A DNA stretch of 60,717 bases from an uncultured Bacteroidia bacterium (lineage in GTDB: Bacteria > Bacteroidota > Bacteroidia > Bacteroidales > UBA932). The stretch spans positions 1-60,717 of the forward strand of contig CACZUR010000025.1 in assembly GCA_902784435.1 (NCBI GenBank), given 5' to 3'. Shown here piece by piece: positions 1 through 60,717 of this stretch; position 1 is the stretch's first letter, and the number at the start of each line of letters is the position of its first letter. Made by a program: the position numbers and the translations under genes. The notes under the pieces were generated by a model, which was not told where the DNA came from, did no database searches, and saw only the letters and a program-made list of their open reading frames with translations.

Positions 1-1
1 G

Positions 2-586
2 ACCGTAGCCATTGCCTGGATGAGCAACTGGCAGTATGCCAATTCCGTCCCCACCACCCAGTTCCGCAGCGCCAACTCCGTCCCGCGTGACCTGAGCCTA
101 ATCCGGAAGGGTAAGGAAGTCCTCCTGAAGAGCACCCCTTCCCCGGAGATGGAAGCCCTGCGCGGCAATCCCGTGCAGCTGGCCCTTGCCACCGCCCCGG
201 TAGAGCTGTTCGACACCCCGCAGCGCGCCTATGAGCTGGTCATCCGCTTCAACCTGGGCAAGAAAGACGACGCCACCTTCGTGCTCTCCAACGAGACCGG
301 CGAACAGGTGGTCCTCTCCTACAATGCCGCCGCACAGACCTTCTCCATGGACCGCCGCGGCAGCGGCACCGTGAAGTTCTCCAAGTCCTTCGCGGCCGTC
401 ACCACCGCTCCCACCACCGTGGGCGGCAAGATGGAGCTCCGTCTCCTGGTGGACAGCGCCAGCATCGAAGCCTTCGGCGAAGACTTCTGCATGACCAACC
501 TGGTGTTCCCCACCTCCCCTTATAATATCCTGAAGATGTACGGCAACACCAAGGCCGACGTAACCCTTTATCCGATTGCTAAATGA
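2..586 (+). CDS. GH32 fructan beta-fructosidase/levanase, C-terminal part
   Basis: Partial gene open at the left edge; about 194 residues are visible in frame from base 2. The start reads into WMSNWQYAN and SANSVPRDLSL, typical of the end of the GH32 five-blade propeller. It is followed by the beta-sandwich module with the LLVDSASIEAFGED strand found in levanases and invertases. Family members hydrolyse terminal fructose from levan, inulin or sucrose; in Bacteroidota they are usually secreted or periplasmic. The catalytic Asp and Glu lie upstream of the window. The stop overlaps the next start (ATGA at 583-586), so it is translationally coupled to the MFS porter. Family is secure; levan versus inulin preference cannot be read here. 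Confidence 0.9.
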   Translation, partial: TVAIAWMSNWQYANSVPTTQFRSANSVPRDLSLIRKGKEVLLKSTPSPEMEALRGNPVQLALATAPVELFDTPQRAYELVIRFNLGKKDDATFVLSNETGEQVVLSYNAAAQTFSMDRRGSGTVKFSKSFAAVTTAPTTVGGKMELRLLVDSASIEAFGEDFCMTNLVFPTSPYNILKMYGNTKADVTLYPIAK

Positions 587-1734
587 ACAAGAAACTGCAA
601 CTGATCCCGGTGATGCTGTGCTTCTTCGCCATGGGCTTCGTAGACCTGGTGGGCATCGCATCCAACTATGTGCAGGCCGACCTGAACCTGTCCGATTCGG
701 CCGCCAATATCTTCCCTTCGCTGGTTTTCTTCTGGTTCCTCATCTTCTCCGTTCCCACGGGCATCCTGATGAACCGCATCGGCCGCAAGAACACCGTGCT
801 GCTGTCGCTGGTAGTGACGGTGATTTCCCTGATCCTGCCCATCTTTGGCGAAAGCTACGGCCTCATGCTGGCCGCCTTCTCCCTGCTGGGTATCGGCAAC
901 GCCCTCATGCAAACTTCGCTGAATCCGCTCATCACCAATATCATCAAGGGGGACAAACTGGCCAGCACCATGACCTTCGGCCAGTTCGTGAAAGCCATCG
1001 CCTCCTTCATGGCTCCCTACATCGCCATGTGGGGCGCTACGGCCGCCTTGCCGTCCTTCGGCCTGGGCTGGCGGGTGCTCTTCCCCGTGTACGGTGCCAT
1101 CGGCATCCTGGCAGCCCTGCTGCTGGGCATCACATCCATCGAGCGGGAGCAGGTGGCCGACAAAGCCTCGGGGTTTGTGGAGTGTTTCAAACTGCTGGGC
1201 AAACCCATCGTCCTCCTGAGCTTCCTGGGCATCATGTGCCACGTGGGCATTGACGTGGGCACCAATACCACCGCCCCGAAACTGCTCATGGAACGGGTGG
1301 GCATGACCCTCACCGAGGCCGGTTTCGCCACCAGTCTGTACTTTATCTTCCGTACCATCGGCTGCCTGAGCGGCTCGTTCATCCTGTCCAAGTTCAGCCA
1401 CCGGAATTTCTTCCTGGTGAGCGTCATCCTCATGGCCCTGTCCATGTGCGGCATGTTCTTCGGAACCAGCAAGGCCGTCCTGTACGTAGCCATCGCCCTG
1501 GTGGGCTTCGGCAACTCCAACATCTTCTCCATCGTGTTCTCGCAGGCCCTGCTGGCCGTTCCCGAGAAGCAGAACGAAGTGTCCGGACTCATGATCATGG
1601 GCTTGTTCGGCGGTACGGTATTTCCGCTGCTGATGGGCTTTGCCTCCGACGCAGTGGGCCAGGCCGGCGCCATTGCCGTAATGGCCGTGGGTGTCATCTA
1701 TCTGTTCACATATCTGAATAAAGTAGGTAAATAA
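583..1734 (+). CDS. MFS sugar transporter (probable fructose/hexose porter)
   Basis: 383 residues with about 12 hydrophobic segments throughout. The loop NRIGRKNT after the second or third helix is the MFS signature (D/N)RxGRK. It resembles the short GluP/FucP-like porters found beside Bacteroidota glycosidase genes. It sits between a GH32 enzyme and a fructokinase, starts inside the previous stop codon and ends 2 nt before the kinase, so import of free fructose across the inner membrane is the likely role. The substrate is inferred from neighbours, not from the protein itself. Confidence 0.85.
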   Translation: MNKKLQLIPVMLCFFAMGFVDLVGIASNYVQADLNLSDSAANIFPSLVFFWFLIFSVPTGILMNRIGRKNTVLLSLVVTVISLILPIFGESYGLMLAAFSLLGIGNALMQTSLNPLITNIIKGDKLASTMTFGQFVKAIASFMAPYIAMWGATAALPSFGLGWRVLFPVYGAIGILAALLLGITSIEREQVADKASGFVECFKLLGKPIVLLSFLGIMCHVGIDVGTNTTAPKLLMERVGMTLTEAGFATSLYFIFRTIGCLSGSFILSKFSHRNFFLVSVILMALSMCGMFFGTSKAVLYVAIALVGFGNSNIFSIVFSQALLAVPEKQNEVSGLMIMGLFGGTVFPLLMGFASDAVGQAGAIAVMAVGVIYLFTYLNKVGK

Positions 1735-1736
1735 TT

Positions 1737-2606
1737 ATGGGTAAATACGTTATAGGTATCGGGGAAGCACTGTGGGACATGCTTCCCGAAGGAAAGAAAC
1801 TGGGCGGTGCCCCCGCCAACTTCGCCTATCATGCCAGCCAGTTCGGCCTGGAAGGCATGGCTGTAAGTGCCATCGGGCATGACCAGCTGGGCGAGGAAAT
1901 CGTAGAGGCCCTGGAAGAGCACAACCTGCCCTACCACCTGGACCGCGTGGAATACCCCACCGGCACGGTACAGGTAACCCTGGACGCCCAGGGCATTCCG
2001 CAGTACGAGATCAAGACCGGTGTAGCCTGGGACAACATCCCCTACACCAAGGAGCTGGCCCTTCTGGCCCAGCAGTGCCAGGCCGTGTGCTTTGGCTCGC
2101 TGGCCCAGCGGAACGCGGTGTCGCGGGAGAGCATCGGCCTGTTCCTGGATGCCGTCCCTCAGGACTGCCTCAAGGTGTTTGACATCAATCTGCGCCAGGA
2201 TTTCTACAGCCTGGAGGTGCTGGAAGACTCTTTCCGCCGCTGCAACATCCTGAAGATCAACGACGAGGAACTGGTGGTCCTGTCCCGCCTGATGGCCCTG
2301 CCGGGCCTGGCCCTGGAAGAGAAATGCCGCTTCCTCATCAAGACCTACGACCTGCAGATGCTCATCCTCACCTGCGGGGTCAACGGCAGCTATGTCTTCT
2401 ACGAAGGCGGCATGTCGTTCCTGGACACTCCCAAGGTGACGGTAGCGGACACCGTGGGTGCCGGCGATTCCTTCACCGGCGCTTTCGTGGGCTCCATCCT
2501 GAAGGGAAAGAGCATCCCCGAGGCCCACAATACGGCCGTGAAAGTGTCGGCCTTCGTGTGCACCCAGAGCGGGGCCATGCCGGTTGTACCGGATAACTTA
2601 AAGTAA
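1737..2606 (+). CDS. PfkB-family fructokinase
   Basis: 289 residues, the normal length for ribokinase-family sugar kinases. The N-terminal substrate motif GGAPANFAYH is at about residues 23-32. The C-terminal signature DTVGAGDSF is at 238-246, with the catalytic base Asp near 244. It would phosphorylate fructose released by GH32 and imported by the adjacent porter. The locus order GH32, porter, fructokinase, hybrid sensor resembles the fructan utilisation locus of Bacteroides thetaiotaomicron. The next gene starts 5 nt downstream, so this is one transcription unit. Confidence 0.88.
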   Translation: MGKYVIGIGEALWDMLPEGKKLGGAPANFAYHASQFGLEGMAVSAIGHDQLGEEIVEALEEHNLPYHLDRVEYPTGTVQVTLDAQGIPQYEIKTGVAWDNIPYTKELALLAQQCQAVCFGSLAQRNAVSRESIGLFLDAVPQDCLKVFDINLRQDFYSLEVLEDSFRRCNILKINDEELVVLSRLMALPGLALEEKCRFLIKTYDLQMLILTCGVNGSYVFYEGGMSFLDTPKVTVADTVGAGDSFTGAFVGSILKGKSIPEAHNTAVKVSAFVCTQSGAMPVVPDNLK

Positions 2607-2611
2607 ACAGA

Positions 2612-5206
2612 ATGAGAAGAATCCTCTTCACACTCATATCAGCCATGCTTCTTCTCACCGCATGCGGCGGTGGGAAGAAGTCGCTGGTTATAGGCGTATC
2701 GCAGTGCAGCGACGACATCTGGCGCAGCAAGCTGAACGACGAACTGGCCCTGGCGGGGCGGATCAACGGCGTGGACGTGCGTTTTTCGTCGGCCGACGAC
2801 GACAGCCGCAGACAGATGGCGCAGATCCGGCAGTTCGTAGCCCAGGGGGTGGACCTCCTGGTTATCTCGCCCAATCAGTCGCACACCATTACGCCGGCGG
2901 TGGAAGAGGCCTTCGACGCCGGTATTCCGGTTATCCTGTTCGACCGCAAGATCGATTCTCCCAAATACACGGCCTTCATCGGGGCCGACAACGTAGAGCT
3001 GGGACGCATCATGGGCCGCTACATGGCCGATTTCCTGGACGGGAAAGGCCAGGTGGTGGAAATCCAGGGCCTGGAGGGCTCGTCGCCGGCTTTCGACCGG
3101 AACAGGGGATTCCGGGAAGCATTGGAAGCCTATCCCGGCATTACGCTTGTGGCCTCCCCTTACGGCGGCTGGCTGCAGGAAGGCGGCCGGAAGGCCATGC
3201 AGGAACTGGTGGACCAAGGGGTTCGGCCCGATGCCGTCTTCGGCCAGAACGACCGCATGGCCGTGGGTGCCCGCGAAGCCCTGGGGAACCGCACGGACAT
3301 CGCCTACTTCGGCGTGGATGCCCTCCCGGACGGGGGGCTCCAGGACGTCATTGACGGGGTTCTCACGGCATCGTACCTGTATCCTACCCGCGGAGACCTG
3401 GTGATGGAACTGGCCATGAACATCCTGTCCGGCAGGCCCTATCAGCGGGAAAACCTGCTGGAGAGCGCCCTGGTGGACAGCCGCAATGCCAGCATCCTCA
3501 AGATGCAGGAAGCCGAGGTGGCCAAGCAGCGGGCTGCCGTTGAAGAAGTCAGCGGCCAGCTGGACAGTTTCCTGCTGCAATACAACACCCAGCGCCTGAT
3601 CATGTGGCTGGTCATCGGCTTTTCCATCCTGCTGATCCTGGTGGCCGCCCAGGCCTACTGGAACTACATGAGAACCCGGGAGCTGAAGCAAAAACTGGAA
3701 GAGAGCACGGCCGCCAAACTGCGCTTCTTCACCCAGGTGAGCCACGACCTCCGGACTCCCCTGACCCTGGTGGTCGGCCCGCTGGAGCATGTCCTGGAGG
3801 GGCCGCTGGCCCCGGACCAGCAGCAAACCCTGCTGCTGGCACGCCGCAACGTGACCATCCTCCAACAATTGGTGAACAACATCCTGGATTTCAGGCGGAT
3901 AGAGAGCGGTAACCGACCGCTCAACGTGTCCCGTTTCGACCTTCCCGCTGCCGTGCAGGAATGGATGAGCGGCTTCAGCAGCACCGCCCAGCACCTTGTT
4001 TATGAAGGCCTGCCGGCCCTTACCATCGAGGCCGATATGCGCCTGCTGGAGCGCGTGCTCTTCAACCTTCTGGGGAACGCCATCAAACACACGCAGCCGG
4101 ACGGGCACATTACCGTTTCCGTCCAGCAGGAAGGCGCATCGGCCCTCCTCTCCGTCGCCGATGACGGCGAGGGCATCCCGCCGGAAAAACTGCCGTTCAT
4201 TTTCGAGGAATTCTACAAAGCCTCCGAATCCAGCAACGGCACCGGAATAGGCCTGGCGCTCATCAAAGCCGTGGCCGAGCTGCACAAAGGCAGCGTAAAC
4301 GTGGAAAGCACGCTGGGGAAAGGAACCACCTTCGCCCTGCGTCTGCCGCTGGTGCAAAAAGGTGCCAGCGTAAGCGAAGGCAAAGACGCATCGGCCTATA
4401 CGGAACGCTATGAGCAAACGTATGTCCGGGAGGACACCACCCGGAAAGAAGCGGCCGGACGCGTGACGGAGAGCGACCGCCCCACCATCCTGGTGGTGGA
4501 CGACAACGCAGACCTCCGGCACTTTATCGGCACCCTGCTGGAGGGCGACTACCGCATCCTCACGGCCTGCGACGGCAGGGAGGCGCTGGAGAAAGCCGGC
4601 CGCGAGCTGCCGGACCTGGTGGTCTCCGACGTGATGATGCCCGTCATGGACGGCCTGCAGTTGTGCAAAGCCCTGAAAGAGCAACTCCCCACCAGCCACA
4701 TTCCCGTGATCCTGCTCACCGCCAAATCCCTGGAGGAGCAGCGGGCCCAGGGCTACGACTCCGGGGCCGATGCCTACATTTCCAAGCCCTTCAGCGAAAA
4801 AGTGCTGCTGTCGCGTATCGGCAACCTCCTGAAGAGCCGCGTCCTGCTCAAGGAGCACTATCTGGAAACCGGCGAGAGCGCAGCCCGGCCGCAGGAAAAC
4901 GACTTCCTGTCCCGCTTCCGCGCCAAGGTGCAGGAGCACCTGTCCGACGAGAACCTGAGCGTGGAACAGATTGGCTCCGAACTGGGCCTTTCGCGCGTGC
5001 AGCTGTACAGGAAGGTGAAGGCCCTCACGGGTTACTCCCCCGTGGAACTGGTGCGCATCACCCGCCTGAAAGCGGCGGACCAGATGCTCCGCACCAGCGA
5101 CCGCACGGTGGCCGAGATTGCTTATGCCGTGGGCTTCGGAACCCCGTCTTACTTCTCCAAATGCTACAAGGAACTTTTCGGACGCCAGCCCGGTGAAAGC
5201 CGCTAG
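2612..5206 (+). CDS. Hybrid two-component system with periplasmic sugar-binding sensor
   Basis: 864 residues. Order: lipobox-like signal (LLTACGGG, 1-20); LacI/RbsB-type periplasmic binding domain (about 24-290); one membrane helix (about 328-350); HisKA with phospho-accepting His378 in SHDLRTPL; HATPase with DDGEGIP and GTGIGLALIK; receiver domain with Asp673 in SDVMMP; AraC-type HTH (about 765-860). All steps from ligand sensing to DNA binding are in one chain. This layout matches the B. thetaiotaomicron fructose sensor BT1754 rather than the more common beta-propeller hybrid sensors, and the context agrees. It probably activates this operon on fructose. The lipobox cysteine is odd because the protein also has a transmembrane helix; the N-terminus may simply be a signal anchor. 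Confidence 0.92.
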   Translation: MRRILFTLISAMLLLTACGGGKKSLVIGVSQCSDDIWRSKLNDELALAGRINGVDVRFSSADDDSRRQMAQIRQFVAQGVDLLVISPNQSHTITPAVEEAFDAGIPVILFDRKIDSPKYTAFIGADNVELGRIMGRYMADFLDGKGQVVEIQGLEGSSPAFDRNRGFREALEAYPGITLVASPYGGWLQEGGRKAMQELVDQGVRPDAVFGQNDRMAVGAREALGNRTDIAYFGVDALPDGGLQDVIDGVLTASYLYPTRGDLVMELAMNILSGRPYQRENLLESALVDSRNASILKMQEAEVAKQRAAVEEVSGQLDSFLLQYNTQRLIMWLVIGFSILLILVAAQAYWNYMRTRELKQKLEESTAAKLRFFTQVSHDLRTPLTLVVGPLEHVLEGPLAPDQQQTLLLARRNVTILQQLVNNILDFRRIESGNRPLNVSRFDLPAAVQEWMSGFSSTAQHLVYEGLPALTIEADMRLLERVLFNLLGNAIKHTQPDGHITVSVQQEGASALLSVADDGEGIPPEKLPFIFEEFYKASESSNGTGIGLALIKAVAELHKGSVNVESTLGKGTTFALRLPLVQKGASVSEGKDASAYTERYEQTYVREDTTRKEAAGRVTESDRPTILVVDDNADLRHFIGTLLEGDYRILTACDGREALEKAGRELPDLVVSDVMMPVMDGLQLCKALKEQLPTSHIPVILLTAKSLEEQRAQGYDSGADAYISKPFSEKVLLSRIGNLLKSRVLLKEHYLETGESAARPQENDFLSRFRAKVQEHLSDENLSVEQIGSELGLSRVQLYRKVKALTGYSPVELVRITRLKAADQMLRTSDRTVAEIAYAVGFGTPSYFSKCYKELFGRQPGESR

Positions 5207-5224
5207 CATTTTTGGACGGAAAAA

Positions 5225-5255
5225 TTTGTGATTCTGAGAATTATTCGTATCTTTG
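5225..5255 (+). promoter_or_regulatory. Promoter of rplU-rpmA-serS
   Basis: TTTG (-33) at 5225-5228 and TATCTTTG (-7) at 5248-5255 are separated by 19 nt, a textbook Bacteroidota promoter. Transcription would start near 5260 and give a leader of about 90 nt. Confidence 0.85.
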
Positions 5256-5274
5256 CAGTCCCAAATTTTGAGAT

Positions 5275-5324
5275 GACCGCTAAGCTCAGTCAAGACCTGC
5301 CACAAGGGGCAGGCGCTTACGGTC
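5275..5324 (+). ncRNA. Structured 5' leader of rplU (L21), possible autoregulatory element
   Basis: The leader folds into an outer stem, GACCG(C)TAAGC at 5275-5285 with GCTTACGGTC at 5315-5324 (10 pairs, one bulged C). It encloses an inner hairpin CCTGCC (5296-5301)/GGCAGG (5308-5313). There is no T tract after it, so it is not a terminator. Leaders of ribosomal protein operons commonly bind the encoded protein. Binding of L21 here is an inference. Confidence 0.5.
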
Positions 5325-5349
5325 CAAAACTTTAACAAGTTTTTGTACA

Positions 5350-5661
5350 ATGTACGCAATCGTAGACATTGCAAGCCAGCAGTTTAAAGTAGAGGCTGGC
5401 ATGGATATCTTCGTAAACCGCCTCCAGGCCAAGAACGGAGAATCCGTAGAATTTGACAAAGTGCTCCTCCTGGACAATGAGGGCGCTGTAAAGGTGGGCA
5501 CTCCCTATGTGGAAGGTGCCGTCGTGAAGGCCACCGTGCTGGACGACGATGCCAAAGCCAAGAAAGTGCTCGTTTTCAAGAAAATCCGTCGCAAAGGGTT
5601 CCAGACGCTCAACGGCCATCGCCAGAAGCTCACCAAAATCCACATCGACGCTATCGCTTAA
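5350..5661 (+). CDS. rplU: 50S ribosomal protein L21
   Basis: 103 residues, beginning MYAIVDIASQQFKVEAG, the conserved start of bL21 (MYAIVxxGGKQYKV in many bacteria). The middle FDKVLLL and C-terminal KIRRKGFQTLNGHRQ match the family core. It binds 23S rRNA in the large subunit. It is first in an operon with rpmA (20-nt gap) and serS, behind a long structured leader. Confidence 0.97.
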   Translation: MYAIVDIASQQFKVEAGMDIFVNRLQAKNGESVEFDKVLLLDNEGAVKVGTPYVEGAVVKATVLDDDAKAKKVLVFKKIRRKGFQTLNGHRQKLTKIHIDAIA

Positions 5662-5681
5662 CTTTTAAAGACTGAAAGATT

Positions 5682-5942
5682 ATGGCACACAAGAAAGGTC
5701 AATCCAGTTCCAAGAACGGTCGTGAGTCGCATTCCAAACGTCTTGGTATCAAGAAGTTCGGCGAGCAGGTCGTAAAGGCCGGTAACATCATCGTGCGTCA
5801 GCGCGGTACGGTTCACAACCCGGGTCTGAACGTGGGCATGGGTAAGGATCACACCCTTTACGCGCTCGTAGACGGCACCGTAAAGTTCACCCGCAAACGC
5901 GAGGACAAATCTTTTGTTTCGGTAGTTCCCTTCGAAAACTAA
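5682..5942 (+). CDS. rpmA: 50S ribosomal protein L27
   Basis: 86 residues. N-terminus [16 protein letters not shown] with the [12 protein letters not shown] segment is diagnostic of bL27, whose N-terminal tail reaches the peptidyl transferase centre. The protein starts directly at the mature tail, without the cleaved extension found in Firmicutes. It follows rplU as in nearly all bacteria and is 3 nt before serS. Confidence 0.97.
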
Positions 5943-5945
5943 GAA

Positions 5946-7217
5946 ATGCTTACTTTAAAATTACTGCGCGAGTCTCCGGATTTTGTAATCCGGAGACTTG
6001 CCGTTAAAAACTTCGACGCCCGGGACATCGTGAACAAAATCATCGTCCTGGACGACCACAGAAAAGCCCTCCAGACCCGCAGCGACGCCCTGCTGGCAGA
6101 ACAGAAAAAAGCAGCTGCCGCCATCGGCAAGCTCATGAAGGAAGGCAAGAAGGAAGAGGCGGAAGCCGCCAAGGAAGAAGTGGCCAAACTGAAAGTCCGC
6201 TCCAACGAACTGCTGGAGATGGCCGACGACAACAACGCCAAACTGAACGAGTTGCTGGCCCTGCTGCCCAACATCCCCTGCGACCTGGTTCCCGAGGGAA
6301 AGGGTGCAGAGGACAACCTGGTAGTGAAGATGGGCGGCCCGGAAGTGAACCTTCCGGAAGGTGCCCTCCCCCACTGGGAACTGGCCAAGAAGTACGACAT
6401 CATCGACTTCGACCTGGGCGTAAAGATTACCGGAGCCGGTTTCCCCGTGTATAAGGGAAAGGGCGCCCGTCTGCAGCGCGCCCTTATCAACTACTTCCTG
6501 GACCGCAATACCGCCGCCGGTTACAAGGAGGTAGAGCCGCCCGTGGTGGTGAACGCCGCTTCCGGCTTCGGCACCGGCCAGCTTCCGGACAAGGAAGGTC
6601 AGATGTACTATTGCAACGAGGACGGATTCTATCTGGTTCCCACGGCCGAAGTACCTGTGACCAATATTTTCCGCGATGTCATCCTCTCGGAAGACCAGTT
6701 CCCCCAGAAGCTCACGGCCTATACGCCCTGCTTCCGCCGGGAAGCCGGTTCCTACGGCAAAGACGTGCGCGGCCTCAACCGCCTGCACCAGTTTGACAAG
6801 GTGGAAATCGTGCGCATCGAAAAGCCGGAGAACAGTTATGCCGCCCTGGACCAGATGGTGGCCCACGTAGAAAGCCTGGTGAACGAACTGGGCCTGAAGT
6901 ACCGCATCCTCCGTCTGTGCGGCGGCGACATGAGTTTCACATCGGCCATCACCTACGACTTCGAACTCTGGAGCGCAGCACAGGGCCGCTGGCTGGAAAT
7001 CTCTTCCGTTTCCAACTTCGAGAGCTTCCAGGCCAACCGCCTCAAATGCCGCTACAAGGACGAAAGCGGCAAGACGCAGCTGGTGCACACCCTCAACGGC
7101 AGCTCCCTGGCCCTGCCCCGCGTAGTGGCCGCCCTGCTGGAGGACAACCAGAAAGACGGGTACATCGAAATTCCCGCCTGCCTGCGTCCCTACACCGGTT
7201 TCGACCGCATTGACTAG
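5946..7217 (+). CDS. serS: Seryl-tRNA synthetase
   Basis: 423 residues, normal length. The N-terminal two-helix coiled-coil arm (about 30-105, rich in K/E/A) contacts the long variable arm of tRNA-Ser. The class II core follows, with motif 2 around TPCFRREAGSYGKD and motif 3 around NGSSLALPRVVAALLE. It charges tRNA-Ser and Sec-type tRNAs with serine in the cytoplasm. It is third in the rplU operon, 3 nt after rpmA. Confidence 0.97.
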   Translation: MLTLKLLRESPDFVIRRLAVKNFDARDIVNKIIVLDDHRKALQTRSDALLAEQKKAAAAIGKLMKEGKKEEAEAAKEEVAKLKVRSNELLEMADDNNAKLNELLALLPNIPCDLVPEGKGAEDNLVVKMGGPEVNLPEGALPHWELAKKYDIIDFDLGVKITGAGFPVYKGKGARLQRALINYFLDRNTAAGYKEVEPPVVVNAASGFGTGQLPDKEGQMYYCNEDGFYLVPTAEVPVTNIFRDVILSEDQFPQKLTAYTPCFRREAGSYGKDVRGLNRLHQFDKVEIVRIEKPENSYAALDQMVAHVESLVNELGLKYRILRLCGGDMSFTSAITYDFELWSAAQGRWLEISSVSNFESFQANRLKCRYKDESGKTQLVHTLNGSSLALPRVVAALLEDNQKDGYIEIPACLRPYTGFDRID

Positions 7218-7250
7218 CTGCCCGGCAAGTCGCTGAGGCTGAATCACTTA

Positions 7251-7290
7251 CAGAAACTCCGGTGCACAAAAAAGTGCACCGGAGTTTCTG
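7251..7290. terminator. Bidirectional terminator between serS and the sirtuin operon
   Basis: A 17-bp perfect inverted repeat begins with CAGAAACTCCGGTGCAC (7251-7267), has a six-A loop, and closes at 7290. It lies between two convergent operons and can end both. T-richness on either side is modest. Confidence 0.8.
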
Positions 7291-7308
7291 TAATTAGCTG
7301 ATTATAAG

Positions 7309-8013
7309 CTACTTCCCCAGCAGGCTGATGAACTGCTGCATGCCGCGGGTGGCCACGTCCTGGATAAAAGTGACGCGGGGATCCGACAGGGGAACGGGTT
7401 TGGGGTCGATGACGTAGATGGGACAGTCGTTCCGGGCATAGCGGTACAGGCCGGCAGCCGGATACACCTGCAGGGAACTGCCCACGATAAGGAGGATATC
7501 GGCCCGGGAGACCAGGTCGATGGCTTTTTCGATGTTGGGAACGGCCTCGCCGAAGAAGACGATGTGCGGACGCAACTGGCTGCCGTTCGGGGCCAGGTCT
7601 CCCAGAATGACGGGCCGATAGCCCACGTCGATGACCTCGGCCTCGGAAGCCGTGCGGTCGTAGACGCCGTTTTCCGGGCGCACCTTGGTGAGCTCCCCGT
7701 GCAGGTGCAGCACCCGGGAGGAGCCGGCCCGCTCGTGCAGGTTGTCTACGTTCTGGGTAATCACATCCACGTTATATTGCTTCTCCAAGCCGGCGATGGC
7801 CTCGTGCGCGGCATTGGGTCTGGCGTCCTTGAGCTGGGCGCGACGCTGGTTGTAAAAGTCCAGCACCAGGGCGCGGTTGCGGTACCAGCCTTCGATGGAG
7901 GCGACGTCGTTCACGTCGTACTGCTCCCACAGGCCGCCGGTGTCGCGGAAAGTAGCGAAGCCGCTTTCGGCCGATACCCCGGCCCCGGTCAAAACTACAA
8001 GTTGCTTTTTCAT
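7309..8013 (-). CDS. cobB: Sirtuin (NAD-dependent protein deacylase)
   Basis: 234 residues. GAGVSAESG near the N-terminus is the NAD-binding loop, QNVDNLHERAG carries the catalytic Gln-Asn-Asp group, and LHLHGEL holds the catalytic His. It removes acyl groups from lysine using NAD. The zinc-ribbon region that normally has two CxxC pairs reads TKVRPENGVYDRTASEAEV and has no cysteine. Last gene of a three-gene operon, starting 3 nt after the ATPase stop. Confidence 0.9.
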   Translation of the reverse strand: MKKQLVVLTGAGVSAESGFATFRDTGGLWEQYDVNDVASIEGWYRNRALVLDFYNQRRAQLKDARPNAAHEAIAGLEKQYNVDVITQNVDNLHERAGSSRVLHLHGELTKVRPENGVYDRTASEAEVIDVGYRPVILGDLAPNGSQLRPHIVFFGEAVPNIEKAIDLVSRADILLIVGSSLQVYPAAGLYRYARNDCPIYVIDPKPVPLSDPRVTFIQDVATRGMQQFISLLGK

Positions 8014-8016
8014 AGG

Positions 8017-9162
8017 CTATTTCATCTCAAAATAGAACTTCCGGAGCCAATACTCCAGCAGGGGATCGATGACGGAAGGTTTGTCGTCCTCGTCGAACAG
8101 CAGGACTTCCTTCTTCATGAGGGCATCTTTCACCCGCTTGACGTTGGCCGATGAATTAAGTCCGTAGCGGCGGATTACCTCTGCAGAACTGAAGCGTGTA
8201 ACGCCGTCCAGGACGGCCCGGAGCAGATTCACCTGATGGTTGGTAAGGCTGTTCATGATGGCGATGAACGACGGCTCATGCACGGACAGGAGGCACTTGA
8301 GAGCCTCCATGAGAACGGGTTCCAGGATGTAACCGCGGGTCATGGAGTCGCACAGGAAAGCAAAGTGGTTGATGTACCACAGATGGCCCCGGAACAACCG
8401 GCAGGCCCCCTGCAGCAGTTCCTTTTCCACCGACTTGCCGCCGGTCATGAAACCGCGGTACACGTATTCCACAATTTCCACTTCGTCTACCGGTGACAGC
8501 TTCACACGCTCCACCACCTTGCTGAACAGGCGGCTTCCCCGGAAAATGGCATTCATGGCGTTCACGCCCGAACCCACAAAGATATAGGAGAAGCGACGGA
8601 TGTCCCAGTTGTCCCGCAGTGAAGCATCCAGCGGACGCAGGAGGGCATCCGGATCTTCCAGCTGCCGGAGACAGTGGAATTCGTCCACGATGAGGATCAG
8701 CCGGTCTCCCCTGTCCCGGGCCATCCGGAACGGAAGGGACAGGAGGGCCGACACATCGGCCGCATCCAGGTCCCAGCCCAGCGAAAGCACCGTTCCCTTC
8801 TGCGAGAATGCCACCGGATCGAAGACAAAATGGGTTCCGGGCAGATAACGCTGGATGAGGCGCTCGTAGTCTTCCGGGGCCGAGGCCACCATCTGCAGCA
8901 GCGTAGAGCCCAGTTTTAGCAGGAAATCCTCCGGCGTACGCACGTTCAGGGCCGAAAACTGCCCCACCGTGAAGGCGGTTCCCCGCAGGCGCAACGTATA
9001 CAGCGTCTGCTGGATCAGGGAAGTCTTGCCGGCTTTGGGAGGCTCGTTCAACACAACGTGCTCCCCCTGGAAAAGCAGGTTTCCCAGGAGGGTCACGTCT
9101 TGTCGGCGGCCGATAAAGTTTTTCCCGCTTACATATTGTGCAAAAGGGAAATTGCTATCCAT
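8017..9162 (-). CDS. AAA-type ATPase (archaeal-ATPase-like)
   Basis: 381 residues. The N-terminal segment FIGRRQDVTLLGNLL leads to a P-loop NEPPKAGKTSLIQ; the first Walker A position is not Gly or Ala, as in other Bacteroidota members of this group. Walker B is LILIVDEFHCLRQL. The C-terminal third has a winged-helix-like stretch (SSAEVIRRYGLNSSANVKRVKDAL). Related proteins are often annotated as ATP-binding proteins of unknown role. It starts 1 nt inside the stop of the upstream membrane protein (TAATG), so the two are coupled. Function unknown; partner binding through the membrane protein is only a guess. Confidence 0.75.
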   Translation of the reverse strand: MDSNFPFAQYVSGKNFIGRRQDVTLLGNLLFQGEHVVLNEPPKAGKTSLIQQTLYTLRLRGTAFTVGQFSALNVRTPEDFLLKLGSTLLQMVASAPEDYERLIQRYLPGTHFVFDPVAFSQKGTVLSLGWDLDAADVSALLSLPFRMARDRGDRLILIVDEFHCLRQLEDPDALLRPLDASLRDNWDIRRFSYIFVGSGVNAMNAIFRGSRLFSKVVERVKLSPVDEVEIVEYVYRGFMTGGKSVEKELLQGACRLFRGHLWYINHFAFLCDSMTRGYILEPVLMEALKCLLSVHEPSFIAIMNSLTNHQVNLLRAVLDGVTRFSSAEVIRRYGLNSSANVKRVKDALMKKEVLLFDEDDKPSVIDPLLEYWLRKFYFEMK

Positions 9163-11246
9163 TATCCCAACTGAATGATGCCCAGGAAATACAGGACGAC
9201 GCAGGCGATGAGCGCCACGGCCAGAATACCCAGGATCCAGCCCCAGGCCTTGCGCCTACGGGCGGCAGGGTCTACGGAAGCAAGCTTGGGGAACTTGGCC
9301 AGCGAAGTGAGGGTCTTGCCGAACTTCACTCTCACCAGAGACTTGGCGTTGATGGCCCAGCCGTTGGCGTTGAGCACGGGACCCAGGTCCCGCGTGCGGA
9401 GCTTGCGCCAGGCGATGAACATGGACGGGCCGGAGATGAGCAGCAGCACCACGGCCACGATAACAAGTATCTGCCACCAGGTAAGATCTTTGAGAACAGA
9501 GGCGACACCAGCCAAGGCAACGCCAATAAAGCCAACAGCCATGCCTACCGCAGCGAAAATGCCGGCGTACTTGGCAATGTCGAAAGGTGCGGCGGGAGCC
9601 TGTCCGTCGGCCGTCTTGTTGGTGGCCTCCGTGAGACCGGCCATGGATTTCTCGTTCTTTTCGGCAGCCTTCTTGTCTATGCGGTCGTTCACCATCCGGG
9701 CCACCTTCTTATAAGGCGTCCAGAAGGCCTGGCGCACCGAGATGGGATTCTCTACGATGGCGCTTACCTTGGCGGTGTAGTCGTTGCCGTCCCGGTCATA
9801 GAAGACGGCGTTCTTGCCCACGCGGATACCGTCTACGTCGCCGTCCGTGAGCACGGCGGCAATGTTGAAGCTCTTGCCCAGCTTTTCGCTCACGCAGGAG
9901 CAGTACAGGATGTACATGCCGCTCAGGGAGGCGATTTCCGGGGACGGGCCCGCCACCTTCACGCACAGGTCTGTGCTGCGCTGGTCGATGTACAGGCGGC
10001 CGGCCTGGAACATGGCCTTGTGGGAAGGGTCGTAGAAGTCTGCCAGCACGGCATAGTTGTTCAGGAAGCGGTAGAAGTACTTGTTCAGGCGCAGGACCTT
10101 GTCCACCTCTTCGATGGAGAGGGCGTTGGCTTCCTCGGCCTTGTCCTTTTCCACCAGTGCCAGCAGGGCGGCCTTCTTGTCCTCTTTCAGGACAGCCTTT
10201 ACGGCCTCCAGGCCCAGACCTTCCACCTCGGCGCCCTTCTTGGCGTCCATCCAGGCTGTATAAGGGGCGAATTTACCCACCAGGGCGTTCCAGTCCGCTT
10301 CGGAGAGGGTCTCTTCCTTGAGGCCGGTGAGGGCCACCATAGCGTCTACGGAGGCTTTCCAGGCAGGGTTCACGGCCTTCAGGTTCAGTTTGCCGTCTGC
10401 GGCGGGCTTGGCCAGGGGCTGCAGGCCAATCTGGGCAGCGGCCTCCGACAGGTTGCCCTCGATGGCGGCAATCTGGTCTACGCTCACATCCACGGCGCCG
10501 GAGATGGCCGCATCGAAATTGATGAGCTTGCAGCGCATGAAATAGTCTGCCACCTTGGGTTGCAGGGCCTGTACGGAAGCGAGGGCATCGGCCGTCTTGT
10601 CCCCGAACGGGAACACTTCCGGGGTGCCGGCTGCCTGCCAGGCCTCGTAATCCGCGCAGGCGGCATAGAAAGCCTCTATCTGCTCCGCGGTGATGCCGGC
10701 GGCGCCGCTGCGGTCCACGGCGCTGGCCAGGGATGCAATGGTGCCGATGAGCGTGGCCGTAGCCTCGTCAGGCGCACTGGCGGGGGTGATGATGCCGTCG
10801 CCGTTGAACTGGGTTTCGGCAAAGATGCGGGTATTGTCGGCCGTATCCTCCAGCGCAATCTCCTCCTTCTCCAGGCCCAGATTCTTCAGGATCTGACGGG
10901 CCGATGCCTGCAGGCGGGCTCCGTCAGGGTCTTCCGCGTTAAAGTCTTCCAGTTTCAGGGAATCGGCCTCCTGCAGCAGCAGGTTGGCGTCTTTGAGGAT
11001 ACGGGTGATCCACTGGGAAGTCTTGATGACTTCGTCTACACGGATTTTTCCGTCGCCGTCCACGTCGATGAGTTTCAGGGTTTTGGCGTCGAATTCCAGG
11101 CCTTCCGTAGGGCAGCTGAGGACGGTCCACAGCTTACGGTCCAGCTGATACAGGTTGCGGATGTCTTCTCCGCTGGTGATCTTTACACGGACGGTGCCGC
11201 CCACCGGGGCGAACTGCCAGGGATAAGTTTCGGGGGATTTTTTCAT
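9162..11246 (-). CDS. EF-hand-containing membrane protein of unknown function
   Basis: 694 residues from the ATG at 11246. The upstream in-frame start at 11276 would lie at the predicted transcript start, so it is rejected. Near residue 60 a canonical 12-residue EF-hand loop, DVDGDGKIRVDE, has all calcium ligands in place; a weaker NGDG site occurs near 150. A long Ala/Glu-rich helical region follows. The last third has three or four membrane helices around WWQILVIVAVVLLLISG and GWILGILAVALIACVVLYF. No signal peptide is seen, so the large N-terminal part is probably cytoplasmic. I do not recognise the family. It is first in an operon with the ATPase and sirtuin. Confidence 0.75.
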   Translation of the reverse strand: MKKSPETYPWQFAPVGGTVRVKITSGEDIRNLYQLDRKLWTVLSCPTEGLEFDAKTLKLIDVDGDGKIRVDEVIKTSQWITRILKDANLLLQEADSLKLEDFNAEDPDGARLQASARQILKNLGLEKEEIALEDTADNTRIFAETQFNGDGIITPASAPDEATATLIGTIASLASAVDRSGAAGITAEQIEAFYAACADYEAWQAAGTPEVFPFGDKTADALASVQALQPKVADYFMRCKLINFDAAISGAVDVSVDQIAAIEGNLSEAAAQIGLQPLAKPAADGKLNLKAVNPAWKASVDAMVALTGLKEETLSEADWNALVGKFAPYTAWMDAKKGAEVEGLGLEAVKAVLKEDKKAALLALVEKDKAEEANALSIEEVDKVLRLNKYFYRFLNNYAVLADFYDPSHKAMFQAGRLYIDQRSTDLCVKVAGPSPEIASLSGMYILYCSCVSEKLGKSFNIAAVLTDGDVDGIRVGKNAVFYDRDGNDYTAKVSAIVENPISVRQAFWTPYKKVARMVNDRIDKKAAEKNEKSMAGLTEATNKTADGQAPAAPFDIAKYAGIFAAVGMAVGFIGVALAGVASVLKDLTWWQILVIVAVVLLLISGPSMFIAWRKLRTRDLGPVLNANGWAINAKSLVRVKFGKTLTSLAKFPKLASVDPAARRRKAWGWILGILAVALIACVVLYFLGIIQLG

Positions 11247-11286
11247 ATAACGGGTGCTTTGTGATTTTGCTAACAAGCTTGTTTCG

Positions 11287-11294
11287 CAAATGTA
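11287..11294 (-). promoter_or_regulatory. -7 box of the EF-hand/ATPase/sirtuin operon
   Basis: Minus-strand TACATTTG. Transcription would begin near 11281, giving a leader of roughly 35-40 nt to the ATG at 11246. It forms a perfect inverted repeat with the divergent box at 11309-11316. Confidence 0.7.
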
Positions 11295-11308
11295 ACAAAA
11301 TTTTTTCT

Positions 11309-11316
11309 TACATTTG
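11309..11316 (+). promoter_or_regulatory. -7 box of the BACON lipoprotein/M6 protease operon
   Basis: Plus-strand TACATTTG, 22 nt before the ATG at 11339. It lies 14 bp from its mirror copy on the other strand, so the two polymerase footprints overlap. Confidence 0.7.
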
Positions 11317-11338
11317 TACGTTATCCGAAGAAAAACTG

Positions 11339-12580
11339 ATGAGAAACAACTTCCTTTTCAAAGCCTCCCGGGTACTGGCCGTTGGACTCCTGTCCCTCGC
11401 AGCCATCTCTTGCGTCCTGGCAGAATCCGAACGCGTGCCGGAGGTATTCCAGATGAATCCGTCGGCCACAGACCTTTCGGCCTTCCAGACCAGTATCAGC
11501 GTCACGGTACAGTGTGACCTCCACTGGACGGCACAACTGCAGGATACCTCCTGGGGCAGCGTTGCCATCAACAGCGAGAAAGAAGGCACTGGAGGCAGTT
11601 TCATGGTTACCCTCCAGCCCAACCTGACGGAAGAGGAGCGCACCAACACCATCATCCTCAAGGCCGGTAAGTCCGAACTCAAACAAACTATCCGCCAGGG
11701 AGGTCTGGGCACGTTCTTCAGCCCCCGGAAAATCCAGCTTGCGGGAACGGCGGAAGCCTCCGTCAGCTTTAACAGCCCCCTCTCCTGGAAAGCCCAGCTG
11801 GTGGGAGACCCCGACTGGCTCACGCTTACCCGAAGCAACGGCTCGGGAGGCAACTCTCACATCGTTTGCGTAGCCAAGGATGAGAACGTGAACGTGGGTT
11901 CCCGCGAAGCCGTCATCCGGGTGACCATCGGCGAGTCCCAGGTGGACATTCCCGTGGTGCAGGCCCAGAAAGACGTCATCCTCACCGAGGACGGGGCCGA
12001 TGTCGCCCTTTACTACGACGACGCCTCCCTGACCGTGCACACGCAGTACAACGTGGAATACAAGATAGAGACATCGGCCTCCTGGATCAGCCACGTGAGT
12101 ACTAAGGCGCCGCTGCATACGGCCGCCGAAGTCTTTGCGCTGGAGCAGAATACAGCGCCGCAACCCCGCAGCGCGGAAATCCGTTTCACGGACAAGGCCA
12201 ACCCGGAGACATCCCTGGTGGTCAAAGTGACCCAGGGCGGCAAAGATCCCATCCTGAGCGTAACGAAGCCCGGTTTTTACGGCATCGACGGCGTGAATTA
12301 CCGCAAAGGGGAAGACGGCTTCAACCAGTCTTCCGTCCGGGAAGCGGCCGGCGAACCGCTCCGCTTCCGGCTGCTGAATGCATCGGCCCTGAAGGCCGTC
12401 ACCGTCAGCGGACTCAAGGAAGATACCACGCGGGGCAGTCAGATGATCCTGCAGGTGAAAGTTCAGGAAAAAGCCAAGGTACTGTATTCCAATTACATTA
12501 CTACAACCGTGCTGGAAGTGAAAGACGGCACCTATTGGTTAAAAGAAAGCGACGCAACCTATTTCGTCCTCAAAAAGTAA
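11339..12580 (+). CDS. BACON-domain surface lipoprotein
   Basis: 413 residues from the ATG at 11339. This start places a type II signal (MRNNFLFKASRVLAV to LSLAAISC) directly at the N-terminus and suits the promoter at 11309. Several BACON-type repeats of about 85-90 residues follow, with the motif of a Trp after a short strand (LHWTAQL, LSWKAQL, ASWISHV) and repeated VTVQ/VTQGG ends. BACON domains are carbohydrate- or mucin-associated modules in Bacteroidota outer-membrane lipoproteins. The M6 protease starts 6 nt downstream, so both probably work at the surface together. Ligand unknown. Confidence 0.8.
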   Translation: MRNNFLFKASRVLAVGLLSLAAISCVLAESERVPEVFQMNPSATDLSAFQTSISVTVQCDLHWTAQLQDTSWGSVAINSEKEGTGGSFMVTLQPNLTEEERTNTIILKAGKSELKQTIRQGGLGTFFSPRKIQLAGTAEASVSFNSPLSWKAQLVGDPDWLTLTRSNGSGGNSHIVCVAKDENVNVGSREAVIRVTIGESQVDIPVVQAQKDVILTEDGADVALYYDDASLTVHTQYNVEYKIETSASWISHVSTKAPLHTAAEVFALEQNTAPQPRSAEIRFTDKANPETSLVVKVTQGGKDPILSVTKPGFYGIDGVNYRKGEDGFNQSSVREAAGEPLRFRLLNASALKAVTVSGLKEDTTRGSQMILQVKVQEKAKVLYSNYITTTVLEVKDGTYWLKESDATYFVLKK

Positions 12581-12586
12581 GGTCCT

Positions 12587-15199
12587 ATGAAGCGATATAT
12601 CCTCTCTGTTCTTGCAGTACTCTGCCTGGGATTCACGGCCCTGGCCGTGCCCGCCAAACCCGGCGCCTTTACCTATCGGCAGCCGGACGGAAGCATCGTG
12701 CGCCTGGAACGCCACGGTGACGAATTCTTCAACTGGACCACCCTGGCCGGCACTACGCAGGTGGTGGCCAAAGGAGCCGACGGCTTCTACAGGCCTGCCG
12801 TCCTGAGCTCTCAGGCCCGCGAGCGGGCTCGGGAGCGTCGCCGGGAAGTGAACCGTCAGCGCAGCGCCACCCTGCCCCGTACCCATACGGACAATCCCAT
12901 CACCCACGGCGAGCGCCACATCCCGGTAGTCCTGGTGGAATTCAAGGACGTGAAATTCACCCTGACGGAAGTCAATGACCGGTTCAACGCCTTCCTCAAC
13001 GAGAATGGATACTCCGCAGACGGCGCCACCGGTTCTGTACGGGACTACTACATGGACAACTCCCATGGGGAGTTCGCCCCTATATTCGACGTATACGGCC
13101 CCGTCACGCTGGACCGCGACATATCCTATTATGGCCAAGCTGTCTATCAGGACGGGGAAGTGACCGAAAATGACAAACAGCCGGAGCTGGCGCTTTACGA
13201 CGCCTGCCTGAAACTGGACGACAAGGTAGACTTCTCCATCTATGACACGGACGGTGACGGCCTGGTGGACATGACACTCTTCTACTATGCCGGCTACAGC
13301 CAGGCCGAGGGCGCTTCGGAAAACAGTATCTGGCCGCACCAGTACAGTGTCCAGTATTCGTCCAATGCCACGGCCCGGTCCCACAGGTTTGACGGCCTGC
13401 GGCTGGGCAAGTACTTCTGCACTGCCGAGCTCAAGGGCAACGAAGGCAGCGACATGTGCGGAATAGGCGTCACGGCCCACGAATTCGGCCATTCCCTGGG
13501 CCTTCCGGACTTTTACGACACCGATTACGAAGAAGAGGGTCAATCCGGCGGCCTGTACGACTTCTCCATCATGTGTTCCGGCTGCTACCTCAACGACAGC
13601 CGTACGCCGCCTTATTACAATGCCGAAGAACGCATCTACCTGGGCTGGCTCATTCCCGAAGACATCCCCGAGATTCCCGCGGGAAGCCTGTCCTTCAGCT
13701 CCATCAAGGACGACATCGCATACCGGAGCTACACGGAAACCGAAGGCGAATATTTCCTGTACGAATGCCGGGACGGCAGCGGCTGGGACAAATACCTGCC
13801 CAAGGGCATGGTGGTATACCATGTGGACAAGTCCGAGAGCCGGGAAGTGGGCGGCATTACGCCGTACAGGCATTGGATGGAATGGAATCGTTACAATGCC
13901 ATCAATGCCTACGGCGACCACCCCTGTTTCTATGTGGTTCCTTCCTACAAGCAGAGTTCGCTCAATTTCAAGGGACAGCTCAGCGAAATGCCCTTCCCCG
14001 GTAGCCGGAATGTGACGGATTATTCGCCCGTAGACTGGGAAAACAACGAAACGGGGCTCACGCTCAGCAGCATCACCTATGCCGACGGGAAGGTGAGCCT
14101 GACGGCCAACTACACCATCAGCAAAACCCTGAAAGGAACGGTGACCTCCCCGGGCGGAAAGGGCGTTCCGGGGGTGTATGTGTCCCTGCAGGCTCCTTCT
14201 TCGCCCAAGGCTCCCCGTCTGGCGCCGCGCATTATTGACCGGCGCAGCGGCAGTTCGGACAGCTATGAGGCGGTGACCGATGCCGATGGCCGCTTCACCA
14301 TCGACCTGGCCACCTTCGAGGCCGACAACGCGCGCCTCTACCTGAGCAAAGACGGCTACCAGTCCCAATCGAAGGACATCACGCTCCGAAAAGGCATCAC
14401 CACCGTAAAACTGGTGCTGTACCCCGAGGGAAGCGAGAACGAAATCGAATACCAGTATTACGACGAGAACGCAAAGACCTATATGTACGGCGACGGCAAG
14501 AGCACCTCGCTGATGGCGGCCTTCCGCATCCCGGCAGAAGAGCTTCCGGAGCAGGGCGGCTACCTGAACTCCATATCGTTCATCCCCTCTTTCCCCGCCA
14601 CCTATTACCTCATCGTGGACTCCGGCTCCCAGCGTATCCTTACCCACGAGATAACGGATGTCGGCAATCCTGGCGACCTTCATACCGAAGACCTGTACGA
14701 GCTGCAGGTGGAATTCCCCGCCGGCGAAGACCTGTACATTGGCTATGCCCTGAAAAACGCAGACTGCCCGGACGATTATAAGGGTTATCTCTTCTATGCG
14801 TCCGAGGGCGGCGGAAACCTTTATTTAAGTAATCTGGACCTGCAACAGAGCCATTGGGATGGTCCCGACACCCAGTATTATCTGGACCTGAAAGCATCGG
14901 CCACCCTCCGCCCCAAAACCGACGACGGAGGCCAGGAAATCGAGACCTTCGGGCAGATGGGTATCTGTGCTATCCAAGACCCGGAAAAGGGCAGCTATAC
15001 AGCGGGATACGCCTTCCCGCTCACCCTGGACCTTCCCGATGACGTTACTCCTTCGTCCGTGAAATGGACCCACAACGGCCGGGATGTTTCCGGCGCCAAG
15101 TCCGTCACCCTTACTACGGGGCAAAACACCCTCACGGCCGTGCTCAAACTGCCTGACGAATCGATGGAAACGCTGGAACTGCAGCTGAATGTGCAATAA
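12587..15199 (+). CDS. M6-family secreted metalloprotease
   Basis: 870 residues with a Sec signal (MKRYILSVLAVLCLGFTALA). The catalytic centre is AHEFGHSLGLPDFYD, an HExxHxxGxxD zinc site of M6 (immune inhibitor A) enzymes. The downstream FSIMCSG supplies the Met-turn. After the protease domain (about 90-500) comes a carboxypeptidase-regulatory-like sandwich (GTVTSPGGKGVPGVYVSL to TDADGRFTIDL, about 515-615), then beta-rich modules. No type IX sorting domain is evident at the C-terminus. It follows the BACON lipoprotein in the same transcript. Substrate unknown; host or dietary protein is a reasonable guess. Confidence 0.88.
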   Translation: MKRYILSVLAVLCLGFTALAVPAKPGAFTYRQPDGSIVRLERHGDEFFNWTTLAGTTQVVAKGADGFYRPAVLSSQARERARERRREVNRQRSATLPRTHTDNPITHGERHIPVVLVEFKDVKFTLTEVNDRFNAFLNENGYSADGATGSVRDYYMDNSHGEFAPIFDVYGPVTLDRDISYYGQAVYQDGEVTENDKQPELALYDACLKLDDKVDFSIYDTDGDGLVDMTLFYYAGYSQAEGASENSIWPHQYSVQYSSNATARSHRFDGLRLGKYFCTAELKGNEGSDMCGIGVTAHEFGHSLGLPDFYDTDYEEEGQSGGLYDFSIMCSGCYLNDSRTPPYYNAEERIYLGWLIPEDIPEIPAGSLSFSSIKDDIAYRSYTETEGEYFLYECRDGSGWDKYLPKGMVVYHVDKSESREVGGITPYRHWMEWNRYNAINAYGDHPCFYVVPSYKQSSLNFKGQLSEMPFPGSRNVTDYSPVDWENNETGLTLSSITYADGKVSLTANYTISKTLKGTVTSPGGKGVPGVYVSLQAPSSPKAPRLAPRIIDRRSGSSDSYEAVTDADGRFTIDLATFEADNARLYLSKDGYQSQSKDITLRKGITTVKLVLYPEGSENEIEYQYYDENAKTYMYGDGKSTSLMAAFRIPAEELPEQGGYLNSISFIPSFPATYYLIVDSGSQRILTHEITDVGNPGDLHTEDLYELQVEFPAGEDLYIGYALKNADCPDDYKGYLFYASEGGGNLYLSNLDLQQSHWDGPDTQYYLDLKASATLRPKTDDGGQEIETFGQMGICAIQDPEKGSYTAGYAFPLTLDLPDDVTPSSVKWTHNGRDVSGAKSVTLTTGQNTLTAVLKLPDESMETLELQLNVQ

Positions 15200-15201
15200 A
15201 A

Positions 15202-15233
15202 TTTGGCGGGATAAAAAAATCTTTCTATCTTTG
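15202..15233 (+). promoter_or_regulatory. Promoter of rpsU
   Basis: TTTG at 15202-15205 and TATCTTTG at 15226-15233, 20-nt spacing. The -33 box directly follows the stop codon of the M6 protease gene. Confidence 0.85.
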
Positions 15234-15247
15234 CACCCCAATTAAGA

Positions 15248-15258
15248 AAAAGGAGGTG
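15248..15258 (+). promoter_or_regulatory. Strong Shine-Dalgarno of rpsU
   Basis: AAAGGAGGTG lies 8 nt before the rpsU ATG and is nearly fully complementary to the 16S 3' end. It is the only such site noticed in the window. Bacteroidota ribosomes normally hide the anti-SD with the help of bS21, so an SD kept on rpsU itself fits published bS21 autoregulation in this phylum. Confidence 0.85.
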
Positions 15259-15266
15259 TAAAAGCA

Positions 15267-15461
15267 ATGATCATCGTTCCCATCAAAGAAGGCGAAAACA
15301 TCGAAAGAGCCCTGAAAAAATTCAAGCGCAAGTTCGAGAAAACCGGTGCCGTCCGCGAGATGCGTTCCCGCAAGAACTTCGAGAAGCCTTCCGTCAAAAA
15401 GCGCATGGCGCTCCAGAAGGCTATCTATGTTCAGCAGCTTCGTCTTCAGGAAGAGCAGTAA
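15267..15461 (+). CDS. rpsU: 30S ribosomal protein S21
   Basis: 64 residues: MIIVPIKEGENIERALKKF matches the bS21 N-terminus and is followed by a basic helix pair (FKRKFEKTG, MRSRKNFEKPS, KKRMALQKA). It sits at the 16S 3' end near the anti-SD. It is monocistronic, with its own promoter and terminator. Confidence 0.96.
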   Translation: MIIVPIKEGENIERALKKFKRKFEKTGAVREMRSRKNFEKPSVKKRMALQKAIYVQQLRLQEEQ

Positions 15462-15483
15462 GTTTCTTACACCTTTTTCTATA

Positions 15484-15516
15484 AAACGGTTCCCTTCGCG
15501 GGAGCCGTTTTTGTTT
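15484..15516 (+). terminator. Terminator of rpsU
   Basis: Stem ACGGTTCCC/GGGAGCCGT (one G-T pair) with a TTCG tetraloop, followed by TTTTTGTTTTT. Classic intrinsic terminator about 25 nt after the rpsU stop. Confidence 0.9.
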
Positions 15517-15578
15517 TTGGCACGGCTCTTGCATTACATGGAATCAGGTTAGTTTTAGTTGGTTTAGTTAATAATAGG

Positions 15579-15616
15579 TAAAAAGGCGGCGGCTCTGATG
15601 AGTCGCCGCCTTTTTG
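15579..15616 (-). terminator. Terminator of the lptB operon
   Basis: Stem AAAAAGGCGGCG/CGCCGCCTTTTT with a 12-nt loop, just past the lptB stop. On the minus strand the T run follows the stem; it is symmetric enough to work both ways. Confidence 0.85.
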
Positions 15617-15621
15617 TTTGA

Positions 15622-16425
15622 TTAAACCCCGTGCTCGCTTTCCACTTCCCGGCGGGCACGTTCCACAGACTTGGAGCGCTTGAGCACGAATCCGGAGCCC
15701 AGGTATTTGGTGCGCACGTCTTCGTCGGCCGCCAGTTCTTCCGGCGTGCCGGCCTGCAGGATGACGCCTTCGTACAGGAGGTAGGCGCGGTCTGTGATGG
15801 CCAGGGTCTCACCCACGTTGTGGTCTGTGATAATGACGCCGATGTTACGGTATTTGAGCTTGGCGATGATGTACTGGATGTCCTCCACGGCAATGGGGTC
15901 TACGCCGGCAAAGGGCTCGTCCAGCAGGATGAATTTGGGGTCTACGGCCAGGGCGCGGGCAATTTCGCAGCGGCGGCGCTCACCGCCGGACAACTGGATA
16001 CCCAGGGACTTGCGCACCTTGGACAGGTTGAATTCGTCGATGAGCTGCTCCATCCGGGCCACCCGCTGCTCCTTGGTCATGTCTTTGGTGCTGTCGGAGA
16101 GCTCCATCACGGACATGATGTTGTCCTCTACGCTCATCTTGCGGAAGACCGATGCCTCCTGGGGAAGGTAGCCGATACCTTTCTGTGCCCGCTTGTACAT
16201 GGGCAGGTTGGTGAGCTCCGTGGCATTGCCTTCATCGTCGTCGATGAAGATTTGGCCGCCGTTGGGCTTGATCTGGCCGGTAATCATATAGAAACTGGTG
16301 GTTTTTCCGGCACCGTTGGGGCCCAGGAATCCCACGATCTCTCCCTGCTGTACCTGCATGGAAACGCCCTTCACCACCGTGCGGACGCCATATTTCTTGA
16401 CAAGTTGTTCTGCTCTTAAACGCAT
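15622..16425 (-). CDS. lptB: LPS export ABC transporter ATPase LptB
   Basis: 267 residues. Walker [10 protein letters not shown] near 34-42, Q-loop [11 protein letters not shown], signature LSGGERRR, Walker [14 protein letters not shown], switch His in ITDHN. The motif set and N-terminus ([15 protein letters not shown]) are typical of LptB, which drives LptFG to extract LPS from the inner membrane. It is about 25 residues longer than the E. coli protein because of a C-terminal tail ([19 protein letters not shown]), common in Bacteroidota. Last gene of the operon; 4 nt after dnaX. Confidence 0.93.
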
Positions 16426-16429
16426 AGTT

Positions 16430-18130
16430 CTACTTTGTATCCAATCCCATATCGGCTATGAATGCACGTACCTCCGGGCTCTTTTCCATCAGGTCCCGGG
16501 CTTTCTCTTCCGGCATATAAGGCTTTTTCTCCGTGCTTTCCGTATCCGGGGCCACGGCTACCAGGATGTTGATCCGGGGGCATTCCACCAGGCTCCGCAG
16601 CTTGTTTTCCATGTCCCGGAGCATCTTTTCCTCCACCCACTGCTTCTGGGCTTCGTTGGTAACGGTGAAGGTGACTTGTTTTACGTCGTTTTCTTCCGCT
16701 ATCTGGATTTCGCTGCTGGTGAGCATGCTGGCCAGACGGGGTTTGGCGCTGTAAGTGGCCGCCATCTCTTTCCATTTGAGGCGGAGCGTATCGTCATCCG
16801 GCAGTGCCGCCGGTGCCGATGCTTCCTCCGGGGCCGCCGCTTCCTTCTTCTCCTGCATAAGCGCGCTCATGGAAAGCGCCGATCCGGTCTTTGCCGCCCG
16901 CCGCCTGGGGGCCGCAGGTTCTGCGGGTTTATCAGGGGACATAGCGGCAGGCGATATCCCTGAAGGGGCATCGGCCTTATTATTAGCCCCTGAAGGGATA
17001 TTGCCTGCCGCGGGAGGAGGAATGCTTCCGGCGGGTTTGCTGGTGATGAAGCTGAGTTTCATCAGGGCAAATTCGATGTGCAGGCGGGGATTCACGGCGG
17101 CTTTATAACCGCTTTCGCAGGACGTGGTGATGCCCAGGGCTTCGAAAAGGAAGTGCTGGGAGCAGCGGGAAGCCTGTTCTGCGTAGCGCTTTTTCAGGGA
17201 ATCCGGGAGCTCCAGCAGGGGCTCCAGTCCGCCGGTCTTGGCCACTACCAGGTTGCGGAAGTGGCTGGAGAGCGAGGCCACGAAATGGAGGGCATTGAAG
17301 CCCTTGGCCAGGATTTCGTCAAAAATGAGGAAGGCGCCGGCATAGTTTCCTTCCAGGAAGTGGTTTACCAGGCGGAAACTGTATTCGTAGTCCAGTACGT
17401 TCAGGTTGCGGATGACATCCTCGTAGCGAACTTCCGTACCGCAGAACGCTACCGTCTGGTCGAAGATGGTGAGGGCGTCGCGCATGGCGCCATCGGCCTT
17501 GGAGGCAATGATGTGCAGGGATTCGTCGTCGATGGTGATGTTTTCCTTGGTGGCGATGCCGCGAAGGTTCCGCACCATGTCCGGAATGGAAATCCGGTTG
17601 AAGTCGTAGGTCTGGCAGCGGCTCAGGATGGTGGGAAGAATCTTGTGCTTTTCCGTGGTGGCCAGGATGAAGATGGCATGTGCCGGCGGTTCTTCCAGGG
17701 TTTTCAGGAAGGCGTTGAAGGCACTCTGCGACAGCATGTGCACCTCGTCGATGATATACACGCTGTACTTTCCTACCTGGGGGGGTACCTGCACCTGCTC
17801 CATCAGGGCCTTGATGTCCTCGACCGAGTTGTTGGAGGCGGCGTCCAGTTCGTGGATGCAGTAGGAACGGCCTTCCTGGAAGGAGACGCAGGATTCGCAC
17901 TGGCCGCAGGGCTCCATCTCCGGGCCCGGGTTGGAACAGTTGATCATCTTGGCAAAGATGCGCGCCGTTGTAGTCTTTCCCACGCCGCGGGGGCCGCAGA
18001 AAAGATATGCATGCGCCAACTGGCCGCGCCGGATGGAGTTGGAAAGCGTCCGCGCGATGGTGTCCTGGCCTATCAGGCTTTCGAAGGAGTCTGGCCTGTA
18101 CTTCCGGGCCGATACGATATACTCACTCAT
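16430..18130 (-). CDS. dnaX: DNA polymerase III subunit gamma/tau
   Basis: 566 residues. AAA+ core with Walker [10 protein letters not shown] near 46-54, a four-cysteine zinc module ([17 protein letters not shown]), Walker [11 protein letters not shown] and sensor [12 protein letters not shown] clamp-loader collar follows, then an Ala/Pro-rich linker (about 370-440) and a tau-like C-terminal domain. It loads the beta clamp. It lies 4 nt after the ctp gene. No slippery A-run for a gamma frameshift was noticed. Confidence 0.95.
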
Positions 18131-18134
18131 AGTG

Positions 18135-19724
18135 TTATTTCAAGCGTTTCAGGGCTTCCTCCACGGTGTTGTCCACCGGCAGGTAGTACTTGTAGAAAGC
18201 GTTTTCTCCCAGTTTGGAATACCGGGCGATGAGCGCCTGCAGCTGCGGAACCAGATAGGATGCGCTCTGGTCCCACTCCGCCTCGGTGCAGGAAATACCG
18301 TCCTGCCGACGGGCATAGGCGGGGAATTCCACCTTCATGTTCAGGCCGGTGAGGAAACGGTCCATGGCCGGATAGGAATCGATCTCCAGGAGCCGGGACT
18401 TGTGCTTGTCAAATACCTCGGAGGCGAAGCGCATCTGGGTAGCTTTCCTGTTGCAGGCCAGATAGAAGGCCGATGCACGCGTGGTGTCCATGGGCACGAA
18501 GACATCCGGCATGATGCCGCCGCCGCCGTACACGATGCGTCCCCGGCGGGTATGATGCACGTCGGAGGTGTCCAGCTTCACGCTGTCGGCGCTGAAGACT
18601 TCCCCGTCGGCATAGCGGTTATAGATGTCGTAGGCATAATCCTTTTCGCTGGCGTACGGTTTCTGGATGCAGCGCCCGCTGGGGGTATAATAGCGCGCCA
18701 CCGTGAGCCGGATGCCGGAATTGTCGGTGAAAAAGAAAGGTTCCTGCACCAGGCCCTTGCCGAAGGAGCGGCGGCCCAGCACCGTGCCCCGGTCGTTGTC
18801 TTGGATGGCGCCGGCGAAAATTTCGCTGGCCGACGCCGAATTCTCGCTGATGAGCACCGTCAGGCCCATGCTCTGGAACAGGCCCCTGCCGTCGGCCTTG
18901 TACACCTCGCGCGGACGGTGGAGACCTTCGATGTAGACAATGGTGTCTCCGGGCGAAAGGAAATCGTTGGACAGCAGCAACGCCTGGTCCATGTAGCCGC
19001 CGGTATTGTCCCGGACGTCGAAAATGAGGTGCGTCATGCCCTGCTCCATGAGCCGGAGCGTGGCCTCGTGGCACTCCTTATAGGTGGTGCGGGAGAATTT
19101 GCCCAGGCGGAGGTAGCCGATGGAATCCCGGACGATGAAAGCGGCGTCTACGCTGTGAACGGGAATCTTTCCGCGCGTGATCTCGAAGGGAATTACCTCC
19201 GTGCCGCGTTTTACCGTGATGGTGACCTTGGTGCCGGAAGGGCCTTTCATGCGCCGGACCATGCTGTCCTGGGGGAATTTAACCCCGGCGATGACTTTGT
19301 CGTCCACCTTCAGGAGACGGTCTCCGATTTGCAGGCCCACTTTTTCCGAGGGGCCGCCGGCAATGACCTCCAGCACGATGGCCGTGTCGTTGGGCACATT
19401 GAACTGAATGCCGATACCGTCGAAGTTGCCGGCGAGTTCCTCTTCCGAGTCACTGAGCTGCTGGGGCGGCAGATACACCGAATGCGGATCCAGGCGGGAC
19501 AGGGCCGCTGCGACAGCCGCATCCGTCATGCCCTCCCGGTTCAGGGTGTCTACATAGTTTTTCTCTACCAGGTCCAGGATGAGATTGAGTTTGGTCCAGT
19601 CCGTATACCTGGTTTTGACCAGGTGACGGGTTTCCCGGTAATGGGCGACACTGAGGGTGCACAGGACACCGATCAGGATGCCCAGGAGTACCTGCACCAG
19701 CTGGATGAGGGTCTGTTTTTTCAT
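18135..19724 (-). CDS. C-terminal processing protease (S41 family)
   Basis: 529 residues from the ATG at 19724, which overlaps the upstream stop (ATGA); the longer frame adds a low-complexity His/Arg/Pro stretch that looks untranslated. An N-terminal membrane anchor (LVQVLLGILIGVLCTL) is followed by a PDZ domain (GIGIQFNVPNDTAIVLEV to GDRLLKVD) and the S41 domain. The catalytic Ser is in ISENSASASEIFAG and the Lys in RRSFGKGLVQE. It acts in the periplasm on protein tails. Confidence 0.9.
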   Translation of the reverse strand: MKKQTLIQLVQVLLGILIGVLCTLSVAHYRETRHLVKTRYTDWTKLNLILDLVEKNYVDTLNREGMTDAAVAAALSRLDPHSVYLPPQQLSDSEEELAGNFDGIGIQFNVPNDTAIVLEVIAGGPSEKVGLQIGDRLLKVDDKVIAGVKFPQDSMVRRMKGPSGTKVTITVKRGTEVIPFEITRGKIPVHSVDAAFIVRDSIGYLRLGKFSRTTYKECHEATLRLMEQGMTHLIFDVRDNTGGYMDQALLLSNDFLSPGDTIVYIEGLHRPREVYKADGRGLFQSMGLTVLISENSASASEIFAGAIQDNDRGTVLGRRSFGKGLVQEPFFFTDNSGIRLTVARYYTPSGRCIQKPYASEKDYAYDIYNRYADGEVFSADSVKLDTSDVHHTRRGRIVYGGGGIMPDVFVPMDTTRASAFYLACNRKATQMRFASEVFDKHKSRLLEIDSYPAMDRFLTGLNMKVEFPAYARRQDGISCTEAEWDQSASYLVPQLQALIARYSKLGENAFYKYYLPVDNTVEEALKRLK

Positions 19725-20128
19725 TGTGCTGCCTGCTCTACCTCTATGCCGGCCCGTTTCAGGAGGTCGATGCCGTCCGTGAGCCGGTAGGCATCCCGGT
19801 ATACGACCCGCGTGATGCCGGCCTGGATGATGAGCTTGGCGCATTCGGCACAGGGCGACGCCGTCACATAGAGGGTAGCACCCTCACTGCTGTTGCCGCT
19901 TTTGGCCACCTTGGTGATGGCATTGGCCTCCGCATGCAGGACATAGGGCTTGGTGACGCCGTTTTCGTCTTCGCAGATGTTTTCGAAGCCGGAAGGGGTT
20001 CCGTTGTACCCGTCCGATATGATGGTGCGGTCCTTGACCAGCAGGGCCCCCACCTTCCTGCGTTTGCAGTAGGAGTTCTGGGCCCAGACTTCGGCCATTT
20101 CCAGGTAGCTGCGGTCGAATTTTGCCAT
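19721..20128 (-). CDS. dCMP deaminase family protein
   Basis: 135 residues. Zinc ligands and the catalytic Glu are in LHAEANAI and SPCAECAKL, the HAE...PCxxC signature of deoxycytidylate deaminases. N-terminal FDRSYLEMAEVWAQNSYCKRRKVGALLV matches ComEB/dCMP deaminase. It produces dUMP for dTMP synthesis in the cytoplasm. It overlaps the ctp start by 4 nt and begins 1 nt after the acyl-CoA ligase. Confidence 0.92.
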   Translation of the reverse strand: MAKFDRSYLEMAEVWAQNSYCKRRKVGALLVKDRTIISDGYNGTPSGFENICEDENGVTKPYVLHAEANAITKVAKSGNSSEGATLYVTASPCAECAKLIIQAGITRVVYRDAYRLTDGIDLLKRAGIEVEQAAQ

Positions 20129-20129
20129 G

Positions 20130-21785
20130 CTAGGTTCTCTGATACAAATAACGTTTGATGCTCTTCTTGGGGGTGCGCTCGAAGTCTTCCGGCATAAGCT
20201 CTATCTTCTTGATCTGGGCATACTTGGGAAGTTCGGCATTGATGGCCGGAAGAATCTCCGTCATGCGCTTTTCGAAAGCGCTGCGGGTCATGCCGTCCAG
20301 GTCGGCCTGGTGCCAGTCCGGATAGATGAGGGCGGTAAGGCCGCCGTCGTCTTCCACCACCAGGGAATCTACCACGTATGTGAAGTTGTTGATGACGGCT
20401 TCCAGCTCCTCCGGATAGATGTTCTGGCCGGAGGGGCCCAGCACCATGCACTTGGAGCGGCCGCGCAGGAACAGGTAGCCGTCCTTGTCGATGACGCCCA
20501 TGTCACCGGTGCGGAACCAGCCGTCTTCCGTGAAGGAAGCCTTGGTAGCTTCTTCGTTCTTGTAATAGCCCAGGCACACATTGGGGCCTTTCACCTGCAC
20601 TTCGCCGGGGATATTCTCCGGATCCGGGGAATCGATGCGGATTTGCATGTTCAGGGCGGCGCGGCCGGCCGATCCCACCTTCACCTTGTCCCAATGGGCA
20701 TAACCGATGATGGGAGCGCATTCCGTCATGCCATAGCCCACCGTATAATGGAAACCGATCTTGTGCAGGAACTTCTCCACCTCCGGGTTGAAGGCGGCGC
20801 CTCCCAGGATCACTTCCTCGAACTGGCCGCCGAAAGCGTTGGTGAGTTCCGTGCAGAACTTGTTCTCGATGACCTTGTCCAGCACCGGGATGCGGCGGTA
20901 GAATTTGGTCTTGTCCACCAGGGGTTTGAGCTTGCTCTTGTATACCTTCTCCATGACCAGCGGCACGGCGATGATGATGTCCGGATGGATTTCGGAGAAA
21001 GCCTTCATGATGATCTTGGGGCTGGGGACACGGCTCAGGAAATGCACATGCATGCCGATGGTCATCTCGAAGAGGAACTCGAACATCATGCCGTACATGT
21101 GGGCCGACGGCAGCATGGACACCACATTCATGCCCGCCTTGAGCATGGGGCAGGCGTCCTTGGCGGCAAACTCGATGTTGGAGTACAGCGAGCGGTAAGG
21201 CAGCATGACACCCTTGGAGAAGCCGGATGTGCCGGACGTGTAGTTGATGACGGCCAGTTCCTCCGGGCTGTCCTCGTAGTAATTGACGTCCGGTTCCTCG
21301 AAGTTATTGGGATAGCGGTGGCCGAATTCCTCGTTCAGGTGCTCCCGGATCTGGGCCAGGTCCTCGCTGGCGGCATACAGGAATTTAAAGTTATTGATCT
21401 GGACCACGACCGACAGCCCCGGCATTTCGTCCGGCGAAAGGCCTTCCCAGATGATATCGTCCACAAACAGGACGCGGGCTTCCGAGTGATTGACCAAATG
21501 GTGGATATTACCCGGCTTGAACTCGTGCAGGATGGGGACGGCCACGGCACCATAGGTGATGGCTGCCAGGAAGCTCACGCCCCAGTTGGCCTGATTGCGG
21601 GAGCAGATGGCCACTTTGTCTCCGCGGTGAAGGCCGCACTCCTCGAAAGCGATGTGCAGCTTGGCAATCCTGCGGGCCACATCCCGGTAGGCCAGGGTCA
21701 TGCCCTGGTAATTGGTGATGGCAGGACGGTCCCAGTTGCGGACCATGCTTTCCTGCAGGATTTTGTTAACGGATTTGAATTCCAT
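20130..21785 (-). CDS. Long-chain acyl-CoA synthetase (AMP-binding)
   Basis: 551 residues. The P-loop-like AMP motif is INYTSGTSGFSKGVMLPY; VGYGMTECAP and GWFRTGDMGVIDKDGYLFLRGR are the A5 and A7-A8 motifs. These are adenylate-forming enzymes that activate fatty acids to acyl-CoA through acyl-AMP. The closest look is to Bacteroidota long-chain fatty-acid ligases. It has no signal peptide and is probably cytoplasmic or membrane-associated. It lies 12 nt after the unknown gene at 21798-23918. The adjacent acyltransferase transcript (23945-24784) hints at lipid remodelling but is a separate unit. Confidence 0.9.
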   Translation of the reverse strand: MEFKSVNKILQESMVRNWDRPAITNYQGMTLAYRDVARRIAKLHIAFEECGLHRGDKVAICSRNQANWGVSFLAAITYGAVAVPILHEFKPGNIHHLVNHSEARVLFVDDIIWEGLSPDEMPGLSVVVQINNFKFLYAASEDLAQIREHLNEEFGHRYPNNFEEPDVNYYEDSPEELAVINYTSGTSGFSKGVMLPYRSLYSNIEFAAKDACPMLKAGMNVVSMLPSAHMYGMMFEFLFEMTIGMHVHFLSRVPSPKIIMKAFSEIHPDIIIAVPLVMEKVYKSKLKPLVDKTKFYRRIPVLDKVIENKFCTELTNAFGGQFEEVILGGAAFNPEVEKFLHKIGFHYTVGYGMTECAPIIGYAHWDKVKVGSAGRAALNMQIRIDSPDPENIPGEVQVKGPNVCLGYYKNEEATKASFTEDGWFRTGDMGVIDKDGYLFLRGRSKCMVLGPSGQNIYPEELEAVINNFTYVVDSLVVEDDGGLTALIYPDWHQADLDGMTRSAFEKRMTEILPAINAELPKYAQIKKIELMPEDFERTPKKSIKRYLYQRT

Positions 21786-21797
21786 ATCTGATAGGTT

Positions 21798-23918
21798 TTA
21801 GTTCAGTTTGATATCCCGGACCTTGCCGTCGTAGCATTCCGCACTGACGCCTTTGCCCGTGGGCATGACCACGGCGTCCGGTTTTAGCATCTTTCCGCCC
21901 TCGGCCTTGTAAAGGGGCTCTCCCCCGTCGAAGGGATACAGGAGGGTTTGCACCGAAGTGCGGACAATCCAGTAGCGTTTGCCTCTGGTTTCCACCAGTT
22001 CCGGCAGGTTTTTCACCTTTTCGGGGGCATAAATGCCCTTCCAGCCTTCCGGTTTCTGGCCGTGGAGGTTATAGCGCTCCAGGCTGTTGTCCTTGTGCAG
22101 GACGGTGATGGTATAGCCGCCGGCACCCGTAAAATCGTAGGCGTCGGGGCCCAGCAACACGGGTTTGCCCAGGCTCACCGGAAAGTCTTTTACCCAGTGT
22201 CCCAGACGGTCCAGCAGATACAGCTTGTCTCCTGCACAGAAGAGGAACTGCAGCTTGCCCGTATTGTAATAGTCTATGGTCTGCACCCGGCCGCAGATGG
22301 GCTCCTTGAAGGGGATGCCCCAAACGCCCTTATTGTTTTCATCGTTCAGGCAGATGGACAGGTGCGCATTCTGATACAGGTAGTTGGTCTGGCCGGTGGC
22401 GTGGTTGGTGACAGGGAAAAGCCCGGTGGGAATGACCACGGTGGTGTCCCTTTCCAGAACCTGCACCTTGGTGCCCTTGAGTACGCGGGTGTCCAGCTGC
22501 AGACGCAGGGCAGGTTTATCTCCCTGCAGGTCCAGGGAAGCCATGGCAGGGGCATAACCGGCCCCGCGGACGAACTCCTGTACGGGCTGGCCGATGTTGT
22601 CTTTGAGCAGTTCCTGCGCCACCTCCGGGGCATCGCCCAGCGAGGCATACGCCACGGAACCTTGCGGCAGGGAAACGGAGGCGTCTGCCAGCCGGTTTTT
22701 CAGGGTATAGTCCAGGAAGGCGCGGTCCTGGAAGAGGCGCACGGTGGGAAGGTCTGCGAAGACGCTCCAGCGGGCGCCCACCGGGGTACAGACACTGTCC
22801 GGAAGGGCGAAGTCTTCTCCCAGCACGGTGGCCAGTACACCTTTGTATTCATTCTTGCTTTCCTTGCCCAGCTTCAGGTTCTGGGCCGACCGCACCAGCA
22901 CCGCCTGGTGCAGGAGGCCGTCACTGTCCCGGAAGGACGCCCGTACCACCTCTTTGGGCTGCAGGCTGCGGAACCATTCCTCGGCCGTCAGTTTGCGGCC
23001 GTCGCAGGCTTTCAATGCCTTGTTGTAACGCACCAGGCGCCCGTTTCCGTCCTCGAAGCGACGCCGTCCTTCCAGGAAGGCATCTACGTCCGAAATGGGC
23101 AGGGAAACGGCCGTGGAGGTAAAATAAGGGAGTGCGTCCGGGAATTCCGGCGCCTGGGCTTCCGAACCCTGGAAAGCAGCGAAATAACTGCCGCTGCTTT
23201 CCCCGGGGAGCGCGCTGCCCTTGATGAGAATATGGTCTTTCCCGGAGTCCTGGACCATCCAGGCGCTCCAGGCGGTAAGATTCTTCACGAAAGTAGCCTC
23301 CTGCTGGTAGCCTTTTCCGGCATACATCTGCAGCAGTTTGGGGGCATGGGAATGGGAGATGAAAAGGACCGCAGGGCCGCTGACGGTGCTGACCAGTTCC
23401 TGCAGATGGCGGGTGCCCAGGATGGATGTGCCCTCCTCCAAATGACGGGCACTGGCGTTGATGAAGGTTTCCGAACGGGATGCCAGGAAAAAGCCGCCCG
23501 CCTCCTTGGTTTTGAGACCGGCCTGGGCGGCCAGCGTCTGCAGGGTGGAATCCGAGGGGCTGGATACGGCGGCCACCAGCGGGACCAGGGCGCCGCTGTT
23601 ATGCAGCGACACGGCCAGATGGCGGTTTCCCAGGGCCTGCAGCAGCGGCATCAGGGCAGCATTGTCCTGGGCCAGAAGCCCCTGGACCAGGCCCGTGGAG
23701 TCTGCGAGGATTCGCTGTGCCTTGGAAGAACCGTCGAAGACCATGACGGCCGTGGCATCCGAGGGGATGGCACGGAGGACGCTCCAGCCGGACGGGGCCG
23801 AGTTTTGCTCTACCTCTTTTCCGGAGACCGGCTTGTACAAGTTGGAGATAGCCAGTGCAATACCGGCCAGAAGAAGCGCCAGAACCGTTACGGCCGCTAT
23901 TGTTGTCTTCTTTCCCAT
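21798..23918 (-). CDS. Membrane-anchored protein of unknown function (DUF3352-like)
   Basis: 706 residues from the ATG at 23918; the upstream in-frame codon is TTG. A single N-terminal anchor (IAAVTVLALLLAGIALAIS) places the rest in the periplasm. The first half has repeated alpha/beta units of a kind seen in DUF3352 proteins (IPSDATAVMVFDGSS, FFLASRSETFINAS, VAYASLGDAPEVAQELL). The C-terminal 200 residues look like a propeller or beta-sandwich (QTIDYYNTGKLQFLFCAGDKLYLLD). First gene of a six-gene operon ending with lptB. The -7 box lies only 6 nt before this ATG. No function assigned. Confidence 0.75.
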   Translation of the reverse strand: MGKKTTIAAVTVLALLLAGIALAISNLYKPVSGKEVEQNSAPSGWSVLRAIPSDATAVMVFDGSSKAQRILADSTGLVQGLLAQDNAALMPLLQALGNRHLAVSLHNSGALVPLVAAVSSPSDSTLQTLAAQAGLKTKEAGGFFLASRSETFINASARHLEEGTSILGTRHLQELVSTVSGPAVLFISHSHAPKLLQMYAGKGYQQEATFVKNLTAWSAWMVQDSGKDHILIKGSALPGESSGSYFAAFQGSEAQAPEFPDALPYFTSTAVSLPISDVDAFLEGRRRFEDGNGRLVRYNKALKACDGRKLTAEEWFRSLQPKEVVRASFRDSDGLLHQAVLVRSAQNLKLGKESKNEYKGVLATVLGEDFALPDSVCTPVGARWSVFADLPTVRLFQDRAFLDYTLKNRLADASVSLPQGSVAYASLGDAPEVAQELLKDNIGQPVQEFVRGAGYAPAMASLDLQGDKPALRLQLDTRVLKGTKVQVLERDTTVVIPTGLFPVTNHATGQTNYLYQNAHLSICLNDENNKGVWGIPFKEPICGRVQTIDYYNTGKLQFLFCAGDKLYLLDRLGHWVKDFPVSLGKPVLLGPDAYDFTGAGGYTITVLHKDNSLERYNLHGQKPEGWKGIYAPEKVKNLPELVETRGKRYWIVRTSVQTLLYPFDGGEPLYKAEGGKMLKPDAVVMPTGKGVSAECYDGKVRDIKLN

Positions 23919-23924
23919 ATCTTG

Positions 23925-23932
23925 CAAAGATA
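23925..23932 (-). promoter_or_regulatory. -7 box of the operon 23918-15622
   Basis: Minus-strand TATCTTTG. Six nt separate it from the ATG at 23918, so the mRNA would be leaderless or nearly so. No clear -33 TTTG. Confidence 0.6.
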
Positions 23933-23944
23933 GGCAATTTCCCT

Positions 23945-24784
23945 TTATTTGCCTAATTTATAACAGCTTTCCCGCAAGAAAATTCCCAGCGCCCTGGCAT
24001 CGTACTCCTTGAGGGCTTCCGGGGGGATGGGTTCCCCGATGCGCACCCGGATGACCCGGCCGCGTTTATTGAATACCTCGTGGATGAGGCGGACGGTCCT
24101 GAGGCGCCTGTGTAACATGCCAAAGAGATGGAAACTGAGGGAGTTACAGCCCTCGAAATAAATGGGAATGACAGGGAAACCCGACTTCTGGACCAGGCGC
24201 ATGATATTGTCGGCCCAATAGGTGTCCTGGACTTCCCAGCGGCCGCCGGAAGGGCGGCGGCGCCGGATTTGCCAGGTAGAGCACTCCCCTGCCGGGAAAA
24301 AGCCGATGGGATGGCCTTCGTGAATGTGGTTCAAGGCCATCCGGATGCCGTTGATGCTGCGGGCACCGGTTTTGCCGGAAAGGTTGTCGACGGGCAGGAA
24401 GTAGTCCGTGAGACTGGGGATGAGCGACAGCAGGAAGGTGGTGAGAATCTTGAAGTCTTTCCGGCGGCCGCCTACCACCGAGGTGAGGATGAGCCCGTCC
24501 AGGCTGCCATAAGGATGGTTGGAAACGGTGACGAAGCCGCCTTCCAGGGGAATGCGTTCCAGCTGCTCCCGGGGAAGGTCGTAGCTCACCCCGACATCCT
24601 CCAGCACTTTCTGTGCAAAGGCGGGGCCTTTCAAATCTGCGTTATTGGACTGGAGGTCGTTCACTTTGTCGGCTTCCAGCAGTTTCATCACCCGGTGCGC
24701 CGCCCAGGCGCCCAGGCGTCCTTTGAGTCCCAGGGCCTTCTGGAGTTGCGCCTCCGACAGCACTACCACTTTTTCTTCTGCCAT
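23945..24784 (-). CDS. PlsC/hemolysin-like acyltransferase, probably for an aminolipid or phospholipid
   Basis: 279 residues from ATG 24784; the longer frame begins with GTG at 24802, too close to the promoter box at 24804. The acyltransferase catalytic motif H(x4)D is SNHPYGSLDG. Block 3 is IGFFPAGECSTWQ and block 4 VIPIYFEGCN. The N-terminal layout (NADLKGPAFAQKVLEDVGVSYDLP) resembles the Bacteroidota O-acyltransferases used for glycine/ornithine-type lipids, but simple lysophospholipid acylation is equally possible. It is transcribed divergently from the cellobiose phosphorylase. Confidence 0.78.
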   Translation of the reverse strand: MAEEKVVVLSEAQLQKALGLKGRLGAWAAHRVMKLLEADKVNDLQSNNADLKGPAFAQKVLEDVGVSYDLPREQLERIPLEGGFVTVSNHPYGSLDGLILTSVVGGRRKDFKILTTFLLSLIPSLTDYFLPVDNLSGKTGARSINGIRMALNHIHEGHPIGFFPAGECSTWQIRRRRPSGGRWEVQDTYWADNIMRLVQKSGFPVIPIYFEGCNSLSFHLFGMLHRRLRTVRLIHEVFNKRGRVIRVRIGEPIPPEALKEYDARALGIFLRESCYKLGK

Positions 24785-24803
24785 ATTCTTCGGTTTGGTC
24801 ACA

Positions 24804-24811
24804 CAAAGTTA
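24804..24811 (-). promoter_or_regulatory. -7 box of the acyltransferase gene
   Basis: Minus-strand TAACTTTG, 19 nt before ATG 24784. It lies 22 bp from the divergent box at 24834, so the two promoters overlap. Confidence 0.65.
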
Positions 24812-24833
24812 AGGAAAAAACGGCAGTTTTCGC

Positions 24834-24841
24834 TATCTTTG
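24834..24841 (+). promoter_or_regulatory. -7 box of the cellobiose phosphorylase gene
   Basis: TATCTTTG, 20 nt before ATG 24862. This position argues against the GTG at 24841 as the start. Confidence 0.7.
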
Positions 24842-24861
24842 TGTGTTTAATGCAATTATCG

Positions 24862-27252
24862 ATGGAACAGTTCGGACATTTTGACGACCCGTCCCGGGAG
24901 TACGTAATCACACGCCCGGATACCCCCTGGCCCTGGATCAACTACCTGGGAACTCAGGACTTTTTCTCCCTCATTTCCAATACCGCCGGCGGATACTCCT
25001 TCTGCAAGGACGCCAAGTTCCGCCGCATCCTGCGCTACCGCTACAACGGCGTGCCCATGGACAGCGGCGGCCGTTACTTTTATATCAAGGACGGCGCCTC
25101 GGTCTGGAACCCCGGCTGGAAGCCCTGCAAGACGGCGCTGGACAGCTACGAATGCCGGCACGGAATGGGCTATACCCGCATCACCGGAGAGAAAGACGGG
25201 CTTCGGGCCGACACCCTGTTTTTCGTTCCCATCGGCCACCGCTGCGAAGTGCACCGCGTGCGCCTGAGCAATACAGGCAACACCGTCAAACGCATCCAGT
25301 TGTACGCTTTCCTGGAATGGTGCCTGTGGAATGCCTCCACGGACATGGAGAATTTCCAGCGCAACCTTTCCACCGGAGAGGTAGAGGTGGAGGCCGATGC
25401 CCTGTACCACAAGACCGAATACCGCGAGCGCAGGGACCACTATGCCTTCTACGGCGCCAACCGCCCCTTCGACGGCTTTGACACGGACCGGGAGACGTTC
25501 ATGGGTATGTATAACGGCTTCGAAAACCCGCAGCAGGTACTTGCGGGCACTTCCGGCAACTCCATCGCCCATGGCTGGAGTCCCGTGGCCGCTCCGCGCT
25601 TCGACCTTACGCTGGAGCCCGGCGCCACCGAGGAACTCGTCTTCGTGCTGGGTTACGTGGAAAACGCCCCGGAGGAGAAGTTCCTCTCGCCCGCCGTCAT
25701 CAACAAGGCCAAGGCCCGCGCCCTGATGGACGCTTTTGCCACGGGAGCGCAGATAGAGGCCGCTTTCCGGGAACTCCAGGCATTCTGGGAAGACCTCCTG
25801 AGCCGGTTCCACGTATCTTCCGACGTTCCCGAACTGGACCGTACGGTCAATATCTGGAACCAGTACCAGTGCATGATTACCTTCTTCTTCAGCCGCAGCG
25901 CCAGCTACTTCGAGAGCGGCATCGGCCGCGGCATGGGCTTCCGGGATTCCAACCAGGACCTTGCGGGTATCGTGCACCTGATTCCGGAACGCGCCCGGCA
26001 GCGCATCCTGGACATCGCCGCCACCCAGTTCCCGGACGGAGGCTGCTACCACCAGTACCAGCCCCTCACCAAGCGCGGAAACAACGACATCGGCGGCGGC
26101 TTCAACGACGACCCGCTGTGGCTCATCTTCGGCACGGTGGCCTATATCCGCGAAACCGGCGACTTCGGCATCCTGGACGCTCCCGTCCCCTTCGATAACA
26201 AACCCGGCACGGAGGTGCCGCTGCTGGAGCACCTGAAAGTGAGCTTCGGCCACGTGACCGCCAACCTGGGTCCCCACGGGCTGCCGCTCATCGGCCGGGC
26301 CGACTGGAACGACTGCCTGAACCTGAACTGCTTCTCCCAGAACCCCGACGACTCTTTCCAGACCACCGAAAACAAGACCGAAGGCAGCCGGGCGGAATCC
26401 CTGATGATAGCCGGCCTGTTCGTGGCCGAAGGAAGGGACTATGCCCAGCTGCTGGAGCGCATCGGCGCAGACCCTGCCTATGTGGCCGAAGTGAAGGAGG
26501 CCGTGAGCGCCATGGAAGAGGCTGTCAAGAAGTACGGCTGGGACGGCGAATGGTTCCTGAGGGCCTACGACTTCTACGGAAACAAGATTGGCTCGGACGA
26601 GTGTGCAGAGAGCAAGATCTTCATCGAGAGCCAGGGCTGGTGCACCATGGCCCGCATCGGGGCCGACGAAGGCCTGTGCGACAAGGCGCTGGATGCGGCC
26701 TGCCGGCTGCTGGAATGCGAATACGGCCTGGTCCTCAACGCCCCGGCCTACAGCCGGTACCTGTACGAATACGGCGAAATCAGCAGCTATCCGGAAGGAT
26801 ACAAGGAAAATGGCGGCATCTTCTGCCACAACAACCCCTGGATCATCATCGGCGAGGCCATGGCCGGCCGTGCCGACGACGCATGGCGCCACTACTGCAA
26901 GATTACCCCGGCTTTCTGCCAGGACCAGCGCCTGCGGAAAGTGGAGCCGTATGTCTTCTGCCAGATGGTGGCGGGCAAGGAAGCCTTCCGCCCCGGAGAG
27001 GGCAAGAACAGCTGGCTCACCGGCACCGCCGCCTGGACGTGGAAAGCCGTGAGCGAGTCCATCCTGGGCATCCAGCCGCAGTTTGACGGTCTGCTCGTAA
27101 AGCCCTGCATTCCGCTGGCATTCGGTAACTTCCGTATCCACAGGCGTTTCCGCGATGCAGAATACGACCTGCACATCCATTGCACCGGGAAGGGAGGGAG
27201 CCTGTTCATCCCCTATAAGCCCGGGAAGCAGACGCTGGAAGTGGAGCTGTAA
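24862..27252 (+). CDS. GH94 cellobiose phosphorylase
   Basis: 796 residues from ATG 24862, close to the roughly 810 of characterised enzymes. The N-terminus MEQFGHFDDPSREYVITRP continues to PWINYLG and ISNTAGGYSFCKDA. The central FESGIGRGMGFRDSNQD and the catalytic-acid loop LIGRADWNDCLNL match clostridial cellobiose phosphorylase closely. It would split cellobiose with phosphate into glucose 1-phosphate and glucose in the cytoplasm; there is no signal peptide. The match is closer to cellobiose than to chitobiose phosphorylase, but substrate is inferred. It stands alone, not in a SusCD locus, with a regulator gene downstream. Confidence 0.9.
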   Translation: MEQFGHFDDPSREYVITRPDTPWPWINYLGTQDFFSLISNTAGGYSFCKDAKFRRILRYRYNGVPMDSGGRYFYIKDGASVWNPGWKPCKTALDSYECRHGMGYTRITGEKDGLRADTLFFVPIGHRCEVHRVRLSNTGNTVKRIQLYAFLEWCLWNASTDMENFQRNLSTGEVEVEADALYHKTEYRERRDHYAFYGANRPFDGFDTDRETFMGMYNGFENPQQVLAGTSGNSIAHGWSPVAAPRFDLTLEPGATEELVFVLGYVENAPEEKFLSPAVINKAKARALMDAFATGAQIEAAFRELQAFWEDLLSRFHVSSDVPELDRTVNIWNQYQCMITFFFSRSASYFESGIGRGMGFRDSNQDLAGIVHLIPERARQRILDIAATQFPDGGCYHQYQPLTKRGNNDIGGGFNDDPLWLIFGTVAYIRETGDFGILDAPVPFDNKPGTEVPLLEHLKVSFGHVTANLGPHGLPLIGRADWNDCLNLNCFSQNPDDSFQTTENKTEGSRAESLMIAGLFVAEGRDYAQLLERIGADPAYVAEVKEAVSAMEEAVKKYGWDGEWFLRAYDFYGNKIGSDECAESKIFIESQGWCTMARIGADEGLCDKALDAACRLLECEYGLVLNAPAYSRYLYEYGEISSYPEGYKENGGIFCHNNPWIIIGEAMAGRADDAWRHYCKITPAFCQDQRLRKVEPYVFCQMVAGKEAFRPGEGKNSWLTGTAAWTWKAVSESILGIQPQFDGLLVKPCIPLAFGNFRIHRRFRDAEYDLHIHCTGKGGSLFIPYKPGKQTLEVEL

Positions 27253-27254
27253 CC

Positions 27255-27272
27255 ATCCCCATAAATGGGGAT
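27255..27272. promoter_or_regulatory. Perfect 8-bp inverted repeat before the hemerythrin-LuxR gene
   Basis: ATCCCCAT-AA-ATGGGGAT lies 2 nt after the phosphorylase stop and about 22 nt upstream of the -7 box at 27295. No T run follows, so an operator near the -33 region is as likely as a transcript end. Confidence 0.4.
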
Positions 27273-27294
27273 AGCACAAACGGGCAAAAAACCG

Positions 27295-27302
27295 TAACTT
27301 TG
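27295..27302 (+). promoter_or_regulatory. -7 box of the hemerythrin-LuxR gene
   Basis: TAACTTTG, with only 5 nt before the ATG at 27308. A leaderless mRNA or a start at the second ATG (27335) would fit. Confidence 0.55.
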
Positions 27303-27307
27303 CCGTA

Positions 27308-28162
27308 ATGACAACAGAATTCACTACGGGAATGAAAATGGCGGAGCTTCTGGAGAAGAATCCGTCGCTGCTGGGCGTATTCACCCGGATGGGCTTCAAC
27401 TTCGGTTACGGGGACGCAACCGTGGCCGAGGTCTGCCGGGCCGCCGGAACGGATCCGGAAACCTTCCTGCTCATCTGCCGGGTCTATTCCCAGGACAGTT
27501 ACCGTCCCTCCCCGGAGGAACTGGAACAGGCCGATCTTTCGGTGATTGTCCGCTACCTGAGCCTGTCCCACAGCCACTATATGGACGTGGCCATGAAGGA
27601 CCTGGCGGCCAGCCTGGGCCGGATGATTGTCCCCTGCGGGGACGAAACGCAGCGGGTTATCTGGAAGTTCTTCTCGGATTTCAAGGAAGAGTTGCAGAAG
27701 CACTTCGACTACGAAGAGGCCTATGTATTCCCCTATGCCGGCAGCCCGGAAGCGGGTATTCCGGACGAGGACCACTCCGGCGTAGAAGAAACCCTGGAAG
27801 ACCTGAAGAATCTGGTGATGAGCCATTTACCTTCAAGCGCAGACCAGCAGGAAGCCTACAAGGTGCTGCAGGCCATCCACTCCCTGCAGGAGGACATCCG
27901 CAAGCACATCCTCCTGGAAGAGACCGCCCTGGAGGGCCGGAAGGCAGACCAGCCCGAAGACAATACGCTGTCGGCCCGGGAAAGGGAAATCCTGGTGTGC
28001 GTGGCCAAGGGCATGATCAACAAGGAAATCGCAGACGCGCTGAACATCTCCGTCCACACCGTCATCACCCACCGCAAGAACATCACCCGCAAGACGGGCA
28101 TCAAAACCGTCGCGGGCCTCACCGTGTACGCGCTGCTGAACAATCTGCTGGAAATTAGCTAG
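27308..28162 (+). CDS. Hemerythrin-like sensor fused to LuxR-type HTH
   Basis: 284 residues. N-terminal 50 residues (MAELLEKNPSLLGVFTRMGF) resemble the N-terminal domain of ScdA/RIC proteins but lack their cysteines. A hemerythrin-like four-helix bundle follows (about 75-205), with candidate di-iron ligands in SHSHY, KHFDYEEAY, DEDH and RKHILLEET. The C-terminal LuxR HTH (about 215-280) is LSAREREILVCVAKGMINKEIADAL. RIC proteins react to NO and oxygen damage, so a diiron-gated transcription factor is likely. Its stop codon overlaps the stop of the convergent sensor kinase. Start may be 27308 or 27335. Confidence 0.8.
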   Translation: MTTEFTTGMKMAELLEKNPSLLGVFTRMGFNFGYGDATVAEVCRAAGTDPETFLLICRVYSQDSYRPSPEELEQADLSVIVRYLSLSHSHYMDVAMKDLAASLGRMIVPCGDETQRVIWKFFSDFKEELQKHFDYEEAYVFPYAGSPEAGIPDEDHSGVEETLEDLKNLVMSHLPSSADQQEAYKVLQAIHSLQEDIRKHILLEETALEGRKADQPEDNTLSAREREILVCVAKGMINKEIADALNISVHTVITHRKNITRKTGIKTVAGLTVYALLNNLLEIS

Positions 28163-30177
28163 CCTGCATTGATAGGTGTGGAGAAGATGAAACGGGCACC
28201 CGAGGTGTAAGAGGTGTCCAGGACAACGTCGCCTCCCAGGCGCCGGCTCAGGCTGCGGGCCAGCGTAAGGCCGGTTCCGGTGCCTTCCCGGTAGTCGTCC
28301 AGCTGCACAAAATGCTCGAAAATGCGTTCTGCGTCCTCCGGAGGAACGCCGATTCCCGTATCTTCCACCAGGAAGCATAGATAGCTCTGCTTGGGAACCA
28401 CCCGCAGGGTTACCGACCCTTTCTCCGTGAATTTGGCGGCATTCTCCAGCAGCAGGCCCAGGATGCGCGTGACGGCTTTCACGTTGGTCTGCAGTTCCAA
28501 GTCGCGGGTTTCGTCGGCCATCCGGATTTCGAACTGGATGGCGGAATGCTTGCGGATGCCGCTGATATCGGCCGCCTGGGAAGAGAGTTGCCATACCGCT
28601 ACCCGGTCTTTCTTCTCCAGCACCGGCGTACTCACCAGGTCGCTCAACTCCAGGATTTTATTGATGAGACTGGTAATGCGGAAGGTATTCTGGACCACGC
28701 CGGTATTGATTTCCCGGCGGCTTTGTTCGTCCAGTTCCATGCCCGGGGTGGTGAGCAGCTGGGCAAAGCCGGAAATAAGGTTGATGGGCGTACGCACCTC
28801 GTGGGAGATTTGCTGCAGGAAGGCTGTCTTGACGCGGGAAGCCTCCTGGGCGTGGGCATTGGCCACTTCCAGTTTCTGGTAGGCCTCTTCCAGACGGATG
28901 GAGGAGCGGTAGCGCAGGAACACGAACAGCAGGAAGCCGATAATCAGAAGGACCAGCACGGCCATCGAGGAGCGGAAGCGCTCACGCTCCAGATTGGCCT
29001 TCTGCTGCAGGAAGTCCTGCTTGATTTCCTGGGTGCGGTACAGGGTGGCCAGTTCGGCAGCCTTGTCCATGTGATTTCGGATGATGGCCGAATCCAGTGA
29101 ATTACAAAGTTGGATGCTGGCCGCCATCGCCTCTTCGCTACGGTGGGCATGCAGGTTGGCCCTTAGCTTGGGAAGCAGATACTGCTGGATGTTGTCCAGA
29201 GTAAGGCCGGCTCGGAAGGTGGCCGCCACCCGGTCCAGTTGCCGATAATTGTCGGCCGCTTCTTCCCAGCGTCCGGCCATCATCAGGTACCGGGCCGCCT
29301 CTATCTTCCCCTGCGGCGTTGCGGCAAAGGGATTGCGCAGGGCTTTTTCATAGGCCTCGGAGGCTGCCGAATGGCTGCCGAGCCCCTCCAGCGCAGAGGC
29401 CCGGAAGAAACCGGACAGCGTCTGCCGGCGGTCCAGGCTCTCCTGAATGGTTTCCGGCTGAAGGGCGTATTCCTCCAGCACGGAGTCCTGCCGGTCTGTC
29501 CAGACGAGGACTTCGGCGAAGCGCTTTTTTTCCAGGCAGTGCCGGGCGATGGTGGTGAGCCCGGCCACGGTGGTCTTCAGATTGTCTTCGTGCGAGGATC
29601 CGCCGTCCTCTCCGTTATCGGCCACCAGCAGCATGAACAGCTTGTAGGCCTCGTTGAAACGGTCATCGGCCTCCTGGAAATTATGATTATTCAGCTCACA
29701 GCAGCCCACAACCACCAGCAGGTAGGCATAGTCACGGCTGATGTCGGTCCCATCCTGGCGCATCTTTTCCATGGCCGGGATGGCCACGCGCATGGAAGCT
29801 TCATACTCTCCGCTGGTGAGCAGTCCGTCGGCCAGACGGTTGGCAGCACGGCCATAGAATATCATGTCCTCCCGGGTGATGGTTTCATGGGACATGGCCT
29901 CGTACCAGTACTGCCGGCTCGCGAGGAGATCCCATTTTCCGAAGTACCCGTAGCCACGCCAATAGTCGGCCTCGACGGGGCCAAGGGCTCCAGCTGCCTC
30001 CAGGGAATCGGCCAGGAAAATAATCCGGTCGCTGTCGTGCGAGAGGTGAGCGGCTTCGATGAGGGAATCGGCGTTGGAAGAGGGAGGAAGCGCTATCTGC
30101 TGAAACCGCTGGCAGGACAACGAGCCCATGAGGGGAATCAGCAGCAAGGTGGCCAGGCGGAGGAGGGTTTTCATCAT
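28159..30177 (-). CDS. Membrane sensor histidine kinase with helical-repeat sensor
   Basis: 672 residues from ATG 30177, which overlaps the upstream stop; the longer frame adds an Arg/Gly-rich stretch unlike a signal peptide. N-terminal lipobox-type signal (LLLIPLMGSLSC), then a TPR-like helical sensor region to about 410. One membrane helix (MAVLVLLIIGFLLFVFL) and a coiled coil follow. HisKA has FLQQISHEVRTPINL; HATPase has N-box LLLENAAKF, VEDTGIGVPPEDA and GTGTGLTLARSL. No receiver domain or response regulator is next to it. The convergent hemerythrin-LuxR protein lacks a receiver, so it is not an obvious partner. It is coupled to the membrane gene upstream. Confidence 0.88.
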   Translation of the reverse strand: MMKTLLRLATLLLIPLMGSLSCQRFQQIALPPSSNADSLIEAAHLSHDSDRIIFLADSLEAAGALGPVEADYWRGYGYFGKWDLLASRQYWYEAMSHETITREDMIFYGRAANRLADGLLTSGEYEASMRVAIPAMEKMRQDGTDISRDYAYLLVVVGCCELNNHNFQEADDRFNEAYKLFMLLVADNGEDGGSSHEDNLKTTVAGLTTIARHCLEKKRFAEVLVWTDRQDSVLEEYALQPETIQESLDRRQTLSGFFRASALEGLGSHSAASEAYEKALRNPFAATPQGKIEAARYLMMAGRWEEAADNYRQLDRVAATFRAGLTLDNIQQYLLPKLRANLHAHRSEEAMAASIQLCNSLDSAIIRNHMDKAAELATLYRTQEIKQDFLQQKANLERERFRSSMAVLVLLIIGFLLFVFLRYRSSIRLEEAYQKLEVANAHAQEASRVKTAFLQQISHEVRTPINLISGFAQLLTTPGMELDEQSRREINTGVVQNTFRITSLINKILELSDLVSTPVLEKKDRVAVWQLSSQAADISGIRKHSAIQFEIRMADETRDLELQTNVKAVTRILGLLLENAAKFTEKGSVTLRVVPKQSYLCFLVEDTGIGVPPEDAERIFEHFVQLDDYREGTGTGLTLARSLSRRLGGDVVLDTSYTSGARFIFSTPINAG

Positions 30178-30926
30178 TGGGGAAGGTTGAAATCCATATC
30201 TATGGCCGCAACGCTTTCCGTTGCCCGGGAAGCTGTTTCCACTACGGAGCCGTAGCGGCTTAAAGAATACACTATATAGGCATAAACCAGGGTGCCCACC
30301 ACTTCCAGGGCGGTATAAGGCCACATATCCGTGGGGAACATGGCAGTGATGGCTACACTGCCTATTCCGAACAGCAGGATGAGGTCACAGCTGGCCTGCA
30401 TCCAGCGGACAAAACCGCTGACATTGCCATAGGACATCCTGACCAGGCGGTAGCTGACCCGGTTGTAAGTCTTGTAAAAGACTACCAGATAGTAGGCGCA
30501 GTAACCAAAGAACACCGAATAGGAAAGCAGCGTTGCCAGGGGTGCTTCTTTCCACAGCAGCGGGACGGTCCAGTAGCCGATGAGGCCCACAATATAAATG
30601 ATCAGGTTACTGACAACCAGCTTCCGGTTGAAGTGGTCCGGATTCAGGAGCGGGATGTATCCCCAGCAGAAACAGATGGCCCCCCAGTGGAAATAGGAAA
30701 CGGTGAGGGCCGATGCCGCCGCCGGCCAGCCCGACCTGAGCTTCAGGAAGAAGTGCAGCAGATACCCCACGGCAAACACGGCGAGCCACAGGATGGTCAT
30801 CAGCCGGGCACGATAGTACACCGGATACTTTTTGTAGGCTTTCTGGCGGGACAGCAGCCCCGCCGCCATGGCCAGGTTGGCGATGGCAGCCAGCACGAGG
30901 GACAATTGATACAGAAGAAATTCCAT
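30174..30926 (-). CDS. Polytopic membrane protein of unknown function
   Basis: 250 residues with about seven hydrophobic helices in the first 220 residues (for example LVLAAIANLAMAAGLL, LWLAVFAVGYLLHFFL, LIIYIVGLIGYWTV). The tail is soluble. Its stop overlaps the kinase start (CAATGATG), which suggests it acts with the kinase, perhaps as a sensory membrane module. I do not recognise the family. Confidence 0.75.
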   Translation of the reverse strand: MEFLLYQLSLVLAAIANLAMAAGLLSRQKAYKKYPVYYRARLMTILWLAVFAVGYLLHFFLKLRSGWPAAASALTVSYFHWGAICFCWGYIPLLNPDHFNRKLVVSNLIIYIVGLIGYWTVPLLWKEAPLATLLSYSVFFGYCAYYLVVFYKTYNRVSYRLVRMSYGNVSGFVRWMQASCDLILLFGIGSVAITAMFPTDMWPYTALEVVGTLVYAYIVYSLSRYGSVVETASRATESVAAIDMDFNLPQ

Positions 30927-30938
30927 CTGGTCCGAATA

Positions 30939-31364
30939 TTAAGGTTTCTTAGCCAACCTGACAGGTTCCTCGCCGGGATACCCGTAATATAGCAGATAAC
31001 CCTCCAGATAGCGCAGTTCCAGGGTGGTGCCATCATCCATGTTCAGGGTAAGGATGTTATTCCCGATGGAATAAGTGCCGCGACGCTCATACTCCCGGGA
31101 GAAACCGGGCTGGGTGTCTACCGTACCGTCCGGATTCATGTACATACTGGGATGGGGTGGCAAGGTGCTCTTAAAGGCCATGGTAAAGGACTTCCCGGTG
31201 AGGAAACTCAATTGGATGGTGGTGGTTTCATACCCGGCATCGGCCACAAACATACGGTACTCGCCGGTCCATACGGTTTCTTTGAAGGTATTCTTTTTCA
31301 TAACAGAGCAGGAAGCAAAGACTAAAACCATAGCCATGAGGCCCATAAAGCGACTGTGTGCCAT
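30939..31364 (-). CDS. Small lipoprotein of unknown function
   Basis: 141 residues. Type II signal MAHSRFMGLMAMVLVFASC with the lipobox FASC, then a compact beta-rich domain (GTYSIGNNILTLNMDDGTTLELRYL) like lipocalin-type or NlpE-type small lipoproteins. It is first in the kinase operon, 12 nt before the membrane gene. A role as envelope stress input to the kinase is a guess. Confidence 0.75.
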   Translation of the reverse strand: MAHSRFMGLMAMVLVFASCSVMKKNTFKETVWTGEYRMFVADAGYETTTIQLSFLTGKSFTMAFKSTLPPHPSMYMNPDGTVDTQPGFSREYERRGTYSIGNNILTLNMDDGTTLELRYLEGYLLYYGYPGEEPVRLAKKP

Positions 31365-31392
31365 AACTCGCAGTGTTAAAGGAGATTCTTTG

Positions 31393-31400
31393 CAAATATA
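31393..31400 (-). promoter_or_regulatory. -7 box of the lipoprotein/sensor-kinase operon
   Basis: Minus-strand TATATTTG, 28 nt before ATG 31364. Confidence 0.65.
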
Positions 31401-31505
31401 GCAATTCTTCCTGGAATCACTATGCTCCTTTTACCCGCATTGCCATTTAATTTCATTGTATGACTGACCCAAGTGCTTTATGTCCATTGCATGGTGGCCC
31501 CAAGT

Positions 31506-31591
31506 GCGGGTGGTGTCCCAAAAACAGGGACACCACACGCAAAAACGCCCTATTTTGCAGGAGGTCACCCCAAAAACGGGACACCTCCTGC
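31506..31591. repeat. 86-nt twin-hairpin element, copy 1
   Basis: Two long hairpins separated by 16 nt. Hairpin 1: arms 31506-31519 and 31527-31540, 7-nt loop AAAAACA, 13 of 14 pairs. Hairpin 2: arms 31557-31570 and 31578-31591, loop CAAAAAC, 12 of 14 pairs. Each inner end reads (G)TCCC...GGGAC or close to it. The layout 14-7-14-16-14-7-14 is identical to copy 2 at 58028-58113, while the outer arms differ. It lies between the promoter of the lipoprotein operon and the tRNA-Arg terminator. Confidence 0.8.
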
Positions 31592-31624
31592 ACTGTGAGG
31601 CTTGGAGGCCGGAGTCCATAGCCC

Positions 31625-31656
31625 AAATAAGCCAGGCCGCAAAGCCTGGCTTATTT
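31625..31656 (-). terminator. Terminator of tRNA-Arg
   Basis: 13-bp perfect stem AAATAAGCCAGGC/GCCTGGCTTATTT with a 6-nt loop, 3 nt past the tRNA 3' end. Confidence 0.8.
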
Positions 31657-31658
31657 CG

Positions 31659-31730
31659 TAGCCCGGAGGGGAATCGAACCTCTATTTAAAGTTTAGGAAA
31701 CTTCCGTTCTATCCGTTGAACTACCGGGCC
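31659..31730 (-). tRNA. tRNA-Arg (anticodon CCT)
   Basis: 72 nt. Acceptor GGCCCGG pairs with CCGGGCT (G1-U72 wobble), D arm GTTC/GAAC, anticodon stem GAAGT/ACTTT with loop TTCCTAA (CCT, decodes AGG), T loop TTCGATT. One A-C mismatch sits in the T stem. CCA is not encoded. Confidence 0.93.
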
Positions 31731-31760
31731 GGACAGCTTCCCGAGCAGGGTCGGGAATGA

Positions 31761-31794
31761 CGAAAAGAGCGCTGATTACTCGGCGCTCTTTTCG
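31761..31794 (-). terminator. Terminator overlapping the end of rpmF
   Basis: 12-bp perfect inverted repeat CGAAAAGAGCGC/GCGCTCTTTTCG with a 10-nt loop that contains the rpmF stop codon. On the minus strand the stem ends in TTTT. Confidence 0.7.
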
Positions 31795-31930
31795 ATGATC
31801 TGACGACCGCGATAGTAGCCGCACTCGGGGCATACGCGGTGATACATCACGGTGGCGCCGCAGTTACGAAGTCGTGGGTACGACGCTTGTCCCTTCTCTG
31901 CTTGGAGAGTTTGTGTTTCGGATGTGCCAT
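31776..31930 (-). pseudogene. rpmF: Ribosomal protein L32 gene disrupted by an internal deletion/frameshift
   Basis: From ATG 31930 the frame reads MAHPKHKLSKQRRDKRRTHDFV, the bL32 N-terminus, then runs into TGA. A second frame resumes with NCGATVMYHRVCPECGYYRG, the L32 zinc-ribbon end, through to TAA 31776-31778. The span is 155 nt against about 186 expected, so roughly 31 nt including the first zinc Cys appear to be missing at the junction GTAACTGC. It lies directly downstream of the DUF177 gene, the usual partner of rpmF. Either a true deletion in a core gene or a sequence/assembly error. Confidence 0.85.
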
Positions 31931-31959
31931 TGTTTATCTTCTTTAATTGTTTATTTGCT

Positions 31960-32469
31960 TCAAAAAAGTCCTTTCAGAGCGGCAAACGGGCTGTTCGCCT
32001 GCTGGGCCCCAGCCTCCTCGTCTATTCGCTCCTGATGACCCAGAAACCGGATGGTGTCCGCATTGCACTCCCCTTCCGGATGTACCTTTTGCAGGGGTAA
32101 CGACAACAGGATGTAGTCGTACACTGCCTGCGAGAGGTCCAGGTCCGCGTCCGTCGTGCTCAACTGGAGGATTTCCTTTCCATCCTCGGAAAGGTCTGTC
32201 TCCGGAGCATCGAAGCGGATGCTGAAGGAAGGTTTGGCATCTACGGGAAGTACCAGCGGTTCCAGGCAGCGGTCGCACGGAACAGTGACTGTTCCCTGCA
32301 GGTGAAGGACGGCCTCCACTTTGCGCATGGCCTCTTTCCGGACGGTTACTTCCACTTGGACATTGGCATCCAGGATTTCCGTATTGTCAAACGTGTGAAA
32401 GAACTCTATTCCTGCGTGGGAGTGAAACTTACGCTCTCCCGCAGCCCAACCGTTCAAGGGTATGATCAT
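31960..32469 (-). CDS. DUF177 (YceD-like) protein
   Basis: 169 residues from ATG 32469 (a GTG at 32484 is the alternative). CDRCLEPLVLPV is the conserved CxxC of DUF177, with a second cysteine in HPEGECN. Proteins of this family are encoded just before rpmF in most bacteria and are linked to 23S rRNA maturation in plants and E. coli. Here rpmF follows after 29 nt, but it is broken. Confidence 0.88.
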   Translation of the reverse strand: MIIPLNGWAAGERKFHSHAGIEFFHTFDNTEILDANVQVEVTVRKEAMRKVEAVLHLQGTVTVPCDRCLEPLVLPVDAKPSFSIRFDAPETDLSEDGKEILQLSTTDADLDLSQAVYDYILLSLPLQKVHPEGECNADTIRFLGHQERIDEEAGAQQANSPFAALKGLF

Positions 32470-32503
32470 GGTATTCACAGCCACAAAAACAGATTAAGGG
32501 GTG

Positions 32504-32511
32504 CAAAGATA
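32504..32511 (-). promoter_or_regulatory. -7 box of DUF177-rpmF
   Basis: Minus-strand TATCTTTG, 34 nt before ATG 32469. Confidence 0.7.
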
Positions 32512-32529
32512 CAAATAATTTTCGGAAAA

Positions 32530-34335
32530 TCAATCCTCTGTGGCGGAATTTCTCTTCCGGTCCAGCGGATCCAGCTGTATTTTACGCATCCTCATGTGGT
32601 TGGGCGTGATTTCCACCAGCTCGTCTTCCTGAATGTACTCAAGCGCCTCTTCCAGGGAGAACTTGATGGCCGGCGGCAGCACCACCTTTTCGTCCGACCC
32701 GGAAGCCCGCACATTGGTGAGCTTCTTGGTCTTGCAGATGTTGATGTTCAGGTCGCGGTCGCGCGTGTGTTCGCCCACTACCTGGCCACCATAGATCTCC
32801 TCGCCGGGCTCCACGAAGAAGCGGCCACGGTCCAGCAGCTTATTCATGGAATAGGCTATGGCCTCGCCGGTTTCCAGGGACACCAGGGAACCGTTGGTGC
32901 GCATTTCGATATCGCCTTTGTAAGGCTGATAATCCTTGAAACGATGCGCCACCACGGCCTCTCCCTGCGTAGCGGTCAACAAATTGGACCGAAGGCCCAT
33001 CAGGCCGCGGGTGGGGATTTCGAATTCCAGCAGCGTCCGGTCTCCGCGGGGTTCCATGCGAACCAGGGCGCCCTTGCGGCGGGTGCTCAGTTCGATGGCG
33101 GCGCCCACGAACTGCTCCGGCACCTCGATGGACAGTTCCTCGATGGGTTCGCAGCGCTTCCCGCCGATGGTCTTGTCCAACACCTTGGGCTGGCCCACCT
33201 GCAGTTCGAAGCCCTCGCGGCGCATGGTCTCGATGAGCACGCTCAGGTGCAGCACGCCGCGGCCGTACACCACGAAAGAATCGGCATTGATGCCCGGCTT
33301 CACGCGCAGCGCCAGATTCTTCTCCAGTTCTTTTTCCAGGCGCTCCTTGATGTGGCGGGAGGTGACGAACTTGCCATCCTTGCCGAAGAAAGGCGAATTG
33401 TTGATCATGAAGAGCATGCTCATGGTGGGCTCGTCCACGGCGATGGGCGGCAGGGCCTCCGGATTCTCGAAATCGGCAATGGTGTCGCCGATCTCGAAGC
33501 CGTCGATGCCCACGACCGCGCAGATGTCGCCGCACTGGACCTCGTCCACATTGGCCTTGCCCAGGCCTTCAAACACCATCAGCTGCTTGATCTTGCTCTT
33601 TTCCACGATATCGTAGCGCTTGCACAGGCTTACGGGCATGCCGGTACGGAGGGTTCCGCGGGTGATGCGGCCCACGGCAATACGGCCCACATAGGGGCTG
33701 TATTCCAGCGAGGAAACCAGCATCTGCGGGGTGCCATCCTTTATTTCCGGTGCAGGAATCTCTTCCAGGATGGTGTCCAGCAGGGCGGTGATATCGCTGG
33801 CGGGCTTTTTCCAGTCATGGGACATCCAACCCTGTTTGGCGCTGCCATAGATGGTCTTGAAGTCCAGCTGGTCCTCGTTGGCACCCAGGTTGAACATGAG
33901 TTCGAATACCTCCTCCTGGACCTCGTCCGGGCGGCAGTTGGGCTTGTCCACCTTGTTGATGACCACAATGGGTTTCTTGCCCATGTCGATGGCCTTGTTA
34001 AGGACGAAACGGGTCTGGGGCATACAGCCTTCGAAGGCGTCTACCAGGAGCAGCACGCCGTCGGCCATATTTAGGACGCGTTCCACTTCCCCGCCGAAGT
34101 CGCTGTGGCCGGGCGTATCGATGATGTTGATCTTGACGCCCTTGTAGGTGACGGACACATTCTTGGCCAGGATGGTGATGCCGCGCTCGCGCTCCAGGTC
34201 GTTGTTGTCCAGGATCAAGTTGCCCAGGTCTTCCGGACGCCGGACCAGGTTGGCCTGATAAATCATGCGGTCCACCAGGGTGGTTTTGCCGTGGTCTACA
34301 TGGGCAATGATGGCTATGTTCCTAATATCTTGCAT
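32530..34335 (-). CDS. typA: Ribosome-associated GTPase TypA/BipA
   Basis: 601 residues from ATG 34335 (MQDIRNIAIIAHVDHGKTT); an ATG two codons upstream is less like homologues. G1 AHVDHGKTT, G2 near RGITILAKN, G3 DTPGHSDFGGEV, G4 NKVDKPNCRP. EF-G-like domains and the TypA-specific C-terminus follow. It is a translational GTPase linked to ribosome assembly and stress. It has its own promoter and stands next to the left edge of the tRNA-Leu island. Confidence 0.95.
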   Translation of the reverse strand: MQDIRNIAIIAHVDHGKTTLVDRMIYQANLVRRPEDLGNLILDNNDLERERGITILAKNVSVTYKGVKINIIDTPGHSDFGGEVERVLNMADGVLLLVDAFEGCMPQTRFVLNKAIDMGKKPIVVINKVDKPNCRPDEVQEEVFELMFNLGANEDQLDFKTIYGSAKQGWMSHDWKKPASDITALLDTILEEIPAPEIKDGTPQMLVSSLEYSPYVGRIAVGRITRGTLRTGMPVSLCKRYDIVEKSKIKQLMVFEGLGKANVDEVQCGDICAVVGIDGFEIGDTIADFENPEALPPIAVDEPTMSMLFMINNSPFFGKDGKFVTSRHIKERLEKELEKNLALRVKPGINADSFVVYGRGVLHLSVLIETMRREGFELQVGQPKVLDKTIGGKRCEPIEELSIEVPEQFVGAAIELSTRRKGALVRMEPRGDRTLLEFEIPTRGLMGLRSNLLTATQGEAVVAHRFKDYQPYKGDIEMRTNGSLVSLETGEAIAYSMNKLLDRGRFFVEPGEEIYGGQVVGEHTRDRDLNINICKTKKLTNVRASGSDEKVVLPPAIKFSLEEALEYIQEDELVEITPNHMRMRKIQLDPLDRKRNSATED

Positions 34336-34355
34336 AATCACTCCAAAAAATCCTG

Positions 34356-34387
34356 CAAATTTACACTTTTTTCAGTATCTGCACAAA
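34356..34387 (-). promoter_or_regulatory. Promoter of typA
   Basis: Minus-strand TAAATTTG at 34356-34363 and TTTG at 34384-34387, 20-nt spacing. The -33 box overlaps the terminator hairpin that follows the tRNA-Leu remnant. Confidence 0.75.
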
Positions 34388-34417
34388 AAAAGGATGGCCG
34401 TTGGGTCATCCTTTTTT
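34385..34417 (-). terminator. Terminator beside the tRNA-Leu 3' remnant (left island edge)
   Basis: AAAAAGGATG/CATCCTTTTT stem. It presumably ended the tRNA-Leu transcript before the island separated the two. A related hairpin lies at the right edge (47272-47300). Confidence 0.7.
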
Positions 34418-34437
34418 CGTGCGCGAAATCAGAGTCG
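34416..34437. other. Left attachment site: 22-bp copy of the tRNA-Leu 3' end
   Basis: Identical over 22 bp to 47299-47320, covering the discriminator, acceptor 3' strand and part of the T arm of tRNA-Leu. The match stops abruptly; the rest of a tRNA is absent. This is the usual trace of tyrosine-recombinase integration into a tRNA 3' end. Confidence 0.75.
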
Positions 34438-34495
34438 GATTCGTTTATTTAAGAAACTCATTATCAAGTATTTATGTTTTCAACTATTCGATTTA

Positions 34496-34522
34496 GTGTA
34501 AAATAGGTGTAAAATAAGAGGC
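34496..34522 (+). repeat. Iteron pair at the left end of the island
   Basis: GTGTAAAATAG at 34496-34506 followed directly by GTGTAAAATAA at 34507-34517 and GAGGC. The same 27-bp block occurs at 47136-47162 with one difference. Spacing and position suit arm-type recombinase sites. The rest of 34440-34630 is AT-rich and shows no gene. Confidence 0.7.
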
Positions 34523-34630
34523 TTTTTTTAAGCATTATTTCTCGTTTTACAATAAATGTGAGGTCAAAAACCGGCAGTAAACCCGGCACGGATTTACAAA
34601 AATACTAATTTTTCCGGATACATAATAATC

Positions 34631-35965
34631 TCAATAGTGATACTTCTTTTGCAGGGCGGCCATAAATATACATCCGGTGGCCGCTGCCATAAACTCCGCA
34701 TAAACCACAGAACTCCAGATGCCGTCCACACCCAAGAACAGAGGTAACAGAAGAACCGCCCCCAGTTCAAACACAAACGTCCTCAAAAAGGCAATCAGCG
34801 CCGATACCACCCCGTTGCTGAGCGCGGTAAAAAAGGCCGAACCAAAAACGGCTATTCCCGTGAACAGGTATGCAAAAGAGAAAATACGGAACGCGTGGAC
34901 TGCATCAGAGAGCAGTTTCCCTCCATCCTGAAGGAAAAGGGCTGAGAACGGACGGGCCAGGACTTCGGACAGGACAAACATCGCAAGGGACGCGACTCCG
35001 ATGATTTTCAGGCTTCTTATTCTGAGAGTCTTGAGTTCCAGGTAGTTCTGCGCGCCGTAATGATAACTCACCACCGGCCCAATTCCATTTGAATAGCCCA
35101 CAAAGATGGCAGAGAAAATAAGGCTGAGATACATCAGAAGGCCATAAACCACCACCCCGTCTTCACCGGCATACTTAAGCAGCTGCACATTGTAGAAAAC
35201 CCCCACAAAAGAACCGGCTGCCTCCTCCATGAATTCCGAAGTCCCGTTTATGCAGCTCTTGACTAGCGACTTGACATCCCATACTGGCGTTACAAGCCTG
35301 AGGTCGCTGTCATTCTTCCTGCTGAAATAGATGAGCGGGAACACGCCCCCCACAATCTGTGTCAAGGCCGACGCCGCTGCCGCTCCCGCAAGTCCCCATT
35401 TGAAGCCTATGAGAAAAAGCGCATCCAGCACAACATTGGCCAGTCCGGTAATAACGGTAATGGCAAGCCCCAGGCGAGGCTTCTCTGCCGCAATGAAGAA
35501 CAGTTGGAACTCATATACCCATATCCAGGCGGGAAGAGCCAGGATAAAGATACGCCCGTACAGCACGCTGTTTTCAAGGAGTTTTTCCTCCGCGCCCAGC
35601 ATACTTGCCACCTGGGGCATAAAGACAAAGCCCAGCACCATCAGCAGAACGCCCACTACAGAAGATGCCATCACTATCAAGGAGAACAGGCGGTTGGCCC
35701 TTTCATGGTCGTTCTCTCCCAGCGTCTTTGCCACCAGCGCGTTGCCGCCCACACCGAACATATAGCCTATGGTACCCAGGATATTCAGTATGGGAAATAT
35801 CAGTGTAACCGCCGCGAACTCGGATTTCCCCGCGAAATTTGCCACAAAGAAGCCGTCCACCACAATGTACAGCGATGCAAAAATGTTCATCGCAATGGTG
35901 GGCAGGGTAAACCGAAGCAATTTCCGGGTTGTAAAATGCTCTGATAAATGGATACGGGAGGCCAT
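34631..35965 (-). CDS. MATE-family efflux transporter
   Basis: 444 residues, 12 predicted helices in two halves. N-terminal LSEHFTTRKLLRFTLPTIAMNIFASLYIVVDGFFV is typical of MATE proteins (SLYxxVDGxF), and ALVAKTLGENDHERAN follows helix 3. It would export cations or drugs using Na+ or H+ at the inner membrane. It is last in the island operon, 6 nt after the 106-residue gene. What it exports, perhaps a product or substrate of the upstream hydrolases, is unknown. Confidence 0.9.
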   Translation of the reverse strand: MASRIHLSEHFTTRKLLRFTLPTIAMNIFASLYIVVDGFFVANFAGKSEFAAVTLIFPILNILGTIGYMFGVGGNALVAKTLGENDHERANRLFSLIVMASSVVGVLLMVLGFVFMPQVASMLGAEEKLLENSVLYGRIFILALPAWIWVYEFQLFFIAAEKPRLGLAITVITGLANVVLDALFLIGFKWGLAGAAAASALTQIVGGVFPLIYFSRKNDSDLRLVTPVWDVKSLVKSCINGTSEFMEEAAGSFVGVFYNVQLLKYAGEDGVVVYGLLMYLSLIFSAIFVGYSNGIGPVVSYHYGAQNYLELKTLRIRSLKIIGVASLAMFVLSEVLARPFSALFLQDGGKLLSDAVHAFRIFSFAYLFTGIAVFGSAFFTALSNGVVSALIAFLRTFVFELGAVLLLPLFLGVDGIWSSVVYAEFMAAATGCIFMAALQKKYHY

Positions 35966-35971
35966 CGGGTG

Positions 35972-36292
35972 CTATGCTTCTTCTTTTATATAATACGCCC
36001 TCACCTTACTCTCGGTAATCAGGACGGATTCTTGATGGAAAAAGACGCAGAGATCTCTTGCGATGGCATCCGCAACACCTTCCCGGGGGTCCAGCAAACA
36101 AAGGACAAGGGTCTTCTCCTGGGTATAGTCTCCATTTTCGTGACAATAGCCGCCATCTGAAACGATAAACGAGAAAGGGACTTTGTAACTCTGACATACG
36201 TGCTTCATTACGTCCACGTACATCTCGGTCTGATACTCCTGCCGCTTGGTGGCGGCATCGTTGAGACCAACGCTTATTGTTATCTCTGTCAT
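35972..36292 (-). CDS. Small cytoplasmic protein of unknown function
   Basis: 106 residues with no signal peptide or membrane segment. The alternation ITISVGLNDAATKRQEYQT, a helix, FSFIVSDGGYCHENGDYT, ESVLITESKV suggests a small alpha/beta (ferredoxin-like) fold. It sits 21 nt after the 56-residue gene and 6 nt before MATE. I do not recognise it with confidence. Confidence 0.6.
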   Translation of the reverse strand: MTEITISVGLNDAATKRQEYQTEMYVDVMKHVCQSYKVPFSFIVSDGGYCHENGDYTQEKTLVLCLLDPREGVADAIARDLCVFFHQESVLITESKVRAYYIKEEA

Positions 36293-36313
36293 AGAAGCAG
36301 GTTATTGGCAGGC

Positions 36314-36484
36314 CTACCCACGCGCGGCAACTATATCCAAAAGGTAGTGAGGCGTAAAGTACTTGTCCATGAACTGGTAGTAGCCAACCAGCGGGGTCAC
36401 GGCCTTGTCGTAGTCTCCCGTGATTTCGCTGTTCAGATATTCATAATGCTCGAATCTGACTAAATCCTTGAATCCCCTTTTCAT
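36314..36484 (-). CDS. Short hypothetical protein (56 aa)
   Basis: Reads MKRGFKDLVRFEHYEYL to a TAG at 36314. It is in line with the operon: 19 nt after the esterase stop and 21 nt before the next start. Rich in Tyr/Phe/His, with no hydrophobic segment. It may be a small protein or the N-terminal stub of a larger decayed gene. Function unknown. Confidence 0.5.
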   Translation of the reverse strand: MKRGFKDLVRFEHYEYLNSEITGDYDKAVTPLVGYYQFMDKYFTPHYLLDIVAARG

Positions 36485-36503
36485 ATTTGCGCTTGTGTAT
36501 TAA

Positions 36504-38054
36504 TTAACATACTCTCTTGGACGACCCGTTCCCAAGGCGCTCGGCCCAGGACATCACGAGGTCCTCACGCCCTCCGAACAGATCCTTCTGCATACCGATG
36601 ACATCGGCAAAGACCATCGTCTGACGGTCCTCCCCCGAAAACTGCTTCCACTCGTATTTGTGGGTGGAGGGATTACCCGTCCGCGCGAAATTGGTCCACA
36701 TTTCCTTTGCGACGCGGCGGAACTCACAATCGTCGTTCCCGATAATCTTTCCGCTCCCCATCGGGTCCTCTATGCAATTATCAAACAGATATGGAAGTTC
36801 GCACGCGTGTGCCGCACCAAGATAAGGGGTTGTCACCGGTTTCTTGATAAAGTACATATAGGTGTCACCGCCGGCGGCAGCGTGCCTGATGGCCATATTG
36901 GTGTTACCGGCCCTGAAGTTGATGTCGTTGCAGTATTGCTCCAACCTGCGGCCCTCGCTTTCGTTTGCCATTGTAGCCATAAAATCGTCGTACTGGGCCT
37001 TTTCATTGGCGTTAAGCAGGGCTCTATCCTTCTTTGCAATCCATCTCAGCGTGTCCAGGAAGCCTTCCTCGCCGCCCTCGGACGGGACGAAGTACCTGAT
37101 TTCATCCTGGTTGGACCCAATCATCAAACCAATCTTCGACCTCTTTTCGTCTCCCCACATCCCATACATATCCGCACGATCCTCGGGCAGCGTGACGCCA
37201 TCCAGAAGCGGGAAGTTGGCAAAGCCCAGAAGGCTGTTCTTGTCTATCATACCTGCTTTCAGACACGCGTCTACAAGTTGCTCTGATGTGAGCTTCATCA
37301 GTTCATCCATAGTTTGGCAGCCCGTTACGCTAAGGAAGTTCTGCGTGACGTGGAGGCCGTGTTCCATAGTGTCGCAGTAGGCTATGTTGGCACTCTGGGC
37401 AATGACTCTCTTGAAGAGCCCCTCGCTTCCGTCGATGAGCGGGAGGAAGGTGACGCTTGCCGAGCCTGCCGACTCACCGAAAATGGTCACGTTGTCCGGA
37501 TCTCCGCCGAATCCGGCGATGTTTTTCTGCACCCACCTGAGGGCCTCAAGTTGGTCCAGAAGGCCCAGGTTGCCTGCCTCCTTGAAGTTCTCTCCGCCAG
37601 GAACCCGCTCGAAGTTCATAAAACCCAGGAACCCCAGCCGATAGTCGATGGATACGAACAGAATGTCGGGGCACTCTTTGGAGATGCCCGTAAGGTCGTA
37701 AAGGGGCGACGCCTGGGATTCGGAGCAGAACCCGCCACCGTGAATCCACACCATGACCGGCTTCTTGCCATCCGTGCAGCGGGTATTACAATAGATGTTC
37801 AGCACAAGGCAGTCCTCCCCGAACTCCGCCGTGCCCATGGAGTCGTTTATGGGGCCGATGGGAACGTGGCCGGGCTTTGTGGCGTCGTAAACGGCATCAT
37901 CGCCTGCGGCAGGAAGCGCCTTCTTCCAGCGAAGTTCCCCCACCGGCTGCGTTGCGTATGGGATGCCCTTCCAGATAATCAGCTGGTCTGTCTCCTTGCC
38001 CACGAAGGTGCCGTTGTTGCACTTGACCGCCTTCGATATTGTTGTATTACTCAT
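36504..38054 (-). CDS. Type-B carboxylesterase
   Basis: 516 residues from ATG 38054; the longer frame would start at TTG. The nucleophile elbow is IFGESAGSASV, the oxyanion loop MVWIHGGGFCSE, and the N-terminal GIPYATQPVGELRWK and EDCLVLNIYCNT are type-B esterase marks. No signal peptide, unlike many type-B enzymes, so it probably works in the cytoplasm. It follows two amidohydrolases in the island operon. It could deacylate the same small molecule; substrate unknown. Confidence 0.9.
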   Translation of the reverse strand: MSNTTISKAVKCNNGTFVGKETDQLIIWKGIPYATQPVGELRWKKALPAAGDDAVYDATKPGHVPIGPINDSMGTAEFGEDCLVLNIYCNTRCTDGKKPVMVWIHGGGFCSESQASPLYDLTGISKECPDILFVSIDYRLGFLGFMNFERVPGGENFKEAGNLGLLDQLEALRWVQKNIAGFGGDPDNVTIFGESAGSASVTFLPLIDGSEGLFKRVIAQSANIAYCDTMEHGLHVTQNFLSVTGCQTMDELMKLTSEQLVDACLKAGMIDKNSLLGFANFPLLDGVTLPEDRADMYGMWGDEKRSKIGLMIGSNQDEIRYFVPSEGGEEGFLDTLRWIAKKDRALLNANEKAQYDDFMATMANESEGRRLEQYCNDINFRAGNTNMAIRHAAAGGDTYMYFIKKPVTTPYLGAAHACELPYLFDNCIEDPMGSGKIIGNDDCEFRRVAKEMWTNFARTGNPSTHKYEWKQFSGEDRQTMVFADVIGMQKDLFGGREDLVMSWAERLGNGSSKRVC

Positions 38055-38092
38055 TGCGATATACTTCTTCACAAATGACAAATTATTGATTT

Positions 38093-39748
38093 TTAACTTA
38101 TTTTCTTTCCGCCGAAGTACACTTCCCCAGGCATATTATGGCTGAAGCCCTCTTGCTCTGCCGTCAGAAGGTCCTTGTCAAAGACCAGGAAATCGGCATC
38201 CTTGCCGGGGGTGATGGAACCCTTCTTATCCTCGATGCCCAGCTGCCTGGCGCCGTTGATGGTGTAGCCGATGAGCATTTCTTCCACACTCATCCGCTCC
38301 TCTGCCGGCGGATTGGCGACAGGGCTTATGCAATAGGCAGGGACACTGGTCTTTTCCGAAATGGTGCGGGTCATGCCGATCTCCATACCAAGATAAGGGC
38401 TCCAGGTGGTGAAGTCCCCGTAGGCTACGTTGTCGCTGGACCAGGCCACCAGGGCACCCGTTTTCCAAACAGTCTTGCAGCGGTACATCGAGGTGGCGCG
38501 CTTCTGGCCCAGCATCGGGGTCAACACGCCCGGGCCGCCTCCGTTGTGCCACCAGGGGGTGTAATTTGCAAACACCCCCAGCTTTGCAAAACGCTCAAGA
38601 TCTTCATCGGCCTGGACCTCCAGGTGGGCGCAGGTGACCTTTACGTGGTACTTGTCTCCCAGTTCCTTCCGGGCCAGTTCCACGCCGTCCAGCACCACGC
38701 GGGATGCGGCTTCGCCTACTGTGTGGACGTGGAGGTCAAGACCTGCCTCATTGAGGGCCTTCAGGATTTCGGCCACCTGTGCGGGCTGGAAGGCCGTGGT
38801 GCCGGTAACGCCGGTGTCTACATAGGGCGTAACCATAGCCGCCGTCTCAATCTTGAGGGTGCCGTCCATAAAGATTTTCAGGGTATGCACCTTCAGGTGC
38901 TCACTGTTGAACTTGCGGCTGAAGCGCTTCACTTCCTCAATGGCCTCCTGCATCTTGCTGGGGCGGGTGAGCACGTAGCAGCCGTCTATGTAGGTGGACA
39001 GTTTTCCTTCCTTGTCCATCTTGCACAGGATGTCATACATCCGCTCGTGGACGGGGTTATGCTCCGGGAAGCCGGCGTCGAAAACCGCGCTGACGCCTAC
39101 CTTTTTGGCATACTCTACCCAGCGCTCCAGGGATACCCGGATCTGATCTTCCGTGAGGTCGTTCACACCGTCGAAAAGAATGGGCCAGCTGGCAGTTTCA
39201 AACGAATTGCCTGTTACGTGGCCGTCCTTTCTTACATAATAGGCAAGTCCGGGAACAGGATCCGGTGTATCATCGGCAATGCCCATCCTTTCCAGAACCT
39301 TGGAGTTGACCCAGTTGCTGTGGCACTCCCCTTCCAGGAGGATTAGTTCGGTGTCGGGACAGATAGCGTCCAGGTCTTCCTTGGTGATCTCCTCCCCTTT
39401 CAGGAAGTGACGCTCCAACAGGAAGCGGTAGCATTTCTGGCCGGGATGCTCTTTGACATAGCCCGCCATGAAATCCATGGCACCCTTTTTTCCGTCGGGC
39501 TCGAAACGGACGCCAAGGTCGGCGTAGTCAAATGCCACCGGAATGGTCACGTGCACGTGGCTGTCGATGATGCCGGGCATCACAAACTTGCCTCCGAGGT
39601 CCGTGATCTCACCTTCGTAAGCAGAAAGGCCTGCTTCGTCACCTACATAGACGAATTTACCGTCCTTTACCACCAGGGCCGAAGCCAGGGGCTGGTTCTT
39701 GTCTGCCGTAAACACTTTGGCGTTTTTGATAATCTTGTCTGCTTTCAT
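38093..39748 (-). CDS. YtcJ-type metal-dependent amidohydrolase (1)
   Basis: 551 residues. N-terminal DKIIKNAKVFTADKNQPLASALVVKDGKFVYVG is the amidohydrolase-3 cap strand. Metal site GIIDSHVHVTIP; further His in LDLHVHTVGEAA, VTCAHLE and WSSDNVAYG near the C-terminus. It would hydrolyse an amide or formyl group in the cytoplasm. The next gene upstream (39771-41411) is a paralogue, 22 nt away. Substrate unknown. Confidence 0.88.
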   Translation of the reverse strand: MKADKIIKNAKVFTADKNQPLASALVVKDGKFVYVGDEAGLSAYEGEITDLGGKFVMPGIIDSHVHVTIPVAFDYADLGVRFEPDGKKGAMDFMAGYVKEHPGQKCYRFLLERHFLKGEEITKEDLDAICPDTELILLEGECHSNWVNSKVLERMGIADDTPDPVPGLAYYVRKDGHVTGNSFETASWPILFDGVNDLTEDQIRVSLERWVEYAKKVGVSAVFDAGFPEHNPVHERMYDILCKMDKEGKLSTYIDGCYVLTRPSKMQEAIEEVKRFSRKFNSEHLKVHTLKIFMDGTLKIETAAMVTPYVDTGVTGTTAFQPAQVAEILKALNEAGLDLHVHTVGEAASRVVLDGVELARKELGDKYHVKVTCAHLEVQADEDLERFAKLGVFANYTPWWHNGGGPGVLTPMLGQKRATSMYRCKTVWKTGALVAWSSDNVAYGDFTTWSPYLGMEIGMTRTISEKTSVPAYCISPVANPPAEERMSVEEMLIGYTINGARQLGIEDKKGSITPGKDADFLVFDKDLLTAEQEGFSHNMPGEVYFGGKKIS

Positions 39749-39770
39749 GGCTATAGTGTCTTATTGGTTA

Positions 39771-41411
39771 TTAATTGTTTTTGTAAACTTCCTCGCCGTC
39801 AACGATGGTGGCAATAAGATTTGCCGCGGCCACCTTGTCAAGGGAGTCGTGCAGGAAGTCGCAGTCATACACCGTCATATTGGCAAGTTTTCCAAACTCT
39901 ATGGAGCCCACGCGGTGTTCCTGATGCCAGGCCTTGGCGATGTTGATGGTCATGGCCCTCAGAGCCTTCTCACGGGTAATGGATTCGGAGGGATTCAGCG
40001 GCTGGGTTTCTATGGAGGGGAATAAAACCTTAGGAACATTGCGAGCCTCAGCCATGTAGAAACTCAATTTGACGTTCATCATGGGTGAGACCGGATAATC
40101 CGAATGGAATACAACATTGGCTCCCACGTCAAAGAACGACTTGATTGGATATGCCTTGTTTGCCAGTTCTTCACCTACATAAGAGGACTCCATCGCAAAG
40201 GCGGCCGGAATCTTTGTCACCCAAAGCGGAGCCACAGCAGGAACGGTACCGGTTTCCCCCATGCGGCGGATATCATCCTCAGTCACAAAGTGGAGGTGGG
40301 CCAGTACGTTCATCTGTGTCTTGTCTCCGGTAATCTTCTGGGCGTCCTCTATGCAGCCCAGCATGAAGTGAGTTGCGCCACCGCCTTCGGAGTGGCAGTG
40401 GACAGCCAGTCCTTCTTTATCGGCCTCAACTATGAGCTGCACCATTCTGTCGTGGCTATTGAAACGTTCCACGCCGTGATAGCCGGGCTGGTCCAGATAA
40501 TCCTGGTTCTGCCAGCCTGTATGAGCCTCCGTGACACCGTCCAGGAAGCACTTGATTCCCACGATGTGCAAATAGTCGCTGTCATATTTGGCACGTAGCT
40601 CTGCTACACGTGCGACCTCCGCTTTGGGGTCTTCTACATTGTCAGGAGACAAAGCATAGGCATATGTGCGTAGCTTCAGCCTGCCTTCTTCCTCAAGTTC
40701 GTGGAAAGCCTGGGCGCATTCAGGGTAGAAGAGTTCCATACCTGCGTCTGCCACGCCGGTGAAGCCGCTGCTCAGGGCAAAATCCTGCCAGGCAAGGAGG
40801 TATTTCTTCGCATCCTCCATATTCTTGGGAAGATTGTTTATCACCTGCAGTACCGGAGTTTCGCAGATATAGCCGTCCGGCTGGCCGTTTGCGTCCACGT
40901 GAACCTGGGCGTAGCCCACTTTCCTGGCATATTCCGCATCTATGCCGGCCCATTCCAGCGCCTTTGTATTAAGCAGCATGGAATGTCCGCCGCCGGTTTG
41001 CATAATAAGGATTTTGTCGGAGCAGATTTCGTCCAGAAACGCCTTGCTCACATATTCCTCCGTTTCATTCCATCCCGAAGCCACATAATAGGAGCGGTCA
41101 GGATTGCTGGCAATGAAGTCCTTGATAATCTCACGGTATTTGGCGTAATCGGCCAATCCTACGTCGGCCAGGTGGGCCTGTCCCACAAGGCGGTCTCCGG
41201 CAAAATACGGGTGGCAGTGGGATTCCAGGAAGCCGGGATAGATAAAGTTATCTCCATAGTCCAGCACTTTTGCGTTGGGACCTGCTATTTTTTTGGCCTC
41301 ATCGGCACTGCCGATATAGGAAAAAACGCCGTTCTTTACTACTGCGGCCTTGGCAAAGGGCCTTTTTTCATCCACCGTGATGATGTTGCCAAGAATCAGT
41401 GTCTGTTTCAT
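39771..41411 (-). CDS. YtcJ-type metal-dependent amidohydrolase (2)
   Basis: 546 residues, same family as its neighbour: MKQTLILGNIITVDEKRPFAKAAVVKNG, metal site FLESHCHPYF, LAVHCHSEGGG, VLAHLHFVTEDD, VVFHSDYPVSP. The two are clearly diverged, not a recent duplication. Two such enzymes plus an esterase suggest stepwise breakdown of one compound. It lies 23 nt after the lipid-kinase-like gene. Confidence 0.88.
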   Translation of the reverse strand: MKQTLILGNIITVDEKRPFAKAAVVKNGVFSYIGSADEAKKIAGPNAKVLDYGDNFIYPGFLESHCHPYFAGDRLVGQAHLADVGLADYAKYREIIKDFIASNPDRSYYVASGWNETEEYVSKAFLDEICSDKILIMQTGGGHSMLLNTKALEWAGIDAEYARKVGYAQVHVDANGQPDGYICETPVLQVINNLPKNMEDAKKYLLAWQDFALSSGFTGVADAGMELFYPECAQAFHELEEEGRLKLRTYAYALSPDNVEDPKAEVARVAELRAKYDSDYLHIVGIKCFLDGVTEAHTGWQNQDYLDQPGYHGVERFNSHDRMVQLIVEADKEGLAVHCHSEGGGATHFMLGCIEDAQKITGDKTQMNVLAHLHFVTEDDIRRMGETGTVPAVAPLWVTKIPAAFAMESSYVGEELANKAYPIKSFFDVGANVVFHSDYPVSPMMNVKLSFYMAEARNVPKVLFPSIETQPLNPSESITREKALRAMTINIAKAWHQEHRVGSIEFGKLANMTVYDCDFLHDSLDKVAAANLIATIVDGEEVYKNN

Positions 41412-41434
41412 GGTTATTATTGTTATTATTGTTC

Positions 41435-42355
41435 TTATACTCTTTTAGGCAGGCGTAGCGGAAGCGCTCCGGGCAGAATCTTCAGGACAAAATGGGAACC
41501 CGGAAGTTGCTCTCCGTCAAGATAGATGTCAATGAGGTCCTTGCTACTGAGAACAACCTCCCTGGCCTGCCTGTAGAGGACTTTGTTTTTGCCGGCACGG
41601 CTGCCGATATGAGTGCCGCTGCGGTAGTGCGGGATGAGCATCAGGAGCCGCAGGAGACTCATCGCGCGGAAATAGCACACATCCATAAGACCGTCGTTTA
41701 CCTTGGCATTGGGCGCGCAGTTGAATTCTCCGCCCACGCGCCGTCCGTTGGCAACGGTGCACAGCACCATAGGGCCGCGGGCTATGCGTTCTCCGTCAAC
41801 CTTGACCTTAATTCTGTTATAACGGCTGGTCAGTATGGCATTTATGACACCGCGTGTATATGCCTGGTGGGCCGATTTCCCCTTGGCCACAAGTTCGTTG
41901 GCCCGGGATGCCACCCTGGAATTGAAGCCTATGTTACAGACGTTCAGACAGTAACTGTCGTTTACCTGGATGATGTCCGTGGGAGTGACGGTACCGTCCA
42001 GCATATCCTTTATGCTGCGGAAGTTGCGGCCAGGGAAGTTGATGATTATGTCCTCCGTGGAGCCGGCAAAATAAAGGATGGCCATTGTCTTGTTGCCGCA
42101 CTGTCCGGCGGCCTGCCCATAGCCCACAAGGCCGGACGCCACACCGTTTATGATGCCGTTGCCGCCGCAGGCAACAAAGCAAACTTCCTCCTCAGGATGA
42201 AGGTCGCAGTAGAGGCGAACATACCGGGTGGCATCGCCTTCCCCAAGCGTGGTATAAACCAGATGCAGGTGAGGAATTTCCTTCAACTGGTCATAGAACT
42301 CCTGATACTGCAGCGATTTATCGGCCCTACCGTTTATAATATATATGTACTTCAT
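41435..42355 (-). CDS. Diacylglycerol-kinase-like protein with altered active site
   Basis: 306 residues with the DagK/sphingosine-kinase fold: N-terminal MKYIYIINGRADKS, then the nucleotide loop, and a C-terminal beta-sandwich with IGFNSRVASRANE and PNAKVNDGLMDVCYFR. The catalytic loop normally GGDGTxNE reads CGGNGIINGV, so Asp, Thr and Glu are all changed. The usual GTxNDFA segment reads FAGSTEDIIINF. It may be inactive as a kinase or act as a lipid-binding or sensor protein. It overlaps the phosphatase gene stop by 4 nt. Confidence 0.8.
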   Translation of the reverse strand: MKYIYIINGRADKSLQYQEFYDQLKEIPHLHLVYTTLGEGDATRYVRLYCDLHPEEEVCFVACGGNGIINGVASGLVGYGQAAGQCGNKTMAILYFAGSTEDIIINFPGRNFRSIKDMLDGTVTPTDIIQVNDSYCLNVCNIGFNSRVASRANELVAKGKSAHQAYTRGVINAILTSRYNRIKVKVDGERIARGPMVLCTVANGRRVGGEFNCAPNAKVNDGLMDVCYFRAMSLLRLLMLIPHYRSGTHIGSRAGKNKVLYRQAREVVLSSKDLIDIYLDGEQLPGSHFVLKILPGALPLRLPKRV

Positions 42356-43473
42356 ACCTTCAAGCTCATTATGGTGATGTCATCGCTCTGCGGGTGGCCG
42401 CCGGTAAAGGACTTCACAGACCTGTAGATGTGCTCCACAACGGTTTTCTCGTCAATATCGGCCTCAAGTTTTTCTATATCGGCCATAAGCCTGTCCTCTC
42501 CGTAGAGTTTCAGTTTGTCGTTCTCCGCTTCTGTAACGCCGTCCGTGTATGCCACAATACGGGTTCCAGGCTCAAGGTCAATGGACTCCGCTTCATAGGG
42601 GAACTGCTCCAGAAGGCCTGCCGCCAGATTACTCTTTACGGGGAGGAAACGGGGCTTACCGTCCGGCCCTATAAGGATGGGCGGGTTGTGACCGGCGTTG
42701 CAGTAATCCATCTTCAGAGTTTTAAGATTCACGCGGCCGATAAAGAGCGTCACAAACATATCGTTGCTGTTTGTATCGGCAATGCTGTTATTGATACGGC
42801 TCACCGATTCATTGAGAGGCAGGTCCAGGGTAGCCACAAAATGCAGCATAGCGCGGGTGATTGACATCACTAGCGACGCCGGAACGCCCTTGCCGCTTAC
42901 ATCGCCTACCGCAAAATGAAGCATATCTCCCTTGAGAATGAAGTCGTACAGGTCTCCGCCCACTTCCTTGGCGGGGGTAAGCAGCGCGTGAAGTTGAGGA
43001 GGGAAATTGGTGTTAAGCATTCCCATCTGGATGGTGCGCGCCACATTGAGTTCAGACTCCATACGCTCGTTGTCGCTGCGGGTGGTCTTAAGCTGGCCGA
43101 TATAGTCCGAGATGGAGTTCTGAAGATACACAAAACTGTCCCTCAGCCTGAGCATCTCATCCTTGCTGGTAATTTCCGGAAGATTGGCCTTGAAATTGCC
43201 CTTGGCCATATTGAGGGCCGACACAGAGAGTTCCGTGATGGGACGTGTCATCCGGCGGATGGCGCGGCGGCTGGCGAAGTACAGTACAAAGAGTCCCACG
43301 ATACCCACAAGCAGCAGGCTTAGGGCCAGCATAAGCGGAGCGGCGTTTTTGCTTTCATTGATGATGACATAATGGGAAACAATGCCTATAACAATGAAAG
43401 AGGCCAGGAAAATGACCGAAACAATGCCCAGAATCCTCCAAATGAGCCTGTTTGTGAATGATCTGTTGCTCAT
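42352..43473 (-). CDS. Membrane HAMP-SpoIIE (PP2C-type) serine phosphatase
   Basis: 373 residues. Two membrane helices (VSVIFLASFIVIGIVSHYVII, LMLALSLLLVGIVGLFVLYF) with almost no periplasmic loop, then HAMP (about 70-120), a coiled coil, and the RsbU/SpoIIE domain. Metal-binding Asp motifs are intact: GGDLYDF, VGDVSGKG, YTDGVTEA, QSDDITIM. Such enzymes dephosphorylate anti-anti-sigma factors, but no STAS or anti-sigma gene is in the window. It overlaps the lipid-kinase-like gene and starts 2 nt after the membrane protein. Confidence 0.9.
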   Translation of the reverse strand: MSNRSFTNRLIWRILGIVSVIFLASFIVIGIVSHYVIINESKNAAPLMLALSLLLVGIVGLFVLYFASRRAIRRMTRPITELSVSALNMAKGNFKANLPEITSKDEMLRLRDSFVYLQNSISDYIGQLKTTRSDNERMESELNVARTIQMGMLNTNFPPQLHALLTPAKEVGGDLYDFILKGDMLHFAVGDVSGKGVPASLVMSITRAMLHFVATLDLPLNESVSRINNSIADTNSNDMFVTLFIGRVNLKTLKMDYCNAGHNPPILIGPDGKPRFLPVKSNLAAGLLEQFPYEAESIDLEPGTRIVAYTDGVTEAENDKLKLYGEDRLMADIEKLEADIDEKTVVEHIYRSVKSFTGGHPQSDDITIMSLKV

Positions 43474-43475
43474 TC

Positions 43476-44033
43476 TTACTTCTCAACCTCGTTTACGTAG
43501 CAGGCCACCAGGCCGTATGTGATGGTGGGCCGGATCCAGATTTCCACCATAAGATAGGTGGTGAATTGGTCGGAGGGCTCAATAAGAATATCTATCTGAT
43601 AAAGCAGGGCGATGAGCATATCAACCACGCAAATCATCCAGAGGTTGGCCTTGGAATAGGTTTTCCAATCTTTGCGGGCATAAAAATACGTGAGCATCAC
43701 AAGCAGCGTCACAGAGAGAGTCAGGCAAGCCAGATGGAGCGGGAAATTAGCCAGCGGAGGGGCAAAGAGGATGTCTCTCAGCAGTACCGTGACCCCGATA
43801 TTCAGGGTACACCAATAGTTGAACTGCTTGGTTGTAATGCCCCACTTGAAAAAATACATCCACATCATCACCAGGCAGGCGATATAGAAGATGTTCAGGA
43901 CAAGTTCCGGCCATGTTTGCTTCAGCCCCAGGGTAATAACTCCGTAAATCATCATAGCCACGGAGATAACGGCGGCAAGGGCGGTAATCACCACATTGAC
44001 CGCATCCGACTTCTTTTTGAATCTTACTTCCAT
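43476..44033 (-). CDS. Small polytopic membrane protein of unknown function
   Basis: 185 residues with five or six helices (for example NVVITALAAVISVAMMIYGV, LTLSVTLLVMLTYFYA). It lies 2 nt before the phosphatase and 16 nt after the MscS gene, so it probably forms part of their membrane assembly. The phosphatase has no periplasmic sensor, and this protein could be its input. No family recognised. Confidence 0.75.
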   Translation of the reverse strand: MEVRFKKKSDAVNVVITALAAVISVAMMIYGVITLGLKQTWPELVLNIFYIACLVMMWMYFFKWGITTKQFNYWCTLNIGVTVLLRDILFAPPLANFPLHLACLTLSVTLLVMLTYFYARKDWKTYSKANLWMICVVDMLIALLYQIDILIEPSDQFTTYLMVEIWIRPTITYGLVACYVNEVEK

Positions 44034-44049
44034 TGATATTCAAGTTTTA

Positions 44050-46734
44050 CTAATCGTCTTTATCGTCAGAGATTATATGAAGATCTCTCTGAGGGAACGG
44101 AATGGAGATGCCGCTCTCATTCAGGGTCTTGTAAACAACCTCCTTGCAACGCTCCACGTAACGGATGCGCTCCGGCTGCAGGACATACTGTTTCACCATC
44201 ACGTCCACACCGCTGTCTCCAAAGTCGCCAAAACGCACCTGGATGCCGTATGATGGTTCTACGACGTCTCTACCATAGGCATCCTTGGTTTTCATCACTT
44301 CCAGTCCTTTCACCAGCGCCTCACGCACATCTTCGAAATCGGTACCGTAAGCTACTCCAACGTGGATAGTGGTAAGCTCATATCCATTATTGCGGGTAAG
44401 GTTTGTGAAGTTCTTGCCAAACAGGGACGAGTTCAGGAAAGCCACGTTGGTGCCGTCTATAGTTTCCACCATAGTTGTCTGGTAATTGATGTCCGTCACC
44501 TTGCCGCGCACGCCGTCGCATACAATCCAGTCCCCTACCCTTAACCGGCCTCCCATAAGTTGGATACCATAAACAAAGTTATTGATGATATCCTTGAGGG
44601 CAAGGCCGATACCAGCCGACAGGCCACCGGCGATGAGCCCCAGAGAGCCGGTAGGAATATTGAGCGTAACGATGAAAATATCTACGTACACAAACCAGAT
44701 GAAAACGGTTATCAGGCTGTTTCCAAGTGAGAGGTTAATCTCGTTACTTCGGACGCTCTTCCTGTTATTCTTTCTGAGGAAATGCTTATACCGGGAAATC
44801 TGCCAAATGGTGTGGAGCGCTTTATCGGCATAACGGAATACAAAAAACAGTCCCGCGAGGAAAATGATGCTATATAAGGACACCTGGAATTCTCCCTGAC
44901 GAATGAAAGGCTCCTCAAAAATGCTGCGGTAGAGATCCCTGAATTCAAAGATGTCAAGGGCCCAGTCCACGCATGCCGGGATTGAGAACAGCGCCATAAG
45001 CGGAATCAGTACTTCCTTAACAAGGTCATAGAACCAGGTGGCGGAGAACATCAGTTGCTCCTTGGATGGGCCCGTCACATAGGTAATCCGCTGCTTGAAT
45101 TCAGATACAAGTTTGTTGAGCCTTTTTTCCTTGTACAGAAGCAGAAGGTCCCAGACCGTGGCTATGGCAAGGATGAGAGCCAGTTGGAAATACCACCACA
45201 CCAGGATGATCAGCGCCATGAAGATGAAGCCTGCCCAACTGAAATACGTTGCCACCGCAGTAATTCCCAGGGATATCCAGCTTATGACAGTATCGGCCTT
45301 GTCAGACTTCCTGCCCCTGAAAAGGTTGGTAAGAAGCTGCCATACCGTCATCAGCATAAGAAGCGGCGGGAATATCAGGTTCATTATGGCATTGGGCATA
45401 AACAGGGCGCGGCAACTTATCACGAAGAGCGCCGTGCAGATGGTGGGAAGATAATTCCTGAAGCCGTTTTTCAGTTTGCCCGGCTTTATACGGATAAGGA
45501 GGGCCGCCGTGATGGCCATCAGAAGCCAGATAAAGGTATGCAGCAGACTGAGGGATTTTATTACCCTGTCATCCGTGGTAATCTCAAAAGTAAGGCCGAT
45601 GAAAAGGATGCAGCCAAGAAGAAGGGCTATATATCGGCGCTGCTCCGGGGCGACCGCCTTCTTCACAGGCTTCACAAAGCGGAAGACGGGCAGCAGAAGA
45701 AGGGCCGCAATTCCCCAGAGGACAAAGAACAATACGCCATAAATAAGCAGCCATACAAGGGACGCGGAATTTCTGGAGCGGTTGTCCTTGTTTGCCTGAT
45801 CGGTCGTCTGCTCTGCGTTTATATCCCCTTTGAATAACTGCCGGATAAAAGCCAGGGAGTACTTGTTTACAATATCGGCCCTGACCTGCCTCAGATGGTC
45901 TTCAGGATGCGCCAGAATCTGCAGCCAGGGGGTCTGTCCTTCCACGAAGACACTTTTCCGGAGTATCTTGTAATAGTCACGGGCGTAATCGTAGGATTCC
46001 GTCATGCGGAGCTGGGCCTCGCGGTAATGGGTGCTGTCGGCCATCACCATACTACGGGTGTCGGCGTACATCTTCAGCAGTTCCGACGCATAGAACAGGC
46101 AGGTGTCACGGTCTGTCTGGCCCTGCTCCGTGAGGATGAACGCCGGAACGTTTTCTTCCGTAGCCAGTGTATCCTGGACCTGCCGGGCCATAGCCTGCTC
46201 TATGACTTCCGCCTGCTCTATCAACTCCTGCTGAAGGAGGCTAGCGTTCTGGAGCAGATGAGTGTCCAGGGTATCGTTGTGATAGGCAAGGCTGTCCGGA
46301 ACCACAGCCACATCCTTGAGTTCCGGAGGGAGACGCCTAAGGGACTCAATGAGACGGGCGTAGCGGTTGATTTCGATATCCAGTTTTGCTACCACGCGGT
46401 CATAGGGGGTGCGATTCTTATTGAAATCATAGTATTCCTGGCTTACCTTTTCCAGTGCATAACTGATATCAAAGGTGTAGTCCTGCTTTTGGGAATATAG
46501 CATAAGGGATAGGTCGTTGCACTTTTTGACGATATCCACCATCCGGCTGTGCTGGACCTCATATTTTCCCCTCATCCGCTCCTGAGTCTCAGATAATTGC
46601 TGATAATCCTGGAATAGTTCACGCCTCAGGTTGGACAGCGTGGTGTCCAGATTCATCCCCGTAAAAACGGCCATAGCCGGCACCGCTACGGCAAAAATGG
46701 CTGCCAGGATGCTTAAAAGCTTACTTTTTTTCAT
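44050..46734 (-). CDS. Large MscS/MscK-type mechanosensitive channel
   Basis: 894 residues. A signal-like helix is followed by a periplasmic helical domain (about 25-300), about eight membrane helices, and a C-terminal MscS domain. The pore helix region is LGLIAGGLSAGIGLALKDIINNFVYGI and the beta domain is LRVGDWIVCDGVRGKV. These channels release solutes on hypo-osmotic shock; large ones can be gated by other signals. First full gene of the island operon, behind the folE remnant. Linking it to a phosphatase is unusual. Confidence 0.9.
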   Translation of the reverse strand: MKKSKLLSILAAIFAVAVPAMAVFTGMNLDTTLSNLRRELFQDYQQLSETQERMRGKYEVQHSRMVDIVKKCNDLSLMLYSQKQDYTFDISYALEKVSQEYYDFNKNRTPYDRVVAKLDIEINRYARLIESLRRLPPELKDVAVVPDSLAYHNDTLDTHLLQNASLLQQELIEQAEVIEQAMARQVQDTLATEENVPAFILTEQGQTDRDTCLFYASELLKMYADTRSMVMADSTHYREAQLRMTESYDYARDYYKILRKSVFVEGQTPWLQILAHPEDHLRQVRADIVNKYSLAFIRQLFKGDINAEQTTDQANKDNRSRNSASLVWLLIYGVLFFVLWGIAALLLLPVFRFVKPVKKAVAPEQRRYIALLLGCILFIGLTFEITTDDRVIKSLSLLHTFIWLLMAITAALLIRIKPGKLKNGFRNYLPTICTALFVISCRALFMPNAIMNLIFPPLLMLMTVWQLLTNLFRGRKSDKADTVISWISLGITAVATYFSWAGFIFMALIILVWWYFQLALILAIATVWDLLLLYKEKRLNKLVSEFKQRITYVTGPSKEQLMFSATWFYDLVKEVLIPLMALFSIPACVDWALDIFEFRDLYRSIFEEPFIRQGEFQVSLYSIIFLAGLFFVFRYADKALHTIWQISRYKHFLRKNNRKSVRSNEINLSLGNSLITVFIWFVYVDIFIVTLNIPTGSLGLIAGGLSAGIGLALKDIINNFVYGIQLMGGRLRVGDWIVCDGVRGKVTDINYQTTMVETIDGTNVAFLNSSLFGKNFTNLTRNNGYELTTIHVGVAYGTDFEDVREALVKGLEVMKTKDAYGRDVVEPSYGIQVRFGDFGDSGVDVMVKQYVLQPERIRYVERCKEVVYKTLNESGISIPFPQRDLHIISDDKDD

Positions 46735-46746
46735 ATCCAGTTAACC

Positions 46747-46782
46747 AAATAAGGTTATGGACACGTGACCTTAACCCTATTT
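46747..46782. terminator. Hairpin between folE remnant and the mscS gene
   Basis: AAATAAGGTTATGG (46747-46760) pairs with CCTTAACCCTATTT (46769-46782), 12 of 14 pairs. It overlaps the folE-remnant stop and precedes the mscS ATG by 12 nt. Could be the old folE terminator or an attenuator for the operon. Confidence 0.5.
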
Positions 46783-47031
46783 TTCTATTAGTTTCAGGAA
46801 TTCGTTGCGGGTTTTCTGGCTCTTGAGGAAGATGCCGGAGAACGCGCTGGTTGTGGTTATTGCGTTGGATTTCTGCACCCCGCGCATGGACATGCAGGTG
46901 TGCATGGCTTCAATTACAACGGCAACGCCAAGGGGCTGGAGGCTTTCCCTCTCAACGTCCTCTCCCAGGAGCCCCAGGATAGCCTTGATGTGGGAGGCTA
47001 TCTGCTCTGGGGACAACTTGATTATTAACAA
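46777..47031 (-). pseudogene. folE: GTP cyclohydrolase I with a large internal deletion
   Basis: 84 codons in frame. The first 26 ([24 protein letters not shown]) match the FolE N-terminal helix. They jump directly to [20 protein letters not shown] and [22 protein letters not shown], the FolE C-terminus. About 100 residues are missing, including one zinc cysteine and the catalytic core. There is no ATG; the frame opens with TTG. It is nonfunctional as an enzyme and sits between attR and the island operon. Confidence 0.85.
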
Positions 47032-47096
47032 TTAAAACGCTATAAAACAATGCTTCCATATACCTTATATAATATATATGCCAGTTTCACCAACCG

Positions 47097-47104
47097 CAAA
47101 TATA
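47097..47104 (-). promoter_or_regulatory. -7 box upstream of folE remnant and the island operon
   Basis: Minus-strand TATATTTG, about 65 nt before the folE remnant. No other box was seen before mscS, so this may drive the whole operon. Confidence 0.5.
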
Positions 47105-47135
47105 TGAAAAGATAAGAATAATAGAAAGCCTCCAG

Positions 47136-47181
47136 GTGTAAAATAGGCGTAAAATAAGAGGCGTTAGGTGTAAAATAAGGG
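47136..47181 (+). repeat. Iterons at the right end of the island
   Basis: GTGTAAAATAG (47136-47146), GCGTAAAATAA (47147-47157), GAGGC, then a third copy GTGTAAAATAA at 47168-47178. Same strand and spacing as the left block. The stretch 47040-47270 is AT-rich and shows no convincing gene. Confidence 0.7.
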
Positions 47182-47271
47182 AAAAATAAGTGGCTTTTTG
47201 CTGCTCTAAAAATGTCTCTTTCCGAGAGAAGAAACAGCCACAGAGTGAGTTCCATGGCACTTTTTGAAAAG

Positions 47272-47300
47272 AAAAAAGGATGACTTCAAAAGCCATCCTT
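47272..47300 (-). terminator. Terminator of tRNA-Leu (right island edge)
   Basis: AAGGATG-A-CTT/AAG-C-CATCCTT stem followed on the minus strand by TTTTTTC. It is related to, but not identical with, the hairpin at 34385. Confidence 0.75.
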
Positions 47301-47320
47301 CGTGCGCGAAATCAGAGTCG
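47299..47320. other. Right attachment site within tRNA-Leu 3' end
   Basis: 22 bp identical to 34416-34437. Here it is part of the complete tRNA gene. Confidence 0.75.
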
Positions 47321-47386
47321 AACTGACACGTCCTTTCGGACACTACCTCCTGAGAGTAGCGCGTCTACCAATTCCGCCATCCGCGC
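47303..47386 (-). tRNA. tRNA-Leu (anticodon CAG)
   Basis: 84 nt. Acceptor GCGCGGA/TTCGCGC, D stem GCG/CGC, anticodon stem CTACT/GGTAG with loop CTCAGGA (CAG), class II variable arm GTCC-GAAA-GGAC, T stem GTCAG/CTGAT. CCA is not encoded. Its 3' end serves as island attachment site. Confidence 0.95.
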
Positions 47387-47400
47387 ATCGTTTGGGACTA

Positions 47401-47431
47401 CAAAGATACTCACTTTTTTTGAATCTCCAAA
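47401..47431 (-). promoter_or_regulatory. Promoter of tRNA-Leu
   Basis: Minus-strand TATCTTTG at 47401-47408 and TTTG at 47428-47431, 19-nt spacing. Confidence 0.85.
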
Positions 47432-47447
47432 CTTTTTGTCACAAAAA

Positions 47448-48242
47448 TCATATAACAATTTCTAGGATGGATGCCGATGCGTCATCTCCATAGGAAAAAC
47501 GGATGCCCGAAACGGACAGGTCCAGGCGGAGCGGGACATCTGCCAGGTCCGGCGCGTCCCAGTCGTAAGCGCCCTGCTCCAGGATGGCGCCCAGGGGGAA
47601 ACTGCGCACTACGCCTTCGGGCAGGACGATGTCCAGCCACAGCGGTGTGCCGGCAGGCTGTCGGGGAAGGCGGCAGGTCAAGGCCTCTGCCGGGGCGCCT
47701 GCCCGCCCCTCCAGCCGGCAGTGGAAAGGCCCGGCGTGGGGCGATCCGTCCGCGGTGAACCCGTCTACACTGCCCCGGATTTCCACACTGTAGGGACTTT
47801 CCCAGCCGGGCGGGCCGCCCACCTCCAGCGAAAGGGTGCAAAAGGCTTTGCGAGGGAGGATTTCCAGGGCGGCGGTCTCGGAACGGCCGTCCACCACCGC
47901 CTGAAACAGATACAGTTGCGGGCAGCCGGTGCCGAAGGGAATGGTCACGGAGCCGTCCGACGCCGGCGAACTGCCAGAAACCGGTATTGCGTCCCCGCAC
48001 ACCGCCGTCACCGGAACCTCTTCCCGGGGAATCCAGACCGTCAGGCAGGTGTCCCTCATTTCCTCCCCCACCAGCTTCCCAGCCACAAAAACGCGGGTGG
48101 GCCGGTCCGGAACCCGGATGGAAAGAAGGCAAGGGCAGGCGCTCCGGTCTTCCAGGACAGCGTTACAGGCCACACAAAAGGCGATACCAGCCACCAGGGT
48201 GGCCAGGAGCCCGAGTTCCGCCCTTGCCCGACACCGGCTCAT
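47448..48242 (-). CDS. Cell-surface lipoprotein, possibly FimB/Mfa2-like
   Basis: 264 residues. Signal with lipobox-type end (FCVAC, Cys 26), then VLEDRSACPCLLSIRV, a start seen in FimB/Mfa2-type fimbrial anchor lipoproteins, and beta-sandwich strands throughout. Its start overlaps the stop of the metallopeptidase-like gene (ATGA), so the two act together. The fimbrial link is tentative; a plain Ig-like lipoprotein is the alternative. Confidence 0.65.
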   Translation of the reverse strand: MSRCRARAELGLLATLVAGIAFCVACNAVLEDRSACPCLLSIRVPDRPTRVFVAGKLVGEEMRDTCLTVWIPREEVPVTAVCGDAIPVSGSSPASDGSVTIPFGTGCPQLYLFQAVVDGRSETAALEILPRKAFCTLSLEVGGPPGWESPYSVEIRGSVDGFTADGSPHAGPFHCRLEGRAGAPAEALTCRLPRQPAGTPLWLDIVLPEGVVRSFPLGAILEQGAYDWDAPDLADVPLRLDLSVSGIRFSYGDDASASILEIVI

Positions 48243-49846
48243 TTTCCGTAGAAAGTGAAAATATTTCCGATGGTTTCTTCCCGGTCCGGATACAGCGACA
48301 CCAGCTGGTCCTGCAGGTCGTCAATGGAGGTGACATCGGCCTTCAGGGCCCGGAAGATTTCCCCGCGGGACATGCCCCGTTCGTACAGATAGGTAAAGAT
48401 GTCCGGCTTGAACCAGAACATTTCCCCGAACGGGCTCATGGTACCGCCGTAATGGTCCTTGTTCAGGCTTTCCTGCAGGAAATAGCCCCACATCTCCCCT
48501 ACCTCGCAGTAACCGGCGCCCTGCCCGTAACCGCTGCCGTACGGCCGCCCGCCCTCGGTGACATACGACTGGATGACGTAATGGATGTAAGGCGTCCAGT
48601 AGGTGTTCCCCACCTGCGCGTAGTGGCTGGCGTGGGCCAGTTCGTGCTGCACAGCGCTGTAGATGCCCGCATAGTCCTGCTCTTTTGTGCCGATGGTAAT
48701 ATCCGGCAGGAACAGCTTGATCAATGTTAGCCAGCTGCCCAGATAGCGTTCCAGCAGACTATCCTCCAGGAAGGCGCCGTGGTGCAACATGCAGGTGCTG
48801 GAGCTGGTGAGGCCGTTGAAGATCCAAAAACGCAGGTCACCGGGCGGCGGAGCAATGTCCAGATCGGCCTTGGTGCAGCGGGAGTAATAGTCGTAGGCGG
48901 CGTTGTTCACGGCGCAGCGGCGGAACAAGGCACCGTCGCTCTCCCGCGTCACGTGATAGTCCAGCCCCTCCGGACCCCCTTTTCCCAAAGTGCTCACCGA
49001 CGCCGGGATAATAATCCAGTTAAAGCCGATATTGAAGCCTTTCTCGTTCTGGAACACCAGCCGGTAGCGGGGGTTTCCGGAGAAGGTGCGGCTCATCTGA
49101 TAGTAGCCGTCGCGGTCCGTATAGGCCGATGCAATTTTCACGAAGATGTTGCACACCACCTTCACCCCGGCCACCCCGAAGGGCTGCCCGCCGCTGAATT
49201 TGGGGTCTTCGATGGTGATGCGGCCCTCGGGCGCGACAGCGGCCTTGGTGGCGTTGCCGGCCTTGGTGGCCGGAAGCAGACCGGTCCCGGGACACATTTC
49301 TTCCAGCATCCAGCCGTTGCCGGTGAGACGGAAGGCCTCCCGTTCCACCAGCGCCCAGTCAACGTCCTCCAGCCCCGCCCGCGTCACGGGTGCGTTCTCC
49401 GCAATGTAGCATTCGTCCAGCAATTCGAAGCGGATTCCTTCAGGAAAAATAAAGTCTTGTGGTACAACGGCGTATTGCCAGGTGATGTCCTCTTCCCCGA
49501 CGTCGGGGTCCTGGTAATAGTCTCCTTCCCGCACGATACGGTAGTCCATCGGATGGTCCATCAGGTACAGGCCCAGGTCCTTGAGCCGCTTCAACTGCTC
49601 GTCGCTCTGGGGCAAAAAACGCACGTACAGGTCGGTAGCGGTGATGTCAATCCTGTCGGCCTTGGCAGGATACACATTGTTCAGCGCGGCCTGCATATTG
49701 GCCACCGTGTAGGGGTCGTCCAGTTTTTCCCCCAGTTCAATTTTCCCGTGGAACAGTTCGTCCTCCGGGTAGCGGGCCTGCCGGTCCAGGCCCTCACGAC
49801 TGCAAGTTGCCAGCAGCAGAAGCGTTATCAGCAAGATCTTTCTCAT
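48239..49846 (-). CDS. Putative zinc metallopeptidase lipoprotein
   Basis: 535 residues from ATG 49846 (49852 also possible). Lipobox LLLLATC near residue 16. An N-terminal domain and a beta-rich segment (TIEDPKFSGGQPFGVAGVKVVCN, a carboxypeptidase-regulatory-like start) are followed by the motif AVQHELAHASHY (HExxH) and EVGEMWGYFL, a possible third zinc ligand. Probably a surface protein that binds or cuts a partner; the family is not certain. It is the first gene of a two-gene unit. Confidence 0.75.
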   Translation of the reverse strand: MRKILLITLLLLATCSREGLDRQARYPEDELFHGKIELGEKLDDPYTVANMQAALNNVYPAKADRIDITATDLYVRFLPQSDEQLKRLKDLGLYLMDHPMDYRIVREGDYYQDPDVGEEDITWQYAVVPQDFIFPEGIRFELLDECYIAENAPVTRAGLEDVDWALVEREAFRLTGNGWMLEEMCPGTGLLPATKAGNATKAAVAPEGRITIEDPKFSGGQPFGVAGVKVVCNIFVKIASAYTDRDGYYQMSRTFSGNPRYRLVFQNEKGFNIGFNWIIIPASVSTLGKGGPEGLDYHVTRESDGALFRRCAVNNAAYDYYSRCTKADLDIAPPPGDLRFWIFNGLTSSSTCMLHHGAFLEDSLLERYLGSWLTLIKLFLPDITIGTKEQDYAGIYSAVQHELAHASHYAQVGNTYWTPYIHYVIQSYVTEGGRPYGSGYGQGAGYCEVGEMWGYFLQESLNKDHYGGTMSPFGEMFWFKPDIFTYLYERGMSRGEIFRALKADVTSIDDLQDQLVSLYPDREETIGNIFTFYGK

Positions 49847-49867
49847 AGCCATCAGTATTTCTTGCTG

Positions 49868-49875
49868 CAAAGATT
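49868..49875 (-). promoter_or_regulatory. Weak -7 box of the metallopeptidase/lipoprotein pair
   Basis: Minus-strand AATCTTTG, one mismatch to TAnnTTTG, about 20 nt before ATG 49846. Confidence 0.4.
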
Positions 49876-49970
49876 GGCAAACTTATCCGTGTAAGCACAA
49901 AATGAAACGTTTAAGTGAAAAAACGGCCCTGCAGGGGTACCGACGGAGGTTTTTGAGGCATCGGCACACG

Positions 49971-50000
49971 AAAAAAAGCGCCCGCTGGCAGAGCAGACGC
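49971..50000 (-). terminator. Terminator of the ftsY-deoC operon
   Basis: On the minus strand GCGTCTGCT pairs with AGCGGGCGC (two G-T pairs), loop 5 nt, followed by TTTTTTT. It gives deoC a 3' UTR of about 190 nt. Confidence 0.75.
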
Positions 50001-50036
50001 CTTTTGCATGGTTCGCAAACCGTTGATTATTATCGA

Positions 50037-50083
50037 GTTGCTGATTTTTATCGGCGCAAACCGGACCGATAAAAATCAGCAAC
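50037..50083. repeat. Perfect 18-bp hairpin in the deoC 3' UTR
   Basis: Left arm GTTGCTGATTTTTATCGG (50037-50054), right arm its exact complement at 50066-50083, 11-nt loop. The loop motif CGCAAACCG is also found at about 50014-50022. No T run follows on either strand. Confidence 0.7.
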
Positions 50084-50119
50084 TATCTCAGTGCCAGGCA
50101 CTTACAAACCACGGACGCA

Positions 50120-50173
50120 GGGCGCTTCACGGGCGCAGGGCGCTTCACGGGCACAGGGCGCTTCACGGGCGCA
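50120..50173. repeat. Three tandem 18-bp repeats after the deoC stop
   Basis: Unit GGGCGCTTCACGGGCGCA at 50120, 50138 and 50156, differing by one base in the middle copy; a partial fourth unit abuts at the left. They lie downstream of the deoC stop, so they are not translated with it. Confidence 0.85.
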
Positions 50174-50186
50174 AGCCGACAGCGGC

Positions 50187-51077
50187 CTAGAAGTACGCCA
50201 CGGTCTTCTGCTCCACGGCGCTCAGGAGCTTGTTGGCCAGGGACGACACGCCAAAGCGGTACAGGTCCTTGTTCATCCATTCGTCGCCCAGGATGGTGCG
50301 GCCGATGGTCCAGTAGCAGACGGCGTCCAGGGCCGATGCGATGCCGCCGGCGGCCTTGAAGCCCACCTTGCGGCCCGTGGCCTCGTAGAACTTCTTGATG
50401 CACTCGCACATGATCCAGGCGGCCTGGGGCGTAGCATTCACCTTCACCTTGCCGGTAGACGTCTTGATGAAGTCTGCACCGTTTTCCATGGCCAGGAAGG
50501 AGGCGTCGGCAATGAGTTCCGGCGTGGGAAGCAGACCGGTTTCCAGGATGACCTTCAGGACCACGGGACGGCCCAGTTCTTTGGCCACGCGGTCTATGCA
50601 CTCGCGGGAAGCCTTGATTTCTGCACCGGCGGTCTCGTAATCCCCTGCCAGGAAGCTGTTCAAGGCCAGGACGATGTCAATTTCGTCGGCGCCGTCCCGT
50701 ACGGCCAGCTCAATCTCATGGAGTTTGACCTCCAGGAAGCTCTGGGACGTGGGGAAGCAGCCGGCCACGGTGGTTACGTGCAGGGCGGGATCCTGGCGGG
50801 TCTGGGCCACCACATGCGCGAAGTTGGGATACACGCAGCAGGAAGCGGGCAGCGGCCAGCCGGGGTAGGCTTTTTTGAGGCCGTTCACTTTCTCCACCAT
50901 CGCTTTCACGGACGCGGGTGTGTCGTCGCTGGAGAGGGTGGTCTGGTCCATGATGCCGAAGCAGGCCTTGTAGATTTCCTCAGAGGCTACTTCCTCCAGG
51001 GAAGATGCGATGAGTTCCAGAGAGCGGGCAATGGCCTCTTTGTCCGGCGTATAGCCGTATTTGCTTGATAATGACAT
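50187..51077 (-). CDS. deoC: Deoxyribose-phosphate aldolase
   Basis: 296 residues, TIM barrel of the long DeoC type. Lys in VVLKVILETG and the Schiff-base Lys in ADFIKTSTGK; also EIDIVLALNSFLAGDY and GFKAAGGIAS. It cleaves deoxyribose 5-phosphate into glyceraldehyde 3-phosphate and acetaldehyde. It is last in the ftsY operon, 4 nt after the radical SAM gene, with an unusual 3' UTR. Confidence 0.95.
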   Translation of the reverse strand: MSLSSKYGYTPDKEAIARSLELIASSLEEVASEEIYKACFGIMDQTTLSSDDTPASVKAMVEKVNGLKKAYPGWPLPASCCVYPNFAHVVAQTRQDPALHVTTVAGCFPTSQSFLEVKLHEIELAVRDGADEIDIVLALNSFLAGDYETAGAEIKASRECIDRVAKELGRPVVLKVILETGLLPTPELIADASFLAMENGADFIKTSTGKVKVNATPQAAWIMCECIKKFYEATGRKVGFKAAGGIASALDAVCYWTIGRTILGDEWMNKDLYRFGVSSLANKLLSAVEQKTVAYF

Positions 51078-51081
51078 AACT

Positions 51082-51831
51082 TTATCCTTTAATTTGAATG
51101 TGAAATCCTTCGTTCAGGAGAGGCTGCACCAGGGTGCGCATTTCCTCTGCCGTATATTTCCTCAACCCCCGCATGGGGGTTTCCCGGTCTATGGTATATA
51201 CCATCACTTCCCGGGGCTTGACTTCCCGCACGATGTCCATCCAGGCTTCCACCCACTGTCCGCTTTCCCAGGAAGGGCCGCGCAGGAACATGGTCTGGAG
51301 CACAAACTGCCCCTGGAAACGCTTCAGGTCCCGGACCACAGAGGCCACATGATACTCCCCGGAAGGCCGGTTTACCAGCGCCACTTCCCAGTCTGTGGGC
51401 GCATCCAGCTTCAGGATGGGGTTGTCTACCTTGCACAGCGCCTCAAAAATGCCGGGCATGCCGCAGCGCGTGGCATTGGACAGTACCGACACCTGGGCGG
51501 CCGGATAGTAGCGGTCCCGGAGCGAGAGCGTTATCTCAATGATCTGGGGAAACTCCGGATTCAGCGTAGGTTCTCCGTCTCCGGAAAACGTGATGGAATC
51601 GATGGGCGTTCCCTGGGCTGCGCACTGCTGCAGTTTGGCTTCCAGCGCCTCCTGTACATCCCGGGCCGACGGCAACTTCGTGTCCCCCAGCCCGTCTGCG
51701 TTCCAGCCGCACTCGCAGTACACACAGTCAAAGTTACAAATTTTTCCTTTCTGCGGCAAGAGGTTGATTCCCAGTGAACTGCCCAGCCGCCGGCTGAAAA
51801 TGGGGCCGAAAACGGTCTCTTCCCTTAACAT
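51082..51831 (-). CDS. Radical SAM protein
   Basis: 249 residues. Cys32, Cys36 and Cys39 form the CxxxCxxC cluster site (ICNFDCVYCEC). SGDGEPTLNPEF is the GGE-like SAM-binding motif and VLSNAT follows. The layout matches short radical SAM proteins of the COG0731-like group found in many bacteria; the reaction is unknown. It overlaps the amidohydrolase 3' end by 7 nt. Confidence 0.85.
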   Translation of the reverse strand: MLREETVFGPIFSRRLGSSLGINLLPQKGKICNFDCVYCECGWNADGLGDTKLPSARDVQEALEAKLQQCAAQGTPIDSITFSGDGEPTLNPEFPQIIEITLSLRDRYYPAAQVSVLSNATRCGMPGIFEALCKVDNPILKLDAPTDWEVALVNRPSGEYHVASVVRDLKRFQGQFVLQTMFLRGPSWESGQWVEAWMDIVREVKPREVMVYTIDRETPMRGLRKYTAEEMRTLVQPLLNEGFHIQIKG

Positions 51832-53015
51832 AGGCGTATGGATTTACTGTTTTTGCTCAGGCGGGGATGCCCGGTCGGAGCCGGGCATGACGTTACCAAG
51901 GCCAGGCCGGGCTTCTTGCCCGGGACGATGCTGCCCAGGACAGCCTCTTTTCCCAGGAAGCGGGCGCCGTTCAGGCAGGCCCAGGTGAACAGTTCCTGCA
52001 ACGGCACTTCCGGGAAGGCCTCCTGCAGGCAGTAGAGTTCCGCCACCATGTCCAGGCTGTCGTTGGACGAGAGGGAATCCGTTCCCACACAGATGGGAAT
52101 GCCGGATGCCCGCATGACCGGAATAGGCGGCAAGGTATTGTGAATGAACAGGTTGGATAGCGGACAAACGGCCAGATAAGGCTCCTGCAGAGCCTTCCGG
52201 GCCAGCGCTGCGCCCTCCGGGGTGAGGCAGCATTCGTGCACCAGCAGTATGTGTCCGGGAACGGGCCAGGACAGGCCGGCGGCCTGCAGCCGGGACAGGA
52301 AATACTCCAGGGACGATGTGCCCGTGACCGGCGGCGTAGGGATGCCGTTGCGCATGCGGTTGTCCCACATGGGGCCGCTGCCGCGCAGCATCATCTCCTC
52401 TTCTTCCTCCGATTCTTCGCTGTGGAAGGACAGGAAACCGCTTTTGAGGCCCTCGGCCGACGAGGCCGACACCAGCTGCGGACTCATGGTATAGCAGGCA
52501 TGCGGGGTGGGGGCTGCGTCCAGACCCAGTGCCCGGGCCTGCCGCTGCAAGTCCTTCACGCCCGCCATGACGGCGGCGCAATCCTCCGGGGCGGCGCCGA
52601 ACACCTCCAGGAACGTACGGGTGTACAGGGGATGCCGGGCCTTCAGGGCAAAGGAATCGGCCCCGTTGGAGATATCGGCCATGGCCACCACGCCCTGCTC
52701 CCAGAGGCCGTCCATGGCCTCCTGCAGGGCCGCCACCCGCTCTTCTGCGGTAGTGCAGTCCCTGAGGGCATTGATCTGGTCGATGAAGCCGGCCATGCCC
52801 GTGCCTTTGCGGAAAAGCCCCTTCATATAGGAGAGTTCCGCATGGCAGTGGGCGTTTACCATGCCCGGGACGATGGCGCCTTCCAGCAGCGTCTCCCCTT
52901 TTTCGGCGGGGCCTGTGCGGAGCACCGTGCCGTCATCGGCCAGCTCCACAAAGGCTTTCCGCAGCGGCTCGGGGCCGCTTAAGGTAAATACATATTCTGC
53001 TGCAAAACGTTTCAT
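51825..53015 (-). CDS. Amidohydrolase/deaminase (guanine or aminofutalosine deaminase-like)
   Basis: 396 residues from ATG 53015, overlapping the DUF4296 stop (ATGA). The longer frame has a proline-rich extension that is the DUF4296 gene read in another frame. Metal site VNAHCHAELSYMKG, then FLSFHSEESEEE, LVHECCLT and GTDSLSSNDSLDMV. These fit the cytosine/adenosine-deaminase branch. The C-terminal tail of about 20 residues looks like read-on past the family end. Substrate not resolved. Confidence 0.82.
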   Translation of the reverse strand: MKRFAAEYVFTLSGPEPLRKAFVELADDGTVLRTGPAEKGETLLEGAIVPGMVNAHCHAELSYMKGLFRKGTGMAGFIDQINALRDCTTAEERVAALQEAMDGLWEQGVVAMADISNGADSFALKARHPLYTRTFLEVFGAAPEDCAAVMAGVKDLQRQARALGLDAAPTPHACYTMSPQLVSASSAEGLKSGFLSFHSEESEEEEEMMLRGSGPMWDNRMRNGIPTPPVTGTSSLEYFLSRLQAAGLSWPVPGHILLVHECCLTPEGAALARKALQEPYLAVCPLSNLFIHNTLPPIPVMRASGIPICVGTDSLSSNDSLDMVAELYCLQEAFPEVPLQELFTWACLNGARFLGKEAVLGSIVPGKKPGLALVTSCPAPTGHPRLSKNSKSIRLC

Positions 53016-53557
53016 AGGCTGTCCGTGGGCTGCATTTTCAGGCTGTCCGGCTCCCGGAACAGGATGGTATCCAGGTCTCTCATCCGGATGGAATCCTTCT
53101 TGTACATCTTTACGTCGGGGCCGTCCATCCGGATGTGCAGGCTGTCCACAGCGCGCATCCGCGGACGGGGCAGATGAAGGGTGTCCATGGGCAGGTTGTA
53201 AAGCCGGAGCATCCGGCCCCGCCATTCTTCCAGGGCAACTTCCTTCTTCACGCCCTTGAGTTCCGCCTCCAGGTCGTCGGCCACCGAACTCATGATCTTC
53301 TCCATGCGGGAAGCGTCTTCCAGATAGTATTCCAGGCTGTACAGGAAGTCGTCCGTGGTGTAGCCGTACTTCCGGAAGATACCTTCGTATACCAGCGAGG
53401 TGTCTGCCTGCTTGCGAAGATCCTGGTTGCCTTTGATCTGCTGGTCCTGCACCAGCATGTCCCGCAGGATGTGTTCCATATTGTCACGGGAAATGCGCTC
53501 CGGGCCGCAGGAGGCCAGAAGAAGCAGTGCCAGGGCCATATAAAGGAAACGGCGCAT
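53012..53557 (-). CDS. DUF4296 lipoprotein
   Basis: 181 residues. Lipobox MALALLLLASC, then RDNMEHILRDMLVQDQ and FRKYGYTTDDFLYSLEYYL, the conserved core of DUF4296, a Bacteroidota-specific family often next to amidohydrolase genes. Charged, helical and periplasmic. Coupled on both sides: its start overlaps the pheT stop by 1 nt (TAATG). Confidence 0.85.
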   Translation of the reverse strand: MRRFLYMALALLLLASCGPERISRDNMEHILRDMLVQDQQIKGNQDLRKQADTSLVYEGIFRKYGYTTDDFLYSLEYYLEDASRMEKIMSSVADDLEAELKGVKKEVALEEWRGRMLRLYNLPMDTLHLPRPRMRAVDSLHIRMDGPDVKMYKKDSIRMRDLDTILFREPDSLKMQPTDSL

Positions 53558-56001
53558 TAGCGGAGGATGGCTCCCAGTTCGGTTTTCAGGGCTTCCAGGA
53601 CGCGGTCCATGGTCTTTTCCACCTCGGCGTCCGTCAGGGTGTGCTCCAGGTCCTGGAGGACGAAATTCAGGGCATATTGCTTCTTGCCGAAGAGGATTTT
53701 CTCCCCGCGGTATACGTCAAACAGCGAAACGCTCTTGATGAGTTTCTTTCCGGCGCGGAGGGCGCACTTCCGGACATCGGCATAAGAGACTTTTTCGTCC
53801 AGCAGAAGGGCCAGGTCCCTGCGAACTTCGGGAAACTTGGGCAGTTCCTTGAAGGAGAATTTGTCGCGCTTGATCAGGGTGAACAGCACTTCCCAGTTGA
53901 TTTCGGCGGCGAAGACGGGCTGCTTGATGCCGAAACGCTTGGCCAGCACCGGGCTGATGGTGCCCAGGGTGGCCAGCAGCTGCGGCTCCCGGCCGGGGAG
54001 GCTGTAGGTGATGCCCTCGGAGAAGATATCGGCCGGAGCGGCGCCCAGCAGCAGCGTGGAGGCGTCTATGCGGTAGCGCGCCATCAGGGCCTCCACATAG
54101 CCTTTGAGCTGGAAGAAGCTGGACTTCTGGACGGGGCTGCGCCACACTTTGTCCGGGGTTCCGCTCAAGAAGAGGGAGAAGCAGCGATGCTCCTCGTAGC
54201 CGGAGAGGTTGGTGCCATCCTTGCCTGCAAGACGCTGATACACAGAACCGTACTCAAAGAACTTCAGGGAAGAGATCTGGCGGTTGATGTTGTAGGCCAC
54301 CACTTCCAGGCCGTTCAGCAGAAGCGTCTGGCGCATCACGTTCAGGTCCTGGCTCAGGGGGTTCACGATGTACACGCAACGCTCTGCGGGGAAGGTTTCC
54401 AGTTTGGTATAGTAATCTTCCTTGGTGAGGGAGTTGTTCATGGTTTCTACGAAGCCGTTGGCCGCCAGCCAGTTGGAAATGGCGTTGCGGGTGGCTTCCG
54501 GATCCGGCTGCTGCGAAGGGTTCACGCTCATCCTCAGGCTCTGCGGCAGCTCGATGTTGTTGTAGCCGTAGATGCGCAGGATTTCCTCTACCACGTCGCA
54601 CTCGCGGGTAACGTCTACCATATAGCTGGGAGCGGCCACCAGGGCGCCTCCGTCACATTTTTCCAGGAACTGATAGTTCAGCCCTTCCAGGATCTTTTCA
54701 ATGGTTTCCCGGCCGATTTCCTTGCCCATGAAGCGCTGGATGCGGGCATAATCCAGGCGGATCTGTGCGCGGGGGATGGGCTGCGGGTACACCTCGCGGA
54801 CCTTTCCCACCACCTGTCCGCCGGCCACTTCCAGGATGAGAAGGGCGGCGCGCTTGGCGGCGTACAGGGCGGCCTCGGGGTCTGCTCCGCGCTCGAAGCG
54901 GAAGCTGGCGTCCGTGCTCAGGGTCTGGCTCTTGGCCGTCTTGCGCACGCTCACAGGGTCGAAGTAGGCGCCTTCGATGAACACGTCCACGGTACTGTCG
55001 CTCACGCCGGAATCCTCTCCGCCGAAAACGCCGGCGATGCACATGGGGCCATCGGCATTGCAGATGACCATGTCGCAGTCATGGAGTTTCCGTTCCATGC
55101 CGTCCAGGGTGCGGATGGGTTCCCCTTCCGCGGCGCGGCGCACGATCACCTTCCCGCCTTTGATCTTGGCGGCGTCGAAGGTGTGCAGCGGCTGGCCGGT
55201 CTCGAAGAGCACGAAGTTGGAGATGTCCACCACGTTATTGATGGGCTTGAGGCCGATGGACATCAGGCGCTCCTGCAGCCATTCCGGGCTGGGGGCCACT
55301 TTCACGCCCTTCACGGTGATGCCCGTGTAACGCGGGGCACCGGCGGTATCCAGTACCTCCACGGGGATGGACTCCCCTTCCCCTTCGCGGAAAGCCTCCA
55401 CGGAAGGAAGGCACAACTGACAGGGGATGTCGCGGCTTTTCAGATAGCCGTACAGGTCCCGGGCCACGCCGATGTGCGATGCGGCGTCGATGCGGTTGGC
55501 GGTGATTTCATATTCGATGACGGCCTCGTCCTTGAGCTGCAGGTATTCCTTGGCAGGCGTGCCGATGACGGCGCTCTCCGGCAGCACCATGATGCCCGCA
55601 TGGCTGGCACCGATGCCCAGTTCGTCCTCTGCGCAGATCATGCCCAGGCTTTCCACGCCGCGGATCTTGGACTTCTTGATCTTGAAGTCTCCGGGCAGCA
55701 CCGTGCCGATGCGCGCAAACAGGACTTTCTGGCCGGCCGCCACGTTGGGGGCGCCGCACACCACCTGCACCGGTTCCGGCGAACCGTCGTTCACGGTGGT
55801 CACATGCAGATGGTCGCTGTCCGGATGGGGCACGCAGGTAAGGACCTGGGCTACCACCACTCCGGCCAGGCCGCCGGGAATCACTTCCTGCATCTGGACG
55901 GAATCCACTTCAATGCCGATGGAAGTCATGGCCTCGGCCACCTGTTCCGGGCTGAGGTCGCACTTCAAGTACTCTTTTAACCAGTTGTAACTGAGTTTCA
56001 T
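53557..56001 (-). CDS. pheT: Phenylalanyl-tRNA synthetase beta subunit
   Basis: 814 residues. N-terminal MKLSYNWLKEYLKCDLSPEQVAEAMTSIG, the tRNA-binding EMAP-like domain (about 40-150), B3/B4 editing domain, B5, catalytic-like core, and the C-terminal FDX-ACB domain (FPEVRRDLALLLDEKVSYADV). It pairs with PheS, which is not in the window. Its ATG overlaps the ftsY stop. Confidence 0.96.
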   Translation of the reverse strand: MKLSYNWLKEYLKCDLSPEQVAEAMTSIGIEVDSVQMQEVIPGGLAGVVVAQVLTCVPHPDSDHLHVTTVNDGSPEPVQVVCGAPNVAAGQKVLFARIGTVLPGDFKIKKSKIRGVESLGMICAEDELGIGASHAGIMVLPESAVIGTPAKEYLQLKDEAVIEYEITANRIDAASHIGVARDLYGYLKSRDIPCQLCLPSVEAFREGEGESIPVEVLDTAGAPRYTGITVKGVKVAPSPEWLQERLMSIGLKPINNVVDISNFVLFETGQPLHTFDAAKIKGGKVIVRRAAEGEPIRTLDGMERKLHDCDMVICNADGPMCIAGVFGGEDSGVSDSTVDVFIEGAYFDPVSVRKTAKSQTLSTDASFRFERGADPEAALYAAKRAALLILEVAGGQVVGKVREVYPQPIPRAQIRLDYARIQRFMGKEIGRETIEKILEGLNYQFLEKCDGGALVAAPSYMVDVTRECDVVEEILRIYGYNNIELPQSLRMSVNPSQQPDPEATRNAISNWLAANGFVETMNNSLTKEDYYTKLETFPAERCVYIVNPLSQDLNVMRQTLLLNGLEVVAYNINRQISSLKFFEYGSVYQRLAGKDGTNLSGYEEHRCFSLFLSGTPDKVWRSPVQKSSFFQLKGYVEALMARYRIDASTLLLGAAPADIFSEGITYSLPGREPQLLATLGTISPVLAKRFGIKQPVFAAEINWEVLFTLIKRDKFSFKELPKFPEVRRDLALLLDEKVSYADVRKCALRAGKKLIKSVSLFDVYRGEKILFGKKQYALNFVLQDLEHTLTDAEVEKTMDRVLEALKTELGAILR

Positions 56002-56918
56002 TGTATATCTTCCAGTTTAAATAAATCTTCTACGAATGCTTTCTTGTCAAAGACTTTGAGGTCTTCCACGCCCTCTCCGATTCCCAGGAACTTGATGGGG
56101 AAGCGGAACTGGTCCACGATGCCCACCACCACGCCGCCTTTGGCGCTGCCGTCCAGCTTGGTGACGGCCAGGGCTGTCACGTCCGTCGCCTTGGAAAACT
56201 CCCTGGCCTGCACAAAGGCATTCTGACCGGTGGTAGAATCCAGCACCAGCAGGACCTCGTGCGGACCGTCGGGCACCACGCGGCGGATGACGTTGCGGAT
56301 TTTGGTGAGTTCGTTCATCAGGTCCACCCGGTTGTGCAGACGGCCGGCGGTGTCTATCAGCACCACATCGGCCCCTTTGGCCACGGCCGACTTCACGCTG
56401 TCGAAGGCCACGGCGGCCGGATCCGAGCCCATGGGCTGTTTCACGATGTCCGCCCCTGCGCGCTTCGCCCAGATGTCCAGCTGGTCCACGGCGGCGGCGC
56501 GGAAGGTATCGGCCGCCCCGATGACCACCTTCTTGCCCTGTTTCCCCAGCATGGCGGCCAGTTTGCCGATGGTGGTGGTCTTGCCCACGCCGTTCACGCC
56601 CACGATGAGCATCACGTAGGGCTTCTTGGAAAAGTCGAAAGGCTGGACCACGCCGTCCGGTCCCATGAGATTGGCTATCTCGTCCCGGATGATGGCCGTC
56701 AGCTCCTCCATATCCACGTACTTGTCCTTCTGCACCCGGTCCTCGATGTTCTCGATGACCTTCAGGGTGGTGTCCACGCCCATGTCGGAGCTCAGGAGGG
56801 CTTCCTCCAGGGCATCCAGCACATCGTCGTCCACCTTGGACTTGCCGGTAATGGCCCTTCCCAACTTCTGGAAGAAGTTCAGGTTGGTCTTTTTGACGCC
56901 GTTTTGAAATATACCCAT
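55998..56918 (-). CDS. ftsY: Signal recognition particle receptor FtsY
   Basis: 306 residues from ATG 56918 (MGIFQNGVKKT). The frame extends upstream but with sequence unlike any FtsY. Helical N domain, then G domain: GVNGVGKTTTIGKLA, DTFRAAAVDQLD, DTAGRLHN, TKLDGSAKGG. It docks SRP-ribosome complexes at the membrane. It has no acidic A domain, usual for Bacteroidota. The -7 box lies 6 nt before this ATG. First gene of a six-gene operon. Confidence 0.96.
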   Translation of the reverse strand: MGIFQNGVKKTNLNFFQKLGRAITGKSKVDDDVLDALEEALLSSDMGVDTTLKVIENIEDRVQKDKYVDMEELTAIIRDEIANLMGPDGVVQPFDFSKKPYVMLIVGVNGVGKTTTIGKLAAMLGKQGKKVVIGAADTFRAAAVDQLDIWAKRAGADIVKQPMGSDPAAVAFDSVKSAVAKGADVVLIDTAGRLHNRVDLMNELTKIRNVIRRVVPDGPHEVLLVLDSTTGQNAFVQAREFSKATDVTALAVTKLDGSAKGGVVVGIVDQFRFPIKFLGIGEGVEDLKVFDKKAFVEDLFKLEDIQ

Positions 56919-56924
56919 AGTTTG

Positions 56925-56932
56925 CAAATATA
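56925..56932 (-). promoter_or_regulatory. -7 box of the ftsY-deoC operon
   Basis: Minus-strand TATATTTG, 6 nt before the ftsY ATG. Confidence 0.65.
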
Positions 56933-56962
56933 GCAATAATCCATGGGGAAAGCAAGATTTTG

Positions 56963-57970
56963 CTAGGCGAGTTCGATGCCCGCCGCATGGCAGGCGCTGC
57001 GCATCTCCTCCGGCCAGATGGCACTCTGGATTTCGCCGATGTGGGCCTTCCGCAGCAGGAACATACACAGGCGGGACTGGCCGATACCACCGCCGATGGT
57101 CTGGGGCAGCTTCCCGTCCAGCAGCAAGCGGTGGAAGTACAGTTCCTCCTTCCACAGCTGGTCGCGCTCTGCAAGCTGACGGTGCAGGGTGGGGGCATCG
57201 ACACGAATGCCCATGCTGGAGATTTCGAAAGCGCTGTCCAGCACCGGATTCCACAGGAGGATGTCGCCGTTCAGGCTCCAGTCATCGTAGTCCGCGGCAC
57301 GGCCGTCGTGCGGCACTCCGTTAGAGAGTTTGCCGCCAATACCCATGATGAAAACGGCCCCATACTCCTTTGTAATGGCGTTTTCACGTTCTTTGGCCGA
57401 CAGCGACGGATATCGGTCCAGGAGCTCCTGCGCGTGGATGAATTGAATCTCGTCCGGGAGGATGGGGGCAATTTGCGGAAACTCCACGAAGAGCTTGTTC
57501 TCCGTTACCTTCACAGCCTCGTAGATGTGGCGGACGGTCTGCTTCAGGTAATCCAGGTTCCGCTGCTGGGGCATCATCACCTTTTCCCAGTCCCACTGGT
57601 CTACGTAAATGGAGTGGATGTTGTCCAGGTCTTCGTCCGGACGCAGGGCATTCATGTCCGTGTAGATGCCGCGGCCGGGAGTCACGCCCAGCTCCGCCAG
57701 TTTCAGGCGCTTCCATTTGGCCAGGGAGTGCACCACTTCCGCCGGAGCGTCTGCGAGCGATTTTACCGGGAACTTCACGGGCCGTTCCACGCCGTTCAAA
57801 TCGTCATTGAGGCCCTGTCCGGAGAGCACCATCATGGGCGCCGTGACGCGCAGCAGCACCAGCTGGGCGCTCAGGTTGGCCTGGAACATGTCTTTCACGG
57901 CCTTGATGGCCTTCTCCGTCTGCTCGGGCCCGCCCAGCAGGTTCCGGTAATTCTTGGGAATAAAAAGCAT
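56963..57970 (-). CDS. asnA: Aspartate-ammonia ligase (asparagine synthetase A)
   Basis: 335 residues from ATG 57970; the codon two positions upstream is TTG. LVLLRVTAPMMVLSGQGLNDDLNG, EVVHSLAKWKR, GRGIYTDMNALRPDE, DQWDWEK and GGGIGQSRLCMFLL are AsnA marks. It makes asparagine from aspartate, ammonia and ATP, a class II synthetase fold. Monocistronic, placed between DUF4295 and ftsY, which are adjacent in many Bacteroidota. Its promoter leaves only 3 nt before the ATG. Confidence 0.95.
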   Translation of the reverse strand: MLFIPKNYRNLLGGPEQTEKAIKAVKDMFQANLSAQLVLLRVTAPMMVLSGQGLNDDLNGVERPVKFPVKSLADAPAEVVHSLAKWKRLKLAELGVTPGRGIYTDMNALRPDEDLDNIHSIYVDQWDWEKVMMPQQRNLDYLKQTVRHIYEAVKVTENKLFVEFPQIAPILPDEIQFIHAQELLDRYPSLSAKERENAITKEYGAVFIMGIGGKLSNGVPHDGRAADYDDWSLNGDILLWNPVLDSAFEISSMGIRVDAPTLHRQLAERDQLWKEELYFHRLLLDGKLPQTIGGGIGQSRLCMFLLRKAHIGEIQSAIWPEEMRSACHAAGIELA

Positions 57971-57973
57971 GGC

Positions 57974-58005
57974 CAAAGGTAGTCATTTCCTGCCGCATTG
58001 CCAAA
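57974..58005 (-). promoter_or_regulatory. Promoter of asnA
   Basis: Minus-strand TACCTTTG at 57974-57981 and TTTG at 58002-58005, 20-nt spacing. Both boxes are present, and the ATG at 57970 falls at about +1. Confidence 0.75.
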
Positions 58006-58027
58006 CAATCCCGCCCTATAAAAAACT

Positions 58028-58113
58028 GCGCCTACTGTCCCATTTTTGGGGACAGTAGGCGCAAAATCGGCCTGAAATGCTCCTATCGTCCCAAAAACCG
58101 GGACATTGGGAGC
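58028..58113. repeat. 86-nt twin-hairpin element, copy 2
   Basis: Hairpin 1: arms 58028-58041 and 58049-58062, perfect 14 bp, loop ATTTTTG. Hairpin 2: arms 58079-58092 and 58100-58113, 12 of 14 pairs with one G-T, loop AAAAACC. The 16-nt spacer AAAATCGGCCTGAAAT shares 10 positions with that of copy 1. On the minus strand hairpin 1 is followed by AGTTTTTTAT, so it may also terminate the rpmB-rpmG-DUF4295 transcript. Confidence 0.8.
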
Positions 58114-58131
58114 ACCAAGGGTGGGAGAAAC

Positions 58132-58290
58132 TTACTTCTTGGCGAAGAATTCCTTCTCCTTGCCCTCTTCCACCAGCTGCTCTACGAATACATAGGCACC
58201 GGTCTTGGGGCTCTTTTCCATGCGGATAACCTTCACCATGTGCTTGGCACCGGCTTTAGCATCGAAGGTTGCAACAGCTTTTTTTGCCAT
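58132..58290 (-). CDS. DUF4295 small protein
   Basis: 52 residues: MAKKAVATFDAKAGAKHMVKV, then MEKSPKTGAYVFVEQLV, ending EFFAKK. This is the short basic DUF4295 family, conserved in Bacteroidota between rpmG and ftsY, probably ribosome-associated by context. It lies 19 nt after rpmG. Confidence 0.88.
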   Translation of the reverse strand: MAKKAVATFDAKAGAKHMVKVIRMEKSPKTGAYVFVEQLVEEGKEKEFFAKK

Positions 58291-58309
58291 AATCTAAATC
58301 TCCTATACT

Positions 58310-58498
58310 TTATTTGATCTCACGGTGGAGGGTTACTTTCTTGAGGTACGGGTTGTACTTCATGCGCTCCAGACGCTCCGGGGTGTTCTTCTTGTTCTTG
58401 GTGGTGATGTAACGGGACATACCGGGAACACCGCTGGCCTTCTGCTCAGTGCACTCCAGGATGACCTGCACCCTGTTTCCTTTCTGTTTCTTTGCCAT
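58310..58498 (-). CDS. rpmG: 50S ribosomal protein L33
   Basis: 62 residues: [52 protein letters not shown]. Typical bL33 of the type lacking the full CxxC pairs (one Cys only), so zinc-free. It follows rpmB by 21 nt. Confidence 0.96.
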
Positions 58499-58519
58499 AA
58501 TTCTTAAGGATTAAAAGGG

Positions 58520-58762
58520 TTAAACAAGGCTCACGTATCCTTTTTCCTGAGCGGCCTTCAGGGTTGCGTCGAGACCATTCTTCTCGATGATGCGCATACC
58601 TTTGGTGGTCACCTTCAGGGTGATGAAACGCTGTTCGGACTCGGACCAGAACTTCTTGGTCTTGAGGTTGAGGGAGAAGTCGCGCTTGGTGCGCAGCTTG
58701 GAATGGGCCACATTGCAGCCGATCATTCTCTTCCTACCGGTTATCTGACAAACCTTTGACAT
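58520..58762 (-). CDS. rpmB: 50S ribosomal protein L28
   Basis: 80 residues: MSKVCQITGRKRMIGCNVAHS, KRDFSLNLKTKKFW, TLKVTTKGMRIIEKNGLDA match bL28. First of the rpmB-rpmG-DUF4295 cluster. No clear -7 box was seen in the 39 nt before it. Confidence 0.96.
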   Translation of the reverse strand: MSKVCQITGRKRMIGCNVAHSKLRTKRDFSLNLKTKKFWSESEQRFITLKVTTKGMRIIEKNGLDATLKAAQEKGYVSLV

Positions 58763-58801
58763 AATATTTTACTTTTTTAATTGTTACTTGTTTCGGGGTG
58801 G

Positions 58802-60139
58802 TTACAGGATTTTGAAAAACCGTTTCCACCGGATGCTTTTCGGGAAGCTTTTCGAAGCGTCCGTCGAAAGCCAGATGATGGAGGGCTTCCCCACGATGTG
58901 ATCCTCCGGGACGAATCCCCAGTAGCGGGAATCCAGGGAGTTGTGGCGGTTGTCGCCCATCATAAAGTAATAGTCTTGCTTGAGGGTGTACTCACAGGAG
59001 GGTTCTCCGTTGATGAAGATGGTGCCATCTTTCACTTCCAGGGTGTTGTGCTCGTAGTCACGGATGATGCGGCTGTACAGCGGCAGGTTTTCCATGCTCA
59101 GGGCCACTGTCACACCCTTTTTGGGAATCCAGAGCGGGCCGAAGTAGTCACAGGTCCAGCGGGTTTTCCCACTGAAGGGGAAAATGGCCGATTCCTGTCC
59201 GGCGATGGGAAGCTGCTCGATATTGGGAGTAACATCCTCTACGCTCGGGAGCGCTTTCACCTTTTCCAGCATGGCTTCTGTCAGGGGCATCGCGGGATAT
59301 CCGGGAAGCCGGCTGTCGAAATAGAGCTCGGAAAGGTTCAGGCCCAACTCTTCCAGCTTGAGCTGGTTGATGCGGGAACCCGTAGTGATTACCTGATAAG
59401 TGAGCTGCCGTCCGGGATAGTCCGGTTCCTTTTCTCCGTTTACCCAAACCAGGCCGGCCTTTACTTCCAGCGTGTCTCCGGGAAGGGCGACACAGCGCTT
59501 GACGTAATGGTCCTTCTTGTCCATGGGGCGGACAATGATGGGGCCGAACTGGGAGATGGTCTTTTCCCGGCCGATGCTGCGAACCCATGCATGATAGTCG
59601 TCTGCAGGGCGGCGGGTAAGGACTGTGTCTCCGTTGGGAAAGCCGAAGACCACGATGTCTCCCCTTCTTACCTCACGGAAGCCCTTGAGCCGGCGATACT
59701 TGTTCTGGATGAGCGTGGAATACGACTCTTTTCCGAAAACCGTATTGTGCGTAAAGGGAATGGTGAGGGGCGTCTGGGGGACGCGCGGACCGTAAGTGAG
59801 CTTGGACACGAAGAGATGGTCTCCGGTGTACAGGCTGCTTTCCATGGACGAGGAAGGAATCTTGAAGGCCTGGAAGAAGAAAACATTGATGAAGGTTACC
59901 ACAATCACGGCGAAGATGATGGCATCCAGCCAGTCCAGCCACACATTGTGTTTTTCTCCGGGGGCATATTCTTTTTTCCAGAACAGCCACTTCACCTTTT
60001 TGGTAATGAAAAGGTCGAAGATGACGCCCAGGCCCAGGAGCCACCAATAATTTCCGAGCCAGATCACCCACGCGATATAAAGCACAGACCAGAGGCCCAG
60101 CTTAAACCACTTGTTTTGGATGAATTCCGTCCAGCTCAC
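58802..60139 (-). CDS. lepB: Signal peptidase I (long Bacteroidota form)
   Basis: 445 residues, GTG start at 60139. Two or three N-terminal hydrophobic helices, then the catalytic Ser in [11 protein letters not shown] and Lys in [13 protein letters not shown]-terminal [26 protein letters not shown] closes the S26 fold. A large insertion (about 215-340) separates the blocks, as in other Bacteroidota enzymes. It cuts Sec signal peptides on the periplasmic side. It starts 10 nt after rplT. Confidence 0.95.
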
Positions 60140-60149
60140 GGGGCAAAAA

Positions 60150-60494
60150 CTACTTTACAGAGTTCACAATAGCCTCAAAAGCCTGAGGATTGTTCATAGC
60201 AAGGTCGGCGAGAACTTTGCGGTTGAGACCGATGTTCTGCTTGGCCAGACGTCCCATCAGCTGGGAGTAGGTGAGACCGTACTGACGGGCGGCGGCGTTG
60301 ATACGCTGGATCCACAGGGAGCGGAATTCGCGCTTCTTGGCCTTGCGGTCACGGTAGGCGTAGGTAAGACCTTTTTCGTAGGTGTTCTTTGCAACTGTCC
60401 AGACGTTCTTGCGGGACAGGAAGTTGCCGCGGGTTCTGGAAAGAATCTTCTTGCGGCGTGCCCTTGAGGCAACAGAATTAACTGATCTAGGCAT
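60150..60494 (-). CDS. rplT: 50S ribosomal protein L20
   Basis: 114 residues: [61 protein letters not shown]-type core with the usual basic N-terminal tail. It binds 23S rRNA early in assembly. It lies downstream of rpmI as usual. Confidence 0.96.
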
Positions 60495-60567
60495 AAATTT
60501 TTACAATTTTGGAGGCAGTGGCATCTTGGCCGATGCGCTTTCCGACTGCGTTCCAGTTAAACAATAA

Positions 60568-60717
60568 TTACAGGACCAGGAGTTCCTTTACGCGGCGCAC
60601 ATCGTCCTTTTCCAGGATGGCGAAGTGATCCAGATTGCGTTTCTGTTTCTTGGTCTTCTTGGTGAGGATGTGGCTGTGATAAGCGTGCTTCCTCTTGATC
60701 TTTCCCGATCCGGTAAG
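60568..60717 (-). CDS. rpmI: 50S ribosomal protein L35, 5' end outside the window
   Basis: 49 residues plus stop, open at the right edge: LTGSGKIKRKHAYHSHILTKKT, ending DVRRVKELLVL. This matches the C-terminal three quarters of bL35. About 16 N-terminal residues are missing. infC would be expected further upstream. Confidence 0.94.
   Translation of the reverse strand, partial: LTGSGKIKRKHAYHSHILTKKTKKQKRNLDHFAILEKDDVRRVKELLVL

Follow-up and report, generated by a model that had tools for sequence, protein, structure and literature searches.

Twin hairpins in an uncultured Bacteroidia genome as probable REP doublets of a RAYT-type transposase

How can an element keep its fold at two sites of one contig while the arms of its hairpins differ in sequence? 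The question is raised by two twin hairpins, copy 1 (31506–31591) and copy 2 (58028–58113), in a 60,717-nt stretch of DNA from an uncultured Bacteroidia bacterium (contig CACZUR010000025.1; hereafter, the window). On re-measurement, the coordinates and plan given in the earlier note were exact: each copy consists of a 14-nt arm, a 7-nt loop and a 14-nt arm, a 16-nt spacer, and a second hairpin with the same 14-7-14 layout. On the forward strand, copy 1 comprises hairpin 1 (31506–31540), a spacer with the ends AAAAA...TTTT (31541–31556) and hairpin 2 (31557–31591), and is bordered by the outer feet AGT (31503–31505; RGT in the consensus) and ACT (31592–31594), the reverse complement of AGT, both assigned from the alignment and from foot counts over 93 elements. 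Copy 2 comprises a first hairpin with a perfect 14-bp stem (58028–58062), the spacer (58063–58078) and a second hairpin (58079–58113), with the feet ACT (58025–58027) and ACC (58114–58116) placed by alignment. The two hairpins have 13 and 12 Watson-Crick matches of 14 in copy 1, and 14 and 11 in copy 2. The inner TCCC/GGGAC core, described in the earlier note as kept, is broken in hairpin 2 of copy 1, which reads TCACCC, and so is not invariant. Folded as single-stranded DNA with DNA parameters, both strands of both copies reach −26.5 to −28.2 kcal/mol (z −6.8 to −7.8), and for each of the four strands none of 200 shuffles folded as stably. No open reading frame of 100 or more amino acids overlaps either copy.

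The earlier note had proposed searching the genome and its relatives with a covariance model, and further copies were found in both. The bare core GTCCC-N(5–9)-GGGAC is not enriched genome-wide (34 forward matches versus 47 in a reversed control); a count by eye gave eight pairs of core matches spaced 51–52 nt in that list. The model was built from 10 aligned copies of the genome itself, in which 91.4% of the cells are paired versus 79.8% after column shuffling, and 33 cells are changed on both sides versus 11.5. With the best 150 of 920 candidates scored, it gave E values of 1.0e-9 or better for at least 15 twins of the genome. Ten of these had served for training, an eleventh is identical to one of those ten, and four were new (C11:3645, C8:54821, C8:55979 and C24:19583). 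Three matches were weaker (C24:10546, E 3e-4; C22:2683, E 0.004; C41:4, E 0.04). The copies are scattered over many contigs and form no single cassette array. A search of 101 genomes with stricter filters, in which the best 42 or fewer candidates per genome were scored, gave matches at E 0.001 in at least 28 genomes including the source genome, all of one genus (at least 27 of 60 same-genus relatives); among the matches listed at that cut-off, none of 40 genomes of other genera had a twin. From the matches listed, 93 elements were chosen by hand after removal of duplicates, of one unpartnered hairpin and of two matches that overlapped. The doublet is as a rule 86–87 nt long, with a spacer of 16–17 nt in most copies.

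By their arms, the copies in the genome fall into two families, A (8 loci), near GC[GT]CC[TC]A..TGTCCC, and B (7 loci), near GC[GA]GG[TA]GGTGTCCC, and the window carries one copy of each, B at copy 1 and A at copy 2. The compensating arm differences from which the earlier note had raised selection or templated correction of the fold are therefore a comparison of A with B. Compensation stood between families: across all genomes, with 178 of 186 hairpins in register and eight dropped, arms pair with their own partners at 11.62 of 14 positions versus 7.83 when permuted (maximum 8.21 in 500 trials). It did not stand copy by copy. In family A, own arms pair at 12.33 of 14 positions versus 12.05 with 3' arms swapped between copies (p 0.20), and in family B at 11.38 versus 11.48 (p 0.72). 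A first, pooled per-copy compensation test (0 of 2000 permutations) had lumped the two families of the genome together and was misleading for that reason. Pairing is kept between families, and each family largely keeps its own sequence; what looks like covariation between two copies can thus reflect a comparison across two repeat families and not per-copy selection.

These comparisons bear directly on templated correction, in which one arm would serve again and again as the template for the other, as in hairpin-primed repair, and the two arms of every copy would change together. The perfect 14/14 palindrome of 58028–58062 would suit such a process, as would the likeness of the four arms of a twin (means of 10.6 to 12.1 of 14 over 87 elements) and position 3 of family A, a partial exception that is nearly always matched (G:G in 6, T:T in 5 and T:G in 1 of 12 distinct hairpins). 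Own-arm pairing gave p 0.045 under the loosest clustering (18 groups, 130 hairpins), and groups in two relatives, G008 and G015, gave p 0.04 and 0.05. Against this, strict clustering (13 groups, 10 genomes, 107 hairpins) gave 11.51 versus 11.58 permuted (p 0.78), an intermediate clustering (16 groups, 120 hairpins) gave p 0.39, and mismatched stem positions recur and persist inside families. We consider templated correction very unlikely, and the window copies do not bear it out. We also compared the two-hairpin fold with a single long hairpin of the REPIN kind in 87 of the 93 elements, six being out of register. In the long hairpin the outer arms gain 0.47 of 14 (p 0.005) but the inner arms lose 0.95 relative to the hairpin average, so that the two-hairpin fold is slightly favoured in total.

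The earlier note had also suggested looking for the gene of a REP-type transposase (RAYT), of which these twins might be the targets. Pfam identifies three Y1_Tnp genes in the genome. The gene at C24:18600–19565 encodes a Y1/HUH protein of 322 aa and has a B-type twin (19583–19674) 14 nt after its stop codon; the best three of five matches to this protein in the genome are the protein itself, C25:63651, just past the window, and C20:74603. Of 27 RAYT-clade genes in the relatives, 20 have a twin no more than 250 nt 3' or 450 nt 5' of their open frame at an E cut-off of 0.05 (15 at E ≤0.001), and 16 have one on the 3' side. On named contigs a twin adjoins 19 of 21 clade genes, among which L150, L151 and L156 already belong to the first set and some others are nearly the same as one another, and from which 2 of 23 loci (L164 and L165) were left out as fragments; the 23 loci come from Bacteroidales or Bacteroidia records, many of them from ruminants by title. 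With the same model, none of 19 control loci, which we take from reading of translations to be DUF4295/L33, and none of seven more distant Y1 genes has an adjacent twin. These counts support the reading of the twins as RAYT targets. Among 61 same-genus genomes, 22 have both twin and RAYT, 6 the twin only, 7 the RAYT only and 26 neither (Fisher p 9e-6, uncorrected for relatedness), where genes of at least 42% identity, partial ones included, were placed in the clade by hand and twin presence was taken among the matches listed. In the genomes compared here, the clade was met only in one Bacteroidales genus. The B-linked C24 gene is the one clade gene found in the genome among the matches listed, and family A, with 8 of the 15 loci, is without a clade RAYT. 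The Y1 genes on C4, C5, C20 and C25 were considered as partners and rejected, none having an adjacent match to the twin model.

Several other repeats were seen near Y1 genes. At L148:3878–4179 and at L149:2053–2665 and 3878–4177, twins follow one another beside the RAYT gene at intervals of about 104 nt, like tandem BIMEs. A different Y1 gene of the source genome has, about 115 nt on its 5' side, a 23-bp hairpin built on a TGTCCCCC core (L015:5350–5403, G000 C5), which may be the repeat of another type of RAYT. Perfect 14-bp hairpins with GTGAC/GTCAC cores, perhaps another repeat type, occur near a more distant Y1 gene (L087:1158–1193 and ~2647–2680, G056), and repeated units with GTGCCACATGTCCC and GGGGCGTTTTCCGC surround a clade RAYT in L081 (G049 C59); the twin model matches neither of these two.

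Sites that keep structure rather than sequence are also known from integrons, whose attC-like sites behave in this way, and an autonomous single-strand DNA recombination site of such another system would account for the preserved fold. The association found is, however, with Y1/HUH genes, and the copies are spread over many contigs instead of one cassette array, which makes this alternative extremely improbable.

The lineages of the RAYT clade offered a broader view of the arms. In a hand-chosen set of 33 twins, each adjoining a different RAYT locus, 85.3% and 84.0% of the cells of hairpins 1 and 2 are paired versus 56.7% and 57.2% after shuffling, and 142 and 133 changes affect both sides, where 500 shuffles, which ignore relatedness, give on average 48.9 and 44.2 and at most 72 and 64. 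This excess is inflated, since the model used to find the elements itself favours paired ones and the register was picked to maximise pairing. The arms share on average 3.8 of 8 outer bases at 40–50% RAYT identity and 6.0 at 80% or more (4 pairs); overall, RAYT identity and arm similarity are weakly correlated (Spearman 0.17). Together with the arm swaps, the lineage covariation upholds the claim that the structure is preserved across families and species even as the sequence varies.

Reading outward from the stem GC in the 186 outer feet of the 93 elements, T occurs in 161, followed by G in 128 and then A in 124 or G in 41; the consensus GTAG/GTGG foot tag of canonical REPs is absent from this set. 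A few stems themselves start with GTAG (L008:7859 and the second hairpin of L062). Two identical twins of the source genome 5 kb apart (C17:52637 and C17:57693; L005:3138–3230 and 8194–8286, G000 C17) have unrelated flanks and share TTGTTCAGT on the left, longer than the usual foot, and ACC on the right, and two twins in G009 are 97% identical with unrelated flanks. Such pairs indicate that the RGT...ACY feet mark the approximate ends of the element. Other pairs share flanks, wholly or partly in the case of copies in G008, and in one pair of G019; these may be parts of larger repeats.

The neighbourhood of copy 2 suggests a different explanation, a structured RNA or terminator-like regulatory element in transcripts, with selection on the RNA fold of the individual copies maintaining the pairing. 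In the stretch 58028–58134, the last hairpin of copy 2 comes 18 nt after the stop codon of a minus-strand gene that, from its translation, we take to be DUF4295-like, and in several of 18 relatives ordinary terminator-like palindromes of varied sequence were seen by eye at the same place, so a role of the copy 2 twin in ending transcription is possible. Both copies fold stably, albeit as judged with DNA parameters, and for REPs elsewhere roles in mRNA stability and in termination are proposed (PMC3733652). As an account of the whole family, however, a structured RNA is very unlikely. The covariance model matches the window copies strongly on both strands (92 bits, and 74 or 82 bits), near-identical copies occur in unrelated contexts, the twins are tied to one clade of transposase-like genes, and the families lack the clear excess of own-arm pairing expected under per-copy selection. 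In the window, Rfam gathering scores are reached by two tRNAs only, and not by the twins.

On the other side of copy 2, a gene that we presume from its translation to be asnA (56960–58010) is inverted relative to the relatives G005 and G019, with the copy 2 twin at its right breakpoint; by eye, no second twin is present at the left one. G005 and G019 have no twin-model match at the copy 2 site, but given the inversion this is not a clean insertion comparison.

The C24 protein itself resembles the enzymes that handle REPs. It scores 26.0 bits against Pfam Y1_Tnp, above the 23-bit cut-off, and the closest PDB fold to its AlphaFold model (pLDDT 85.8) is 4er8, E. coli TnpA-REP with a REP hairpin (E 1.4e-4; TM 0.55 on the target and 0.31 on the query), the only fold match with E ≤0.001, followed by the IS608 and ISDra2 transposases. 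Among 50 aligned proteins, the histidines H84 and H86 of the NH[VIL]H motif are conserved at 90% or more and Tyr144 is invariant. An HUH motif and a single catalytic tyrosine in a Y1 fold mark RAYT/TnpA-REP proteins, and the C24 protein has both according to its sequence and model, Tyr144 being the putative catalytic residue. The NCBIfam model REP_Tyr_transpos is matched by all three clade proteins and by three of four other Y1 proteins scanned, all below its curated cut-off of 80 bits (33.6 to 40.3 bits in the clade, 33.6 for C24). Placed by sequence alignment, LR stands where WQ is usual in at least 90% of the 50 proteins, and FQ in those of C4 and C5. In RAYTs of GTAG repeats, WQ lies in the region that reads the guide tetranucleotide (PMC6006769), and the predicted replacement by LR agrees with the absent GTAG foot.

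The adjacency to the RAYT clade, the TnpA-REP fold match and the presence of twins at unrelated sites lead us to conclude that the element is very probably a REP doublet (a BIME unit, REPIN-like) multiplied by a RAYT-type HUH/Y1 single-strand DNA transposase. By analogy with its family, the enzyme would bind the folded hairpins on single-stranded DNA, cut near the outer foot, at the RGT before the stem GC, and copy or move the doublet to new sites. If recognition is by shape plus a short foot, the stem sequence would be free to drift as long as pairing holds. A family would take its sequence from whichever of its copies are active, most probably the ones next to the RAYT gene. In the window, the B copy would belong to the C24 RAYT, and the A copy to a second family, the cognate RAYT of which would be absent from this 82.6%-complete assembly or have been lost. 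It is conceivable, though we hold it rather doubtful, that the clade dropped both the GTAG guide and the WQ contacts and turned to near-pure shape recognition of two 14-bp hairpins 51–52 nt apart (about five helical turns), reading a foot of 2–3 nt. In that case, the doublet would be a minimal two-ended single-strand transposon, with stems free to diverge fully between species.

It is not settled by what means RAYTs select their repeats and spread them, and the in vitro studies consulted (PMC8266576) use proteobacterial GTAG-tagged REPs. One genus with dozens of enzyme-repeat pairs of nearly the same geometry, different stems and no consensus GTAG is a natural experiment on recognition by shape versus sequence. 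One close counterpart is the BIME/REPIN of E. coli with its group 2 (subclass 2.2) TnpA-REP: two inverted imperfect palindromes, dispersed and found beside an HUH/Y1 gene. The twins are likewise dispersed inverted doublets, and mismatches recur inside the stems of the 93-element set as they do in E. coli REPs (PMC8266576). Family B, with its cognate RAYT gene flanked by the repeat, has the makeup of a REPtron; for family A no cognate gene was seen. Unlike the E. coli elements, the twins have no consensus GTAG tag and keep a near-fixed geometry with a spacer mostly of 16–17 nt, their RAYT is about 285–322 aa long with LR for WQ, and their copy number is low, about 15 (at least 15) versus hundreds of REPs.

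Two further groups share some of these features. RAYTs of subclass 2.6 (Bertels group 5) are found in Bacteroidetes, where 'atypical secondary structures' without GT[AG]G flank their genes and have copies elsewhere in the genome (PMC6006769). The clade described here shares with them the Bacteroidetes host, the NH[LIV]H motif and flanking structures without GT[AG]G, but it falls outside subclass 2.6 as characterised there (median 179 aa, YIH[QN]NP with WQ, structures described as weaker): its proteins measure about 285–322 aa and mostly carry YVQMNC and FLR, and its hairpins are strong. CGTC-tagged REPs are, like the twins, short palindromes mostly arranged as inverted dimers, and CGTC/TGTC occurs in many arms here. 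Such REPs carry CGTC as an unpaired end tag and have no linked transposase gene (PMC3733652); the twins, unlike them, have CGTC/TGTC in the stem near the loop and often an adjacent RAYT, and are not CGTC REPs.

The earlier note had set this element, as one that keeps structure, apart from REP/BIME repeats, which it held to keep sequence. Structure is indeed kept between families and species, but the contrast was too sharp, published REP families varying likewise: they include subfamilies with alternative complementary stem bases (PMC3733652), pairing is kept across families with fairly constant sequence inside them, and orthologous RAYTs are in some cases flanked by different REP classes (PMC3686654). 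In the open-access literature searched, we found no report of the twin family. Alternative complementary REP stems, differing REP classes at orthologous RAYTs and the subclass 2.6 RAYTs of Bacteroidetes are thus already known, and what is unusual here is that the twin geometry is near-fixed, that a consensus GTAG tag is absent, and that the RAYT clade has LR at the usual WQ position.
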